DNA of 64,000 bases from Flavobacteriaceae bacterium (GTDB lineage: Bacteria; Bacteroidota; Bacteroidia; Flavobacteriales; Flavobacteriaceae), in the NCBI GenBank assembly GCA_947448525.1, contig CANFNV010000002.1:178633-242632 (forward strand), given 5' to 3'. Numbering within the stretch: the first letter of the stretch is position 1; each line of letters begins with the position of its first letter. Under the pieces are notes generated by a model that was not told where the DNA came from, made no database searches, and saw only the letters and a list, made by a program, of their open reading frames with translations. Shown piece by piece: positions 1 to 64,000 of the stretch. Both the position numbers and the translations under genes were made by a program.

Positions 1-2549
1 TGGAGTTATACAATGGAACAGGTGCTTCGATTAATTTATCGAATTATTCTATTAAAACCGCGAATAATGGTAATGCCTATGGATTTACCTTGCCATTAAA
101 TAATGTGAATATTGCTTCTGGAGCAACTTATGTTGTTGCATTAGGATTTGGAGGTTCAAACATATGTTCTTCAATATTAGGCGGTGATGGATCTCTAGGT
201 GCACAAAGTAGTGGATCTGGGTCTGTGAATTTTTTAGCTAATGGAAATGATCATTTTGGTCTATTTAATGGAACAACACTAATAGATAGTTGGGGAACTT
301 TTGGAGACAATAATTGGGCTCCAACTAACATAGGTACTGAAGGTGCTGATTTTAGAAGAAAAACAACAATTTCACCTCTACCAAATCCGACTTTCAATAA
401 TAATGATTGGGACATTTTTGATTATGCTGGAAATACCCCTGCTGATTGTGCTAATAATGATTATTCTAATATTGGTTTATATACATTAAACACTACAACT
501 TCATATTATCAATATAGTGTTGATGGTGGTCCATACCAAAATAGTCCTATTTTTACTGGATTAACTCCTGGTCCGATTGTGCATACAATAACAGTAAAAG
601 ATACTGTTACCGGATGTACTTCATCGATAACTGTTACACTAGATTCGTTACCTACTGCTCCAATAATAACGGGCACTTTATCAGCATGTATTGGAAATAC
701 GACACAGTTATCAGCAAATGGTATTCCAGCAATAACAAATGCTTGGACGTCTTCAAATACAGCTGTTGCTACAATTGATAGTACAGGATTAGTTACTGCT
801 GTAGCAAGTGGAACATCAATTATTACTTATACGAATAGCGATGGTTGTCAAAATACTGCGACGGTTACAATAAATGCATTACCTACTATAACAGGAACTT
901 TAACTGCATGTGTTGGAAGTACAACTCAGTTAACAGGTAGCGCTTCCCCAGCAACAATAAATCCTTGGACCTCTTCTAACACAGCTGTTGCTACAATTAG
1001 TGCTTCTGGTTTAGTTACTGCTGTTGCAAGTGGAACATCAACTATTACTTATACTAATAGTAATGGTTGTCAAATTACCGATATAGTTACAATAAATGAT
1101 TTACCAACAATAGGAGGAACTTTATCAGCATGTGTTGGAAATACTACCCAATTAATTGGAAGTGTTTCGCCGGCAACAACAAATGCTTGGACCTCTTCTA
1201 ATACTTCTGTTGCTACTATTAGTGGTTCAGGTTTAGTTACTGGCGTTGCTTCTGGGACATCAACTATTACTTATACTAATAATAATGGATGTCAAACTAC
1301 CGAAATTGTGACCATAAATGCATTACCAACAATATCAGGTAATTTATCAATTTGTATTGGAAACACGACACAGTTATCAGGGAATAGCATACCATTACCA
1401 GCAATTACAAATGCATGGACGTCTTCAAACACGGCTGTTGCTACAATTAGTAATTCTGGTTTAGTTACTGCTGTTGCAGTTGGAACATCAACTATTACTT
1501 ATACTAATAGTAATGGATGTCAATCTTCAGTTATTGTTACTATAAATGCATTGCCAACTATTTCAGGTACTTTATCAGTATGTGTAGGAGCTACTTCGCA
1601 GTTAACAGGCAGTGCTACTCAAGCAACAGCAAATGCATGGACATCTTCCAATACTTCTGTTGCTACAATTAGTAGTTCAGGTTTAGTTACTGGTGTTGGA
1701 AGTGGAATCTCAACTATTACTTACACCAATAGTAATGGATGTCAAATAACTGATACAGTAACCATAAAAGGATTACCAATTGTTACTGTAACTGGTGATT
1801 CTGTTTGTCAAGGTGTGCTTGCTACTATTACCACTTCGGTAACACCATCTGGAACTTATAATTATGTTTGGACAGTTCCTAGTGGAGGTAATCCAGGAAA
1901 CGTTGCTACTTTTACTACTTCAATTTCAGGAACCTACTCAGTAATAGTTACTGATACTTCGACAGGTTGTTCTAGCGTTAGCCAATCGGGTGTAGCAACA
2001 ATTGCACCTGCCTTTGATTTCACGCTTACTGACGGATGTTTTAATAATGTATATAATGTAAATGTAGTACCATTAAATAATTCGTTTGATGTAAACACTT
2101 CAACATATACATGGCAAGTGGGAGGAGTAACAGTTTCAGGCGAAGTTAATGCAACATTTGATGTTACACATTATGTTTCAACTACAACTCCAACACCTGC
2201 TTTACCATTAGTTATTACTTCGACGGTTACATCGGCACAATTGTGTACAGCGCCGCCCCATCAAATAACTATTGACAGAATTTATTGTGAAATTCAAAGA
2301 GGTATTTCTCCAAATAACGATAATCTAAATGACTATTTCGATTTGAGAATGATGAATGTACAACAATTACAAATTTTTAATAGATACGGAACTATAGTTT
2401 ATTCTAAAGTAGATTATTCTAACGAATGGATGGGTCAATCGGATGCAGGTAATGAACTTCCTGATGGCACTTATTACTATGTAATTGAATTCAAAAATAA
2501 TCAACCTAGTAAAACAGGATGGATTTACATAAACAGAGAAACTAAATAA
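1..2549 (+). CDS. T9SS type B (gliding motility-associated C-terminal domain) surface protein, 5' truncated by window; lamin-tail-like N-terminal part plus tandem bacterial Ig-like (BIG2) repeats
   Basis: Frame is open from base 3 (ELYNGTGASINLSNYSIKTANNGNAYGFTLP..., lamin-tail-like); five ~74-aa repeats (GTLSACxGxTTQL...AWTSSNTAVATIS.SGLVTAVASGTSTITYTNSNGCQ); C-terminus ISPNNDNLNDYFDLRMMNVQQLQIFNRYGTIVYSK...WMGQSDAGNELPDGTYYYVIEF is typical of CHU_C/type B sorting domains. Confidence 0.9.
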   Translation, partial: ELYNGTGASINLSNYSIKTANNGNAYGFTLPLNNVNIASGATYVVALGFGGSNICSSILGGDGSLGAQSSGSGSVNFLANGNDHFGLFNGTTLIDSWGTFGDNNWAPTNIGTEGADFRRKTTISPLPNPTFNNNDWDIFDYAGNTPADCANNDYSNIGLYTLNTTTSYYQYSVDGGPYQNSPIFTGLTPGPIVHTITVKDTVTGCTSSITVTLDSLPTAPIITGTLSACIGNTTQLSANGIPAITNAWTSSNTAVATIDSTGLVTAVASGTSIITYTNSDGCQNTATVTINALPTITGTLTACVGSTTQLTGSASPATINPWTSSNTAVATISASGLVTAVASGTSTITYTNSNGCQITDIVTINDLPTIGGTLSACVGNTTQLIGSVSPATTNAWTSSNTSVATISGSGLVTGVASGTSTITYTNNNGCQTTEIVTINALPTISGNLSICIGNTTQLSGNSIPLPAITNAWTSSNTAVATISNSGLVTAVAVGTSTITYTNSNGCQSSVIVTINALPTISGTLSVCVGATSQLTGSATQATANAWTSSNTSVATISSSGLVTGVGSGISTITYTNSNGCQITDTVTIKGLPIVTVTGDSVCQGVLATITTSVTPSGTYNYVWTVPSGGNPGNVATFTTSISGTYSVIVTDTSTGCSSVSQSGVATIAPAFDFTLTDGCFNNVYNVNVVPLNNSFDVNTSTYTWQVGGVTVSGEVNATFDVTHYVSTTTPTPALPLVITSTVTSAQLCTAPPHQITIDRIYCEIQRGISPNNDNLNDYFDLRMMNVQQLQIFNRYGTIVYSKVDYSNEWMGQSDAGNELPDGTYYYVIEFKNNQPSKTGWIYINRETK
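667..1776 (+). repeat. Five tandem ~222-bp repeats encoding BIG2-like Ig domains
   Basis: Repeated nucleotide and protein motif AWTSSNT(A/S)VATIS.SGLVT.VASGTSTITYTN.NGCQ. Confidence 0.85.
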
Positions 2550-2563
2550 CAAACAAATTTTAA

Positions 2564-3505
2564 ATGATAAATTTCAAAACAATGAAAAAAATATTTTTCT
2601 TAACCCTGTTTGCTATCATGACATTTATGAATGTCAGTGCGCAGCAAGACCCTCATTATACACAATATATGTATAATATGAGTGTTATTAATCCTGCTTA
2701 TGCTGGCTCTAAAGAAAACATGACTGGCGGTTTGTTATTTAGAAAACAGTGGATTGATATTGATGGAGCTCCAACAACTGGAACCTTCTTTATCAATAGC
2801 CCTGTTGGAAAAAATGTTGGTTTAGGGTTGTCTGCTATTAATGATAAAATTGGACCCGTAGAAGAAACAAACCTGTATGCAGATTTCTCTTATACCTTAA
2901 ATCTTGGTGGTGATCGTAGATTGGCATTTGGTTTGAAAGGTGGAGGGACTTTTCACAAAGTAGGATTATTTTCACAAATTGGTGATGGTTACGTGCCTGA
3001 TTTGAACGACCCTGCATTTCAACAAAACTCAAGTAAATCATTTTTAAATTTAGGTTCTGGGTTGTTTTATTACACTAACAAATATTATGTGGCTTTTTCT
3101 GTGCCAAACATGTTAAAATCAAGTTATTTAAGTTATAACGGAATGCGTTTCGGCACAGAAACACTTCATTACTTCTTAACTGGAGGTTATGTTTTTGATT
3201 TGAATCCAGATCTTAAATTTAAACCATCAGCTATGATTAAATCTGCATTTAATAGTCCTGTATCTTTTGATGTTTCTGCTAACTTTATGTTTTATGATAA
3301 ATTTGAAGTTGGAGCTACTTATAGAAAACAAGATTCATTTGGTGCAATGGTAAACTATGCTGTATCTCCAGGTTTAAGAGTAGGATATGCATACGATAAA
3401 ATTGTTTCTGATTTAAAAGTAACTACTCCATCTTCCCACGAGATTATGATTTTATTTGATTTAAATTTCCCGAAAAAAGTTTCACAATCTCCAAGATATT
3501 TCTAA
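2564..3505 (+). CDS. PorP/SprF family type IX secretion system membrane protein
   Basis: Signal peptide then QQDPHYTQYMYNMSVINPAYAGSKENMTGGLLFRKQW, family hallmark; likely start at the second Met (2582). Confidence 0.93.
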   Translation: MINFKTMKKIFFLTLFAIMTFMNVSAQQDPHYTQYMYNMSVINPAYAGSKENMTGGLLFRKQWIDIDGAPTTGTFFINSPVGKNVGLGLSAINDKIGPVEETNLYADFSYTLNLGGDRRLAFGLKGGGTFHKVGLFSQIGDGYVPDLNDPAFQQNSSKSFLNLGSGLFYYTNKYYVAFSVPNMLKSSYLSYNGMRFGTETLHYFLTGGYVFDLNPDLKFKPSAMIKSAFNSPVSFDVSANFMFYDKFEVGATYRKQDSFGAMVNYAVSPGLRVGYAYDKIVSDLKVTTPSSHEIMILFDLNFPKKVSQSPRYF

Positions 3506-3524
3506 CATAATAATAACAGTAAAA

Positions 3525-5387
3525 ATGAAAAATCTATATATTGCATTGTTTTTTGTAGCCATAAGTTCTTCTATTAGTGCTCAAAATAAAGATACAAAAA
3601 CTGCCGACAAATTCTTTAATCGTTACGAATACGTATCAGCCGCAAAGGAATATCAAAAACTAGTAGATAATGGAAAGGCAGATGGTTATGTTTACAAACA
3701 ATTAGCAGACGCCTATTTTAATATGTTTAATACTACAGAGGCTGTAACATGGTATGCTAAAGCTACAAAAACAGAACAAGATTCAGAAACGTATTTTAGA
3801 TATGCGCAAATGCTTAAAGTTATCGGAAAATATGAAGAAGCAAATAAACAAATGAATAAGTTTGCGTCTATGGCTCCAAATGATTTACGTGCTAAATCAT
3901 TCAAAGAAAACCCAAATTATGTTCCAAAAATATTGAATAAAAATGTAAGTTTTACGGTCAACTCTTTACCATTAAGTTCAGATAAATCTGATTTTGGTGC
4001 AGTTTTGTACGGCAATAAACTTTATTTCACCAGTGCTAGAAGTGGCTCCAGAAAAAATTATGGTTGGAGCGGGGAACCTTATTTAGATATTTATAGTTCA
4101 ATCATGGCTGACTCAGGAACCTTTTCGGAACCAATTCCTCTTACCTCTTTAAACTCTAAATTCCATGATGGCCCAGTAACTATTAGTACTGATGGAAATA
4201 CAATTTATTTTTCAGGAGATAGTTTTAGAGAAGGGCTTTTTGAAAAAGATAAAGTTAATAAACTTAAATTAGGTAAAAATAATTTATACACAGCAACTAA
4301 GTCAGGCGAAGAATGGACTAATGTTAAACCCCTTCCTTTTAACAGTAAAGAGTATTCTTTAAGCAATCCAAGTATAAGTAGAGACGGAAAAACCCTTTAT
4401 TTTTCTTCTAATATGCCTGGTAGTCTTGGTGGAGTTGATATTTGGAAAGTCGAAATTAATGGTACAGATTTTGGAAAACCTGAAAATTTAGGACCTAAAG
4501 TCAATACCGAAGGAAATGAAAGTTTCCCTTTTATTGCTGATGACAATTCAACTTTATATTTTGCTTCAAGCGGCAAACAAGGTTTGGGAGGATATGATGT
4601 TTACATGATTGATTTAGCTAAAAGCACAGAAGCCGTAAATATGGGTAAACCAATTAACACTGAAAAAGATGACTTTGCGTTTACTTTCAATAAAGCTAAA
4701 AATATAGGATTCTTATCTAGTAACAGAAATGGAAATGACGATATTTTCAGTGCTACACCAATTTGCGGGGTAGATTTATTAGTAGTTGTAACAAATGCTA
4801 AATCAGGAGAAATTTTACCAAATGCTAAAGTAGCTGTTGTTGATGAAAAGAAAAACATACTTTCTACTGAAACATCTAATGATAAAGGAGTAGTAAACTT
4901 TAGAGTAGATTGTGATAAAATCTATTCTATTCAAGCAACAAAAGATGGTTTTGAGGGTAATATATTTCCTGTAGCTAAAAGCAAAGGACCTACTGCTAAA
5001 ATTGTTGCTCCATTGCAACCAATTGATGTGATTGTTACCCCTACAGAGATTGTTTTAAAACCAATCTACTTTGAATACGACAAAAGCAATATCACTCAAG
5101 AAGGTGCTTTTGAATTGGATAAGTTAGTACAAGTAATGAAAAACAATGATAAGCTAGTTATATTTGCTAAATCTCATACAGATTCAAGAGGAAGTGACGA
5201 ATATAACCTTTCACTATCTGACCGAAGAGCTAAAGCAACAGTTCAATATGTTATTTCTCAAGGTATATCAGAAGAAAGAATATCTGGTAAAGGTTTTGGT
5301 AAATCGGAACTTAAAGTGCAATGTGAGCCATGTACAGATGAACAACATTCTCAAAACAGACGTTCGGAATTTTTGATTGTGAAATAA
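3525..5387 (+). CDS. OmpA family protein with TPR-like N-terminus and PD40/WD40-like beta-propeller repeats
   Basis: TPR-like N-terminal region, repeated LYFSSxxxGxxGGxDIW motifs, C-terminal OmpA peptidoglycan-binding domain (FEYDKSNITQEGAFELDKLVQVMKNN...SDRRAKATVQYVISQGISEERISGKGFGKSE). Confidence 0.93.
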   Translation: MKNLYIALFFVAISSSISAQNKDTKTADKFFNRYEYVSAAKEYQKLVDNGKADGYVYKQLADAYFNMFNTTEAVTWYAKATKTEQDSETYFRYAQMLKVIGKYEEANKQMNKFASMAPNDLRAKSFKENPNYVPKILNKNVSFTVNSLPLSSDKSDFGAVLYGNKLYFTSARSGSRKNYGWSGEPYLDIYSSIMADSGTFSEPIPLTSLNSKFHDGPVTISTDGNTIYFSGDSFREGLFEKDKVNKLKLGKNNLYTATKSGEEWTNVKPLPFNSKEYSLSNPSISRDGKTLYFSSNMPGSLGGVDIWKVEINGTDFGKPENLGPKVNTEGNESFPFIADDNSTLYFASSGKQGLGGYDVYMIDLAKSTEAVNMGKPINTEKDDFAFTFNKAKNIGFLSSNRNGNDDIFSATPICGVDLLVVVTNAKSGEILPNAKVAVVDEKKNILSTETSNDKGVVNFRVDCDKIYSIQATKDGFEGNIFPVAKSKGPTAKIVAPLQPIDVIVTPTEIVLKPIYFEYDKSNITQEGAFELDKLVQVMKNNDKLVIFAKSHTDSRGSDEYNLSLSDRRAKATVQYVISQGISEERISGKGFGKSELKVQCEPCTDEQHSQNRRSEFLIVK

Positions 5388-5405
5388 TTTCTAAATAAAC
5401 ACATA

Positions 5406-5439
5406 AAAATGCCTTATTATTTTTAATAAGGCATTTTTG
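5406..5439. terminator. Intrinsic terminator, AAAAATGCCTTATT...AATAAGGCATTTTT
   Basis: Perfect inverted repeat with A/T flanks between convergent genes; likely bidirectional. Confidence 0.8.
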
Positions 5440-5482
5440 TTTTGTTTGCAATTTCGGATAATTTTTAGAAAAAGTATACAAA

Positions 5483-5519
5483 AAAATCCCAGATGTTTTT
5501 ATAAACATCTGGGATTTTA
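5483..5519. terminator. Second intrinsic terminator, AAAATCCCAGATGTTT..AAACATCTGGGATTTT
   Basis: Perfect inverted repeat with A/T tails, 3' of ahcY on the minus strand. Confidence 0.8.
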
Positions 5520-5555
5520 TATTTCGTACTTCTAATCTAAGTACCTCGTACTTTT

Positions 5556-6872
5556 TTAGTATCTGTAATATTCTGGTTTATATGGGCCATCCACACCAAC
5601 TCCAATATAGGCAGCTTGATCGTCACGTAAAGTCTCCAATTCAACGCCTAATTTTGCAAGGTGTAAAGCAGCCACTTTTTCATCTAAATGTTTAGGCAAC
5701 ATGTATACTTCATTTTTGTAGGAAGCACTGTTTTTCCATAACTCAATTTGAGCTAAAGTTTGGTTGGTAAATGAATTACTCATTACAAAACTTGGATGCC
5801 CTGTAGCACAACCTAAATTTACCAAACGTCCTTCAGCCAAAATAAGAATATCTTTTCCAGCAATAGTATATTTGTCAACTTGTGGTTTAATTTCAACTTT
5901 TGAAGCACCGTGGTTTTTATTTAACCAAGCCATATCGATTTCATTATCAAAATGACCAATGTTACAAACGATGGTTTTATCTTTCATTTGTTCAAAATGT
6001 GAACCAAGAACAATATCTTTATTTCCAGTTGTGGTGATAATGATGTCTGCATTAGCAACAACAGTATTTAATTTTTTCACTTCAAAACCGTCCATAGCTG
6101 CTTGTAAAGCACAAATTGGATCAATTTCAGTGACAGTAACAATAGATCCAGCACCACGGAAAGAAGCCGCGGTTCCTTTGCCTACATCACCATATCCACA
6201 AACAATAACTCTTTTTCCAGCCAACATAATGTCCGTTGCTCTACGAACAGCATCAACAGCTGATTCTTTACATCCATATTTGTTATCAAATTTCGATTTT
6301 GTAACCGAGTCATTCACGTTAATTGCCGGCATAAACAACGTACCGTTCTTCATTCTTTCATACAAACGGTGAACTCCAGTAGTAGTTTCTTCCGACAAAC
6401 CTTTAATACCAGGAATCAATTCTGGATATCGGTCAAAAACCATATTAGTTAAATCACCACCATCATCAAGTATCATATTCAATGGTTTTCTGTCTTCACC
6501 AAAAAATAAGGTTTGTTCAATACACCAGTCAAACGATTCTTCATCAAGACCTTTCCATGCATAAACTTGAATTCCAGCAGCAGCAATAGCAGCAGCAGCT
6601 TGATCTTGAGTTGAGAAAATGTTACAAGATGACCAAGTAACTTCTGCACCAAGAGCAATTAAAGTTTCAATCAGTACAGCAGTTTGAATAGTCATGTGAA
6701 GACATCCAGCGATACGGGATCCAGTTAGCGGTTGTTCGTTCTTGTATTCTGCTCTTAATGCCATTAATCCAGGCATTTCAGCTTCTGCTAATTCAATTTC
6801 TTTTCTTCCCCAAGCCGCAAGAGAAATATCTTTCACTTTAAAAGCTACATAAGGTAACGTTTGTGTACTCAT
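5556..6872 (-). CDS. ahcY: Adenosylhomocysteinase
   Basis: 438 aa; [56 protein letters not shown], ends [10 protein letters not shown]. Confidence 0.98.
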
Positions 6873-6905
6873 CTATTATGTATATTTGTTTTTTATAATT
6901 TCATG

Positions 6906-6913
6906 CAAAATTA
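6906..6913 (-). promoter_or_regulatory. Putative -7 element (TAATTTTG on minus strand) for ahcY
   Basis: Matches the Bacteroidota TAnnTTTG consensus, 34 bp upstream of the start codon; no clear -33 seen. Confidence 0.4.
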
Positions 6914-6999
6914 CAACATACGTTTTGATTTTAATAATTAATTTTCAAAATTATGATATGTTTAATTATTTAATCTTTTGAAAAACAACAAAATACTAA

Positions 7000-7704
7000 A
7001 TGCCATTACATAAAGTACTGTTATTATCAAACACCACTAAACTGTATCTTTGGAAAATAACCGAAGATTTTGACACGCTTTTTAATCAAGTGCGACTAAA
7101 ACCTTCATCTTTAGAACGTTTGAAAAGCATGAAATCCGAAAGCCATCAAAAAGGATTTTTAGCCGTTCGAATGCTTTTGCAACATAATTATTATACTGAT
7201 TTTGATTTGTTTTATGACGAATTTGGAAAACCTTTTTTAAAGTGGAAAGATGGAAGTTTGAACTTAGAAGATAAGCAAATAAAAGACGAGGCTATTCCAA
7301 ACTACCAATTCCAAACTACCAACTACCTACATATTTCCATTTCACATTCCAATGAATTTTCAGCAATTGCAATTAGTGAACAAAAAGTTGGTTTGGATAT
7401 TGAAAAATTAAAAGGAAAAATACTAAAAATTGCTTCTCGATTTATGGATACTTCTCATTTGGAAGGCTTGTCTGAGGAAGAAAAAATTAAAAAAGCAACG
7501 GTTGTTTGGGGAATCAAAGAAAGTATTTTCAAAATAAAAAACGAAGCAGGAATTAGTTTTCTATATAATATTTTTGAAAATCCCTTTTCATTTGAAGATA
7601 ATAATGCAACAGCACAATTGAATTTCAATAATAAAGAAGAAAATTTCAAAATCCAATTCGATTCGGTAGAAGATTATATCTTTGTTTGCTCCTTGGAGAT
7701 GTAA
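7000..7704 (+). CDS. 4'-phosphopantetheinyl transferase superfamily protein
   Basis: HISISHSNEFSAIAISEQKVGLDIEKLKGK...VWGIKESIFKI, Sfp/AcpS superfamily motifs. Confidence 0.88.
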   Translation: MPLHKVLLLSNTTKLYLWKITEDFDTLFNQVRLKPSSLERLKSMKSESHQKGFLAVRMLLQHNYYTDFDLFYDEFGKPFLKWKDGSLNLEDKQIKDEAIPNYQFQTTNYLHISISHSNEFSAIAISEQKVGLDIEKLKGKILKIASRFMDTSHLEGLSEEEKIKKATVVWGIKESIFKIKNEAGISFLYNIFENPFSFEDNNATAQLNFNNKEENFKIQFDSVEDYIFVCSLEM

Positions 7705-7735
7705 AGTAATTTCTTAAATCTGTGTGCCTAATATA

Positions 7736-8470
7736 ATGTCAATATTCCAAGAAATAGTAAAATCAAAAGCAGAAGACAAAAAACTGCTGGCCATTCTAAT
7801 TGATCCAGATAAAGTTGAAATGTGTTTCGTTTCGATTTTAATAAAAAAAATCAATCAATCACCCGCAACTCACCTTTTTGTAGGAGGAAGTTCATTTGAT
7901 GGAATTCATTTAGACGATTTAATTATTGAATTAAAATCGAAAACTAATTTGCCAATTTTATTATTTCCTGGAAATCCGTCACAAATTTCGAATAAAGCTG
8001 ACGGAATTTTATTCCTAACATTATTATCTGGTAGAAACCCAGATTATTTAATAGAGCATCAAGTTAATGCCGTACCAATTTTAAATAAAACTAATTTAGA
8101 AGTCATTTCAACCGGTTATATTTTAATCGAAAGCGGAACCGAAACTGCTGTTGAACGAGTAAGTCAAACAAAACCATTAGATAGAAAAAATCCCGATTAT
8201 GCTTTGCAAACAGCTCAAGCAGGAGCATTCATAGGCAATAAATTAATATATTTAGAAGCAGGTAGTGGCGCACTATTATCGGTTCCAACAGAAATGATTC
8301 ATTTGGTTTCTAAGAATATAGGTATACCTCTAATTGTAGGTGGCGGCATTCGTTCCAAACAAGAAATAGAAAATGCATACAATTCGGGAGCCGATATGGT
8401 TGTAATTGGAACTGCATTTGAAAATGATTTAGATTTTTTTAATTCGAAATTCAATAATCAACAATCGTAA
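7736..8470 (+). CDS. Geranylgeranylglyceryl/heptaprenylglyceryl phosphate synthase (PcrB-like)
   Basis: LLAILIDPDKVE...HLFVGGSSFDG...LPILLFPGNPSQIS...YLEAGSGA...PLIVGGGIRSKQEIENAYNSGADMVVIGTAFEND; ATG at 7736 preferred over the ORF start at 7724. Confidence 0.93.
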   Translation: MSIFQEIVKSKAEDKKLLAILIDPDKVEMCFVSILIKKINQSPATHLFVGGSSFDGIHLDDLIIELKSKTNLPILLFPGNPSQISNKADGILFLTLLSGRNPDYLIEHQVNAVPILNKTNLEVISTGYILIESGTETAVERVSQTKPLDRKNPDYALQTAQAGAFIGNKLIYLEAGSGALLSVPTEMIHLVSKNIGIPLIVGGGIRSKQEIENAYNSGADMVVIGTAFENDLDFFNSKFNNQQS

Positions 8471-8474
8471 ACCC

Positions 8475-9092
8475 ATGTTAGATTTCTTTGTTTCACAATA
8501 TAAAAACACCTCAACAATCCAAATCATTTTGGAATTTTTGGCTTTTGTATTAGGAATAATAAGTGTTTTTTGTGCTAAAAAAGAGAATATATGGGTCTTT
8601 CCTACGGGATTAATTTCAACATTAATAACAGTTTATTTATTGTATGAAGCACACTATTTTGGAGATATGACAATGAATTTTTACTATTCTGTAATGAGTG
8701 TTTATGGTTGGTATAAATGGACTTCAAAAAAAACCACCCCCAATTTAAAAATTACAAAAACCACAAGAAAGGAACAAAAAATGGGAGTAGGATTTTTTCT
8801 CTTGACCATAATTATTACTTATTTAGTTTATGTTTTTTTTGATTATAAACTTGAAATTCCTAATTATATTGATATTTTTACGTCAGGAATATTTTTTACA
8901 GGCATGTGGTATATGGCTTTAAAAAAAATTGAAAACTGGACATTATGGATTTTTGGCGATATAATTGCAGTTCCATTATTTGCTTATAGAGGACTTGGAA
9001 TGCTGTCGTTACAATATTTAATATTTACAATTATCGCCATTTTTGGCTATTCAGAATGGAAGAAAATCTTAAACAACAACCTACAGAAATAA
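8475..9092 (+). CDS. pnuC: PnuC-family vitamin transporter (nicotinamide riboside or thiamine)
   Basis: Multipass; ENIWVFPTGLISTLITVYLLYEAHYFGDMTMNFYYSVMSVYGWYKWT typical of PnuC. Confidence 0.9.
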   Translation: MLDFFVSQYKNTSTIQIILEFLAFVLGIISVFCAKKENIWVFPTGLISTLITVYLLYEAHYFGDMTMNFYYSVMSVYGWYKWTSKKTTPNLKITKTTRKEQKMGVGFFLLTIIITYLVYVFFDYKLEIPNYIDIFTSGIFFTGMWYMALKKIENWTLWIFGDIIAVPLFAYRGLGMLSLQYLIFTIIAIFGYSEWKKILNNNLQK

Positions 9093-11176
9093 TCAAAATT
9101 GCACTATTTGGACCAGAATCTTCTGGAAAAACTACTCTTGCATCACAACTCGCATCAGCATTTAATACTGTTTGGATTCCTGAATTTGCACGTGATTATT
9201 TACAAGATAAATGGAATTTTAAACAAGAAATATGTTCGCAAGAAGATTTAATTTCCATTGCAATTGGGCAAACCAATCTTGAAAATGAAGCTTTAAACCA
9301 AGCTAATAAACTGCTTTTTTGTGACACCAATTTGCTGGTTACTAAAGTTTATTCAGACATCTATTTTAATAATTGTGATGCAATTCTTGAAAACGCAGCC
9401 AAGTCACATAAATATGAACTAATTTTTCTTACTGATGTTGATGTTCCTTGGCAAGCAGATGATTTGAGGGACAAACCAAGTGGCAGAGAAAACACATTAG
9501 CTATTTTTGAAAAGGCATTAATTGATTTTCAAAAACCGTATATTAAGTTGTCTGGAACCAAGGAAGAGCGATTAGAAAAAGCAACCAAAATCACAAATGA
9601 CTTTCTAGAAGCCAGAGAATTAGGGCTAAATTCATTTGACTTTATTAAAATTTATCATCGGAATATTAAAATGGAAACCATAAAATTTCAATTTAACATT
9701 TTAAAAAATGGAATTCCAAAAATCCTTCTTGATCGAGCTGCAGTTAAAAACGACGGAATAACAGCACTTTCAGAAGAAGAAGCCAAATATTTTTCTAATT
9801 TTTTTGATGATAAAAAAACAAGCTTGAAACTCAAAAAGTTCGTTCCGGCATCCGGAGCAGCTAGTAGAATGTTTAAATTTTTAAATGAATTTTTAAATGA
9901 ATTTAAACTTGGCGAAGAAAGCATAAATGCATACATAAACAGAAAAAAAGATAAAAATTTACCTGTTTTTTTAATAGCTAAAGAAAAATTACCCTTTTAT
10001 ACTGAGGTTTTAGAAAAAGCCAAACTAACATTTCCCGAATATAATTCCTGGGAAAAAGACCTCAAAGATTTTGGATTTATTAAAACCATGATTTCTCCAA
10101 AACAGTTTGATTTTGCCAACAAACCTAAAGGTGTTTTGCCTTTTCATAAATACGAATCCCATACATCTACGGCGATTGAAGAACACCTAAACGAGTGTGT
10201 TTTCTATGCTGCATCTAATGAAAAATCATTCATTCATTTTACGGTTTCCCAAGAGCATCAAGAAGATTTTGAAGCGATAATAAACAAAGTAAGAGGTAAA
10301 ATTGAAAATAAATCAAATGTAAATATTGATGTTAAATATTCGTATCAAGATAAATCTACCGATGTTATTGCCCTAGATTTAGAAGGAAACCCATTTAGAG
10401 ACGAGAATGAAAGTATTGTCTTCCGTCCGGGAGGTCACGGTTCTTTGATTGACAACCTGAATAATTTGAATGCCGATATTGTTTTTATTAAGAATATTGA
10501 TAATGTGATTCAAAATCATATAGAAATCATCTCTTTATATAAGAAAGCCTTGGCCGGAATATTAATTCAACATCAAGAAGCTATTTTTAAGCATTTGAAA
10601 CTGCTAAATAGCAGTTCGATTTCTAATGAAGATTTAAACCAAATTGAGAATTATATCAAATTTAATTTGAATATAGGAATTAAAGACGATTTTATAAAAT
10701 ATACTAAAGAAAGTAAAATAGACCATTTAATAACTATTTTAAATAGGCCTATTAGAGTTTGTGGAATGGTAAAAAATGAAGGTGAACCTGGTGGTGGACC
10801 ATTTTGGGTAACTGATAAAAAAGGAAAAACATTTCTTCAAATAATTGAGTCTTCTCAAATGGATAAAAAAGACGAAAATCAAATAAAAATATTTGAAAGT
10901 GCTACTCATTTTAATCCAGTAGATTTGGTGTGTGGAATTAAAAATTACAACGGACAGAAATTCGATTTGAATCAATATATTGACCCTAATTCTGGTTTTG
11001 TAGTTGAAAAAAATCACAAAGGTAAACCCTATAATGCTTTTGAGCTTCCTGGATTATGGAATGGAGCCATGGCTAAATGGATGACTATTTTTGTTGAAGT
11101 GCCTTTAATAACTTTTAATCCAGTTAAAACGGTTAACGATTTATTGAAACCCTCACACCAACCTTTAGATTTCTAA
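9056..11176 (+). CDS. Fusion: N-terminal NadR-like P-loop kinase domain (~190 aa) plus C-terminal DUF4301-like protein (~510 aa)
   Basis: N-term [18 protein letters not shown]...IPEFARDYL...DTNLLVTKVYSD (NadR-type); C-term KFVPASGAASRMFKFL...GVLPFHKY...FRPGGHGSLIDNLN resembles DUF4301; single uninterrupted frame; overlaps pnuC by 37 nt. Confidence 0.85.
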   Translation: MEENLKQQPTEIIKIALFGPESSGKTTLASQLASAFNTVWIPEFARDYLQDKWNFKQEICSQEDLISIAIGQTNLENEALNQANKLLFCDTNLLVTKVYSDIYFNNCDAILENAAKSHKYELIFLTDVDVPWQADDLRDKPSGRENTLAIFEKALIDFQKPYIKLSGTKEERLEKATKITNDFLEARELGLNSFDFIKIYHRNIKMETIKFQFNILKNGIPKILLDRAAVKNDGITALSEEEAKYFSNFFDDKKTSLKLKKFVPASGAASRMFKFLNEFLNEFKLGEESINAYINRKKDKNLPVFLIAKEKLPFYTEVLEKAKLTFPEYNSWEKDLKDFGFIKTMISPKQFDFANKPKGVLPFHKYESHTSTAIEEHLNECVFYAASNEKSFIHFTVSQEHQEDFEAIINKVRGKIENKSNVNIDVKYSYQDKSTDVIALDLEGNPFRDENESIVFRPGGHGSLIDNLNNLNADIVFIKNIDNVIQNHIEIISLYKKALAGILIQHQEAIFKHLKLLNSSSISNEDLNQIENYIKFNLNIGIKDDFIKYTKESKIDHLITILNRPIRVCGMVKNEGEPGGGPFWVTDKKGKTFLQIIESSQMDKKDENQIKIFESATHFNPVDLVCGIKNYNGQKFDLNQYIDPNSGFVVEKNHKGKPYNAFELPGLWNGAMAKWMTIFVEVPLITFNPVKTVNDLLKPSHQPLDF

Positions 11177-11577
11177 TGGAACAACAAAGGATTTTATCTG
11201 AATTAAGTTTCAAAGCTGTAAGAAGTTCTGGCGCTGGAGGTCAAAACGTAAATAAGGTTTCTTCTAAAGTGATTTTGACTTTTGATTTATTAAACTCATT
11301 AGCTTTGTCTGATGAAGAAAAAAAATTATCTCAAAAAAAATTAAAATCGAAACTAACTCTTGAAGGAATTCTAATTTTGAATTGTGATGAAGACAGAAGC
11401 CAATTAAAAAACAAAACCATTGTTACCAAACGCTTCCTAGAAATTATAGAAAAGTCATTAGTGGTTCCAAATCCAAGAAAAGCTACTAAAATTCCAAAAT
11501 CCGTGATAGAAAAACGGTTAAAAGACAAGTCTTCCATTGCCGAAATAAAGCAAAACAGAAAGAAACCAGAGTTATAA
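11176..11577 (+). CDS. arfB: Peptide chain release factor-like / alternative ribosome-rescue hydrolase (ArfB/YaeJ)
   Basis: SFKAVRSSGAGGQNVNKVSSKVILTFDL GGQ motif; basic C-terminal tail with KxKSSIAEIKQNRKK. Confidence 0.92.
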   Translation: MEQQRILSELSFKAVRSSGAGGQNVNKVSSKVILTFDLLNSLALSDEEKKLSQKKLKSKLTLEGILILNCDEDRSQLKNKTIVTKRFLEIIEKSLVVPNPRKATKIPKSVIEKRLKDKSSIAEIKQNRKKPEL

Positions 11578-11645
11578 ACTTCAATTTCTAAAAACCATTT
11601 TTTTGACTTTTACATTTGCTATTGCAATTGTCATTGATTTTGTCT

Positions 11646-11653
11646 TATCTTTG
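11646..11653 (+). promoter_or_regulatory. Putative promoter -7 element TATCTTTG
   Basis: TAnnTTTG match immediately upstream of the riboswitch. Confidence 0.55.
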
Positions 11654-11660
11654 ACCTGTC

Positions 11661-11745
11661 TCAAAAGGGGTGCTCTAAATAACGAGCTGAGATTATACCC
11701 AATGAACCTGAGCAGGTAATGCTGCTAAGGGAAAAATGACAAACT
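11661..11745 (+). ncRNA. TPP (THI-box) riboswitch
   Basis: AAAAGGGGTGCT...ACGAGCTGAGATTATACCCAATGAACCTGAGCAGGTAATGCTGCTAAGGGAAAAATGAC, with canonical CTGAGA, ACCC, GAACCTGA..AGGTAATGC..GGGA motifs. Confidence 0.95.
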
Positions 11746-11843
11746 AATTTATAGTGTGCTCGCTATATATTGTCATAGGAAACAAACATTTTATTTTTAA
11801 TCAAAGAATAATCACCTCTTTTTATTTGTAAAACAGTTTACGA

Positions 11844-14036
11844 ATGGAAATTTTATTTAGTCAAAATTCAAAGTTCAAAATTCGGAAGTCAAAAGCATTT
11901 TATCTGGTATCTTTTCTCTTTTCACTTTGTTCTGCTCTCTCCTTCTCTCAAGAAAAACCAAAAGATTCTACCAAAGTTACACAACTTGATGACGTTTTAG
12001 TTTCGGCAGTTCGAGCCTACAAGAATAATCCGGTTACGTTTACCAACGTTAGTAAGGAAGAGATAGCTCCCAGGAATTTAGGACAAGATATTCCCATCTT
12101 ACTAAACTATTTGCCGTCTGTTGTTACCTCTACAGATGCCGGAAACGGAGTAGGGTATACATACATGCGTGTTCGTGGTGCCGATGGCTCAAGGGTTAAT
12201 GTTACGCTCAATGGCGTTCCGTTTAACGATAGTGAAAGCCACGGTACTTATTTTGTAGATTTACCTGATTTTGCTTCTTCCATAGAAAGTATTCAATTGC
12301 AACGAGGTGTTGGAGCTTCAACCAATGGTGCCGGTGCTTTTGGAGCTAGTTTGAATGTGCAAACTAAATCGATTCAAGAAAAAGCGTATGCAGAAATTTC
12401 GAATTCAGTTGGAAGTTATGCTACGAGAAAACACACGTTAGCTTTCGGAACCGGCTTGCACAATAATTTTGAAATCAATGCCAGAATTTCCGAAATAGCT
12501 TCAAATGGGTATATTGACCGAGCGTCAAGCAAAATGTTTGGGTACTTTTTTAATTTGAATTATCTTAAAAAATCAACATCAATACAATTTCTTGCTTTCG
12601 GTGGAAAAGAAAAAACGTATCAAGCATGGAATGGCATTGAAGATTTAGATAAACTCGAAAATGACCGAACTTTCAACCCATCGGGAATGTATTTTGATGC
12701 CAACGGCATCATGAAATTCTATGATAATGAAACTGATAATTATTGGCAAAATCACTTTCAATTGCATTGGTCCGAAAAATGGTCCGAAAAATGGATTTCG
12801 AAAGTTGCTCTTCATTACACTTTAGGGAAAGGTTATTATCAGCAATACAAGCAAGATCAGATTTTAGCCGATTATAACTTTCCCGATTATCAATCCAATA
12901 CCACTTCCGATTTAATTCGGAAATTATGGTTGGATAATGGCTTTTTCGGAACCACATTTTCATTAAATTACAAAAATAATAAAACCGACATTATTTTTGG
13001 CGGTGCTGCTAATCGGTATTTAGGAAAACATTTTGGCGAAGTAGTTTGGACGCAGTATTATGTGCCATCTACCAATAGATATTACAATAATTACGGAAAT
13101 AAAGACGATGTTAATTTCTACACAAAAGTTTCACAAACTCATGGTAAAATAAACTTTTATGCCGATTTGCAATACCGATTGGTTTTTTACAAAGCATCGA
13201 GTATTTATTTTAATGATGTTAACGATTCGTTTCATTTTTTCAATCCTAAAGTAGGTACTAACTACCAATTGAATGCCAAAAATGCCCTTTATGCTTATAT
13301 TGGAATTGCAAACAAAGAACCACGACGCGAAGATTATGAAAATGGAAGTGTTAAACCAGAACATTTATTAGATTATGAATTGGGATGGAAGTACAATTCT
13401 AAAAAAGTAGCTATAAATACTAACGCTTTTTATATGAAATATAAAGATCAGTTGGTGATGACCGGCGCCTTGAACAATGTGGGATCGCCTGTTTTTACTA
13501 ATAGTGGCGACAGTTACCGTGTTGGATTAGAAATCGAATCGGTAATTAGACTTAACTCTCGATTTAGATTGCAGCCCAACATTACCATAAGTCAAAACAA
13601 AAACAGAGATTTCTATTTTCAACGCGATGGCATTCTAGAAAACTTAGGAACCACTAATATTGCTTTTTCTCCCAACATTATCTTTGGTAATGCTACTACA
13701 TTCGAACCCATTAAAAATTTAAACCTAATTTTGTTAAATAAGTTTGTGGGCAAACAATTTATGGGAAATATCGATTCTCAAAGATCTATTTTGAAAGATT
13801 ACAATGTTCATGATTTTAATATTACCTATTTGTGGACCATAAATAAAGGAATTCAATCGATACTTTTTTCTGGATTGGTAAATAATGTTTTCAATCGAAA
13901 GTACATTTCTAATGGATACTTTTATACTTATGATGATACTTATTCAACACCGGGTGTAACTAAAACCATTCAAGGTTCAGGGTATTATCCGCAAGCAACT
14001 AGAAACTTTTTAATTGGCGCTACTTTGAAGTTTTAG
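11844..14036 (+). CDS. TonB-dependent outer-membrane receptor, TPP-riboswitch controlled (probable thiamine/precursor receptor)
   Basis: Plug domain (DDVLVSAVRAYKNNPVTFTNVSKEEIAPRNLGQDIPILLNYLPSVVTSTDAGNGVGYTYMRVRGADGSRVNVTLNGVPFNDSESHG); terminal beta strand FLIGATLKF. Confidence 0.93.
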   Translation: MEILFSQNSKFKIRKSKAFYLVSFLFSLCSALSFSQEKPKDSTKVTQLDDVLVSAVRAYKNNPVTFTNVSKEEIAPRNLGQDIPILLNYLPSVVTSTDAGNGVGYTYMRVRGADGSRVNVTLNGVPFNDSESHGTYFVDLPDFASSIESIQLQRGVGASTNGAGAFGASLNVQTKSIQEKAYAEISNSVGSYATRKHTLAFGTGLHNNFEINARISEIASNGYIDRASSKMFGYFFNLNYLKKSTSIQFLAFGGKEKTYQAWNGIEDLDKLENDRTFNPSGMYFDANGIMKFYDNETDNYWQNHFQLHWSEKWSEKWISKVALHYTLGKGYYQQYKQDQILADYNFPDYQSNTTSDLIRKLWLDNGFFGTTFSLNYKNNKTDIIFGGAANRYLGKHFGEVVWTQYYVPSTNRYYNNYGNKDDVNFYTKVSQTHGKINFYADLQYRLVFYKASSIYFNDVNDSFHFFNPKVGTNYQLNAKNALYAYIGIANKEPRREDYENGSVKPEHLLDYELGWKYNSKKVAINTNAFYMKYKDQLVMTGALNNVGSPVFTNSGDSYRVGLEIESVIRLNSRFRLQPNITISQNKNRDFYFQRDGILENLGTTNIAFSPNIIFGNATTFEPIKNLNLILLNKFVGKQFMGNIDSQRSILKDYNVHDFNITYLWTINKGIQSILFSGLVNNVFNRKYISNGYFYTYDDTYSTPGVTKTIQGSGYYPQATRNFLIGATLKF

Positions 14037-14122
14037 ATTTTAAAAATCCAAGTTAATTTTTAAAAATTGCCCAAATAGTGTCAAAATTTTTGGGGCAGGT
14101 TCATTCTAACTTGGCTTTTCTT

Positions 14123-14545
14123 TTAATTATAAACTCGTATCAAATCTCCGTTAACTTCAACACGATAGGGTTTTAAAGGATATTGTTTCCCGGCACTTTG
14201 ACCCGTAAATAAATTATAATTTTCACTTCCGCAGGGGCAATTGGCATTGGAGCCACTTATGGTTAAAGTAGAACAACTTGATAAATCTTGATTAGGGCAT
14301 GCGCCGTCGTACGCATTATAACCACTTCCAGTATTAAAAATGATCACGCCTCTTGATGGACCATTCGCAGGATAAGCTTTTACCGCATTCCCAGTAAAGT
14401 TTAAGGCGCTGTAACTTGGTAAACTTTTATTTAAATCGATTGAGAAAGCATAATTTGGCAAATAAGGATTGTTGTTATTAAATTTGTCTTTACTACAACC
14501 AAAAAGGAATGTTAAAATAAGAATTGAAGAAAGTATTTTTTTCAT
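14123..14545 (-). CDS. Lipoprotein with Rieske-like fold lacking the ligand histidines
   Basis: Lipobox LTFLFGCSKD; ...GACPNQ...NCPCGSENYNLFTGQSAGKQYPLKPYRVEVNGDLIRVYN parallels the Rieske C-X-H...C-X-X-H-G-S-x-F/Y architecture. Confidence 0.65.
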   Translation of the reverse strand: MKKILSSILILTFLFGCSKDKFNNNNPYLPNYAFSIDLNKSLPSYSALNFTGNAVKAYPANGPSRGVIIFNTGSGYNAYDGACPNQDLSSCSTLTISGSNANCPCGSENYNLFTGQSAGKQYPLKPYRVEVNGDLIRVYN

Positions 14546-14657
14546 GTTAAAAATTTATCAAAAGTATAGTTCAAAAAAAAATTAATTTAATTAACTTTGT
14601 ATTGCATTATTAAACAAAAGTAAGAATTTAATAAACAAAATACATATCTTTGAAAAA

Positions 14658-14687
14658 AGAAATCCCGTCTTCATGGGATTTTTTCTA
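14658..14687 (+). terminator. Putative small terminator/hairpin AAATCCCGTCTTCATGGGATTTTTT
   Basis: AATCCC..GGGATT hairpin followed by a T run. Confidence 0.6.
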
Positions 14688-14779
14688 TTTTATAATAACA
14701 ACAAATAAGTATTTTTAATATACTACAAACAAAATAATAACTTCTTTAGAAAATAAGAAGTAAATAAAGAAATGAAATT

Positions 14780-15256
14780 ATGAGCACGGTATCTTATTAC
14801 ACAATAGAAGGGTTAAAAAAACTTAGAGAAGAATTAGATCATTTAAAAAGCGTGATGCGTCCAAAAGCATCAGCTGATATTGCAGAAGCAAGAGATAAAG
14901 GCGATTTATCTGAAAATGCTGAATATGATGCGGCTAAAGAAGCCCAAGGCATGCTAGAAATGCGTATTGCCAAATTGGAAGAAGTGTATTCGAACGCTAG
15001 ATTAATTGACGAAAGTAATTTAGATCTTTCTAAAGTTTTGGTTTTATCTAATGTAAAGATTAAAAATCAAGCTAACGGAATGGAGCTAAAATATACTTTG
15101 GTTGCCGAAAGTGAAGCCGATTTAAAAACCGGAAAAATATCGGTAACTTCTCCAATTGGAAAAGGATTACTGGGAAAATCTGTAGGAGAAATAGCAGAAA
15201 TTACGGTTCCAAACGGGAATTTGAAATTTGAAATTTTAGAAATTTCTAGAGACTAA
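14780..15256 (+). CDS. greA: Transcription elongation factor GreA
   Basis: YYTIEGLKKLREELDHLKSVMRPKASADIAEARDKGDLSENAEYDAAKEAQGMLEMRI. Confidence 0.98.
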   Translation: MSTVSYYTIEGLKKLREELDHLKSVMRPKASADIAEARDKGDLSENAEYDAAKEAQGMLEMRIAKLEEVYSNARLIDESNLDLSKVLVLSNVKIKNQANGMELKYTLVAESEADLKTGKISVTSPIGKGLLGKSVGEIAEITVPNGNLKFEILEISRD

Positions 15257-15259
15257 TTT

Positions 15260-15652
15260 ATGTCTAGTATTTTCACGAAAATAGTAATCGGAGAAATTCC
15301 ATGTTATAAAATTGCTGAAGATGAAAATTTCTTAGCCTTTTTAGACGTAAATCCAAATGCAAAAGGACATACTTTATGCATCCCAAAACAAGAAATAAAG
15401 AAGATTTTTGATATTGAAGATCAATTATATCTTGGCTTGATGGCATTTTCTAAAAAGATAGCAATTGCATTAGAAAAAACAGTACCCTGCAAAAGAATTG
15501 GAATGGCCGTTATCGGTTTGGAAGTACCACACGCCCACGTGCATTTAATTCCGTTAAACGAAATGGACGAGATGCGTTTTCAAAATAAAGTTACTTTAAC
15601 CAAAGAAGAGTTTGAAAATTTAGCAAAAGAAATACAAGAAAATTATAGCTAA
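15260..15652 (+). CDS. HIT family protein
   Basis: IFTKIVIGEIPCYKIAEDENFLAFLDVNPNAKGHTLCIPK...EVPHAHVHLIPLNE. Confidence 0.95.
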   Translation: MSSIFTKIVIGEIPCYKIAEDENFLAFLDVNPNAKGHTLCIPKQEIKKIFDIEDQLYLGLMAFSKKIAIALEKTVPCKRIGMAVIGLEVPHAHVHLIPLNEMDEMRFQNKVTLTKEEFENLAKEIQENYS

Positions 15653-15670
15653 CTCTTGTAAATCCGATTT

Positions 15671-16816
15671 TTATTTTGCTTTCTTATACAAAATCTGCAT
15701 TGTTGTTCCCTTCCCAATTTCTGATTGGAGCACTTTAATTTTTCCTCTGTGGTACTCTTCAACAATTCTTTTTGTTAAAGACAATCCCAATCCCCAACCT
15801 CGTTTTTTAGATGTAAACCCAGGTTCAAAAATACGCTTAAATTGATTCTTCGGAATTCCTTTTCCAGAATCAGAGACATTAATTTTTATTTGTTCCCCTT
15901 CCTTTTCAATAGAAATTTTTAAAGAACCTCTTCCTTTCATGGCGTCAATTGCATTTTTCATTAGGTTTTCAATTGTCCAACTGTGTAATGCTGGATTTAA
16001 AGAAACCATAATTGGTTTATTTGGAGCAGAAAAACTAAATTCAACTTGGTTGGAAAAACGAGATTTTAAATAATCAAACGAGTTTTGTGTTTCTTCAATA
16101 ATGTCTTTTGGTTCTGATATGGGTTCTGAACCAATTTTTGAAAAACGATCCGTGATGGTTTGTAGTCTATTAATATCTTTCTCAATTTCAGAGACAATAG
16201 ATTCATCAAAATTGTCGGCTTTCATAATTTCCAACCAACCAATCAAAGAAGATAAAGGGGTGCCAATTTGATGTGCGGTTTCTTTTGCCATTCCTGCCCA
16301 AAGTTTGTTTTGAGTTGACATTTTAGTGCTTTTGTAAAAATTGTAAACCAACGCTCCAAAAAGAAAAATAATGAGCAATAAAGCTAATGGATAGTATTTT
16401 AATTTATTCAATAAAGTAGAATCGCCATAGTACAAATAATGTATTTTTCCTTTAGAAATAAGCATTATAATGGGTTCATTTTGACTTTTTAATTGTTTTA
16501 GTAGAACGCTTAATTTAATTTTATCCTTTTTAGTTTGCTCATCAACGTTAACCATGTCAATAATCGAATCATTCTCTGTTTTAATAATTGGAATACCTGG
16601 ATTTTTAATAATTTCTAAGGGCAATTCTAAATCAACATTCAAGTCGACACTATTGATTTTTTTTTGAGCAATTGCCCAATTTTTCACTTTTATGCGCTCT
16701 TCTTTTTTAAATATTTGAAAAAATGAATAGGTATTCCAAAGAATAAGTAATACAATAACAAATGAAGTTGCTATAATAATCCATCGAGTAATGTTTCTTC
16801 TTTCAGAAAATTGCAT
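15671..16816 (-). CDS. Membrane sensor histidine kinase
   Basis: Two TM segments, H box WAGMAKETAHQIGTPLSSLIGWLE, N box NLMKNAIDAM, G boxes DSGKGIPKNQFKRIFEPGFTSKKRGWGLGLSLTKRIVE. Confidence 0.92.
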   Translation of the reverse strand: MQFSERRNITRWIIIATSFVIVLLILWNTYSFFQIFKKEERIKVKNWAIAQKKINSVDLNVDLELPLEIIKNPGIPIIKTENDSIIDMVNVDEQTKKDKIKLSVLLKQLKSQNEPIIMLISKGKIHYLYYGDSTLLNKLKYYPLALLLIIFLFGALVYNFYKSTKMSTQNKLWAGMAKETAHQIGTPLSSLIGWLEIMKADNFDESIVSEIEKDINRLQTITDRFSKIGSEPISEPKDIIEETQNSFDYLKSRFSNQVEFSFSAPNKPIMVSLNPALHSWTIENLMKNAIDAMKGRGSLKISIEKEGEQIKINVSDSGKGIPKNQFKRIFEPGFTSKKRGWGLGLSLTKRIVEEYHRGKIKVLQSEIGKGTTMQILYKKAK

Positions 16817-16895
16817 TTATAAAATTTTGTTTAAAAGTAAGGATTTTTTTCAATATGGAATTGCTTTTTGAAATTGCCATTTACTCTTTGTTTCT

Positions 16896-16903
16896 TATCT
16901 TTG
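16896..16903 (+). promoter_or_regulatory. Putative -7 element TATCTTTG
   Basis: Consensus match 16 bp upstream of ATG at 16919. Confidence 0.55.
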
Positions 16904-16918
16904 TTAAAATTAGTTTTT

Positions 16919-17794
16919 ATGTTAACACTCGATCCAAAAGAACTTTCTCCGGCTAAATTACAGGGTTATCTACAAAGCGCCGTTGCACCAAGGCCAATAG
17001 CATTTGCAAGTACAATTGATAAAAACGGAAAGCCCAATTTATCGCCATTTAGTTTTTTTAATATTTTCAGTTCTAACCCACCCATTTTGGTTTTTTCTCC
17101 CGCTCGAAGAGTTCGTGATAATTCTATAAAACACACCTTGATTAATTGTCAAGAAACCAAACAAGTCGTTATTAATGTGGTGAATTATGATATCGTTCAA
17201 CAAATGTCGTTGTCTAGTACTGAATACCCGGACGGTGTAAATGAATTTGCAAAATCCGGTTTGACAGCAATTCCCTCGGATATTGTAAAACCCTATCGTG
17301 TTGCCGAAAGTCCAGTACAATTAGAATGTAAAGTCAACGAAATAATCGCGCTGGGAACCGAAGGTGGTGCTGGAAACATGATTATTTGTGAAGTAGTTAA
17401 AATTCACATTAATGAAGCTATTTTAGATTCCAATGGAATTATAGATCCAATGAAAATTGATTTGGTTTCAAGACTAGGAGGAAATTGGTATTCAAGAGCC
17501 AATCAAGGACTTTTTGAAGTGCAAAAACCTATAGTAACTTTAGGAATTGGTGTTGATGCAATTCCTGATTTTATAAAAAAGAGTAGCATTTTTAATGGGA
17601 ATGATCTTGGTAAATTAGGAAATGTAGAATCTTTGCCAACAAGTGAAGAAATTACTATATTTGTAAAACAAAATTTTGAAGTGAAAGGTGTTTTGAGTGC
17701 TGATGACGAAGTAAAAAAACACCAATTAGCAAAAGAATATTTAGATAAAAATGAAGTGCTAACCGCCTGGAAAGTACTTTTAGCAAATCAATAA
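16919..17794 (+). CDS. Flavin reductase family protein
   Basis: LDPKELSPAKLQGYLQSAVAPRPIAFASTIDKNGKPNLSPFSFFNIFSSNPPILVFSP; ATG 16919 preferred because of the promoter at 16896. Confidence 0.93.
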   Translation: MLTLDPKELSPAKLQGYLQSAVAPRPIAFASTIDKNGKPNLSPFSFFNIFSSNPPILVFSPARRVRDNSIKHTLINCQETKQVVINVVNYDIVQQMSLSSTEYPDGVNEFAKSGLTAIPSDIVKPYRVAESPVQLECKVNEIIALGTEGGAGNMIICEVVKIHINEAILDSNGIIDPMKIDLVSRLGGNWYSRANQGLFEVQKPIVTLGIGVDAIPDFIKKSSIFNGNDLGKLGNVESLPTSEEITIFVKQNFEVKGVLSADDEVKKHQLAKEYLDKNEVLTAWKVLLANQ

Positions 17795-17807
17795 ACGTAG
17801 AATAATT

Positions 17808-18185
17808 ATGGAAGTTTCAGGAAAAGTAAAAGTAGTTGGTGCAGAACAACAAGTTAGCCCAACATTCAAAAAAAGAGAATTAGTGGTGACTACAGATGAA
17901 CAGTATCCACAAAGTATCATGATTGAATTTGTTCAAGATAAAAGTGATTTATTAAACACTATCGCAGTTGGTGAAAACGTAAAAGTTTCTATCAATTTGG
18001 GAGGAAGAGAATGGATTAATCCGCAAGGAGAAACCAAATATTTCAATTCTATAAAAGGATGGAGAATTGAAAAATTACAATCAGAGGCTCCAGCGACGAC
18101 TCAAATGCCTCCAATGCCAGCCGCAGAAGCATTTGCTCCAGCAACCGACTTTAAAGAAGAAGAACACGACGATTTACCTTTCTAA
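17808..18185 (+). CDS. DUF3127 domain-containing protein
   Basis: MEVSGKVKVVGAEQQVSPTFKKRELVVTTDEQYPQSIMIEFVQDK...FNSIKGWRIE...DDLPF. Confidence 0.88.
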   Translation: MEVSGKVKVVGAEQQVSPTFKKRELVVTTDEQYPQSIMIEFVQDKSDLLNTIAVGENVKVSINLGGREWINPQGETKYFNSIKGWRIEKLQSEAPATTQMPPMPAAEAFAPATDFKEEEHDDLPF

Positions 18186-18222
18186 AAAAGAGAATAGAGT
18201 AAATAAGAAATGAATAAAGACT

Positions 18223-18260
18223 GCCATTCTAATTTTTATGTAATTTTTAGAATGGCTTTT
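18223..18260 (+). terminator. Intrinsic terminator GCCATTCTAA..TTAGAATGGCTTTT
   Basis: Perfect inverted repeat with T run downstream of the DUF3127 gene. Confidence 0.75.
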
Positions 18261-18303
18261 GCTTATTTTATTTCTTCTCTTTCTATATTCTATTCTAGCA
18301 AAA

Positions 18304-18939
18304 ATGCATTTCCTAACCAAAGAGCTCTATTTTCCGCCAGTTGAAGATGCTTCTCATGAAGGTATTTTAGCTATAGGTGGAGATTTGTCTGTAGAACGAC
18401 TGATGTTGGCCTATAGCAACGGTATTTTTCCATGGTTTAACGATGAAGAACCTATTCTTTGGTGGTCTCCTCCAGAGCGAATGGTGGTCAATCCGCTGGA
18501 TTATAAGATTTCTAAAAGTCTCCGAAATATCATCAACAGAAATATTTTTGATGTTACCTTAAATAAAAATTTTGAAGGAGTAATTTCTAATTGTCAATCG
18601 ATAACTCGAAAAGGTCAAAACGGAACTTGGATTACAGATGATATTATTAAATCTTATACCCAATTACATAAAATTGGAAAAGTAATGTCCTTTGAAGTTT
18701 GGCTAAATAACGAATTGGTTGGAGGATTATATGGAGTAGATTTAGGACATGTTTTTTGTGGTGAAAGTATGTTTTCTAAAGTTCCAAATGCAAGTAAAGT
18801 AGCTTTTGTGAAATTGATAGAATATTTAAAACAAAACAATTATAAGCTACTAGATTGTCAAGTTCATAACGACCATTTGGAGAAATTAGGTGCTTTTGAA
18901 ATCTCAAGAGCGTCTTTTATGATGATTTTGAAAAGTTAG
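18304..18939 (+). CDS. aat: Leucyl/phenylalanyl-tRNA--protein transferase
   Basis: FPPVEDASHEGILAIGGDLSVERLMLAYSNGIFPWFNDEEPILWWSPPERMVV; start Met 18304 preferred. Confidence 0.96.
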   Translation: MHFLTKELYFPPVEDASHEGILAIGGDLSVERLMLAYSNGIFPWFNDEEPILWWSPPERMVVNPLDYKISKSLRNIINRNIFDVTLNKNFEGVISNCQSITRKGQNGTWITDDIIKSYTQLHKIGKVMSFEVWLNNELVGGLYGVDLGHVFCGESMFSKVPNASKVAFVKLIEYLKQNNYKLLDCQVHNDHLEKLGAFEISRASFMMILKS

Positions 18940-19078
18940 GTTTCATTGTTCCAGTCCAATTGGCACAAACCCATGTAGAATTTTATACCAAAATTACCTC
19001 AGTTAGCTTAAATATTTCTGCAATTAAGCAGAAGTTTAAGTTCTTTGTTATTATTTACACGATCATTTTCAAACATAA

Positions 19079-19489
19079 TTAGTGATTAACTACGGCATCA
19101 TATTCACTATATTGATCAACACCTTGCGAATTTGCACCAGTCCAAAATTTAAAATGATATGTACCTAAAGCAATGGGTTTAAATTTTAATGGTATAGTAT
19201 AGGTAGTTTGGCTTACAGGGCAACTAGACCCTCTATTTTCTTTTAACAATATCACAGCGACTGTTCTTGTAGAACCCTCTCTTAAATAATAGAAATCATA
19301 AAAGCTATGACAAACCGTTGGGCGAATGTAGCTTAGAGGAATTTCTGTAATACTGTCTTTAGCAAATTGCGTAGGCATTTCCACTTGGCTTACAGGCAAT
19401 GTTTCTAATGTTGCAGAAGGACCATCATTTTCTTTACTACAAGAAGTGATTAAAAAACCAGCAGTTAATATTAAATAAATAGTTTTCAT
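19079..19489 (-). CDS. Hypothetical lipoprotein
   Basis: Signal peptide and lipobox ILTAGFLITSCSKEND. Confidence 0.65.
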   Translation of the reverse strand: MKTIYLILTAGFLITSCSKENDGPSATLETLPVSQVEMPTQFAKDSITEIPLSYIRPTVCHSFYDFYYLREGSTRTVAVILLKENRGSSCPVSQTTYTIPLKFKPIALGTYHFKFWTGANSQGVDQYSEYDAVVNH

Positions 19490-19550
19490 TGTAATTTGTT
19501 TTTATTATTTATTCCAAAAAAATTAAATAGGTTGCGTAAAATTATAAAAA

Positions 19551-19572
19551 AATCACGCATGTAGCGTGATTT
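19551..19572 (-). terminator. Terminator AATCACGCATGTAGCGTGATT 3' of recA
   Basis: Inverted repeat directly downstream of the recA stop on the minus strand, followed by a T run on that strand. Confidence 0.75.
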
Positions 19573-19577
19573 AATTT

Positions 19578-20582
19578 CTATGCGTTATTTTCTTTAATTA
19601 AAGCTTTAATTTTAAGTTCTAATTCGTCGGCTAATTCTGGATTGTCTTTTATTAAAGCTTTAACGGCATCTCGACCTTGTCCTAATTTGGTTTCACCATA
19701 ACTGAACCAGGACCCCGCTTTTTTAATTACTTCAAATTCTACAGCCAAGTCTAAAATCTCTCCTGTTTTTGAAATTCCTTCACCATACATAATATCGAAT
19801 TCAGCAACTTTAAAGGGCGGTGCTACTTTGTTTTTTACCACTTTTACTTTTGTTCTATTTCCAATAACGTTCTCACCATCTTTAATTTGTGATGAACGCC
19901 GAATGTCTAAACGAATTGAAGCATAAAACTTTAAAGCATTTCCTCCTGTTGTAGTTTCTGGATTTCCAAACATCACGCCAATTTTTTCTCTCAATTGATT
20001 GATGAAGAAAACCGTACAATGCGTTTTGCTAATCGTTCCAGTTAATTTTCTTAAGGCTTGCGACATTAAACGAGCGTGTAATCCCATTTTAGAATCACCC
20101 ATTTCTCCTTCAATTTCACTTTTTGGAGTTAAAGCTGCAACAGAGTCAATTACTACAATATCAATGGCTCCAGAACGAATTAAATTCTCGGCAATTTCCA
20201 ATGCTTGTTCTCCGTTATCGGGTTGTGAAATGATTAAATTTTCAATATCAACGCCTAATTTTTCAGCATAATTTCTATCGAATGCGTGTTCGGCATCAAT
20301 AAAAGCAGCTATTCCACCAGCTTTTTGTGCTTCTGAAATAGCATGAAGTGTTAGGGTTGTTTTTCCAGAAGATTCTGGCCCATATATTTCTATAATTCTT
20401 CCTTTAGGATATCCATTAACTCCTAGAGCTAAATCTATCCCCAACGAACCTGAAGAAATAGTTTCTACTTCCTCAATGGCTTTATCGCCCATCTTCATTA
20501 CGGTTCCTTTTCCGTAGGTTTTGTCTAGTTTGTCAAGCGTCAGTTGTAACGCCTTTAATTTTGCATCTTTTTCTGTACTCAT
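19578..20582 (-). CDS. recA: Recombinase RecA
   Basis: [58 protein letters not shown]. Confidence 0.99.
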
Positions 20583-20715
20583 TTTTTCTAATTTTTTGGC
20601 TTTTAAGTTGTAAAAATAAATAAAATTTTAATGTAAATGCAGTTTATCAAAATGATTTTTAAACAATTGTAACCAAAAAATATTTCTTACTTTAGCCAAC
20701 AATTTTTTAACAATT

Positions 20716-21450
20716 ATGGAAAAGCTAATATCCTTTCCAATTTCAATCGTTTATTACCTTTGTTTCGGGTTGTGTTTGGTTATTTTTCATCCAATTCAGT
20801 GGGTTTGTTTTAATTTATTTGGTTACGAGGCACACAAAAAAAGCGTTGATTATTTGAATTTCTTTTTGGTAAAATGTTCTAATCTACTTGGGACTACTTA
20901 CACTTTTAAAAACACAGAACTAATTCCCAAAAATGTACCCCTTATTTTTGTAGCAAATCACCAAAGTTTATATGATATTGTTGGTATTATATGGTATTTA
21001 AGAAAACACCACGCCAAGTTTGTCAGCAAAAAAGAACTTGGAAAAGGAATTCCAAGTGTTTCTTATAATTTGCGTCACGGAGGGTCCATTTTGATAGATA
21101 GAAAAGACCCAAAACAAGCAATTCCATTAATTAAACAATTGTCAGAATATATCGAAAAGTTTAATCGTTCTGCTGTAATTTTTCCTGAAGGGACAAGAAG
21201 CAAAGACGGAAAACCAAATGAATTTGCACAAAATGGATTGAAAATGCTCTGTAAATATGCGCCTTCTTCTTATGTTGTGCCCATTTCAATAAATAATTCA
21301 TGGAAAATAGTTAAATTTGGAGCTTTTCCGATGGGTCTTGGAAATAAATTGGAATTTAAAATACACGAACCAATGGCTGTAAAAGATTTTTCGTTTAATG
21401 AATTAATGGAAAAAATAGAAAAAGCTATTGTACAATCAATAAAATATTAA
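20716..21450 (+). CDS. 1-acyl-sn-glycerol-3-phosphate acyltransferase (PlsC family)
   Basis: VANHQSLYDI (HxxxxD-like), FPEGTRSKDGKPNEFAQNGLKML. Confidence 0.93.
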   Translation: MEKLISFPISIVYYLCFGLCLVIFHPIQWVCFNLFGYEAHKKSVDYLNFFLVKCSNLLGTTYTFKNTELIPKNVPLIFVANHQSLYDIVGIIWYLRKHHAKFVSKKELGKGIPSVSYNLRHGGSILIDRKDPKQAIPLIKQLSEYIEKFNRSAVIFPEGTRSKDGKPNEFAQNGLKMLCKYAPSSYVVPISINNSWKIVKFGAFPMGLGNKLEFKIHEPMAVKDFSFNELMEKIEKAIVQSIKY

Positions 21451-21452
21451 AC

Positions 21453-22442
21453 ATGTCTATAAAAAATGTACGTCTAGAAGTAATGCAATTTCTAGATTCT
21501 AAAGTCGATGAATTTGTCGATAAATTTTTAATTCCAATTGAAACAATTTGGCAACCTTCTGATTTTTTGCCAGACGCACAAAGTGATACATTCTTTGAAG
21601 AAGTTAAAGAACTTCAAGAAATAGCCAAGGATTTACCTTATGATTTCTGGGTAGCAATGGTTGGCGATACCATTACAGAAGAAGCACTTCCTACTTATGA
21701 ATCGTGGTTAATGGATGTAGAAGGAATTGATAATGTTGAACGCAACGGTTGGTCGAGATGGATTCGTCAGTGGACAAGTGAAGAAAACCGACATGGTGAT
21801 TTATTGAATAAATATTTATACCTATCGGGAAGAATAAATATGCGCGAAGTTGAAATTACTACGCAGCATTTAATTGCCGATGGATTTGATATTGGTACTG
21901 GTCGTGATCCATATAAAAACTTTGTTTATACTAGTTTTCAAGAATTAGCAACCTATGTTTCCCATAATAGAGTTTCCCAAATTGCCAAAGATTATGGGGA
22001 TAAAAAATTGTCTAAAGTTTGTAAATTAATTGCAGGTGACGAAATGCGCCATCATCATGCTTATTGCGAATTTGTAGATCAAATTTTTAAAGTAGATCCA
22101 TCCGAAATGATGTTGGCCTTTCAATACATGATGAAACAAAAAATTACAATGCCAGCTCTTTTTTTGAGAGAATCTGGTGAGAAAATTGGAGTAGCTTTTG
22201 AACAATTTTCTAATTCTGCACAAAAATTAGGAGTTTATACTGCTAATGATTATGTAGAAATCATGCAAAAACTAATTGAAAGATGGCAAATTGATAAAAT
22301 AGGGAATCTAAGCGATGAGGCTGAAAAAGCAAGAGATTATCTAATGAAATTACCCGCAAGAATGGCAAAAGTTTCTGAAAGATTGGTTTTGCCTGATGAA
22401 AATTATATTTTTAAATGGGTACAACCCGCTCTAGTTAGATAA
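21453..22442 (+). CDS. Acyl-ACP desaturase (ferritin-like diiron)
   Basis: WTSEENRHGDLLNKYLYLSGRI, GDEMRHHHAYCEFVDQ (EExxH-type diiron motifs). Confidence 0.93.
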   Translation: MSIKNVRLEVMQFLDSKVDEFVDKFLIPIETIWQPSDFLPDAQSDTFFEEVKELQEIAKDLPYDFWVAMVGDTITEEALPTYESWLMDVEGIDNVERNGWSRWIRQWTSEENRHGDLLNKYLYLSGRINMREVEITTQHLIADGFDIGTGRDPYKNFVYTSFQELATYVSHNRVSQIAKDYGDKKLSKVCKLIAGDEMRHHHAYCEFVDQIFKVDPSEMMLAFQYMMKQKITMPALFLRESGEKIGVAFEQFSNSAQKLGVYTANDYVEIMQKLIERWQIDKIGNLSDEAEKARDYLMKLPARMAKVSERLVLPDENYIFKWVQPALVR

Positions 22443-22470
22443 TAGAAAAAAGACAATAGAATATAGATTA

Positions 22471-22503
22471 AATCCTTTCCTAAAAAAGAAAGGATTTTTT
22501 TAA
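22471..22503 (+). terminator. Terminator AATCCTTTCC..GAAAGGATTTTTTT
   Basis: Inverted repeat plus T run. Confidence 0.7.
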
Positions 22504-22514
22504 CTTAAATACTT

Positions 22515-23159
22515 ATGCTATTAATTGATAATACAATTCTTTTTGTAAAACAAAAACTTAAAAATGCTGAATCTGGTCATGATTGGTTTCATATGGAAAG
22601 GGTGTATAAAAATGCTTTGTTAATTGCTCAAAATGAAATTTGTAATCTGAAAATTGTTCAACTTGGGGCATTACTTCATGATATCGCTGACAGTAAATTT
22701 AATAATGGTGACGAAACCGTCGGACCAAAAGTAGCAAGAGAATTTTTAGAATCCCAAAACACCCCCGAAGAAATAATAACTCATGTTATAAATATCATAG
22801 AAAACATTTCGTTCAAAGGGGGAAATTTCGAAAATAAATTTACCTCCAAAGAATTGCAGATCGTTCAAGACGCCGATAGATTAGATGCCATTGGAGCTAT
22901 TGGAATTGCAAGAACATTTAATTATGGGGGATTTAAAAACAGACCACTTTATAATCCAGATATTAAGCCACAAACCAATATGAGTAAAGAAGAATATAAA
23001 AACAGTATGGCACCAACGCTGAATCATTTCTACGAAAAACTCTTATTGTTAAAAGATAAAATGAATACAGAAATTGGAAAAAAAATAGCTCTTGAAAGAC
23101 ATCAATTTATGGAACTTTTTCTTTCGCAATTTTATGCCGAATGGGAAGGTGAAAAATAA
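22515..23159 (+). CDS. HD domain-containing phosphohydrolase
   Basis: AESGHDWFHMERVYKNALLIA...LGALLHDIADSKF...VQDADRLDAIGAIGIARTFNYGG. Confidence 0.93.
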   Translation: MLLIDNTILFVKQKLKNAESGHDWFHMERVYKNALLIAQNEICNLKIVQLGALLHDIADSKFNNGDETVGPKVAREFLESQNTPEEIITHVINIIENISFKGGNFENKFTSKELQIVQDADRLDAIGAIGIARTFNYGGFKNRPLYNPDIKPQTNMSKEEYKNSMAPTLNHFYEKLLLLKDKMNTEIGKKIALERHQFMELFLSQFYAEWEGEK

Positions 23160-23163
23160 AAAA

Positions 23164-23187
23164 GAGAATCAAATTTGATTCTCCATT
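23164..23187. terminator. Short hairpin GAGAATCAAATTTGATTCTC between convergent genes
   Basis: Perfect palindrome with A/T flanks. Confidence 0.6.
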
Positions 23188-23190
23188 TTA

Positions 23191-23973
23191 TTAATTTCCT
23201 TTGAAATTGGGCTTTCTTTTTTCTAAAAATGCGGTTGTCCCCTCTTTAAAATCTTCTGTCCCAAAACATTTTCCGAAGTTTCTAATCTCTGTTTGATAAC
23301 CATCAACTCCCTCTTTGAAGTTGGCATTAATTGCGTTAATTGCGTTACCAATCGCAACAGGAGAGTTTCTCATAATGCGTTGCGCCAATGATTTTGTATA
23401 ATCTAAAAGTTCAGCTTGTGGCACCACATGATTAATTAATCCATTTCTGTGTGCTTCCTCGGCAGTAATCATCCCGGCAGTCATTACCATTTCCATAGCA
23501 CGTCCTTTTCCTATAAGTTGAGGTAATCGTTGCGTTCCACCATAACCTGGAATTACCCCAAGAGAAACTTCAGGCAAACCCATTTTAGCATTATCTGAGG
23601 CAATCCTGAAATGACATGCCATCGCTAATTCTAATCCTCCGCCAAGTGCAAATCCGTTTACAGCTGCAATCACGGGAGTTTTTAAGTTTTCAACGAAATT
23701 AAATAGCAATTCTTGTCCTTGTTGTGCCAATTGAGCACCTTCTTCTTCCGAAAAATTAGCAAATTCAGAAATATCAGCCCCCGCTACAAATGCTTTTTCT
23801 CCTTCTCCGGTAATTATAATTACTCGAATTTCAGGAATTTCATCTAATTTTTCTATCCCGTCATGAAGTTCTTTTATGGTAGCTGCATTTAAAGCATTTA
23901 ATTTTGAAGGTCTATTGATTGTAATTTGCCCAATTCCGTTCTCGGAAGTAATAATTATGTTTTCGAAGTTCAT
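23191..23973 (-). CDS. Enoyl-CoA hydratase/isomerase family protein
   Basis: GQITINRPSKLNALNAATI...GEKAFVAGADI...AAVNGFALGGGLELAMACHFRIAS. Confidence 0.95.
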   Translation of the reverse strand: MNFENIIITSENGIGQITINRPSKLNALNAATIKELHDGIEKLDEIPEIRVIIITGEGEKAFVAGADISEFANFSEEEGAQLAQQGQELLFNFVENLKTPVIAAVNGFALGGGLELAMACHFRIASDNAKMGLPEVSLGVIPGYGGTQRLPQLIGKGRAMEMVMTAGMITAEEAHRNGLINHVVPQAELLDYTKSLAQRIMRNSPVAIGNAINAINANFKEGVDGYQTEIRNFGKCFGTEDFKEGTTAFLEKRKPNFKGN

Positions 23974-23983
23974 TTTAGTTATT

Positions 23984-25447
23984 TTAAATTATTGGAAGCG
24001 AAACGATAAATATAGTTGCCTTTCTATATTCTGTTTCAAATGTAATAGTTCCTTTGTAATTTTCGATGATGTTTTTTATTATTCCTAAACCAAGACCCAT
24101 TCCGCTTGTTTTTGTAGTAAATTTTGGTTCAAAAATATGTTCTATGTTTTCTAATTCAATACCAATTCCGTTGTCTTTTACTGTAATATTTACAGAATTA
24201 TTTACTCGTTTTACGGCCACAATAATTGATTTTTCTTCTTGTTCTTCAGGAATTGCTTGAATGGCATTTTTTACTAAATTGGTAATGATTCTAATCAATT
24301 GCGTTCTATCCATAATGGTAATGATCTCCTCTTCATCACTTTCAAACCGGATGTATTCTTCATTGAAAATATCCAATGAAAACTCTACTACTTCCACCAC
24401 ATTTAAAGTCTCATTTTGTTGAGCGGGCATGGAAGCAAAGTTTGAAAATGCAGATGCAACCGAACTCATAGTGTCAATTTGTTGAATCATTGTTTTGGTA
24501 TAATCATTCAATTTTTGTTTCAAATTTGGGTCATCAGATTCAAATTTTCGTTGAAAACTTTGTACCGTCAATCGCATAGGTGTAAGCGGATTTTTAATTT
24601 CATGTGCGACTTGTTTTGCCATTTCACGCCATGCTTGTTCTCGTTCCGATTGCGCTAACATGGTGGCACTTTCTTCCAATTTATCAACCATGCCATTATA
24701 AGCTTTTATTAGTGAATTTATTTCTCTGCTGTTGGCTTCTATAACGATTTTTTCATTTTTCTGATTCAAGCTGGTTTCGTTAATCTTATCGGAAATGGTT
24801 TTCAACGATTTTGTAATGTAACTGGATAAAAAATAAGCAATTGCAAAGGCAATAATTAACATAAAAAAGTAAACTTGACTCAAGCGAACCAAGAAATCTT
24901 GAATTTCATTTTGATAAAAACTATCATCTTCCACATAAGGTAAATTTAAAATTCCAAGGGGTTTAAACTTATCGTCTTTAATTTGTGTGTAAGAGGAACG
25001 TATTTTTATACCGTCAATATTTTTAATATCCACATATCTTTTTTCGATGGATGATTCAACCAATTTGACTATATATTTTGGTATTGGAGGCGATACATTA
25101 TCTACTGAAAAAGAGGCCTTCGATGATTTCAATAGTTTTCCACTTAAACTATAGATGTTAATTTCTACATTGTGAATATCGGAAAGTTCGTGAATTTTAT
25201 CCTTAAAAATATAGGGTAAATTATTTCGAGTTAACGGATATGTTGAGTTGGAAAGTATGTAATTGATGTTTTCTCTTACGGCATTTTCTTTACGATCTAG
25301 AAGCTCTTGATGGTATTTTTTGGCTTCATTTTCAAACTGAATAACCGTTATATAGGCAATTAAAATTGAGGCAATTAATATCAATACAATCATCGATAGG
25401 AAAATCCTAATTCGAAGGGAAAGCATTGACATTTTGAAGTTTTTCAT
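23984..25447 (-). CDS. Membrane sensor histidine kinase (NtrY-like, HAMP-containing)
   Basis: TM segments, WREMAKQVAHEIKNPLTPMRLTVQSFQRKF, NLVKNAIQAI, DNGIGIELENIEHIFEPKFTTKTSGMGLGLGIIKNIIE. Confidence 0.93.
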   Translation of the reverse strand: MKNFKMSMLSLRIRIFLSMIVLILIASILIAYITVIQFENEAKKYHQELLDRKENAVRENINYILSNSTYPLTRNNLPYIFKDKIHELSDIHNVEINIYSLSGKLLKSSKASFSVDNVSPPIPKYIVKLVESSIEKRYVDIKNIDGIKIRSSYTQIKDDKFKPLGILNLPYVEDDSFYQNEIQDFLVRLSQVYFFMLIIAFAIAYFLSSYITKSLKTISDKINETSLNQKNEKIVIEANSREINSLIKAYNGMVDKLEESATMLAQSEREQAWREMAKQVAHEIKNPLTPMRLTVQSFQRKFESDDPNLKQKLNDYTKTMIQQIDTMSSVASAFSNFASMPAQQNETLNVVEVVEFSLDIFNEEYIRFESDEEEIITIMDRTQLIRIITNLVKNAIQAIPEEQEEKSIIVAVKRVNNSVNITVKDNGIGIELENIEHIFEPKFTTKTSGMGLGLGIIKNIIENYKGTITFETEYRKATIFIVSLPII

Positions 25448-25463
25448 TTTACAGTGTTTAGTG

Positions 25464-25508
25464 ATTAGTAAATAGTGAATAGCTAATTACTAATCACTAT
25501 TTACTAAT
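25464..25508. repeat. AT-rich palindromic intergenic element, ATTAGTAAATAGT ... ACTATTTACTAAT
   Basis: 13-bp perfect inverted repeat, arms 25464-25476 and 25496-25508. Confidence 0.75.
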
Positions 25509-26047
25509 TACTTCTTTTCTCTTATCCTTTTATAAAATTTGAATCCCAACATTATCAGAATTGAAAACAAAAAGATTCCGACAACTCCGTAAATCCAATT
25601 TAAAGCATTTTTTAAAACTGCTAAAAAAACTACTGCAAAAAGGATTATCGTCGCTCCTTCATTCCACAATCGCATAAAGTTAGACGAATACTTGAAGTTA
25701 TCATTTTGCAATTGCTTATACATTTGTTGGCATTTAAATTGATAAGCAAATAATAAAGACACAAATCCTAATTTGACTTGCATCCACGGCATTTGCAACC
25801 AAGAAGGCATTAAATGCAACAACCAAAACGCAAAAAAAGTAGCCAAAATTGCACTCGGCCATGTGATAATATACCACAAACGATAAGTCATTATTTTGTA
25901 TTGCTTTAGTAAAATTTCTCGTTCAGGTGAAGGTTTCTCCTTCGCTTCAATTTGATATACAAACAAACGAACAATGTAAAACAAACCTGCAAACCAAGTG
26001 ATGACAAAGATTAAGTGAAGCGATTTTATGTAGTTGTAGAGTTCCAT
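25508..26047 (-). CDS. hemJ: CopD family/HemJ-like membrane protein (putative protoporphyrinogen IX oxidase)
   Basis: Multipass ~180 aa, YIKSLHLIFVITWFAGLFYIVRLFVYQ, MPWMQVKLGFVSLLFAYQF; adjacent to hemH. Confidence 0.82.
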   Translation of the reverse strand: MELYNYIKSLHLIFVITWFAGLFYIVRLFVYQIEAKEKPSPEREILLKQYKIMTYRLWYIITWPSAILATFFAFWLLHLMPSWLQMPWMQVKLGFVSLLFAYQFKCQQMYKQLQNDNFKYSSNFMRLWNEGATIILFAVVFLAVLKNALNWIYGVVGIFLFSILIMLGFKFYKRIREKK

Positions 26048-26053
26048 TTTTAT

Positions 26054-26077
26054 CAGTTTTCAGTTTTCAGTTTTCAG
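26054..26077. repeat. Tandem CAGTTTT repeat between hemJ and hemH
   Basis: CAGTTTTCAGTTTTCAGTTTTCAG. Confidence 0.85.
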
Positions 26078-26111
26078 TCGAATTATAACAACTTGAAATC
26101 TTTAACCAATA

Positions 26112-27125
26112 TTATTTTTCAAATTCTTTAATCCAATTCGCCACAACCCCACACCATTCGTCTTCATCGTTCATGCAGGGAACTGCCATAAACTCCTCAC
26201 CACCATGGTGCATAAATTGTTCGTTGGCTTCCATAGCAATTTCTTCTAACGTTTCTAAACAATCAGAAACGAAAGCAGGGGTAACCACCGCTAATTTCTT
26301 AATTCCTTGTTCGGGCATTTTGTTGATTTCAACATCAGTATAAGGCGTTAACCATTTGTCACCTGCTAATCGCGATTGAAACGTTTGACTGTATTTTCCT
26401 TCTGGAATTCCTAATAATTTCACTACTTGTTTTGTAGTTTCATAACATTGATGACTATAACAAAACTCATGTGCTGCCGATGGCGTATTGCAACACGTCC
26501 TGTCCATTTTACAATGTGACTTAGTGACGTCGGTTTTACGAATATGTCGCTTTGGAATTCCGTGATACGAAAACAACAAATGATCGTAATCAAATCCTTC
26601 GAGTTGTTTTTTTATGGAATGGGCTAATGCCTTAATATAATCTGGTTTATTGTAAAATGCAGGTACATTGGTAAAAGTCATTTCTGGAAAAAATTTCTGG
26701 CGTAATTCTTCTGCCAAAACCAAAATAGTAGTAGTTGAAGCCATTGCGTGTTGCGGATATAAAGGCATCAGCATTACTTCGGTTACGCCTTTATCTTTCA
26801 ATTCTTGCAATCCTTTTTGAATAGTCATGGTGCCATATCGCATGGCTAGAGCCATTGGAATATCTACTAAAGATTGCACTTTTTGATGCATTTTCTTTGA
26901 AATGACAATCAAAGGGGAACCTTCACTTGTCCAAATTCGAGCATAAGCTTCCGCCGATTTTTTTGGACGCGTTTGTAAAATAATACCTCGCACCAACAAA
27001 GCGCGCAATAAAAATGGCACGTCAATCACGTATTGATCCATTAAAAATTCATCTAAATACGGCTTAACAGCTGCCGGCGTTGGACTTTCGGGCGAACCTA
27101 AATTTACTAATAATACTCCTTTCAT
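26112..27125 (-). CDS. hemH: Ferrochelatase
   Basis: GVLLVNLGSPESPTPAAVKPYLDEFLMD...LLFSYHGIPKRHI...YSQTFQSRLAGDKWLTPYTD...VVTPAFVSDCLETLEEI. Confidence 0.98.
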   Translation of the reverse strand: MKGVLLVNLGSPESPTPAAVKPYLDEFLMDQYVIDVPFLLRALLVRGIILQTRPKKSAEAYARIWTSEGSPLIVISKKMHQKVQSLVDIPMALAMRYGTMTIQKGLQELKDKGVTEVMLMPLYPQHAMASTTTILVLAEELRQKFFPEMTFTNVPAFYNKPDYIKALAHSIKKQLEGFDYDHLLFSYHGIPKRHIRKTDVTKSHCKMDRTCCNTPSAAHEFCYSHQCYETTKQVVKLLGIPEGKYSQTFQSRLAGDKWLTPYTDVEINKMPEQGIKKLAVVTPAFVSDCLETLEEIAMEANEQFMHHGGEEFMAVPCMNDEDEWCGVVANWIKEFEK

Positions 27126-27215
27126 TGTTTGAAATTTAATTTTTGGTAAAAGTAATCGATTCTTACTTTTTATATTTATGTTTTTTTAATTGTTCTATTT
27201 ACAAAATTGATTCGG

Positions 27216-28088
27216 TTATGTATTTGGATTCATCGACATTAAATATTTCTTCGGAGTGGTAGCAAATTTTTTCTTGAACGCCGCTATAAAATGACTTCCG
27301 GTGCTGTAGCCAATTTTCAAACCTACTTCATTCACATTATACGAACCGCTGTCTAACAATTGTCGGGCGTAATCCATTTTATAATCAAATAGAAATCCGT
27401 AAACCGTATCCCCATAAATTTGCTTGAAACCCATCTTTAGTTTTTTCAAACTCAATCCCACTTGCTCCGAAAGTTCTTCTAATCCGGGCGGTTCGGCCAT
27501 ATTTGAAATAATAATTTTTTTAGCTTTTTTAATTTTCAAGACATTATCTTCATCAATTAAAAACGGACATTGTTCTGCATTTGGATCTTCTGAACGGTTA
27601 AAATACAAACTCAATAATTCATATCCTTTTCCTTTATAATACAGGTTTTTTATAGATGGATTCAAATTATAATGAAACAATTGACTCAAAACGATAGCCA
27701 TAGACGGACTAATATCGCCTTCTTTATAATATTTTTTATCTTTATTTTCTTTGCTTAAAAACGGAATGTGTTCAGAATCATTAGAAAACAATCCGTGAAA
27801 TTTTTGAATAGAAATGATAACTGATATTATCCATGAATTTGGCGTTAATTCTAAATTCAAAGGCAGTTCTTTTTGCGGATTGTAAAACAACAATGACTTT
27901 TCATCTTTTAACTCTAAAGCATAATTACCCTCGTTAAAAACAAATTTTGCTTTTCCTTTAATGCCAAAATGAAATTGAATAAGTCCTTGATTTACATGTT
28001 TTTTTACATGAAAATTTTCGGTTCCATCGTTTTGAAAACGAATTAGGGTAAAATCATTTTCAATGGTTATTACTTCTTGTGAACCCAT
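27216..28088 (-). CDS. AraC family transcriptional regulator
   Basis: C-terminal AraC HTH: LEELSEQVGLSLKKLKMGFKQIYGDTVYGFLFDYKMDYARQLLDSGSYNVNEVGLKIGYSTGSHFIAAFKKKFATTPKKYL. Confidence 0.93.
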   Translation of the reverse strand: MGSQEVITIENDFTLIRFQNDGTENFHVKKHVNQGLIQFHFGIKGKAKFVFNEGNYALELKDEKSLLFYNPQKELPLNLELTPNSWIISVIISIQKFHGLFSNDSEHIPFLSKENKDKKYYKEGDISPSMAIVLSQLFHYNLNPSIKNLYYKGKGYELLSLYFNRSEDPNAEQCPFLIDEDNVLKIKKAKKIIISNMAEPPGLEELSEQVGLSLKKLKMGFKQIYGDTVYGFLFDYKMDYARQLLDSGSYNVNEVGLKIGYSTGSHFIAAFKKKFATTPKKYLMSMNPNT

Positions 28089-28089
28089 A

Positions 28090-28260
28090 GCGCTATTTTT
28101 TTAGTCTGAATTCATTTCAGAGTCTGACTTTATAAAGTTTTTATTTAGAATAAATCCATATAAGCAATTTGAAAATACTTGATTTCAATGCAAATTTATA
28201 ACAAATAACGCTATAAAGTCAAATTTGATTTAAAAATTCTCACAGCGATATAAAAAGTCC
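28090..28260. promoter_or_regulatory. Putative operator array between the AraC regulator and hemA
   Basis: TCTGAA-TTCAT-TTCAGA palindrome (28105-28121), TGACTTTATA (28125-28134) and its exact inverse TATAAAGTCA (28212-28221), related GCGATATAAAAAGTCC (28245-28260). Confidence 0.45.
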
Positions 28261-28323
28261 CTCTAGCGTTGTTTTTATGAAATCGATAGTAATATTTTTG
28301 TTGCACTTTTCGAAAAGTACCTT

Positions 28324-29586
28324 ATGGAAAATTTTAATATGTCGAAACAGACTTCTTTTTATGCATTAGGATTAAGTTATAAAAAAGCAGACGCCGCCAT
28401 TAGAGGAAAGTTTAGTTTAGACAATCAAGCAAAATCAACTTTGCTGATACAAGCCGAAGCCGAAGGAATTGAATCATTATTAGTGACTTCAACTTGTAAT
28501 AGAACTGAAATCTATGGTTTTGCTCAGCATCCCTACCAATTAATAAAATTACTTTGCGAAAACAGCAACGGAAGTGTTGAAGAATTTCAAGAAGTGGCCT
28601 ACATTTATAAAAATCAAGAAGCTATCAATCACATGTTTCGAGTTGGAACAGGTTTAGACAGTCAAATTTTGGGGGATTTTGAAATCATTAGTCAGTTAAA
28701 AACTGCTTTTAATGAAAGTAAATCGAGCGGAATGATCAATTTATATCTAGAAAGATTGATAAATTCGGTTATTCAAGCTAGCAAAAAAATAAAAACAGAT
28801 ACTGAAATTTCATCGGGTGCAACTTCGGTTTCTTTTGCTTCAGTTCAATACATCATCAAGAACGTAGTCGATATTACTAATAAAAATATTTTGCTTTTCG
28901 GAACAGGAAAAATAGGAAGGAATACCTGTGAAAATTTGGTAAAACACACTAAACATGAGCAGATTACATTGATAAATCGTACTAAAGATAAAGCTGAGAA
29001 ACTCGCTCAAAAATTAAATTTAGTTGTAAAAGATTACTCCGATTTACAGTTAGAGCTTCAAAAAGCCGATGTTGTTGTTGTTGCTACTGGAGCGCAAAAC
29101 CCAACCATTGATAAAGCCATTTTAAATCTAAAAAAGCCGATGTTAATTTTAGATTTATCCATTCCAAAAAATGTACATGAAAATGTTCAAGATGTTGAAG
29201 GGGTAACGTTAATTCACCTTGATCATTTGTCACAAATTACCGACGAAACTTTAGAAAACCGTAAATTACATATTCCTCAAGCAGAAACAATCATTGAAGA
29301 AATTAAAGAAGAATTCATTGATTGGACTAAAAACAGAAAATTTGCGCCAACCATTCAAGCATTAAAAGAAAAACTAAATGCTATTAAAGACGGGGAATTA
29401 AATTTTCAACGTAAAAAATTAGCTAATTTTGATGAAGATCAAGCGGAATTAATTAGCAATAGAATCATTCAAAAAATCACTAATCTTTTTGTAAACCACT
29501 TAAAAGACGGTGAATCAATGGATGATGGTATTGAATGGATTGAAAAAGTATTTCAATTAGAACATGAGAAACCATTTTTTAGTTGA
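28324..29586 (+). CDS. hemA: Glutamyl-tRNA reductase
   Basis: LLVTSTCNRTEIYGFA, GTGLDSQILGDFEIISQLKTAF, FGTGKIGRNTCENLV; internal Met at 28339 is an alternative start. Confidence 0.98.
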   Translation: MENFNMSKQTSFYALGLSYKKADAAIRGKFSLDNQAKSTLLIQAEAEGIESLLVTSTCNRTEIYGFAQHPYQLIKLLCENSNGSVEEFQEVAYIYKNQEAINHMFRVGTGLDSQILGDFEIISQLKTAFNESKSSGMINLYLERLINSVIQASKKIKTDTEISSGATSVSFASVQYIIKNVVDITNKNILLFGTGKIGRNTCENLVKHTKHEQITLINRTKDKAEKLAQKLNLVVKDYSDLQLELQKADVVVVATGAQNPTIDKAILNLKKPMLILDLSIPKNVHENVQDVEGVTLIHLDHLSQITDETLENRKLHIPQAETIIEEIKEEFIDWTKNRKFAPTIQALKEKLNAIKDGELNFQRKKLANFDEDQAELISNRIIQKITNLFVNHLKDGESMDDGIEWIEKVFQLEHEKPFFS

Positions 29587-29616
29587 ATTTCTTAATGATT
29601 CAAAAGAGGGAGTAAA

Positions 29617-30543
29617 ATGGTTAATAAAACAATACGAATAGGAACCCGTGATAGTGAACTCGCGTTTTGGCAAGCACACACCGTTCAAAAACAACTCAAC
29701 GATTTAGGTTATAAAACCGAAATTATTGCCGTAAAATCTCAAGGAGACATCATTCTAGACAAACCACTTTACGAACTGGGAATCACTGGAATTTTTACTA
29801 AAACGTTAGATATTGCAATGATTAACGGTCAAGTGGATATTGCTGTACATTCTATGAAAGATGTTCCAACAGCACTTCCAATTGGAATTGTTCAAGCTGC
29901 CGTTTTAGAAAGAGCCACAACTTTAGATATTTTAGTTCACAAAGGAAACTTAGATTTTTTAGAATCTAATGGAACTATCGCTACAGGAAGTTTGCGCCGT
30001 CAAGCCTTGTGGTGGAATAAATACCCCTACCATAAAGTGGTTGATTTGAGGGGAAATGTAAACACTAGAATGCAAAAATTACAACATAATAATTGGGACG
30101 GCGCCGTTTTTGCTGCTGCAGGATTGGAACGAATCAATATAAAACCTGAAAATTTCATTAATCTCGATTGGATGATTCCAGCGCCAGCACAAGGCGCAAT
30201 GGTTGTTCTTGCAATGGAAGACGACAACTTTACTTTGGATGCCTTATCCCAATTAAATCATATCGAAACCGAAATTTGCACCTACATAGAAAGACAATTT
30301 CTAAAAACTTTAGAAGGTGGTTGTACGGCACCAATTGGAGCTATTGCTCGCTACAATGAAAATGAAGATACCATCAATTTTGAAGGTGTTCTACTATCAA
30401 TTGATGGGAAACAAAAACTAGAAATAGAGAAAGTAGTAGATATTTCAGAATGGAAAAAACTAGGATTTCATTCGGCACAAGAAATTTTGGCTAATGGAGG
30501 AACCGAGTTGATGGCAGAAATTAAGAAACAATTGAAAAAATAA
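29617..30543 (+). CDS. hemC: Hydroxymethylbilane synthase
   Basis: IRIGTRDSELAFWQAHTVQKQL, VHSMKDVPTALP, TGSLRRQALWWNKYP, LEGGCTAPIGA. Confidence 0.98.
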   Translation: MVNKTIRIGTRDSELAFWQAHTVQKQLNDLGYKTEIIAVKSQGDIILDKPLYELGITGIFTKTLDIAMINGQVDIAVHSMKDVPTALPIGIVQAAVLERATTLDILVHKGNLDFLESNGTIATGSLRRQALWWNKYPYHKVVDLRGNVNTRMQKLQHNNWDGAVFAAAGLERINIKPENFINLDWMIPAPAQGAMVVLAMEDDNFTLDALSQLNHIETEICTYIERQFLKTLEGGCTAPIGAIARYNENEDTINFEGVLLSIDGKQKLEIEKVVDISEWKKLGFHSAQEILANGGTELMAEIKKQLKK

Positions 30544-30548
30544 AATGG

Positions 30549-30611
30549 AACTATTAAGATATTAAGTTTCATTAAGTTTTGCTCTTAATTTTTCTTAATT
30601 TCTTAATGGTT
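30549..30611. repeat. 63-bp imperfect palindromic element between hemC and hemD
   Basis: AACTATTAAGATATTAAG (30549-30566) vs CTTAATTTCTTAATGGTT (30594-30611): 16/18 complementary; inner ATTAAG/CTTAAT pair. Confidence 0.75.
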
Positions 30612-30621
30612 AATATAAAGA

Positions 30622-31320
30622 ATGACAAAACAAATCAACATATTATCTACCAAAAAGCTTTTGTCAAAACAAAAACAAGATTTGCTTGACGCCAATATTA
30701 ATCTGTTTGAAGAAGATTTCATTGAAACTAAAATTAAGAATTTTGAACTTTCAAAAGTAAATGACAATCTGATTTTTACCAGTCAAAACGCTGTTCAAAG
30801 CATTTTACAACATCCGAAATGGCAAGAACTGAAAACTAAAAATGTCTTTTCAGTAGGGATGAAAACCAAAGATTTATTAACCAATAACGGATTTGATGTT
30901 GTTGCCTACACCGGCTATGCATCCGATTTAGCTGAGATAATTTCTTTAGTTTATTCGTCCGATTCGTTCACTTTCTTCAGCGGAAATTTACGCCGCGATG
31001 TATTGCCAAGTACGCTGAAAGAAAACGGAATAACTTTCAACGAAATCGAAGTGTACGAGACAAATTTAACTTCCACTAAAGCCACCCCGCCCTTTGGGCA
31101 CCCCTCCAAAGGAGGGGAATCTAGGTTCGATGGAATCCTTTTTTTCAGTCCATCAGCAGTGGAAAGTTATTATAAATGGAATACAATAAAAGACGAAATG
31201 TGTTTCTGTATTGGTGAAACCACCGCTGAAGCTTTAGAAAATAAAAAAGTAAAAAACATAATCATCGCAGAAAAACCATCGGTTGAAAATGTGATTTCAC
31301 AAGTAATAGAATATTATTAA
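30622..31320 (+). CDS. hemD: Uroporphyrinogen-III synthase
   Basis: IFTSQNAVQSIL, FFSGNLRRDVLPSTLKENGITFNEIEVYET, DGILFFSPSAVESYYKWN, CIGETTAEAL. Confidence 0.9.
   Translation: MTKQINILSTKKLLSKQKQDLLDANINLFEEDFIETKIKNFELSKVNDNLIFTSQNAVQSILQHPKWQELKTKNVFSVGMKTKDLLTNNGFDVVAYTGYASDLAEIISLVYSSDSFTFFSGNLRRDVLPSTLKENGITFNEIEVYETNLTSTKATPPFGHPSKGGESRFDGILFFSPSAVESYYKWNTIKDEMCFCIGETTAEALENKKVKNIIIAEKPSVENVISQVIEYY
31089..31117. repeat. GC-rich double palindrome inside hemD: GCCCTTTGGGC + CCCCTCCAAAGGAGGGG
   Basis: Two adjacent perfect hairpins (4-3-4 and 7-3-7) read in frame as ..PFGHPSKGG.. Confidence 0.85.
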
Positions 31321-31378
31321 AACAGTTTGATTTTAAGGTAATACAACTTTAAACTTTTAAACTTTTAAACTTTAAACA

Positions 31379-32404
31379 ATGTTAAAAAATGACTTATTTC
31401 TTCGTGCCCTAAATAACGAAACTTTAGAACGCCCACCCGTTTGGATGATGCGTCAAGCCGGAAGATATTTACCCGAATTCAGAGCTTTGCGTGATAAATA
31501 CGATTTCTTTACGCGTTGCGAAACGCCAGAATTAGCAGCAGAAATTACGGTTCAACCTATTAGAATTGTAAAACCAGATGCTGCGATTTTATTTTCAGAT
31601 ATTTTGGTTGTGCCACGCGCCATGGGAATTCATGTGGAACTAAAAGACAATTTAGGGCCAATAATACCCAATCCAATTCGTACCATGGAACAAGTCAATC
31701 AAGTAATTGTTCCAGATGTTCATGAAACTTTAGGCTACGTTTTTGATGCCATTAAATTGACCAAAGAAATGTTGAACGATGAGGTGCCACTTATTGGTTT
31801 CGCAGGTTCGCCTTGGACAATTTTTTGTTATTGTGTAGAAGGAAAAGGTTCTAAAAGTTTTGATACAGCCAAAGGATTTTGTTTTTCAAATCCAGTGGCA
31901 GCACATACTTTATTACAAAAAATTACCGATACCACGATTTTATATTTGAAAGAAAAAGTAAAAGCAGGATGTAATGCCATTCAGATTTTCGATTCTTGGG
32001 GCGGAATGTTATCGCCAGTAGATTACCAAGAATTCTCTTGGAACTACATCAACAAAATTGTGGAAGCTTTAGCTGATATTACACCTGTTATTGTTTTTGG
32101 AAAAGGTTGTTGGTTTGCTCTTGGTGAAATGGCACAATCTAAAGCAGCCGCACTTGGTGTAGATTGGACTTGTTCTGCAAGAAATGCTCGTTATTTAACA
32201 GGAGGAAAAATCACCTTACAAGGAAATTTTGATCCAAGCCGTTTGCTTTCTCCAATTCCAACCATCAAAAAAATGGTTCACCAAATGATAGACGAATTCG
32301 GAAAAGACAATTATATAGTAAACCTTGGCCACGGAATTTTACCAAACATTCCAGTAGATCACGCCAAGGCATTTGTGGAAGCCGTGAAGGAGTATAATAA
32401 ATAA
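31379..32404 (+). CDS. hemE: Uroporphyrinogen decarboxylase
   Basis: [76 protein letters not shown]. Confidence 0.98.
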
Positions 32405-32427
32405 ACTGAGAGCGAACAGCTTTTAAA

Positions 32428-33330
32428 ATGAAAGATAAATTCTACCAATACATATTAAACCTCCAAGACCAAATCACTTCTAAATTAGAGGAAGTTGATG
32501 GTGTTGCCAAATTTCGTGAAGATATTTGGGAACGAACTGAAGGTGGCGGAGGAAGAACACGAGTAATTGAAAACGGAAATGCCATCGAAAAAGGAGGTGT
32601 AAACATCTCGGCAGTTCACGGAAAATTACCCGATTCCATGCAAAAACTCTTCAACGTTGGTGAAGCCGATTTCTTTGCCTGCGGATTGAGTTTGGTGATT
32701 CATCCTAAAAACCCAATGGCACCCACGGTTCATGCCAATTGGCGGTATTTCGAAATGTACGATGACAACGGAAACGTAATCAATTCTTGGTTTGGTGGCG
32801 GACAAGATTTAACTCCCTATTATTTATTTGAAGAAGATGCTATTCATTTTCATCAAACTTGTAAAACCGCTTGTGATAAGCATAATCGAGAGTTTTATCC
32901 AAAATATAAAAAACAGTGTGATGACTATTTCTGGAATGCTCACAGAAATGAAGCCCGTGGATTAGGCGGATTATTCTTTGATTATTGTAAAGAAACCGAA
33001 ACAATGAAAATGGAAGATTGGTACAATTTCGTATCCGAAGTCGGCAACAGTTTTCTAGAAGCCTATGCTCCAATTTTAGAACGAAGAAAAGAGTTACCCT
33101 ACACACCAGAACAACGTACATGGCAAGAAATCCGCCGAGGACGTTACGTCGAATTCAATTTAGTGCACGACAAAGGCACCTTATTTGGGCTAAAAACCAA
33201 CGGCCGAATCGAAAGTATTTTAATGTCCCTTCCACCCCATGTGCAATGGGTTTACGACCATCATCCAGAAATTGGAAGTGAAGAAGAAAAATTAATTAAA
33301 TTACTAGAATCACCAATTGATTGGATTTAA
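32428..33330 (+). CDS. hemF: Oxygen-dependent coproporphyrinogen oxidase
   Basis: WERTEGGGGRTRVIENGNAIEKGGVNISAVHG; NPMAPTVHANWRYFE; WFGGGQDLTPYY. Confidence 0.98.
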   Translation: MKDKFYQYILNLQDQITSKLEEVDGVAKFREDIWERTEGGGGRTRVIENGNAIEKGGVNISAVHGKLPDSMQKLFNVGEADFFACGLSLVIHPKNPMAPTVHANWRYFEMYDDNGNVINSWFGGGQDLTPYYLFEEDAIHFHQTCKTACDKHNREFYPKYKKQCDDYFWNAHRNEARGLGGLFFDYCKETETMKMEDWYNFVSEVGNSFLEAYAPILERRKELPYTPEQRTWQEIRRGRYVEFNLVHDKGTLFGLKTNGRIESILMSLPPHVQWVYDHHPEIGSEEEKLIKLLESPIDWI

Positions 33331-33366
33331 ATTGCAAAATATCTAATATCTAAAATAAAAAACACT

Positions 33367-34362
33367 ATGTTCCCATTGCAAAGAAATCGTCGTTTAAGAG
33401 TTAATGAATCCATAAGAAGTTTAGTTCGCGAAACCACATTAAGTCCATCGGATTTTATGTTCCCAATGTTTATTGCAGAAGGCGAAAACGTAAAAGTTGA
33501 AATTTCCTCTATGCCCGGAATTTTCCGTCGTTCGATCGATTTAACCGTTGAAGAAGTGAAAGATATCTTTGCTTTAGGAATCCGCGCCGTAAACATTTAC
33601 GTGAAAGTAGACGAATTACTAAAAGACAACACCGGAAAAGAAGCTTGGAACCCTAATGGATTGATGCAACGCGCCATCATAGCCATTAAATCGGCTTGTC
33701 CAGAAATGATTGTGATGCCCGATGTGGCTTTGGATCCGTATTCCATTTATGGTCACGACGGAATCATCGAAAATGGCGATATTGCCAACGATGCCACCAA
33801 CGAAGCCCTAGTAAAAATGTCAGTTTCTCACGCGCAAGCTGGAGCCGATTTTGTAGCGCCAAGTGATATGATGGACGGACGTGTGTTGCGTTTACGCCAA
33901 GGTTTAGACGCTGCAGGATTTCCAAATGTTGGTATTATGAGTTATTCGGCTAAATATGCATCTGCTTTTTATGGGCCGTTCCGCGATGCTTTAGATTCTG
34001 CGCCAAGAGAAGCCGATATAGAAGTGCCAAAAGACAAAAAAACCTATCAGATGGACTATGCTAACCGCATCGAAGCCATCAAAGAAGCGCTTATGGACGT
34101 GGAAGAAGGTGCTGATATGGTCATGGTAAAACCAGGAATTGCCTATCTAGATATTGTTCGTGAAGTGAAAAACGCCGTAAATGTTCCTGTAACTGTTTTC
34201 CATGTTTCGGGAGAATATGCTATGATAAAAGCGGCTTCGGAAAGAGGTTGGTTGGATCATGACAAAATCATGATGGAACAATTAATGTGTATTAAGCGGG
34301 CTGGAGCTAGTTTAATTTCAACTTATTTTGCAAAAGAAGCCGCTATTTTAATGAGAAAATAA
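33367..34362 (+). CDS. hemB: Delta-aminolevulinic acid dehydratase (porphobilinogen synthase)
   Basis: RNRRLRVNESIRSLVRETTLSPSDFMFPMFI; ADFVAPSDMMDGRV; MVKPGIAYLDIVREVK; VFHVSGEYAMIKAA. Confidence 0.98.
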   Translation: MFPLQRNRRLRVNESIRSLVRETTLSPSDFMFPMFIAEGENVKVEISSMPGIFRRSIDLTVEEVKDIFALGIRAVNIYVKVDELLKDNTGKEAWNPNGLMQRAIIAIKSACPEMIVMPDVALDPYSIYGHDGIIENGDIANDATNEALVKMSVSHAQAGADFVAPSDMMDGRVLRLRQGLDAAGFPNVGIMSYSAKYASAFYGPFRDALDSAPREADIEVPKDKKTYQMDYANRIEAIKEALMDVEEGADMVMVKPGIAYLDIVREVKNAVNVPVTVFHVSGEYAMIKAASERGWLDHDKIMMEQLMCIKRAGASLISTYFAKEAAILMRK

Positions 34363-34728
34363 ATGAGAAAAGTAGTTTTAATTTTAATCTCTTTCACGAT
34401 TTTTTCTTGTAAAAATGAAGCACAGAAACCTGAAAATTCTATTCCAGCAATGGCTTCATTAGAAAAAGGACAACAACTTTTTCAGGAAAACAATTGTGCC
34501 GCTTGTCATCAAACCAACCAAAAAGTAATTGGACCTAGTTTGAAACAAATAGCAAAAATCTATAAGAAACAAAATACTAGTTTGAAGAATTTTCTTAAAG
34601 CCGAATCGGAACCCATAATAGATCCCTTACAATATGAAACTATGAAAATAAATCTTGATATAACTAAAGGAATGACCGATGAAGAATTGAATTCATTAGA
34701 AATTTATATTTATAGTTTTTCAAAATAA
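34363..34728 (+). CDS. c-type cytochrome lipoprotein
   Basis: Lipobox IFSCKNE; CAACH heme-binding motif; distal Met; start abuts the hemB stop. Confidence 0.88.
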   Translation: MRKVVLILISFTIFSCKNEAQKPENSIPAMASLEKGQQLFQENNCAACHQTNQKVIGPSLKQIAKIYKKQNTSLKNFLKAESEPIIDPLQYETMKINLDITKGMTDEELNSLEIYIYSFSK

Positions 34729-34833
34729 TTCTTAGTAATCAACAAGTTTATTTTTAATTTTTTTCCTGTAACCTATTCAACGAATAAAATATTTGTGTAA
34801 ATTCGTTTTTGTAATATTATAAATTTAAAAGCC

Positions 34834-35547
34834 ATGATAGAAAAAATTAGATTAGACAATATACTATTTCTTGATATAGAAACTGTACCGTTAGAGGAAA
34901 ATTTCAATTCGCTTGACGATGAAATGAAACAACTTTGGGAGCTAAAAACCCAATACCAACGTAAAGAAGAATTTTCTGCCCAAGAGTTTTATGACCGAGC
35001 AGGAATTTGGGCAGAGTTTGGAAAAATAGTTTGTATCTCAGTGGGATATTTTACAACTAAAGGAGACATTAGAAACTTTAGAGTGACTTCATTATTTGGA
35101 GAGGAAAAAAAGATTCTCCTCGATTTTAATAATTTATTATGCAATCATTTTGATGGTTCTCAGCATATTCTTTGTGGACATAATGCCAAAGAATTTGATT
35201 TTCCATTCATAGCTCGCCGCATGATTATCAATCAAGTTGAAATTCCAAATAAGCTTAATTTGTTCGGGAAAAAACCTTGGGAAATTGCTCATTTAGACAC
35301 CTTAGAATTGTGGAAATTTGGCGATTATAAACATTTTACGTCATTAAAATTACTCACAAAAATATTGGGAATTCCATCTCCTAAGGGCGATATTGACGGA
35401 AGTCAAGTCGGACATGTTTTTTACGTAGAAAAAGATATTGACAGAATTGTAACTTATTGCGAAAAAGATGTTATCGCTGTGGCACAAGTTTTTCTTCGTT
35501 TCAGAAGGGAAGATTTATTGGTTGATAACGAAATTATTCACGTTTAG
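34834..35547 (+). CDS. Predicted 3'-5' exonuclease (PolB/DnaQ-like)
   Basis: ILFLDIETVPLEE; LCGHNAKEFDFPFIARRMI; YCEKDVIAVAQVFLRF. Confidence 0.88.
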   Translation: MIEKIRLDNILFLDIETVPLEENFNSLDDEMKQLWELKTQYQRKEEFSAQEFYDRAGIWAEFGKIVCISVGYFTTKGDIRNFRVTSLFGEEKKILLDFNNLLCNHFDGSQHILCGHNAKEFDFPFIARRMIINQVEIPNKLNLFGKKPWEIAHLDTLELWKFGDYKHFTSLKLLTKILGIPSPKGDIDGSQVGHVFYVEKDIDRIVTYCEKDVIAVAQVFLRFRREDLLVDNEIIHV

Positions 35548-35554
35548 TTAAATT

Positions 35555-35660
35555 AGCCAAAGATTTACAGAGTTTAAATTTTATTAACTTCTATATAAAT
35601 AAGATTAAAGTTTATCAAAAATTATTTGATGGTATTCAATTTAATCTTTGAATCAGCGGC
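35555..35660. repeat. Degenerate intergenic element related to that at 38861
   Basis: AGCCAAAGATTTACAG (35555-35570) and TTAATCTTTGAATCAGCGGC (35641-35660). Confidence 0.45.
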
Positions 35661-35699
35661 AGTTTTTTATTAATAGTTATATTTACAAAAAAACAAATC

Positions 35700-37139
35700 A
35701 TGGTATTAAGTAGATTTTGGCTCGTTATTTTCATCTCCTCAATTGCTTTTGTTGTAGTTAGTTTATTTGCTGGAAACAACTATACTATTGATTTTGTTTT
35801 AAATGGTAAGAAAGATGATCCTATTTTAGTTTCAGAAAAATACCTTCAAGATTTACCTGCTTTTATCAAAGACAGTATCGAAAAAGCTCCAGACAAAACA
35901 ATGGTCATTAATCGTGACACATTGAACATCGATTCAATCTATGTTTTATCAAATAAAACCATAAAAATTTATAGTGGTAAACAAAAAAGTGATGGATTGC
36001 TACCAACTTGTAAAAACACGCTGGTAGACTTAATACTTCCTTTAATTGCCTATTTAGCTTTTTTCTGCGGCTTGATGGAACTGTTAATTATTTCTGGAGC
36101 ATCCGCAAAATTAGCTCAACTACTGAGTCCAGTATTTGTAAAAGTATTCCCAAGTGTTCCAAAAAACCACCCGTCCATTTCTTATATGACCTTAAATTTT
36201 GCTGCTAATTTCTTAGGATTGGATTCTGCAGCAACACCATTTGGTTTAAAAGCTATGGAAAGTTTACAAGAAATAAATCCCGAAAAAGAAAGGGCAAGCG
36301 ATGCACAAATTATGTTTCTGTGTTTACACGCTTCGGGTCTAACATTAATAGCAACGTCTATTATTGGTTATCGTGCGGCCGCCAATGCAAGTAATCCTGC
36401 AGATGTAATGTTGCCGTGTATTATCACTTCTTTTATTGGAACGATTGCAGCTTTTTTAATTGTTGGAATTAAGCAAAAAATTAACTTCAAAAGCGCTTCT
36501 TTAGTTGTTGTTTTGATGACATTAATTGCTGCAATTGTTGGCCTATTAATGTATGTCAATCACTTAGATTTAATTGGAAAAAACTATTTCACATCCAATC
36601 TTTCGGGATTGATATTGGTCGGAATTATTGCTTTTACCTTATTATTTTCATTTATCAAAGAGAAGAAATTTATAGAAGTTAAAACTACTGTTTTTGAGGC
36701 CTTTGTATCTGGAGCAAATAACGGAGTTAAAACTGGAGTTACAATTTTTCCTTATGTTCTAGGAATGTTAGTGGCGATTTCTTTATTTAGAAACAGCGGC
36801 TTGTTTGAAATTGTGAGTAATTGGATTGCTTACTTTTTCTCTAATATGGGGGTCAATAAACAAATCACGGATGCTTTGCCCGTAGCTATGTTACGACCTT
36901 TTAGTTCTGCTGGTTCCCGAGGGTTTTTGATTGATTCCATGAATACTTTTGGTGCTGATTCCATGACTGGCAGGTTGAGTAGTATTTTTCAATGTAGTGC
37001 TGAAAGCACTTTTTATGTAATTGCAGTTTACTTTGGTTCGGTTAATATAAAAAACACCCGCTACGCTTTAGGAACCATGCTTATAGTAGATTTAATTTGT
37101 GTAATCACTGCGATTTTTGTGGCGAGTTGGTTTTTTTAA
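35700..37139 (+). CDS. Nucleoside recognition domain protein (SpmA+SpmB-like fusion)
   Basis: Two gate-like multipass halves: SYMTLNFAANFLGLDSAATPFGLKAMESLQEIN and VSGANNGVKTGVTIFPYVLGMLVAISLFRNSG...FQCSAESTFYVIAVYFGSV. Confidence 0.88.
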   Translation: MVLSRFWLVIFISSIAFVVVSLFAGNNYTIDFVLNGKKDDPILVSEKYLQDLPAFIKDSIEKAPDKTMVINRDTLNIDSIYVLSNKTIKIYSGKQKSDGLLPTCKNTLVDLILPLIAYLAFFCGLMELLIISGASAKLAQLLSPVFVKVFPSVPKNHPSISYMTLNFAANFLGLDSAATPFGLKAMESLQEINPEKERASDAQIMFLCLHASGLTLIATSIIGYRAAANASNPADVMLPCIITSFIGTIAAFLIVGIKQKINFKSASLVVVLMTLIAAIVGLLMYVNHLDLIGKNYFTSNLSGLILVGIIAFTLLFSFIKEKKFIEVKTTVFEAFVSGANNGVKTGVTIFPYVLGMLVAISLFRNSGLFEIVSNWIAYFFSNMGVNKQITDALPVAMLRPFSSAGSRGFLIDSMNTFGADSMTGRLSSIFQCSAESTFYVIAVYFGSVNIKNTRYALGTMLIVDLICVITAIFVASWFF

Positions 37140-37145
37140 TTTTTT

Positions 37146-37216
37146 CCTACAAGGTTTTCATTTGATTGTAGGTAATTAGAATTGCCATACTTATTAGGTT
37201 TTGGAAACCTTGCAGG
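37146..37216. repeat. Palindromic intergenic element, CCTACAAGGTTTT ... GAAACCTTGCAGG
   Basis: 11/13 inverted repeat, arms 37146-37158 and 37204-37216, with nested AGGTTTTGGAAACCT (37196-37210). Confidence 0.7.
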
Positions 37217-37250
37217 TTATGCTTAACTTTACACTTCAAAAATATTTACA

Positions 37251-38852
37251 ATGGACTTTATATACCAAGACCCGTATCCGATAGTAAAAGACGATACTCA
37301 ATACAAAAAACTAACTTCTGACTTTGTAAAAGTTGAACAATTTGGAGACAGAGAGATTCTAACTGTTGACCCAAAAGGGTTAGAATTCTTGGCGCAAGAA
37401 GCCATGAACGATGTTTCATTTATGTTACGAACAGCGCATTTACAAAAGCTAAACAATATTTTGAACGATCCTGAGGCAACCGATAATGATCGATTCGTTG
37501 CTTATAATTTATTACAAAATGCATCTGTAGCCGTTGAAGGTCAGTTGCCATCTTGTCAAGATACAGGAACCGCAATTGTTATGGCAAAAAAAGGCGAAAG
37601 TGTTTTTACAGGAGTTGATGATGCCGAATGGTTGTCAAAAGGAATTTTCAATACGTTTCAAAATAAAAATCTTCGTTACTCACAAATTGTTCCAATTTCC
37701 ATGTTTGAAGAGAAAAATTCAGGTTCAAATTTGCCAGCACAAATTGATATTTATGCCAAAAAAGGAGTTTCTTATGAGTTTTTATTTTTAACGAAAGGCG
37801 GAGGTTCTGCTAATAAAACCTTCTTGTACCAAAAAACAAAATCGCTGCTGAATGAAAAATCGATGGAAGAATTTGTTCGTGAAAAAATTAAAGATATAGG
37901 AACTTCTGCTTGTCCGCCCTACCATTTAGCTTTAGTTATTGGAGGCACTTCTGCTGAAGCCAATTTATCGGCAGTTAAAAAAGCTTCTGCGGGCTATTTT
38001 GATAATCTTCCCACTTCTGGGAATATGTCAGGTCAAGCTTTTCGCGATTTAGAATGGGAGCAAAAAGTACTGCTATACTGTCAAGAAAGTGCTATTGGTG
38101 CGCAATTTGGCGGAAAATATTTTGCGCATGATGTTCGCGTAATTCGTTTGCCACGCCATGCTGCTTCTTGTCCCGTTGGATTAGGAGTTTCTTGTTCTGC
38201 CGATAGAAATATAAAAGGGAAAATTACAAAAGATGGGATTTTCTTAGAACAATTGGAAGTAAATCCACAGCAATTTTTACCAGCTGTTCCGCCACATTTG
38301 GAAGCTGCAGTTGAGGTAGATTTGAATCGACCAATGAAAGATATATTGGCAGAATTGTCTAAATATCCAATTAAGACACGTTTAAAATTAAACGGAACCT
38401 TAATTGTTGCTCGTGATATTGCGCATGCAAAAATCAAAGAATTATTGGAAGCTGGAAAACCAATGCCGGAGTATTTCAAAAACCATCCGGTGTATTATGC
38501 AGGACCTGCAAAAACTCCTGAAGGAATGCCATCAGGAAGTTTTGGTCCCACAACAGCAGGCCGAATGGACGTGTATGTAGAAGAATTCCAAAAAGCAGGC
38601 GGAAGTATGATTATGCTTGCTAAAGGAAATCGAACCAAAGAAGTAAGGGAAGCATGTAAAACTTACGGAGGATTTTATTTGGGTTCCATCGGAGGTCCTG
38701 CTGCAATATTAGCTCAAGATAACATCCTAAAAGTTGAAGTTGTTGATTTTGAAGAACTCGGAATGGAAGCTGTTCGTAAAATTACCGTTAAAGATTTTCC
38801 AGCGTTTATTATTACTGATAATAAAGGAAACGATTTTTTTGCTAATTTATAA
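37251..38852 (+). CDS. Fumarate hydratase, class I (4Fe-4S)
   Basis: [80 protein letters not shown]. Confidence 0.96.
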
Positions 38853-38860
38853 AAATAATT

Positions 38861-38907
38861 AGCCACAGATTCACAGATTACGATAATTAATCCATGAATC
38901 TTTGGCT
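38861..38907. repeat. 47-bp palindromic intergenic element AGCCACAGATTCA ... TGAATCTTTGGCT
   Basis: 12/13 inverted repeat, arms 38861-38873 and 38895-38907. Confidence 0.75.
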
Positions 38908-38922
38908 TTCAAAATCAACCAA

Positions 38923-39318
38923 ATGCCTTTTAAAGAAACCTTTTCAGAATTTTACACCAAAGTTAAAGCTAGTATAGAAGAAGGAACTTTTGCTAAATTA
39001 ACCTTAGCAAAAACTATCGGAAATACGGAATTGATGAATATATATGTACGTCCTATAATGGATGAAGATATTTTGAAAATGGAATTAAAATTTAAATTTC
39101 AAAAAGAAGAAATTATTGAAATTCACGCAATAGATTTATCTTTAAATCGATTATTAGAATTTATAAATAATCCTTTTTTAAGCGCAATTTTGTTTACTAC
39201 AGAATTTGATTTGACTTATAAATTGAATAAAAAACGAGCGGTTAGTATTATAGAACAATTTCCAAGTTTTACTCATGCATCACCAGTAATTTTAGAGTAT
39301 TTGCAAACTAAAAAATAA
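38923..39318 (+). CDS. Hypothetical protein
   Basis: Good ORF with ATG 38923 (MPFKETFSEFYTKVKASIEEG), followed by a terminator; no family recognised. Confidence 0.7.
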   Translation: MPFKETFSEFYTKVKASIEEGTFAKLTLAKTIGNTELMNIYVRPIMDEDILKMELKFKFQKEEIIEIHAIDLSLNRLLEFINNPFLSAILFTTEFDLTYKLNKKRAVSIIEQFPSFTHASPVILEYLQTKK

Positions 39319-39334
39319 ATTAACTGCAAAAATA

Positions 39335-39365
39335 AAAGCCACAAAATTATTGATTTTGTGGCTTT
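39335..39365. terminator. Terminator AAAGCCACAAAATTATTGATTTTGTGGCTTT
   Basis: Near-perfect hairpin between convergent genes. Confidence 0.8.
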
Positions 39366-39386
39366 ATAGGTAATTATTATACTGTC

Positions 39387-41441
39387 TTACCAAATTCTAA
39401 CTCTCTTATCAGGAGCGATATACATCCCATCTCCTTCTTTAATGTCGAATGCTTTTGCAAAAGTATCTAAATTTAATAATGGCACATAAGCTCTATAATT
39501 AGCCGGCGAATGTGGATCGGTTTTTACTTGATTTTTTAATGCTTCATCTCGAATTTTTCCTCTCCAAACTGTTGCCCAAGACATGAACAAACGTTGTTCA
39601 GGAGTATATCCATCAATCAATCCTGGGTTTCCGTTTTCGTTTAAGTATAATTGTAAACCGTCATAAGCAGCGTTAATTCCGCCTAAATCACCAATGTTTT
39701 CACCTAATGTAAATTTTCCATCAACATGAATTCCTGGAAGTGGTTCTAGCGCAGAATATTGATCTGCTAATGACCCTCCAAGCGCAGTAAACTTAGTTAA
39801 ATCGTCAGCCGTCCACCAATCAACAAGATTTCCTTCAGCGTTATAACTTGCTCCTTGATCGTCAAAACCATGAGAAATTTCATGACCAATAACTGCTCCA
39901 ATTCCACCATAATTTACCGCTTCATCCGCTTTATAATCATAAAATGGTGGTTGTAAAATTGCAGCAGGGAAAACAATTTCATTATAAGATGGATTGTAAT
40001 AGGCATTTACCGTTTGTGGCGACATGCCCCATTCTGTTTTATCAACGGGCTTACTTAATTTATCTAAATCTTTTTTCCATTGCCACATTGAAACATTTTT
40101 CAAATTTTCATAGTAGCTTCCGCCTTCTTCAGGACTTTTTACTAACAACGCAGAGTAATCTTCCCATTTGTCTGGGTATCCAATTTTTATTGTTAATTTA
40201 TTCAATTTTTCAATTGCTTTAATTTTCGTTTCTGGTGACATCCATGTCAAATTGTTTATTCTGTTTTTATAAGCACGAATAAGATTTTGAATCATATTAG
40301 CCGCTTTAGTTTTAGCTTCAGCTGGAAACATTTTCTCAACATATAGCTTTCCTAAAGCTTCACCAACAGTTCCATTAACTACTTGAAGTGCTTTTTCGTG
40401 ACGTGGTCTTTGTTTCAAGGCACCAGTTAATGTTTTTCCGTAAAACTCCCAATTTGCTGTTTCTAGGTTTGTAGATAATTGTCCAGCCGCTCCTCTCAAT
40501 AACATCCAACGCATGTAAGCTTTCCAATCTTCCACTTTATTTTCGGTGAAAATGATTTGTAATGCAGCCATGTATCTTGGTTGCGTAACAATTATAGTGT
40601 CTAGTTTAGCTATTCCAATGCCTTTTATATAATCTTTCCAATCTACAATTGGAACCAATTTTTGCAAATCAGCTAAAGAAGTTGGATTGTACTGTTTTTT
40701 AGAATCACGTCGTTCAACTCTATCCAATCTTGGTTTTGACATTTGAATTTCTAATGCTAATATTTTATCGGCATCTGCTTTTGCAATCTCTGGATTTTCT
40801 CCTAAAAGTTGGAGCATCTTAGCTACATGAAGTACATATTTTTCACGTTTTTCTTTAGAATCTTTTTCTTCTGAAACGTAATAATCTCTGTCAGGTAAGC
40901 CTAAACTACCAATACCCAGACTTACAACATTTCGGTTGCTGTTTTTTTCATCAGCACCAATTCCAAAACCAAAGAAACCAGCACCATCGCCAGCTGCTTC
41001 CGTTTCCATTAGTAATTTTTGCAAATCTTTGATGTTTTTTACAGCATCAATTTTAGCTAAATCTGCTTTAATTGGAGCAATTCCTTGTTTGTTTCTCGCT
41101 AAGGTATCCATTGCAGCTTTGTACATATTGATCGCTTTCCCTTGATCTGTACTAGATTTGTACTTTGGATTTTTGGCAGCGTCTTTTAAAATTGCCAAAG
41201 CATCTTTATCGGTGTTTTGACGTAATTCATCAAAACTTCCCCAACGTGTTTTGTCTGCTGGAATTTCGGTGTTTTTCAACCATGTGCCATTTACGAATTT
41301 AAAAAAGTCATCATTTGGTCTAACTGATTTGTCCATTAAATCTAGGTTTAATCCTGGTTTTTTTTGTTGTGCATTCGCTTGGTTTAAACCAAAAAGACTT
41401 GCCGCCAACAAGCCAAACTTAATTGTAGTTTGAAGTTTCAT
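39387..41441 (-). CDS. M13 family metallopeptidase (neprilysin-like)
   Basis: VIGHEISHGFDDQG (HExxH), NIGDLGGINAAYDGLQLY, start of mature protein MDKSVRPNDDFFKFVNGTWLKNTEIPADKTRWGSFDEL. Confidence 0.97.
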   Translation of the reverse strand: MKLQTTIKFGLLAASLFGLNQANAQQKKPGLNLDLMDKSVRPNDDFFKFVNGTWLKNTEIPADKTRWGSFDELRQNTDKDALAILKDAAKNPKYKSSTDQGKAINMYKAAMDTLARNKQGIAPIKADLAKIDAVKNIKDLQKLLMETEAAGDGAGFFGFGIGADEKNSNRNVVSLGIGSLGLPDRDYYVSEEKDSKEKREKYVLHVAKMLQLLGENPEIAKADADKILALEIQMSKPRLDRVERRDSKKQYNPTSLADLQKLVPIVDWKDYIKGIGIAKLDTIIVTQPRYMAALQIIFTENKVEDWKAYMRWMLLRGAAGQLSTNLETANWEFYGKTLTGALKQRPRHEKALQVVNGTVGEALGKLYVEKMFPAEAKTKAANMIQNLIRAYKNRINNLTWMSPETKIKAIEKLNKLTIKIGYPDKWEDYSALLVKSPEEGGSYYENLKNVSMWQWKKDLDKLSKPVDKTEWGMSPQTVNAYYNPSYNEIVFPAAILQPPFYDYKADEAVNYGGIGAVIGHEISHGFDDQGASYNAEGNLVDWWTADDLTKFTALGGSLADQYSALEPLPGIHVDGKFTLGENIGDLGGINAAYDGLQLYLNENGNPGLIDGYTPEQRLFMSWATVWRGKIRDEALKNQVKTDPHSPANYRAYVPLLNLDTFAKAFDIKEGDGMYIAPDKRVRIW

Positions 41442-41574
41442 ATTATTTTCTTGATTGTTTGCACAAATCTATTAATTTTTAGTTTACAAAATGTTAAAAA
41501 AGGCATAATGCGTTTGCTTTACTATTTTGAAACTCATGATTCCGAAAGTAGTTTTGTAGATTTGCATAAAAAAG

Positions 41575-42270
41575 ATGTTTTCAATATTAAAACAATACAA
41601 GATTTTTATAAGTTTTATTGTACTTTTTTCAATTATTACAATAACCGCTTTCTATATTCTTTTAAAGCCAAAAAAAACGTTACAAGTATATAATCCAAGT
41701 GATGTCAATACAGAATTAGTGGATTCTACTGTTCAATATGTAGCTTTAGACCATACCATTTCCGATTTTACTTTTACCAATCAAAATGGAAAAACCATTA
41801 CCCAAAAAGATTATGCGGACAAAATTTATGTCGCTGATTTTTTCTTCACAACATGTCTATCAATTTGTCCAAAAATGACCAACAATATGGTTTGGTTGCA
41901 AAATCAAATTAAGAATAATCCTAAAGTACTATTGCTTTCTCATTCGGTTACTCCAGATATTGATTCCGTCTCCGTTTTAAAGAAATATGCCATCGAAAAA
42001 GGAGTAATTGACAGCAAATGGAATTTAGTTACTGGAAACAAGAAAGACATTTATTATATTGCTCGAAAATCCTATTTAGCGGTAAAAACTGGGAAACCAT
42101 CCGAAATGTATGATATGGTGCATACCGAAAACTTTGTTTTAGTTGATTCTAAAAGACGAATTCGCGGATTTTATGATGGAACCAATCTTGACGGCCCTTC
42201 TGAACCCGGAATTAAAAATGTAAAACAACTTTTAGAAGATATTAATTTTCTTTGTGAAGAAGAAAAGTAA
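41575..42270 (+). CDS. SCO family protein (Cu chaperone/thioredoxin fold)
   Basis: FTFTNQNGKTITQKDYADKIYVADFFFTTCLSICPKMTNNM (CxxxC), conserved distal His. Confidence 0.92.
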   Translation: MFSILKQYKIFISFIVLFSIITITAFYILLKPKKTLQVYNPSDVNTELVDSTVQYVALDHTISDFTFTNQNGKTITQKDYADKIYVADFFFTTCLSICPKMTNNMVWLQNQIKNNPKVLLLSHSVTPDIDSVSVLKKYAIEKGVIDSKWNLVTGNKKDIYYIARKSYLAVKTGKPSEMYDMVHTENFVLVDSKRRIRGFYDGTNLDGPSEPGIKNVKQLLEDINFLCEEEK

Positions 42271-42340
42271 TTAAAAAAGTTCATTTAGATAAACATTTCT
42301 TAAACTTGATAATTATCATGTTTTTTTGGCCCTAAATATG

Positions 42341-42348
42341 TATTTTTG
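42341..42348 (+). promoter_or_regulatory. Putative -7 element TATTTTTG of feoA
   Basis: TAnnTTTG match upstream of the feoA start (42375). Confidence 0.45.
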
Positions 42349-42374
42349 TATTTTAATTCAATCTAAATAAAGGC

Positions 42375-42611
42375 GTGCAAACTTCAATTGCGGAACTTAA
42401 AATTGGTCAAAAGGGAATTATTTGTGATTTCAATATAGAGGAAATTCCACTAAAACTTCTCGAAATGGGTTGTTTACCTGGTAATTCTATTGAGTTAATT
42501 CAAGTTGCTCCTTTTGGTTGCCCATTATATTTTGTAGTTAATGATTCTCATGTGGCTATTAGACTAGAAACTGCAAAAGAAATAACGGTTATTATTGAAA
42601 CTGCAAATTAA
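42375..42611 (+). CDS. feoA: Ferrous iron transport protein A
   Basis: SIAELKIGQKGIICDF..LLEMGCLPGNSIELIQVAPFGCPLYFVVNDSHVAIRLETAKEI; GTG start. Confidence 0.9.
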   Translation: MQTSIAELKIGQKGIICDFNIEEIPLKLLEMGCLPGNSIELIQVAPFGCPLYFVVNDSHVAIRLETAKEITVIIETAN

Positions 42612-44716
42612 TGGCAAAAGACATTATAAAAGTAGCACTAATTGGAAATCCAAATACTGGAAAAACTTCGGTTTTTAATCAACTTACAGGTTTGCACCAA
42701 CAAGTTGGAAATTATCCTGGAATTACTGTTGAAAAGAAAATAGGTTATTGTAAACTATCTGAAAAATCAAGAGCTATCATTCTGGATCTACCAGGAACCT
42801 ATAGTTTAAATGCTAGTTCAATAGACGAAAATGTCGTTATTGAATTATTGATGAACAAAAAAGACGATAACTTTCCAGATGTTGTTGTTGTTGTTTCTGA
42901 AGTGGAAAATCTAAAACGAAATTTACTACTTTTCACTCAAATTAAAGATTTAGAAATTCCAACCATTTTGGTCATCAACATGAGCGACCGAATGAAATTA
43001 AAAGGAATTGAATTGGATATTCCGTTTTTGGAAAACCAATTGAAAACCAAAATTGCATTAGTAAGCTCTAGAAAAAACATTGGAATTGAAAAAATAAAAG
43101 AATTGATTCTGAACTATGAATTACTATCCAAAGTTTCTTGTTTAAATGCCTCATCAATTGACCTAGAATATTTTGATAAATTAAGAAAAACATTTCCAAA
43201 TCAATTGGTTTACAAACTTTGGTTGGTGATAACTCAAGATGTGAATTTCCTAAATTTAGATAGAAACGAAATGAAAAGTTCGTTTACAAAATCACATGCC
43301 GATTTAAAACGATTGCAACAAAAAGAGACTATAAAACGGTATCAATTTATAAACGACACTTTAAAAATTGGACAAAAAATTGATCAATCCAAAGCATTTG
43401 ATATTCGAGCTAAGTTAGACCGAGTTTTGACTCATAGAATCTTAGGTTATTTTATTTTTTTCTTTATTCTTTTTGGAATTTTTCAATCTATTTTTGTTTG
43501 GTCAAATTATCCAATGGATTTGATAGATAGTTCATTTGCAAATTTAGCATCTTACGCAAAAACACAACTTCCAGTCGGAGAGTTCACTAATTTAATAAGT
43601 GAAGGTATAATTCCTGGAATTGGTGGCATTCTAATTTTTATTCCGCAAATTGCCTTCCTATTTCTATTTATTTCTATACTTGAAGAAAGTGGCTACATGA
43701 GTCGTGTGGTTTTTTTAATGGATAAGTTAATGCGCCGATACGGACTTTCGGGAAAAAGTGTTGTGCCACTAATTTCGGGAACTGCTTGTGCTATACCAGC
43801 CATTATGGGAGCCAGAAATATTGAGAATTGGAAAGAACGATTAATAACGATTTTGGTAACGCCTTTCATCACTTGTTCAGCAAGATTACCAGTTTATGCA
43901 ATATTAATTGCGCTAATAATCCCACAAAAAAAAGTGTTGGGATTCATTAGTTTACAAGGAATTACATTAATGGTGTTGTATCTTTTAGGTTTCGGAATAG
44001 CTTTTTTATCGGCCTATATTTTAAATAAAATTCTAAAAATTAGTTCCAAATCCTATTTTGTTGTTGAAATGCCGAGTTATAAAATTCCGTTGTTTAAAAA
44101 TGTAGCCATTAATATTTTAGAAAAAACCAAATCTTTTGTTTTTGGAGCGGGTAAAATTATTTTAGCCTTATCAATTATTCTATGGTTTTTGGGTTCCCAT
44201 GGACCAAATAAAGATTTTGGGAATGCTCAAAAAATTGTGAAACAAGAAGTTATTTTAAATGCAAATTCTTTTAATTCAGATGCGATTTCAAATCGAGTTG
44301 CCGAATATAAATTAGAACATTCTTATATAGGAATAATTGGAAAATCAATTGAACCAGTAATAAAACCTCTAGGATACGATTGGAAAATAGGAATTGCAGT
44401 TGTAAGTTCGTTTGCAGCCAGAGAAGTTTTTGTTGGCACACTTGCCACTATTTATAGCGTTGGCAACGACAGCAAAGAGGAAGCAACGATTAAACAACAA
44501 ATGAAACGCGAAACCAAAGCTGATGGAAAGCCCGTTTTTAACTTTGCCACCGGAATTTCATTATTGCTTTTTTATGCTTTTGCAATGCAATGTGTTAGTA
44601 CGCTTGCTATTGTTAAAAAAGAAACCAATTCATGGAAATGGCCACTAATTCAATTGGTTTTCATGAGTGGCTTTGCTTATGTAACGGCACTTTTAGCTTA
44701 TCAGTTTTTAAAATAA
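42611..44716 (+). CDS. feoB: Ferrous iron transport protein B
   Basis: ALIGNPNTGKTSVFNQLTGLHQQVGNYPGITVEKK; LDLPGTYSL; ESGYMSRVVFLMDKLMRRYGLSGKSVVPLISGTACAIPAIM. Confidence 0.98.
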   Translation: MAKDIIKVALIGNPNTGKTSVFNQLTGLHQQVGNYPGITVEKKIGYCKLSEKSRAIILDLPGTYSLNASSIDENVVIELLMNKKDDNFPDVVVVVSEVENLKRNLLLFTQIKDLEIPTILVINMSDRMKLKGIELDIPFLENQLKTKIALVSSRKNIGIEKIKELILNYELLSKVSCLNASSIDLEYFDKLRKTFPNQLVYKLWLVITQDVNFLNLDRNEMKSSFTKSHADLKRLQQKETIKRYQFINDTLKIGQKIDQSKAFDIRAKLDRVLTHRILGYFIFFFILFGIFQSIFVWSNYPMDLIDSSFANLASYAKTQLPVGEFTNLISEGIIPGIGGILIFIPQIAFLFLFISILEESGYMSRVVFLMDKLMRRYGLSGKSVVPLISGTACAIPAIMGARNIENWKERLITILVTPFITCSARLPVYAILIALIIPQKKVLGFISLQGITLMVLYLLGFGIAFLSAYILNKILKISSKSYFVVEMPSYKIPLFKNVAINILEKTKSFVFGAGKIILALSIILWFLGSHGPNKDFGNAQKIVKQEVILNANSFNSDAISNRVAEYKLEHSYIGIIGKSIEPVIKPLGYDWKIGIAVVSSFAAREVFVGTLATIYSVGNDSKEEATIKQQMKRETKADGKPVFNFATGISLLLFYAFAMQCVSTLAIVKKETNSWKWPLIQLVFMSGFAYVTALLAYQFLK

Positions 44717-44721
44717 AAAGG

Positions 44722-44841
44722 ATGCAAGAAATATTTGTTTACTTCGCTTTAGGAATCGCTTTAGCTTATTTATACAATAAGTTTTTTGGTAAAAAGAAAC
44801 CAAAAAAAAATTGTGGAGACGATAATTGTGGATGTAATTAA
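44722..44841 (+). CDS. Small FeoB-associated Cys-rich membrane protein
   Basis: MQEIFVYFALGIALAYLYNKFFGKKKPKKNCGDDNCGCN: one TM then Cys-rich tail, 5 bp after feoB; found inside ORF 44632..44841. Confidence 0.82.
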   Translation: MQEIFVYFALGIALAYLYNKFFGKKKPKKNCGDDNCGCN

Positions 44842-45224
44842 TCAATAAAAACAATAGAGAGGTATTGTTTTTTCGGGTTTGTAGTAATTCCCTCTTTTGG
44901 ATAGGGCACTACGCCAATTCCTTTTATTCTTTTTGGAAAATATTTTTCAAACCATCTTACGTTTTCAGCTTTATTTTCACTGTTAAAAATAAGATTTCTT
45001 TCTTCTACCATTTTTTTTTCTTTATAAACTTCAATCGTGGCCGAAACTTCGCCTGCCCATATGCAAGTAACGCCCTCTGGACATCGCGAATCATCAAAAA
45101 CCGACTTCAATCGCAACTGAAATCCCTTTTTTGAAATCCCTTTTTTGGTTGTGATATTAAAGGTGCTTTGAGCATAAAAGCAAATGCTAAAAAATAAAAA
45201 TAAAATCGGTATAATCTTTTTCAT
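44838..45224 (-). CDS. Hypothetical secreted protein
   Basis: Signal peptide; SRCPEGVTCIWAGEVSATIEVYK motif; compact ORF overlapping its neighbour by 4 nt. Confidence 0.75.
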   Translation of the reverse strand: MKKIIPILFLFFSICFYAQSTFNITTKKGISKKGFQLRLKSVFDDSRCPEGVTCIWAGEVSATIEVYKEKKMVEERNLIFNSENKAENVRWFEKYFPKRIKGIGVVPYPKEGITTNPKKQYLSIVFID

Positions 45225-47098
45225 TATTTATTTTTTACTATGAATAACGGAATCGAAATCTTATGACGAAGTTTATCAACTGTTGTGCCAAATAGAATAT
45301 CTTTTAAACCCGTATGCCCGTGTGTTCCCATGACTAAGATGTCAAAAACTCCTTCATTTACAATTTTAGGTATTGCTTCATTTGGTTTTCCAAATCCTAA
45401 TAGAATGTCAATGTTAAATCCTTTAGACATCAAAATTTCTTTGTATTCTAACAATAGTTTTTCATCAATTGTGGTCTCGTGGTCTTTTATATTTTCACCA
45501 TAAAAAATGGCGCCAATAGTTTCTACAACATGTATTAATGTATAATGGGCTTCTTTCCCACCCAATTCAAAAGCACTATTAATAGCAATTTGATCTGCGT
45601 CTGAAAAATCGACAGAAATAGCAATATTTTTTTTGTTGTAAGTGGCAACTTTATAAAAATTCAATTCAAAATTATGAGGTAAATGGTTTTGAACTTCCTG
45701 TTTTGCTTTAGTAATAAAGGGTTTGAAAACAATATAAAGCAGTAAAATTGAAAATCCTACAGCTAATGGAACAACAGTTAACCAAAGAAATGTTGGGTTA
45801 TCCGAAGTTTGTAACCAACGACTTATTTCATCAAAAACCAATTTGGCGTTCAACGAAACGATTATCAAAGCTACAATCCAAGAGGTAATTTGAGTAACTT
45901 TACCAATATGGAATCCTTTCATTTTTGATTTATCTGAAACAAAATGGATCAACGGAATTATAGCAAAACCCAATTGTAAACTCAATATTACCTGACTAAA
46001 AATTAACATTTTTCCAGTAGCGCTCTCGCCATAAACTAAAATCACTATTACCGCTGGAACAATAGCAATTAAACGCGTAATAATTCGTCTAACCCAGGGC
46101 TGAATTCTTAAATTCAAATAACCTTCCATAATTATTTGTCCAGCTAATGTACCCGTAATGGTTGAACTTTGTCCGGCCGCAATTAGGGCAACTGCAAATA
46201 AAATTGGAGCCCATTTATTTCCTAAAATTGGTGCTAATAATTGATGTGCGTCTTGAATTTCGGCCACATGAAATAACCCATTTTTATAGAATGTAGCTGC
46301 GGCTAAAATCAAAATGGCTGCATTGACAAAAAATGCTAAATTTAAAGCAATCGTAGAATCAATAAAATTGTATTTCAATGCTTGTTTGATTCCGGCTTTG
46401 CTTCTATCAAATTTTCGAGTTTGAACTAATGACGAGTGCAGGTACAAATTATGGGGCATCACCGTAGCTCCAATAATTCCGATGGCAATATATAAAGCGG
46501 CTTTATTTGGTAATGTTGGAATTAATCCAGTCAACACTTTTCCCATTTCTGGCTCGGCAAAAAGTATTTCAAAAATGAACGAAAATCCAATAATCAAAAC
46601 CAATGCAATGATGAAAGCTTCCATTTTTCGCATTCCTTTATTGATTAAAAAAAGCAGTAAAAATGTATCTAAAACAGTAATCAAAACACCATAAATTAAA
46701 GGCAATCCAGTAAGCAAATTAATTCCGATTGCCATACCGAGAACTTCGGCTAAATCGCAAGCCGCAATAGCAATTTCTGCCAGAAAATAAAGAATATAAT
46801 TGATGAAAGGCGAATACGTTTCACGAGATGCTTGTGCTAAATCGCGTTGCGTAACAATTCCTAATCGGGCACTCAAACTTTGCAACAATAAGGCCATCAA
46901 GTTGCTCATTAACAAAACCCAAATCAAAGTATAACCAAACTGACTCCCGCCGGCCAAATCAGTTGCCCAATTGCCAGGATCCATATATCCAACGCTAATC
47001 AAGTAGGCCGGTCCAATAAAAGCCAAGATTTTTCTAAATCCTGTTTTCTTGCCGTCAGTAGCAATTGATTGATTTATATCTTCAAGCGATTTGTTCAT
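45224..47098 (-). CDS. Nramp family divalent metal transporter with C-terminal UspA domain
   Basis: GPAYLISVGYMDPGNWATDLAGGSQFGYTLIW and GATVMPHNLYLHSSLVQTR (Nramp signatures); C-term NIAISVDFSDADQIAINSAFELG...DILVMGTHGHTGLKDILFGTTVDKLRHKISIPLFIV (UspA); start Met 47098. Confidence 0.95.
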   Translation of the reverse strand: MNKSLEDINQSIATDGKKTGFRKILAFIGPAYLISVGYMDPGNWATDLAGGSQFGYTLIWVLLMSNLMALLLQSLSARLGIVTQRDLAQASRETYSPFINYILYFLAEIAIAACDLAEVLGMAIGINLLTGLPLIYGVLITVLDTFLLLFLINKGMRKMEAFIIALVLIIGFSFIFEILFAEPEMGKVLTGLIPTLPNKAALYIAIGIIGATVMPHNLYLHSSLVQTRKFDRSKAGIKQALKYNFIDSTIALNLAFFVNAAILILAAATFYKNGLFHVAEIQDAHQLLAPILGNKWAPILFAVALIAAGQSSTITGTLAGQIIMEGYLNLRIQPWVRRIITRLIAIVPAVIVILVYGESATGKMLIFSQVILSLQLGFAIIPLIHFVSDKSKMKGFHIGKVTQITSWIVALIIVSLNAKLVFDEISRWLQTSDNPTFLWLTVVPLAVGFSILLLYIVFKPFITKAKQEVQNHLPHNFELNFYKVATYNKKNIAISVDFSDADQIAINSAFELGGKEAHYTLIHVVETIGAIFYGENIKDHETTIDEKLLLEYKEILMSKGFNIDILLGFGKPNEAIPKIVNEGVFDILVMGTHGHTGLKDILFGTTVDKLRHKISIPLFIVKNK

Positions 47099-47170
47099 TA
47101 ATATTCTGATTTTCTGTTTCAAAAATACGTTTTTAGAAGTTTGAAAAACAGTAAATTCCTTAAAAAAAAT

Positions 47171-47178
47171 TATCTTTG
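47171..47178 (+). promoter_or_regulatory. Putative -7 element TATCTTTG of the lycopene cyclase gene
   Basis: Exact TAnnTTTG match only 4 bp before the GTG start at 47183. Confidence 0.55.
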
Positions 47179-47182
47179 AAAG

Positions 47183-48319
47183 GTGAAACACTACCACTAC
47201 ATTTTTACGGGTTCTGGATTATCGGCTTTGATGACGGTTTATGAAATGATTTTGTCTAGAAAATTTAAGGATAAAACCATTTTATTATTGGATGAACATC
47301 CGAAAAAAAGCAACGATAGAACGTGGTGTTTTTGGGATAATTCCTCGCTTTTTGATGAAATTGTCTCAAAAAAATGGGGCGAGGCACTTTTTGTGGATGA
47401 AAACTACTTACGAAATCTAAATTTGAAACCGAACCAATATAAAATGATTCGCGGATTGGATTTTTACAATCTAGTTTTCGATTTAATTTCTATACACGAT
47501 AACATTCATTTTGTCAATCAAAAAGTCATTGGTTTTCAAGAATTGGAAAATGATTGCATTGTAAAAACTGAAACTGAAAGTTATACTTGCCATAAAATTT
47601 TCAATTCCATTTACGACCCTAATCTTGTAAAAAATCAATCAAAATATCCTTTATTACAACAACATTTTATAGGTTGGTTTATAAAATCTAAAGAAGAAGT
47701 ATTTGATAAAAACACGGCAACTTTTATGGATTTTTCTGTCGAGCAAAAAGGAAATACACGATTTATGTATGTGCTTCCAACGTCTTCTACTGAAGCATTA
47801 TTAGAATACACGTTGTTTTCAAAAGACTTACTTTCCAAAGACGAATATGATTACGAAATTCAGAATTACATAAAAAAATTAGGAATTACAGACTACAAAA
47901 TCATCGAAAAAGAACAAGGAAATATTCCTATGACGTGTTATCTGTTTTGGAAACACAACACTAAAAACATCATGAATATTGGTTCGGCTGGCGGTTGGAC
48001 AAAAGCGAGTACGGGTTATACTTTTAAAAATACTATAAAAAAATCAAAATCACTAGCTCAATTTCTTCAAACCGAAATCGATTTTAGAAAATTTCACAAA
48101 AAAGATAAATTTTGGTTCTATGATTTGTTGTTTATTGATGTTTTATTCAGAAGAAATGATTTGGGTTCTAAAGTTTTTTCTTCATTATTTAAAAAAGGAA
48201 ATCCAACTATAGTTTTTAAATTCTTAGATGAAGAAACTACGTTTTGGGAAGATTTGCAAATCATTTGGAAATGTCCCAAAGACCTTTTTGTTAGAGCATT
48301 ATTTGAAAGATTTTTTTAA
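47183..48319 (+). CDS. crtY: Lycopene beta-cyclase (CrtY/CrtL family)
   Basis: YHYIFTGSGLSALMTVYEMILS...TILLLDEHPKKSNDRTWCFWD; GSAGGWTKASTGYTFKNTIKKS; GTG start. Confidence 0.93.
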   Translation: MKHYHYIFTGSGLSALMTVYEMILSRKFKDKTILLLDEHPKKSNDRTWCFWDNSSLFDEIVSKKWGEALFVDENYLRNLNLKPNQYKMIRGLDFYNLVFDLISIHDNIHFVNQKVIGFQELENDCIVKTETESYTCHKIFNSIYDPNLVKNQSKYPLLQQHFIGWFIKSKEEVFDKNTATFMDFSVEQKGNTRFMYVLPTSSTEALLEYTLFSKDLLSKDEYDYEIQNYIKKLGITDYKIIEKEQGNIPMTCYLFWKHNTKNIMNIGSAGGWTKASTGYTFKNTIKKSKSLAQFLQTEIDFRKFHKKDKFWFYDLLFIDVLFRRNDLGSKVFSSLFKKGNPTIVFKFLDEETTFWEDLQIIWKCPKDLFVRALFERFF

Positions 48320-48386
48320 TTTTATTCTTCTATCAAACAATAACAAAACTTTATAATCTAAATTATTGTACAATTATAATAGTCAT

Positions 48387-48394
48387 TATCTTTG
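48387..48394 (+). promoter_or_regulatory. Putative -7 element TATCTTTG with TTG at 48366-48368
   Basis: TTG-N18-TAnnTTTG arrangement upstream of the bacilliredoxin gene. Confidence 0.6.
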
Positions 48395-48448
48395 CAATGA
48401 TTTTATAATCGTAATTCGAAAATCCTTAATCTTAAATCATAACTAATT

Positions 48449-48859
48449 ATGTATCCAGAAGAAATGGTAAAACCAATGAGAGTAGAACTTTCTGACGCAG
48501 GTTTTCAAGATTTATACAATGCTGAAGCAGTAGAAAACGCAATAAAAGCAGAAGGAACAACGCTTGTAGTTGTAAATTCAGTTTGTGGTTGTGCCGCAAG
48601 AAATGCACGTCCCGGAGCCAAAATGAGTTTAGACGGAGCAAAAAAACCCGATCATTTAGTTACGGTTTTTGCAGGAGTTGATAAAGATGCTGTTGATGCT
48701 GCTCGTCAACACATGTTCCCTTTTCCTCCCTCATCGCCAAGTATGGCTTTGTTCAAAAATGGCGAATTGGTTCACATGCTAGAACGTCATCACATTGAAG
48801 GCCGCCCAGCCGAAATGATTGCAGAAAACTTGAAAGATGCTTACGCAGAGTTCTGTTAA
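48449..48859 (+). CDS. BrxA/BrxB family bacilliredoxin (YphP/YqiW)
   Basis: [31 protein letters not shown]...[16 protein letters not shown] (CGC active site). Confidence 0.95.
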
Positions 48860-48879
48860 TTTAAAAAAAAATATTTTAT

Positions 48880-48914
48880 AAAAGCCTTTTGATTAGTTTC
48901 AAAAGGCTTTTTCA
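48880..48914 (+). terminator. Terminator AAAAGCCTTTTGATTAGTTTCAAAAGGCTTTTTC
   Basis: Inverted repeat plus T run. Confidence 0.75.
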
Positions 48915-48950
48915 TTTTCAAATTGGGTCATTTTCAAATTTTTCAAATTA

Positions 48951-48958
48951 TCTTTGTA
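48951..48958 (+). promoter_or_regulatory. Putative -7 element TATCTTTG
   Basis: Consensus match upstream of ATG 49014; argues against the ORF-track start at 48954. Confidence 0.55.
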
Positions 48959-49013
48959 TCGAATTCTTCCATTTAGAATTCAAAATCTAGTTTCTCACTT
49001 AAACGTTTATAGC

Positions 49014-50402
49014 ATGCAACTGTATAACACTTTAAGCGCAGAAGAACGTGCCGAGCTGATTGATCAAGCCGGAAAACAACGTCTTACGTTGTCGTTTTAT
49101 GCGTATGCCAAAATTGAAGATCCTAAAAAATTTCGCGATAATTTATTTATTCAATGGAACCAACTCGACGCTTTGGGTCGAACTTATGTTGCCAAAGAAG
49201 GAATTAATGCTCAAATGAGTGTTCCTGCCGAGAATTTTGAGGCCTTTCGTGAAACATTAGAAACCTATGAATTTATGCGAGGCATTCGTTTGAATGTTGC
49301 TCTAGAACATGATGATCATTCGTTTTTGAAATTAACTGTAAAAGTTCGAAACAAAATTGTAGCTGACGGTTTGAACGACGAAACTTTTGATGTAACTAAT
49401 ATTGGAGTTCATCTAAAAGCCAAAGAATTCAACCATATACTAGAAGACCCAAACACTATTGTAGTAGATTTCAGAAATCATTACGAAAGTGAAATAGGTC
49501 ATTTTAAAGGTGCAATTACTCCCGATGTGGAAACTTTTAGAGAAAGTTTGCCAATTATTAATAAACAATTGAAAGATTTCAAAGAAGATAAAAATTTGGT
49601 TATGTATTGCACTGGCGGAATTCGTTGTGAAAAAGCTTCTGCCTATTTTAAGCACCAAGGATTTAAAAATGTTTTTCAATTGGAAGGCGGCATTATTAAT
49701 TATGCTAAACAAATCAAGGAAGAAAACTTAGAAAGTAAATTTATAGGCAAGAACTTTGTTTTCGACCATAGACTTGGCGAACGTATTACCCAAGATATCG
49801 TTTCGCAATGCCACCAATGCGGAAAACCATGTGATAATCACACTAATTGTGTGAATGATGGTTGTCATTTATTGTTCATTCAATGTGATGATTGTAAAGC
49901 TATTATGGAAAATTGTTGCTCTTCAGAATGTTTGGAAATAACGAATTTGCCTTTAGTAGAACAAGTAAAATTGAGAAGAGGGAAACAAGTAGGCAATAGA
50001 GTTTTTCGTAAAGGAAAATCGGATAAATTATTGTTCAAACATTCAGGAGAACTTTCCGATAAATCATTGGCTGTAGCTCAAACCCGAGCCAAAGGCGAAC
50101 TAAGCGCAGCTAAACCAAAAGATATTCGCCAAAAAATAAAAGTAAAAAAAGTATTGCTTGGTAAAGTGGAGCATTATTACGTGAAAGCACAGGTGGGACT
50201 TTTTATCATTGAAAATAATGAATTAAAAGTTGGTGACACCATCCTAATTACAGGACCAACAACGGGAACTGAAGAATTAGTTTTAGAAAAAATGTTGGTT
50301 AACGGAAATGAAAACACGTTAGCTACCATTGGCGATAAAGTAACATTTGAAGTGCCTTTTAGAGTGCGATTATCGGATAAATTATTTAAGATTTTAGAGT
50401 AA
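49014..50402 (+). CDS. trhO: Oxygen-dependent tRNA uridine(34) hydroxylase (TrhO, UPF0176), rhodanese domain, with Cys-rich C-terminal extension
   Basis: LDALGRTYVAKEGINAQMSVP; VVDFRNHYESEIGHF; MYCTGGIRCEKASAYFKHQGFKNVFQLEGGIINYAKQ; CHQCGKPCDNHTNCVNDGCHLLFIQCDDCKAIMENCCSSEC. Confidence 0.93.
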   Translation: MQLYNTLSAEERAELIDQAGKQRLTLSFYAYAKIEDPKKFRDNLFIQWNQLDALGRTYVAKEGINAQMSVPAENFEAFRETLETYEFMRGIRLNVALEHDDHSFLKLTVKVRNKIVADGLNDETFDVTNIGVHLKAKEFNHILEDPNTIVVDFRNHYESEIGHFKGAITPDVETFRESLPIINKQLKDFKEDKNLVMYCTGGIRCEKASAYFKHQGFKNVFQLEGGIINYAKQIKEENLESKFIGKNFVFDHRLGERITQDIVSQCHQCGKPCDNHTNCVNDGCHLLFIQCDDCKAIMENCCSSECLEITNLPLVEQVKLRRGKQVGNRVFRKGKSDKLLFKHSGELSDKSLAVAQTRAKGELSAAKPKDIRQKIKVKKVLLGKVEHYYVKAQVGLFIIENNELKVGDTILITGPTTGTEELVLEKMLVNGNENTLATIGDKVTFEVPFRVRLSDKLFKILE

Positions 50403-50429
50403 ATATTTTAAAAATCAATTATTTTATTT

Positions 50430-50474
50430 CTCAAATTCCAGCTGTTAATTCCAACTTGGAATTTGAGATTTTTT
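50430..50474 (+). terminator. Terminator CTCAAATTCCAGCTG..CCAACTTGGAATTTGAGATTTTTTT
   Basis: CTCAAATTCCA/TGGAATTTGAG stem plus T run. Confidence 0.8.
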
Positions 50475-50564
50475 TATTGGAATTTATTTTTTAAAAATAC
50501 TATCTTTACCAATTAATCGTTTTATGAACTTAAGTCGTTTTTTTGCGACACTACCTATATAATT

Positions 50565-51821
50565 ATGGCATGTACAAGTTGTTCAACTTCTGATGGTGGT
50601 GCACCAAAGGGTTGTAAAAATAATGGGACTTGCGGTACCGATAGCTGCAATAAATTAACCGTTTTTGACTGGTTGGGAAATATGAATTTACCCAACGGTG
50701 AAACGCCCTTTGATTGTGTTGAAATCCGATTTAAAAATGGAAGAAAAGAATTTTACAGAAACACCGAAAAACTTACGTTAAGTATTGGGGATGTTGTGGC
50801 TACAGAGGCATCTCCTGGACACGACGTTGGAATTGTAACTCTTACGGGGGAATTGGTTAGAATTCAAATGAAGAAAAAGGGAGTTAGTTTAACTAGCCCA
50901 GAAATATTGAAAATTTACAGAAAAGCATCTCAAAGAGATATTGATATTTGGAGTGAATCTCGCGATAAAGAAGAGCCAATGAAGGTTAAAGCACGTGAAA
51001 TTGCTATTGCTTTAAAGTTACAAATGAAAATTTCTGATATTGAATTTCAAGGTGATGGTTCTAAAGCCATTTTTTATTACACCGCCGATGATAGAGTTGA
51101 TTTTCGTCAATTGATTAAAGAATTTGCACAAGTTTTTAAATCTAGAATCGAAATGAAACAAGTAGGTCTTCGTCAAGAAGCTGCTCGTTTGGGCGGAATC
51201 GGTTCGTGTGGAAGAGAATTGTGTTGTTCGACTTGGTTAACCGACTTTAGAAGTGTCAATACTGCCGCTGCACGCTACCAACAATTATCATTAAATCCTC
51301 AAAAATTAGCGGGACAATGTGGAAAATTAAAATGTTGTTTGAATTATGAATTAGATACTTATCTCGATGCTTTAAAAGATTTCCCAGATTTTGACACCAA
51401 ATTGCACACCGAAAAAGGCGATGCTATTTGTCAAAAACAAGACATTTTTAAAGGATTAATGTGGTTTGCTTATACTGATAATTTTGCAAATTGGCATGTT
51501 CTTAAAATTGAACAAGTCAGAGAAATAGTAGCTCAAAATAAAGAGAAAAAAAGAGTTTCTTCTTTAGAAGATTTTGCAATAGAAATTGTCGTTGAGCAAG
51601 AAGCTAACTTTAATAACGCTATGGGTCAAGAAAGTTTAACACGTTTTGATTTGCCTAAAAAGAGTAAACACAAAAATAAAAATAAAATTCAAACTTCTAA
51701 TCCAAACCAAAATAGGAACCCAAGACAAAACCCACAAGAGCGAAAGCAAGCTGATGAAGTAAATCCAAATACCCAAAATAGAAGACCAATAATTATTAAA
51801 AAGAATGAAGATAAAAAATAG
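50565..51821 (+). CDS. ricT: PSP1 domain protein, RicT-like
   Basis: VDFRQLIKEFAQVFKSRIEMKQVGLRQEAARLGGIGSCGRELCCSTWL...KLAGQCGKLKCCLNYELDTY; N-terminal Cys cluster. Confidence 0.92.
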   Translation: MACTSCSTSDGGAPKGCKNNGTCGTDSCNKLTVFDWLGNMNLPNGETPFDCVEIRFKNGRKEFYRNTEKLTLSIGDVVATEASPGHDVGIVTLTGELVRIQMKKKGVSLTSPEILKIYRKASQRDIDIWSESRDKEEPMKVKAREIAIALKLQMKISDIEFQGDGSKAIFYYTADDRVDFRQLIKEFAQVFKSRIEMKQVGLRQEAARLGGIGSCGRELCCSTWLTDFRSVNTAAARYQQLSLNPQKLAGQCGKLKCCLNYELDTYLDALKDFPDFDTKLHTEKGDAICQKQDIFKGLMWFAYTDNFANWHVLKIEQVREIVAQNKEKKRVSSLEDFAIEIVVEQEANFNNAMGQESLTRFDLPKKSKHKNKNKIQTSNPNQNRNPRQNPQERKQADEVNPNTQNRRPIIIKKNEDKK

Positions 51822-52290
51822 TTTATTGTTTATTTTTATAGCACTTGTAATTATTTCTTGTGATAAAAAAAGTGTTTTTGACGAATATAAATCTGTTGGA
51901 AATGCGTGGCACAAAGACAGTATAATTACCTTCAAATTACCTAAATTAGAAAGTGAAAAGATCTACAATTTGTTTGTAAATGTTCGCGACAATAACGATT
52001 ATCCTTTTGATAATTTGTTTTTGATTGTTTCATTAGAACAACCGAATAAAAAAGTAATTATTGACACTTTAGAATATAAAATGGCTAATCCTGATGGAAC
52101 TTTAATGGGGGAAGGATTCACTGATATCAAAGAAAGTAAGTTGTTCTACAAAGAAAAAGCAGCATTCAAACTCAAAGGAGATTATAAAGTTCACATCCAA
52201 CAGGCAGTAAGACAAACTGGAAAAATTGGAGGCGTAAACGATTTAAAAGGAATTACAGAAATAGGTTTTAGAGTAGAATCTATAGAATAA
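51805..52290 (+). CDS. gldH: Gliding motility lipoprotein GldH
   Basis: Lipobox LVIISCDKKSVFDEYKSVGNAWHKDSIITFKLP...RDNNDYPFDNLFLIVSL; overlaps ricT by 17 nt. Confidence 0.93.
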   Translation: MKIKNSLLFIFIALVIISCDKKSVFDEYKSVGNAWHKDSIITFKLPKLESEKIYNLFVNVRDNNDYPFDNLFLIVSLEQPNKKVIIDTLEYKMANPDGTLMGEGFTDIKESKLFYKEKAAFKLKGDYKVHIQQAVRQTGKIGGVNDLKGITEIGFRVESIE

Positions 52291-52295
52291 AAATT

Positions 52296-54617
52296 ATGGC
52301 ACAAAAAAACAATTTTCAAACTAAAAAAGCAACACCAGTAAAAGATATTAATTACTACCAAAAGAAATTTTGGAAGATATTTTTCTATGGTTTTGGAGGT
52401 ATAATCTTGTTTTTCATATTTGCTTCTTGGGGACTTTTTGGAAAGATGCCTTCTTTTGAAGATTTAGAAAATCCAAATTCCAATTTAGCAACAGAAATTA
52501 TTTCGTCTGATGGGGTAACTTTGGGTAAATTTTATAATGAAAATCGAACTGCAATCAAATACAAAGATTTACCAAAATCACTTGTAGATGCTTTAGTATC
52601 AACAGAAGATGAGCGTTTCTACGAACATTCAGGAATTGATGCGAGAAGAACATTTGGAGCCGCAGCAAAATTAGGGTCAAATGGAGGTGCAAGTACCATC
52701 ACACAACAATTAGCAAAACTATTATTCCATGGTGAAGGATCGAAATTCCTTCCTTTTAGAATGATTCAAAAAGCAAAAGAATGGATTATTGCAGTTCGAC
52801 TGGAAAGACAATATACTAAAAATGAAATCATTGCATTGTATTTCAATCAAGTTGATTTTGTGAATGGTGCTGTAGGAATTCGCTCTGCGGCCAAAGTGTA
52901 TTTCAATAAAGAACCTCGAGATTTAAAAGTAGAAGAAAGTGCTTTGTTAGTTGGAATGCTAACAAATCCATCTCTATTCAATCCTGTTCGTCGTCCCGAA
53001 AAAGCTATTAAAAGAAGGAATGTGGTTTTAGGACAATTGGTTAGAAATAATCATTTGGAAGAAGCAGCCAAAAACATTTTAGAGAAAAAACCAATCGTTT
53101 TAGATTTTCATCCGGAAAGTCATCTTGACGGAACTGCTACTTATTTCAGAGAGTATCTTCGCGATTATATGAAAAATTGGGTTAAAGAAAACAAAAAACC
53201 CGATGGGGAAGAATACGATATTTATGGCGATGGATTAAAAATTTATACAACTATTGATTCTAAAATTCAAGAACATGCTGAAGAAGCGGTTTTGGCTCAT
53301 ATGAAAAATCTTCAAGAAGAGTTTTGGATTCAACAAAAGCAAAATAAAAATGCTCCCTTTGTAAATATTTCTGAAGCCGAAACAGATAAAATCATAAAGC
53401 AAGCAATGAAGAATTCGGAAAGATGGAGAATTCTAAAAGCTGATGATAAAAACGACGAAGAAATTATTGCTTCGTTTTCCAAAAAAACAAAGATGACCGT
53501 ATTTACTTGGAAAGGCGAACGCGATACAATTATGACACCTTTGGATTCAATTCGTTATTACAAACATTTCCTCCAAGCTGGATTAATGTCAATGGAGCCG
53601 CAAACTGGCCAAATAAAAGCATGGGTTGGCGGAATCAATTATAAATATTTTCAATACGATCACGTAGGTCAAGGAGCTCGTCAAGTAGGTTCTACTTTCA
53701 AGCCGTTTGTTTATGCAACCGCAATCGAACAACTTGGAATGTCGCCATGTGATACTTTGTTAGATGCCCCTTTTATGATTCACAAAGGCCGTCACCACGT
53801 TACGGAAGATTGGGAACCACGAAATTCGGACCAAAAGTACAGAGGCATGATGACACTAAAAAGAGCATTAGCGAATTCTGTAAACGTCATTTCTGCCAAA
53901 TTAATTGATCGAACTGGACCCGAAGCCGTAGTGGAATTAACCCATAAATTGGGTGTTACATCAGAAATTCCAGTACAACCCTCAATTGCGCTTGGAGCTG
54001 TAGATATTACTGTGGAAGACATGGTAGCTGCTTACAGTACGTTTGCCAATCAAGGAGTGTATATTAAACCTCAATTTATTTCAAGAATTGAAGACAAAAA
54101 TGGTGCCGTTATATATGAACCAGTTCCCGAAACGCACGATGTTTTAAATAAAGATGTGTCTTTTGCCGTTATTAAACTACTTGAAGGTGTAACCGAAGGG
54201 GGTTCTGGAGAACGACTTAGAACTGAAGGCGGGGGTTCTGGAGATAATCGTTGGACGGGTTACCCTTATGTTTTTAAAAATCCAATTGCAGGAAAAACAG
54301 GAACTTCACAAAATCAATCTGATGGCTGGTTTATTGGAATGGTTCCCAATCTTGTAACGGGTATTTGGGTTGGCTGTGAAGATCGTTCGGCACATTTTAA
54401 AAGTATAACTTACGGTCAAGGTGCAACCGCTGCTTTACCAATTTGGGGGTATTTTATGAAAAAATGTTATGAAGATCCGGATTTACAAATATCAAAAGAT
54501 GAGTTTGAAAGACCTGACGGATTTAATATTAAGGTTGATTGTTGGACACCATCAAAAAATGTAGAAAAAGATTCAACAAATACAGAAGAACAAAATACAG
54601 ATGAATTTGGTCTTTAA
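52296..54617 (+). CDS. Penicillin-binding protein 1A (transglycosylase/transpeptidase)
   Basis: STEDERFYEHSGIDARRTFGA (GT51), STITQQLAKLLFH, RQVGSTFKPFVYATAIEQ (SxxK), KTGTSQNQSDGWFIG. Confidence 0.97.
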   Translation: MAQKNNFQTKKATPVKDINYYQKKFWKIFFYGFGGIILFFIFASWGLFGKMPSFEDLENPNSNLATEIISSDGVTLGKFYNENRTAIKYKDLPKSLVDALVSTEDERFYEHSGIDARRTFGAAAKLGSNGGASTITQQLAKLLFHGEGSKFLPFRMIQKAKEWIIAVRLERQYTKNEIIALYFNQVDFVNGAVGIRSAAKVYFNKEPRDLKVEESALLVGMLTNPSLFNPVRRPEKAIKRRNVVLGQLVRNNHLEEAAKNILEKKPIVLDFHPESHLDGTATYFREYLRDYMKNWVKENKKPDGEEYDIYGDGLKIYTTIDSKIQEHAEEAVLAHMKNLQEEFWIQQKQNKNAPFVNISEAETDKIIKQAMKNSERWRILKADDKNDEEIIASFSKKTKMTVFTWKGERDTIMTPLDSIRYYKHFLQAGLMSMEPQTGQIKAWVGGINYKYFQYDHVGQGARQVGSTFKPFVYATAIEQLGMSPCDTLLDAPFMIHKGRHHVTEDWEPRNSDQKYRGMMTLKRALANSVNVISAKLIDRTGPEAVVELTHKLGVTSEIPVQPSIALGAVDITVEDMVAAYSTFANQGVYIKPQFISRIEDKNGAVIYEPVPETHDVLNKDVSFAVIKLLEGVTEGGSGERLRTEGGGSGDNRWTGYPYVFKNPIAGKTGTSQNQSDGWFIGMVPNLVTGIWVGCEDRSAHFKSITYGQGATAALPIWGYFMKKCYEDPDLQISKDEFERPDGFNIKVDCWTPSKNVEKDSTNTEEQNTDEFGL

Positions 54618-54646
54618 AATAAAAAATACATAAATTCTTAGCGTTT

Positions 54647-55345
54647 ATGATTAATAAAAAAGTAATTTCAGTTCAAGAAGCACTTCAAGGAATTGAAGAT
54701 AATATGACTATCATGTTGGGTGGTTTTGGCCTTTGTGGAATTCCAGAAAATTCAATCGCTGAATTGGTAGCAAGAGGAACTAAAAATCTAACCTGTATTT
54801 CAAACAATGCTGGTGTGGATGAATTTGGTTTGGGACTATTATTACAACAAAAGCAAATCAAAAAAATGATTTCATCTTATGTTGGAGAAAATGCCGAATT
54901 TGAACGACAAATGCTTTCAGGAGAATTGGATGTGGAATTGATCCCGCAAGGAACTTTAGCAGAACGTTGTCGTGCAGCTCAAGCAGGAATCCCAGCGTTC
55001 TTTACCCCAGCAGGCTTCGGAACAGAAGTCGCCGTTGGAAAAGAAACACGCGAATTTAATGGAAAAATGCACGTTATGGAACATGCTTTCAAAGCTGATT
55101 TTGCTATTGTAAAAGCATGGAAAGGTGATGAGGCCGGAAACCTAATATTTAAAGGAACGGCACGAAATTTTAATCCGTGTATGTGTGGCGCTGCAAAAAT
55201 AACCATTGCCGAAGTGGAAGAATTAGTTCCTGCAGGAAGTTTAAATCCTAATGAAATTCACATCCCAGGGATATTAATTCAAAGGATTTTTCAAGGAGAA
55301 AATTTTGAAAAAAGAATTGAACAACGAACTGTAAGACAAAAATAA
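54647..55345 (+). CDS. 3-oxoacid CoA-transferase subunit A
   Basis: [44 protein letters not shown]. Confidence 0.96.
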
Positions 55346-55370
55346 TTTGAAGATTCATCAATCTATAAAT

Positions 55371-55419
55371 TTGATAATTTCTAAAATTATATCTTTTTCA
55401 AAAAAGGGTTAATTATCAA
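55371..55419. repeat. AT-rich inverted repeat between the CoA-transferase subunits
   Basis: TTGATAATT (55371-55379) / AATTATCAA (55411-55419), flanked by TCAAATTTTCAAATC words. Confidence 0.5.
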
Positions 55420-55449
55420 TCATCAAATTTTCAAATCACCAAATAATCT

Positions 55450-56109
55450 ATGGCATTAGATAAAAACGATATAGCAAAAAGAATAGCTAAAGAAGTAAAA
55501 GACGGTTATTATGTAAACCTAGGAATTGGAATTCCAACTTTGGTAGCCAACTATGTTCGAAATGATATTTCTGTGGAATTTCAAAGTGAAAACGGAGTTC
55601 TAGGAATGGGTCCTTTTCCATTTGAAGGCGAAGAAGATGCTGATTTAATCAACGCAGGAAAACAAACCATCACTACTTTACCAGGAGCCAGTTTCTTTGA
55701 TTCTGCTTTTAGTTTTGGAATGATTCGCGGTCAACACGTAGATTTAACCATTTTGGGTGCCATGGAAGTTTCAGAAAACGGCGATATCGCCAATTGGAAA
55801 ATTCCAGGTAAAATGGTAAAAGGAATGGGAGGCGCAATGGATTTGGTGGCTTCTGCCGATAATATTATTGTTGCTATGATGCACGTTAATAAAGCAGGAG
55901 AAAGTAAAATTCTCAAAAAATGCAGTTTGCCCTTAACCGGTGTGGGCTGCGTAAAAAAAGTAGTTACCGAATTAGCCGTTTTAGAAATCACGCCAAAAGG
56001 GTTCAAACTAGTAGAAAGAGCTCCTGGAGTTTCTGTGGAACATATTATTGCGGCAACAGAAGCAGACTTAATTATTGAAGGTGCGGTTCCTGAAATGGTA
56101 ATCGATTAG
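55450..56109 (+). CDS. 3-oxoacid CoA-transferase subunit B
   Basis: YYVNLGIGIPTLVANYV...SENGVLGMGPFPFEGEEDADLINAGKQTIT. Confidence 0.96.
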   Translation: MALDKNDIAKRIAKEVKDGYYVNLGIGIPTLVANYVRNDISVEFQSENGVLGMGPFPFEGEEDADLINAGKQTITTLPGASFFDSAFSFGMIRGQHVDLTILGAMEVSENGDIANWKIPGKMVKGMGGAMDLVASADNIIVAMMHVNKAGESKILKKCSLPLTGVGCVKKVVTELAVLEITPKGFKLVERAPGVSVEHIIAATEADLIIEGAVPEMVID

Positions 56110-56165
56110 AGTTGTCGTTTTATATTAGAATCACAATTATTGCAGTAATAAACTGCAAATACGAA

Positions 56166-59100
56166 TTACATCCGCTCCATCAACTCCAATGCCTTATTAA
56201 TAGATTTTACATTCTCAAAAGTCAATAACAAACGCAAGCCGTTTTTGGTTTCTTTTTCTTTCATCTTACACAGATTGCTGTTCATTTGTACAAACTGCAC
56301 CATTTTCATAAACCTATTGGATTGGTAGAAATCGCTTTGTTGGTCGCTCACAAAATAGCCCACCATTTTGCCATGCTTCATCACCAGTTTTTCTATTCCA
56401 ACGCTAGTAGCTTTCCACTTAATGCGAATGCTGTTGAGCAAAGCCAGGGCTTCTTTGGGTAACGCACCAAAACGGTCGGTGAGTTTTTGCTCGTATTTCA
56501 GTAAGTTTTCTTCGTCTTTAATGAGCGCCAATTCGTTGTACAACGTCAAACGCTCGGTAATGCTGTTGATGTATTCATCTGGAAACAGCAATTCAAAGTC
56601 GGTATCGATTTGTAAATCTTTGACATATTCTTTGGTTTCGATATCATTTTCGGTTGGGTACAAGTCTTTGAATTCGTTTTCTTTCAGCTCCTCAATGGCT
56701 TCGTTCATGATTTTTTGGTAGGTATCAAATCCAATATCGTTGATGAATCCACTTTGTTCGCCACCCAATAAATCGCCCGCACCCCGAATTTCTAAATCTT
56801 TCATGGCTATGTTAAATCCGCTTCCGAGTTCACTAAATTGCTCTAAAGCTTGTATGCGTTTTCGGGCATCATCCGTCATTGCCGAATAAGGAGGCGTTAT
56901 GAAATAACAAAAGGCCTTCTTGTTGCTTCGTCCTACACGGCCTCGCATTTGGTGCAAATCCGACAATCCAAAGTTATTGGCGTTATTAACAAAAATGGTA
57001 TTGGCGTTTGGGACATCTAAACCACTTTCAATAATGGTGGTGGCTACTAAAACATCAAATTCTCCATTCATAAACGCCAACATCAATTCTTCTAGTTTTT
57101 TGCCGTCCAATTGCCCGTGACCTATTCCAACGCGGGCATCGGGCACAAGACGCTGAATCATTCCGGCCACTTCCTTAATATTTTCAATACGGTTATTGAT
57201 AAAAAACACTTGCCCGTTTCGCTGAATTTCATACGAAACCGCATCACGAATCAACTCTTCATTAAACCGCACCACATTAGTTTCTATTGGATATCTATTG
57301 GGTGGGGGAGTTGTAATCACCGATAAATCGCGCGCCGCCATCAACGAAAACTGCAATGTCCTTGGAATTGGAGTAGCCGTTAAAGTTAAGGTATCAACGT
57401 TGGCCGAAATGGTTTTGAGTTTGTCTTTAACATTCACGCCAAACTTTTGTTCTTCGTCAATGATCAACAAGCCTAAATCTTTAAATTTTACATCCTTGTT
57501 TACCAATTGGTGGGTACCAATGATGATGTCCACTTTTCCTTCCCCCAATAATTTTATAGTTTCTGATTTTTCTTTGGCGGTTCTAAAGCGGTTTAAGTAA
57601 TTCACCGTTACTGGCATGTCTTTCAATCGCTCGGAGAAGGTTCGATAATGTTGGTACGCCAAAATAGTGGTGGGTACTAAAACAGCGACTTGTTTTCCGT
57701 TATCCACCGCTTTGAATGCGGCACGAATGGCAACTTCTGTTTTTCCAAAACCTACGTCGCCGCAGACTAATCTGTCCATGGGTCTGTCTGTTTCCATATC
57801 AGCTTTTACGTCTTGTGTTGATGAAATTTGGTCGGGAGTATCTTCATAAATAAAGGAACTTTCCAACTCTTTTTGCAAATAACTATCGGGCGCACAAGCA
57901 AACCCTTTTTCCAAACGGCGTTTGGCATATAACTGAATTAGGTTGAATGCAATGTGCTTAACGCGTGCTTTGGTTTTTTGTTTCAACGCTTTCCATGCGC
58001 CCGAACCTAGTTTGTATATCTTAGGCGGTGCACCGTCTTTTCCATTGTATTTTGATATTTTGTGTAACGAATGAATGCTTACATATACAATGTCATTATC
58101 AGCATAAACCAGTTTAATGGCTTCTTGCGTTTTGCCTTCTACTTGTATTTTTTGCAACCCACCAAACTTTCCAATTCCGTGGTCGATATGCGTTACATAA
58201 TCGCCAACAGTTAATGAAGTCAGTTCTTTTAACGTGATGTTTTGTTTTTTAGAATAGCCGTTTTTGATGCTAAATTTGTGGTATCGCTCAAAGATTTGGT
58301 GGTCTGTATAACACGCTATTTGGTTTTCTTCATCGATAAATCCTTGAAATAATGAAAATACAATGGTTTTATATTGTTTGCGAAGGCTCTCGTGATCTTC
58401 CTCATTAATTTCTTCAAAAATATCATGAAAACGATTCGCTTGATTTTCGTTAGAACAGAACAAATAATTCTTGATGCCGTTGAAGTGATTTTCGTTTAAA
58501 TTGTTCAGCAACAAATCAAATTGTTTGTTGAACGAGGGTTGGGGTTGAATATGAAATTCTATCGTTTTATCGACAGAAAAAGTGGGGGTATTGCTTAATT
58601 CTACCACCGAAAAGTTTAGTGCTTTTTTCAGAAATTGTTTCTGATTAAGAAATAATTCTTCGGGAGTAACGTGTTTTATTGTGGCGTCCAATTTAGAAAA
58701 TGCCTCGGTTGCTTTTGTATAAAGTTTGTCCAATTGTTGTCCAACTAAATCAGTATTTTGAATGAATAATACCGTTTTTTCATTAATATAATCCAAGAAA
58801 CTTTCCCGATTTTCTTCAAAGAATTTATTCTCTACATTGGGAATAATGGAAATCTTTTTTAGCTTTTCGATAGACAATTGGGTTTCTACATCAAAGCTAC
58901 GAATGGAATCGACTTCATTACCAAAAAACTCAATACGATACGGATTATCATTCGAGAATGAAAATACGTCTACAATGCCGCCTCGTAATGAAAATTCACC
59001 GGGTTCAGTTACAAAATCCACGCGTTTGAAGTTGTATTCAAATAAGACTTCGTTCACAAAATCGATGGATAATTTATCGTTGGTTGCAACTTTAAACGTG

Positions 59101-59522
59101 TTTTTTTCGAGTTCTTTTTTGGTAACTACTTTTTCAAATATCGCCTCGGCATAGGAAACAATAAGGGCTGGTTTTTTACGGGAGTTTATGCGGTTTAATA
59201 CTTCAGCACGCAAAAGAATATTAGCATTATCCGTTTCGTCTATTTGATAGGGGCGACGATAAGAACCAGGATAAAACAACACGTCTTGATCGTTGATGAG
59301 TTGTTCTAAATCGTTGAGGTGATAGGCGGCTTCTTCTTTGTCATTAAATAGTAAAAGAAATGGCAATTCTGATTTTTCAAATGACGATTGAATTACAAAA
59401 GACAAAGCCGAACCCAATAAACCTTTGGCGTTTATTTTAGTGTTGTGTTGTTCTAAAGCATTAGCTAAAATTTGCACCTTAGCCGATTTTTGGAATACAG
59501 AAGAAATGGTATTTTTGCTCAA
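56166..59522 (-). CDS. mfd: Transcription-repair coupling factor
   Basis: EPGEFSLRGGIVDVF; GDYVTHIDHGIGKFGGLQKI; DRLVCGDVGFGKTEVAIRAAF; DEEQKFGV; QMRGRVGRS. Confidence 0.98.
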   Translation of the reverse strand: MSKNTISSVFQKSAKVQILANALEQHNTKINAKGLLGSALSFVIQSSFEKSELPFLLLFNDKEEAAYHLNDLEQLINDQDVLFYPGSYRRPYQIDETDNANILLRAEVLNRINSRKKPALIVSYAEAIFEKVVTKKELEKNTFKVATNDKLSIDFVNEVLFEYNFKRVDFVTEPGEFSLRGGIVDVFSFSNDNPYRIEFFGNEVDSIRSFDVETQLSIEKLKKISIIPNVENKFFEENRESFLDYINEKTVLFIQNTDLVGQQLDKLYTKATEAFSKLDATIKHVTPEELFLNQKQFLKKALNFSVVELSNTPTFSVDKTIEFHIQPQPSFNKQFDLLLNNLNENHFNGIKNYLFCSNENQANRFHDIFEEINEEDHESLRKQYKTIVFSLFQGFIDEENQIACYTDHQIFERYHKFSIKNGYSKKQNITLKELTSLTVGDYVTHIDHGIGKFGGLQKIQVEGKTQEAIKLVYADNDIVYVSIHSLHKISKYNGKDGAPPKIYKLGSGAWKALKQKTKARVKHIAFNLIQLYAKRRLEKGFACAPDSYLQKELESSFIYEDTPDQISSTQDVKADMETDRPMDRLVCGDVGFGKTEVAIRAAFKAVDNGKQVAVLVPTTILAYQHYRTFSERLKDMPVTVNYLNRFRTAKEKSETIKLLGEGKVDIIIGTHQLVNKDVKFKDLGLLIIDEEQKFGVNVKDKLKTISANVDTLTLTATPIPRTLQFSLMAARDLSVITTPPPNRYPIETNVVRFNEELIRDAVSYEIQRNGQVFFINNRIENIKEVAGMIQRLVPDARVGIGHGQLDGKKLEELMLAFMNGEFDVLVATTIIESGLDVPNANTIFVNNANNFGLSDLHQMRGRVGRSNKKAFCYFITPPYSAMTDDARKRIQALEQFSELGSGFNIAMKDLEIRGAGDLLGGEQSGFINDIGFDTYQKIMNEAIEELKENEFKDLYPTENDIETKEYVKDLQIDTDFELLFPDEYINSITERLTLYNELALIKDEENLLKYEQKLTDRFGALPKEALALLNSIRIKWKATSVGIEKLVMKHGKMVGYFVSDQQSDFYQSNRFMKMVQFVQMNSNLCKMKEKETKNGLRLLLTFENVKSINKALELMERM

Positions 59523-59532
59523 TGTTTTTGAT

Positions 59533-60111
59533 TTATTTCAATTCGTCTGGAATTGCTCGAGCCGTATCCTTCATCCTAGTAATGTCTTCTTCGCCTTCTT
59601 CCAATGGAATTTGACTTCGTTTTACAATTTCTTCGAGTTGCAGTTGAAAGAAGTCGATTTCAGTATTGATTTCGCCAATTAATTTTACGACTTTGCTACT
59701 CGGAATTTGATTCAAATGAATGTATAAATCCATCGATTTTATTTTGGTAGAAAGTACAGCAATTCTGGCTTTTATTTGTGGTTTATCAAAGTATGTTGGA
59801 ATAGTAAAATTTAAAGCGTCTACCTTTTTACACAAAGTCGCCGATTTTTTTTGAAAAGCACCAATCGTGCTTTTAGGTTTTAGGTTTATTTCAGTTAAAA
59901 AGTTGCGCCATTCCATCCAATTATTAATTTTTGCTTGTGTTGCAGGTTCGATAGGAGAGATATTAAATTCCCAACCGTTTTCGATGCTTTTAAAAACAAC
60001 CTCTTTTTTCTGAGCTTCTTTTTGCTGCTCAATGATTAATAATTTATTGTCGTTTTGACAAGAAATTATTAATGCTAACAAGAAAATAATATAAACAGAT
60101 TTTAACTTCAT
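59533..60111 (-). CDS. Hypothetical lipoprotein
   Basis: MKLKSVYIIFLLALIISCQNDNKL lipobox; start Met 60111. Confidence 0.75.
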   Translation of the reverse strand: MKLKSVYIIFLLALIISCQNDNKLLIIEQQKEAQKKEVVFKSIENGWEFNISPIEPATQAKINNWMEWRNFLTEINLKPKSTIGAFQKKSATLCKKVDALNFTIPTYFDKPQIKARIAVLSTKIKSMDLYIHLNQIPSSKVVKLIGEINTEIDFFQLQLEEIVKRSQIPLEEGEEDITRMKDTARAIPDELK

Positions 60112-60244
60112 CAGAAGATTTTGGATTAGATTACAAAAATACAAAAGTAGTAGTTTTGTTTTTAGGATAATGTGAAAGGTTTTATAAAAGTTCTAGAATT
60201 ATCTTTCAAACTACAACCTATAATATTGTTCTTACTAATACCTT

Positions 60245-60252
60245 ATCTTTGT
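60245..60252 (+). promoter_or_regulatory. Putative -7 element TATCTTTG
   Basis: TAnnTTTG match upstream of ATG 60271. Confidence 0.55.
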
Positions 60253-60270
60253 AATACAAACAAACAAATT

Positions 60271-61212
60271 ATGACGACTAAAATATTAATTATTGGTGCG
60301 TGCGGTCAAATAGGAACCGAACTCACCATAAAATTGCGAAGCATCTACGGAAACGATAACGTTATTGCTTCCGACATTAGAAAATTGAACAATGATATTG
60401 TAAACAATGGAATTTTTGAAGTGATTAATGCGCTAGATTACAATCAAATCGAGCATTTAATTGAACAATATCAAATTACGGATGTCTATTTAATGGCTGC
60501 GCTTTTATCGGCAACGGCAGAGAAAAACCCAGCATTTGCTTGGGATTTAAATATGAATTCCTTGTTTCATGTTTTAAATTTAGCAAAAGCTAAAAAGATT
60601 AAAAAGATATTTTGGCCATCAAGTATTGCTGTTTTTGGACCTACAACACCAAGAGAAAACACCCCTCAATATACCATTATGGAGCCCACTACTGTTTACG
60701 GAATCAGTAAACAAACTGGTGAAAGATGGTGTGAATATTACCACCACCAATATGGCGTAGATGTTAGAAGTGTTCGTTATCCTGGATTAATAAGTTGGAC
60801 TACCGAACCTGGAGGCGGAACCACCGATTACGCCGTTGATATTTATCACAAAGCATTAAAAAAAGGTTCCTTTGAATGTTTTCTTTCAGAAGACTCAAAA
60901 CTCCCAATGATGTTTATGGACGATGCTATTAGAGCCACTGTCGAAATCATGCAAGTTGCTCCAGAAGCTCTTAAAATTAGATCGTCATACAACTTAGCCG
61001 GAATTAGTTTTACTCCTAATGAAATTGCTAATGAAATTAAAAAACACATTCCGGATTTCACAGTATCTTACAAACCTGACTTTCGTCAAAAGATAGCGGA
61101 CAGTTGGCCTGCATCAATAGACGATTCTTGCGCAAGAGAAGATTGGGGTTGGAACCATCAATTCGAAATGGATTCTATGACAAAAGTGATGTTGGAGAAT
61201 TTAAAGAAATAA
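60271..61212 (+). CDS. NAD-dependent epimerase/dehydratase family protein (L-threonine 3-dehydrogenase type)
   Basis: KILIIGACGQIGTELTIKLR; WPSSIAVFGPTTPRENTPQYTIMEPTTVYGISKQTGERWCEYYHHQYGVDVRSVRYPGLISW. Confidence 0.92.
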   Translation: MTTKILIIGACGQIGTELTIKLRSIYGNDNVIASDIRKLNNDIVNNGIFEVINALDYNQIEHLIEQYQITDVYLMAALLSATAEKNPAFAWDLNMNSLFHVLNLAKAKKIKKIFWPSSIAVFGPTTPRENTPQYTIMEPTTVYGISKQTGERWCEYYHHQYGVDVRSVRYPGLISWTTEPGGGTTDYAVDIYHKALKKGSFECFLSEDSKLPMMFMDDAIRATVEIMQVAPEALKIRSSYNLAGISFTPNEIANEIKKHIPDFTVSYKPDFRQKIADSWPASIDDSCAREDWGWNHQFEMDSMTKVMLENLKK

Positions 61213-61214
61213 AG

Positions 61215-61709
61215 TTACTTTTTTAATGTAATAATCAAAGCGTCTTCTATAGGCGCTTTTGTTTTTACAACTTCATCCGAATTGTTATTTGGTATTGTCA
61301 TTGAAAGCACATAATGTTTTATTTTCCAATTGTTTTTTACTTTTACAAGTACACCACTTCCTCTACAAATTTTCATATGGGTATTTAAAAGTTCGTCAAA
61401 CCAAGCCATTTTACCATCTTTAGCAAAATAGATATGACGTTCTAATGCAGTAAAACTCCAAGCTTTTCCTTTCTCAAAATAAGGTTTTGCGAAAGCTTCA
61501 AATGCTTTTTTATTCCAATTTTCTGTAGCATCAGTTCCAATATAAATGGCGTCGTCTGACAAAACATCAAAATATCCTTTAAAATTAGCATTTGCAGCAG
61601 CTTTATGCCAATTATCTAACGTCTTATTTATCAATATTTTAGACAATTCGAGATTTTGAGCTAATGCAAAAGAGGAATAAAATAAAAATAGGAGTATTAT
61701 TTTTTTCAT
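61215..61709 (-). CDS. Nuclear transport factor 2 (NTF2/SnoaL-like) family protein, secreted
   Basis: Signal peptide; LDNWHKAAANANFKGYFDVLSDDAIYIGTDATENWNKKAFEAFAKPYFEKGKAWSF. Confidence 0.85.
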   Translation of the reverse strand: MKKIILLFLFYSSFALAQNLELSKILINKTLDNWHKAAANANFKGYFDVLSDDAIYIGTDATENWNKKAFEAFAKPYFEKGKAWSFTALERHIYFAKDGKMAWFDELLNTHMKICRGSGVLVKVKNNWKIKHYVLSMTIPNNNSDEVVKTKAPIEDALIITLKK

Positions 61710-61876
61710 GGTTTAATTTTTTATAAAAATACATGTTTTAAATAAAACTTTTCCCCATTTTATAAAAATCCCTACTCCATTCTTAGTCTATTTGAATAGA
61801 AATAATAAAATTTATTGTTTTAATAGTAAATAGGCGCCTTCAAGAGGCAAAGTTCTATGCCTTGAATAAAAAAGAA

Positions 61877-62881
61877 TTATTCTTGACTAGCTAAGTTGTT
61901 GTATACTTTTGCGGAAATTTCACCGATTAGTTTTGATAATGTTTTATTATCTTTTCCTTTAGTCATTACGGTAATCAAATAAGGTTTGTTTTTTAAATAA
62001 ACAATTCCTGATTCATGCAATTGCATCTCTTGAGGGGTTCCAGACTCGCCAAATTTATGAGCAATTTTTGTTCCTTTTGGCAAGCCGCTTAGAAGACCAT
62101 CTTTAAATTCACAAGTGCTTAAAAGTTCTGCTGCATATTCAGAATGTTCAATTGTTATATAAGAGGCGTTGTATAAAGCTCTTATAAAAAGCGAATACTG
62201 TTTGGCAGAAAAATAATAATGTTTTGCATTAATATCGGGGATTTTCAATCCTAAATCGTTAAATAATTTTGTTAAAACTTCTGGTTTTAAGTTATTATTC
62301 AGTAATGCGGTGGCATTGTTATCTGAATAAGTAATCATGTAATTAAGCAATTCATGCACTTTATATTTTTGTCCTATTTGAATGGATTTCGACTTAAAGG
62401 CTACATTTTTATCCATTGCAAAAGGACGGTCAAAAAACAATTCTTTTTCTAAAGTGCCTGGATTAAGCTCTTCCATTTTTAAATAAGCAATTAAAATTGG
62501 CACTTTAAAAAGTGATCCTGGCTCATATTGTTCTTCATCATTTATAGATGTCCAAGTCCCTTCATTATAGTCTCTTATATATACAGAGGCGGAAATAACG
62601 CCTTGCAATGATTTATAATTTTGAATTATTTCATTTACTTCTTGTTTTGTAGATGCTAAATTATCCCCTTCACATTCATTGTCAACAAACATAAGTGGCT
62701 TCACAAAACTGTAACCGCTTAGTCTTGTTGTAGTATAGCTACAAGAACTCACATTATTTACAATTTCGGTTTTTTCTTGTTTATCAATAAAACTAGTAAT
62801 TCCAATAGTAATTGTAATGGCAAACAGCACAATAATAATTGTATAGGCAAGAGATAGTTTTTTAGACAATATAGAATTCAT
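61877..62881 (-). CDS. Class A beta-lactamase-fold serine hydrolase, membrane anchored
   Basis: EPGSLFKVPILIAYLK (SxxK), MITYSDNNATALL (SDN), TKIAHKFGESG (KTG position = KFG). Confidence 0.85.
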   Translation of the reverse strand: MNSILSKKLSLAYTIIIVLFAITITIGITSFIDKQEKTEIVNNVSSCSYTTTRLSGYSFVKPLMFVDNECEGDNLASTKQEVNEIIQNYKSLQGVISASVYIRDYNEGTWTSINDEEQYEPGSLFKVPILIAYLKMEELNPGTLEKELFFDRPFAMDKNVAFKSKSIQIGQKYKVHELLNYMITYSDNNATALLNNNLKPEVLTKLFNDLGLKIPDINAKHYYFSAKQYSLFIRALYNASYITIEHSEYAAELLSTCEFKDGLLSGLPKGTKIAHKFGESGTPQEMQLHESGIVYLKNKPYLITVMTKGKDNKTLSKLIGEISAKVYNNLASQE

Positions 62882-63016
62882 ATATTATATGGTGTAAAAA
62901 TAATAATATGCGAATTTAGCAATTATTTTTTTATAATTTCTTAAGAATTTCTTATGATATTAAAATTTAACAGAACAACTTTATTTAAAGACAATTAGGG
63001 TTACATTCTATTTTTT

Positions 63017-63063
63017 TTAACCAAAATACCCGTTACCTTAAAAGTAACGGGTATTTTGGTTAA
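63017..63063. terminator. Strong intrinsic terminator AACCAAAATACCCGTTACCTTAAAAGTAACGGGTATTTTGGTT
   Basis: ~19-bp near-perfect stem; 3' of the minus-strand T9SS gene. Confidence 0.8.
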
Positions 63064-63103
63064 ACAATTCTAAAAAAACTACTGTTTTTTCTAATTAATA
63101 ATT

Positions 63104-64000
63104 TTAATTAATTATTATTTTCTTAATATCTTTTTTATTTGAATTTGTAATAACTTCAACAAAATAACTTCCTTTAGTTATTTCTTTTAATTGTATCGTT
63201 TCCGATAAATTAGAAGAATCAAAAAGTTCTGTTTTAATTACTCTACCAAGCATATCAATTAACCTAATTTCTTTGATGAAATTACTATCAGACAATTGAA
63301 TAGTGATCATATCTTTTGCCGGATTTGGATAAACTATCAAATTATTGTTTGAAAATTCTTGCAGGGATAATTGCGCTGTGAATTCGGTATTGAAAGTATT
63401 TGTAATAATTGCGGGATTATAATCAAAATAAATAGCTCCAGTATTTGGAATAATATCACCTAAAGAATATCCTGGTTTTGGTTTAACTTGGAATGTTACA
63501 TACCCTTTTCCTGTAGTTGTATTTGCTATAGAAACAGGAAGCATGATATTATCAAATTTCCAATTTAAATTATTTCCTACTCTATCAAGAATATAGGAAT
63601 TACTGGAACTAAGTGTTCTAACAGTTGTTTCATCCAATTTAGAATCTAACACATCATTAATTCTAACATTTATTGCACTAGCAGCTCCAGTGTTTTCAAA
63701 GCGTATGGTGTACGTTAGATAATCACTTGCATTAAAGGAGCTATAAAGAATTTTTCCACCATGTGATTCCATTTTATCATTTGGATCGTAGGCATTAATA
63801 ATTATTTGTGCTAGGTTACTTGTATTATTTGATGGTACTTCATCTCCAGCAATAGGATTTATTGTAACAGAGTTAGTTAGTAATTGTCCCATTGTCACCG
63901 TTGGAATGGTTGGAACTTGCATAAACACAGAAATTACGCGAACTTCAAAAGGAGCTAAATTTGTAAAGTTATAACTAAAACCGTTAGCTAACATAGTAAC
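63104..64000 (-). CDS. T9SS type A sorting domain-containing protein, N-terminal part outside window
   Basis: DUF11/DUF7619-like region (YDPNDKMESHGGKI...LTYTIRFENTGAASAINVRINDVLD...GAIYFDYNPAIITNTF) and C-terminal tail NNLIVYPNPAKDMITIQL...IRLIDMLGRVIKTE...GSYFVEVITNSNKKDIKKIIIN. Confidence 0.92.
   Translation of the reverse strand, partial: VTMLANGFSYNFTNLAPFEVRVISVFMQVPTIPTVTMGQLLTNSVTINPIAGDEVPSNNTSNLAQIIINAYDPNDKMESHGGKILYSSFNASDYLTYTIRFENTGAASAINVRINDVLDSKLDETTVRTLSSSNSYILDRVGNNLNWKFDNIMLPVSIANTTTGKGYVTFQVKPKPGYSLGDIIPNTGAIYFDYNPAIITNTFNTEFTAQLSLQEFSNNNLIVYPNPAKDMITIQLSDSNFIKEIRLIDMLGRVIKTELFDSSNLSETIQLKEITKGSYFVEVITNSNKKDIKKIIIN

What the first reader, a model, noticed from the sequence alone, without database searches (positions are those of the whole stretch)
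31082..31121. GC-rich double palindrome inserted in frame in hemD
GCCCTTTGGGC and CCCCTCCAAAGGAGGGG are two adjacent perfect hairpins forming a GC-rich island in an AT-rich gene. They encode ATPPFGHPSKGGESR between two conserved HemD segments (NEIEVYETNLTSTK and FDGILFFSPSAV). It looks like a small mobile palindromic unit that landed in a coding sequence and was kept because it preserves the frame, adding an extra loop to the enzyme.
Basis: partly seen in the sequence, partly recalled or inferred. Interest (0 to 1): 0.6.

Follow-up and report, generated by a model that had tools for sequence, protein, structure and literature searches.

The report
Nuclease-linked mobile hairpin inside hemD
A 39-base double hairpin that has jumped in frame into a haem-synthesis gene belongs to a large family of hopping palindromes in Bacteroidota bacteria, and the larger copies of that family carry a small DNA-cutting enzyme (DUF559) that probably moves them, a pairing we found no report of.

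Summary
hemD (30622-31320) carries a two-hairpin element at 31082-31120. It adds exactly 33 bp (11 residues) that 28 aligned orthologues lack, in a loop modelled as disordered. The element is dispersed: four copies in this genome, and many in other members of the genus, with compensatory changes in hairpin 1. 'Mobile palindrome kept in frame' is therefore supported.

The suggested mover, RAYT, is not. No Y1 transposase was found in this genome, and none of 30 RAYT loci in the genus has the element nearby. Full-size relatives instead carry a DUF559 nuclease gene (Vsr-like; fold closest to 3hrl and to homing endonuclease I-Bth0305I) between inverted copies of the element. DUF559 clades match their own palindrome class (6 changes on the tree against at least 26 in shuffles). 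Of 80 named-genome DUF559 loci, 56 have such ends, against 0 of 148 control positions. The element is also in frame in leuS, polA, an rlaP-like gene and Type ISP methylase genes; whole palindrome-DUF559-palindrome cassettes sit in frame in metH, leuS and others.

I read this as a REP/RAYT-like system with a different enzyme. Mobilisation by DUF559 is inferred, not shown. No paper in the open-access library searched describes the link.

The parts
30622..31320 (+). hemD, uroporphyrinogen-III synthase, 232 aa, within hemA-C-D-E-F-B
   Evidence: ORF; Pfam HEM4 E=1.4e-32; model matches PDB uroporphyrinogen-III synthases
31082..31120 (+). type-1 palindromic element, 39 nt; net insertion 33 bp (11 aa) relative to orthologues
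   Evidence: other copies in genome and genus; absent from orthologues
31082..31088 (+). CCACCCC end, invariant in the aligned family sample
   Evidence: alignment A3
31089..31099 (+). hairpin 1, GCCC TTT GGGC; variable stem with compensatory changes across the family
31101..31117 (+). hairpin 2, CCCCTCC AAA GGAGGGG; nearly invariant stem
31118..31120 (+). AAT end of the element (AA invariant in the aligned sample, T usual)
31081..31125 (+). codons ATPPFGHPSKGGESR; extra loop between strands 138-149 and 171-174 of HemD, modelled as disordered

Best explanation
The hemD double hairpin is a short, gene-less copy of a mobile palindromic family of Bacteroidota. Full-size members are a single DUF559 (Vsr-like, PD-(D/E)XK/EDxHD-type) nuclease gene between two inverted copies of the palindrome. 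SHOWN: the hemD copy is a clean in-frame insertion; the family is dispersed; its hairpin is kept by compensatory change; DUF559 genes lie between inverted copies of their own clade's palindrome; the same element and whole DUF559 cassettes sit in frame in other genes. INFERRED: the nuclease recognises its cognate palindrome and nicks or cuts DNA at target sites. Repair then copies in a whole cassette (homing-like) or a lone palindrome (in trans, like a MITE). In this genome it did so in hemD, where GC-rich mostly stop-free sequence, a net length divisible by three and a tolerant loop let the enzyme survive. The element probably does nothing for the host.
For: Dispersed copies. Empty orthologues. 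Hairpin-1 covariation, 21 double-change cells vs 5.1 in shuffles, 0/500. DUF559 beside the element in nine genomes, Fisher p=1.2e-6 for co-occurrence. Inverted ends at 56/80 named DUF559 loci vs 0/148 controls. Clade-class match, 6 changes vs at least 26 shuffled. In-frame copies in leuS, polA, rlaP-like and Type ISP genes, and in-frame cassettes in metH, leuS, a UvrD-type helicase and Type ISP genes, with empty metH, leuS and helicase sites. Nuclease fold. Recurrent uvrA 3'-end target with truncated second copy of the gene end.
Against: This genome holds no DUF559 hit, so movement here must have been in trans or earlier, or the gene is missing from a 90%-complete assembly. No transposition, cutting or binding has been observed. 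No consistent target-site duplication or target motif was found. About half of the element-bearing genomes lack a type-1 DUF559. DUF559 proteins elsewhere are proposed to act in mismatch repair (PMC12907096).
Confidence: 0.7

Rival explanations
1. A REP element moved by a RAYT (Y1/HUH tyrosine transposase).
For: Same layout as REP/BIME: hairpins, inverted pairs, dispersed copies. RAYT-type genes are common in the genus, and some of their loci have inverted ends of their own.
Against: No Y1_Tnp hit in this genome. None of 30 RAYT loci has the element. G072, among the richest in copies, has no Y1 hit. The ends are CCACCCC and AAT, not a GTAG tag.
Confidence: 0.08
2. The palindromes spread without a dedicated enzyme (template switching, or gene conversion between hairpins), and DUF559 genes merely sit among them as cargo or as an unrelated repair or defence gene.
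For: Half of the element-bearing genomes lack type-1 DUF559. DUF559 is described as a Vsr-like repair nuclease in Caulobacter (PMC12907096).
Against: DUF559 clades each carry their own palindrome class. Inverted ends flank 56/80 loci vs 0/148 controls. Whole cassettes recur at the same sites.
Confidence: 0.17
3. The repeats are transcription terminators or mRNA stabilisers selected at gene ends; the hemD copy is an accident.
For: The other three copies in this genome are intergenic, around atpC, rplQ/carA and map.
Against: Many in-frame copies inside genes, inverted arrangement around one enzyme family, and no general requirement for a following T-run.
Confidence: 0.04
4. The insert is an ancestral HemD loop lost elsewhere, or an assembly artefact.
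For: Only one assembly of this species was available.
Against: 28 aligned orthologues at 45-88% identity lack it, and their lengths agree at this site apart from a 2-residue variant. Its DNA is the repeat found at three other places in the genome.
Confidence: 0.02

Closest known systems
REP / BIME elements with RAYT transposases (PMC2817692, PMC3733652)
   Same: short dispersed palindromes, often inverted pairs; one enzyme gene between two inverted copies; enzyme and repeat matched; some copies intragenic
   Different: enzyme is a Vsr-like PD-(D/E)XK nuclease (DUF559), not a Y1/HUH transposase; ends CCACCCC...GGGGAAT, not GTAG-tagged
Rickettsia palindromic elements (RPE), and other palindromes in coding sequence
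   Same: palindromes inserted in frame in functional genes, adding a tolerated peptide
   Different: unrelated sequence; no mobilising enzyme for RPEs was described in the passages read here, whereas this family is linked to DUF559
EDxHD / Vsr-like homing endonucleases (I-Bth0305I)
   Same: catalytic fold (Foldseek E=5e-4 to 3r3p); recurrent insertion in conserved genes
   Different: no intron or intein; bounded by palindromes; lone palindromes also spread
DUF559 proteins (YcjD; Caulobacter VsrA)
   Same: same Pfam family, predicted PD-(D/E)XK nuclease (PMC1189080, PMC12907096)
   Different: described as a predicted nuclease or possible mismatch-repair enzyme, not as part of a mobile palindrome
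MITEs
   Same: short, gene-less copies of larger elements with inverted ends
   Different: 39 nt, parent is not a known transposon, no target-site duplication seen

Membership tests
REP/RAYT system | dispersed imperfect palindromes, often in inverted pairs | tested here: met
REP/RAYT system | GTAG (or GTGG) tag at one end | tested here: not met
   invariant ends CCACCCC and GGGGAA
REP/RAYT system | cognate RAYT (Y1/HUH) gene between inverted copies | tested here: not met
   0 of 30 RAYT loci have the element; none in this genome
CGTC-tagged palindromes (PMC3733652) | CGTC at one end | tested here: not met
   CGTC appears only inside some hairpin-1 variants, not as an end
RPE-like intragenic palindrome | in-frame insertion in a gene whose orthologues lack it | tested here: met
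RPE-like intragenic palindrome | homology to Rickettsia RPE sequences | not tested
   no RPE sequence was compared
DUF559-associated palindrome (proposed) | same palindrome inverted on both sides of a DUF559 gene | tested here: met
DUF559-associated palindrome (proposed) | DUF559 clade specific to the palindrome class | tested here: met
   6 changes vs at least 26 shuffled
DUF559-associated palindrome (proposed) | nuclease moves the palindrome | not testable with these tools
   needs an experiment
EDxHD homing endonuclease | Vsr-like catalytic fold | tested here: met
   3r3p E=5e-4, 3hrl E=4e-6; invariant D71, E82, D84, H88 in A1
EDxHD homing endonuclease | site-specific cutting of the empty allele | tested here: inconclusive
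   recurrent uvrA 3'-end and metH sites; no cutting data
Intein | self-splicing protein | tested here: inconclusive
   no intein domain appeared in Pfam scans of cassette-bearing proteins, but splicing was not assayed
MITE | target-site duplication | tested here: inconclusive
   no clear duplication at hemD vs the nearest relative

The most novel reading that the evidence does not exclude
A class of mobile element distinct from insertion sequences, introns and inteins: a palindrome-bounded cassette driven by a Vsr-like nuclease (DUF559) that enters coding sequences in frame without splicing, sheds lone palindromes as parasites, and has spread across Bacteroidota and some other phyla in several lineages, each with its own palindrome.
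Probability: 0.4. Interest if true: 0.88.

Novelty: new variant of a known kind. Interest (0 to 1): 0.75.

Why it matters
Short GC-rich palindromes are common in Bacteroidota genomes, and no mover for this family was known to me or found in the library searched. Pairing palindrome classes with clades of one small nuclease family proposes a mover and makes the question directly testable. It would add a second enzyme type to the REP/RAYT kind of partnership and suggest a role for DUF559, a family Pfam still calls 'unknown function'. It also shows conserved enzymes (HemD, LeuRS, PolA, MetH) gaining loops or whole domains in frame from selfish DNA, which affects annotation, protein-length variation and the evolution of insertions. 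Natural empty and filled sites are at hand for assays.

Tried and rejected
RAYT/Y1 as mover. Folding energy as evidence: z only -1.6, dropped. 'Selected to be open in all six frames': 39/71 copies vs 32% of shuffled ones, a modest excess, so in-frame survival is mostly GC richness plus net length. Precise target site or duplication at hemD: not resolvable, because the nearest relative (88% aa) reads ACCAC at the junction, so up to 6 nt are ambiguous. Plasmid carriage of type-1 DUF559: only matches below 60% identity in PLSDB. Literature searches found no link between DUF559 and palindromes, but only open-access PMC papers are held. Other palindrome classes were not found in this window.

Full report
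OBSERVATION. Window 31082-31120 reads CCACCCC GCCC-TTT-GGGC A CCCCTCC-AAA-GGAGGGG AAT, two adjacent perfect hairpins inside hemD (30622-31320) of a hemA-C-D-E-F-B cluster. The 17-nt palindrome is expected 0.05 times in the window at 3 mismatches; the small hairpin alone is chance-level, and local folding energy is not extreme. What makes the feature real is recurrence. The whole genome (2.15 Mb, 33 contigs, 90% complete) holds three more copies at 84-92% identity, E about 1e-10. They lie between genes, around atpC, rplQ/carA and map (gene names read from the translations).

INSERTION. Thirty hemD hits from genus members, this one included, were aligned. The hemD of this genome has 11 extra residues (33 bp) between ...YETNLTSTKA and RFDGILFFSPS; the others lack them, apart from a 2-residue length variant in one group and one truncated sequence, G030. 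At DNA level the gap is a clean 33 nt against five close relatives. HemD was modelled from 29 sequences (mean pLDDT 89): the extra residues fall between strands 138-149 and 171-174, with pLDDT <50 at 159-165, so a disordered loop is the likely outcome. The ORF stays open and the fold matches PDB uroporphyrinogen-III synthases.

FAMILY. A 26-nt core with up to 3 mismatches hits 24 of 150 relatives and never the reversed control. Copies share invariant CCACCCC, CACCCCT and GAGGGGAA blocks, while hairpin 1 varies (GCCC/GGGC, GTCC/GGAC, GGCC/GGCC, GACC/GGTC, GCCT/AGGC). On 36 distinct sequences 21 cells change on both sides (shuffled mean 5.1, 0/500), and sliding the partner destroys pairing. The hairpin is therefore maintained as a structure, although related copies inflate such counts. 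Copies often lie as inverted pairs, like BIMEs.

NOT RAYT. PF01797 finds no Y1 transposase in this genome. RAYT-type genes are common in the genus, but none of 30 such loci carries this element.

DUF559. Element-rich loci in G045 and G072 contained a DUF559 ORF. A genus search for PF04480, set, placed a DUF559 gene next to the element in nine genomes; co-occurrence among G001-G090 is 9 of 10 with type-1 DUF559 against 10 of 80 without (Fisher p=1.2e-6; counts assembled by hand). Reading the flanks showed DUF559 genes between inverted palindromes. Five palindrome classes track the DUF559 tree: type 1 (this element); type 2 CACCCCTAACCCCTCT..AGAGGGGAA; type 3 TCCCCCTAACCCCC..GGGGGAA; type 4 TTTTCGTTTGCCCC..CCCTAAAGGG; type 5 AGCCCCCC.ACCCCC..GGGGGAGCT. 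Fitch changes are 6, against a shuffled mean of 33 and minimum of 26. The classes were defined after seeing the flanks, so this is descriptive. An independent class-free test used 80 named genome loci (Flavobacterium, Chryseobacterium, Pedobacter, Bacteroidales, one Ignavibacteriae, one Ghiorsea): 56 have an inverted match of score 15 or more across the gene, against 0 of 148 control positions in the same loci.

ENZYME. The type-1 protein (about 140 aa) has invariant D71, E82, D84 and H88 and an FDRQ motif. Its model (pLDDT 92) matches the endonuclease-like protein 3hrl (E=4e-6) and the homing endonuclease I-Bth0305I catalytic domain 3r3p (E=5e-4); sequence search also finds 3hrl (E=9e-18). 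Published work places the family (YcjD, VsrA) among PD-(D/E)XK/Vsr-like nucleases (PMC1189080, PMC12907096).

IN-FRAME INSERTION IS A HABIT OF THIS FAMILY. Type-1 copies interrupt, in frame, leuS in two species at the same site (L014, L021), polA (L079), an rlaP-like nucleotidyltransferase (L032) and Type ISP methylase genes in several families; one Prolixibacteraceae gene (L217) carries about ten. Whole palindrome-DUF559-palindrome cassettes sit in frame in metH at two sites, in leuS, in a UvrD-type helicase and in Type ISP genes. At metH site 2 the same position is empty, holds an 81-bp remnant of two facing palindromes, a 114-bp degenerate remnant, or a 459-462-bp cassette in different species. 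In at least six genomes a type-1 cassette follows uvrA, and in several a truncated second copy of the uvrA end lies beyond it, as expected if a cassette plus flank was recombined into a chosen site.

MECHANISM. Shown: dispersal, clean in-frame insertion, structural constraint, enzyme-repeat pairing, nuclease fold. Inferred: the nuclease recognises its palindrome, opens target DNA, and repair copies in a cassette or a lone palindrome. The hemD copy would be a lone palindrome moved in trans, since no DUF559 was found here. Survival in frame needs little more than GC-rich sequence with few stops and a net length divisible by three.

STATUS. It works like REP/RAYT and resembles RPEs in entering genes, but fails the REP/RAYT membership tests (no GTAG end, no RAYT partner). 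I file it as a new variant of a known kind; a wholly new element class remains possible. Limits: no biochemistry, an incomplete genome, target specificity unresolved, literature search confined to open-access papers.

Noticed in passing
L142-L163 (metH), L147/L153/L157 (leuS), L154/L165/L167 (UvrD-type helicase): Whole DUF559 domains sit in frame inside conserved enzymes, flanked by inverted palindromes; some species have two in one metH.
   Followed up: yes
L083, L192, L194, L199, L201, L202: Type-1 DUF559 cassettes recur right after uvrA in at least six genomes; several have a truncated second copy of the uvrA 3' end beyond the cassette.
   Followed up: partly
L315 (metH site 2) and L316 (leuS) of this genome; L286, L289: The same loops that take DUF559 cassettes elsewhere hold other low-complexity in-frame tracts (ACCGACAACCGACAAC giving PTTDNRQP; CATTGCGAGCGAAGCGAAGCAATC giving VIASEAKQS), possibly further mobile repeats.
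   Followed up: no
L172 and L173: A type-2 DUF559 cassette sits exactly between hemC and hemD in two other species.
   Followed up: no
L217:64-4032: A Type ISP methylase ORF of 1323 aa carries about ten in-frame palindromes plus a DUF559 domain and still reads through.
   Followed up: partly
L071:1-1432: 421-bp unit repeated 3.4 times, each with an inverted pair of elements, at the end of a contig next to a Type ISP gene.
   Followed up: no
L070 (G030:C459): hemD of G030 is broken by a small deletion at the same loop where the window's hemD carries the element; assembly error or pseudogene.
   Followed up: no
L112, L099, L110, L107: RAYT-type genes of the genus have inverted ends of their own, different from the DUF559 palindromes.
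   Followed up: partly
window 660-1793: Five tandem copies of a 222-nt unit in a coding region, probably repeat domains of a surface protein.
   Followed up: no
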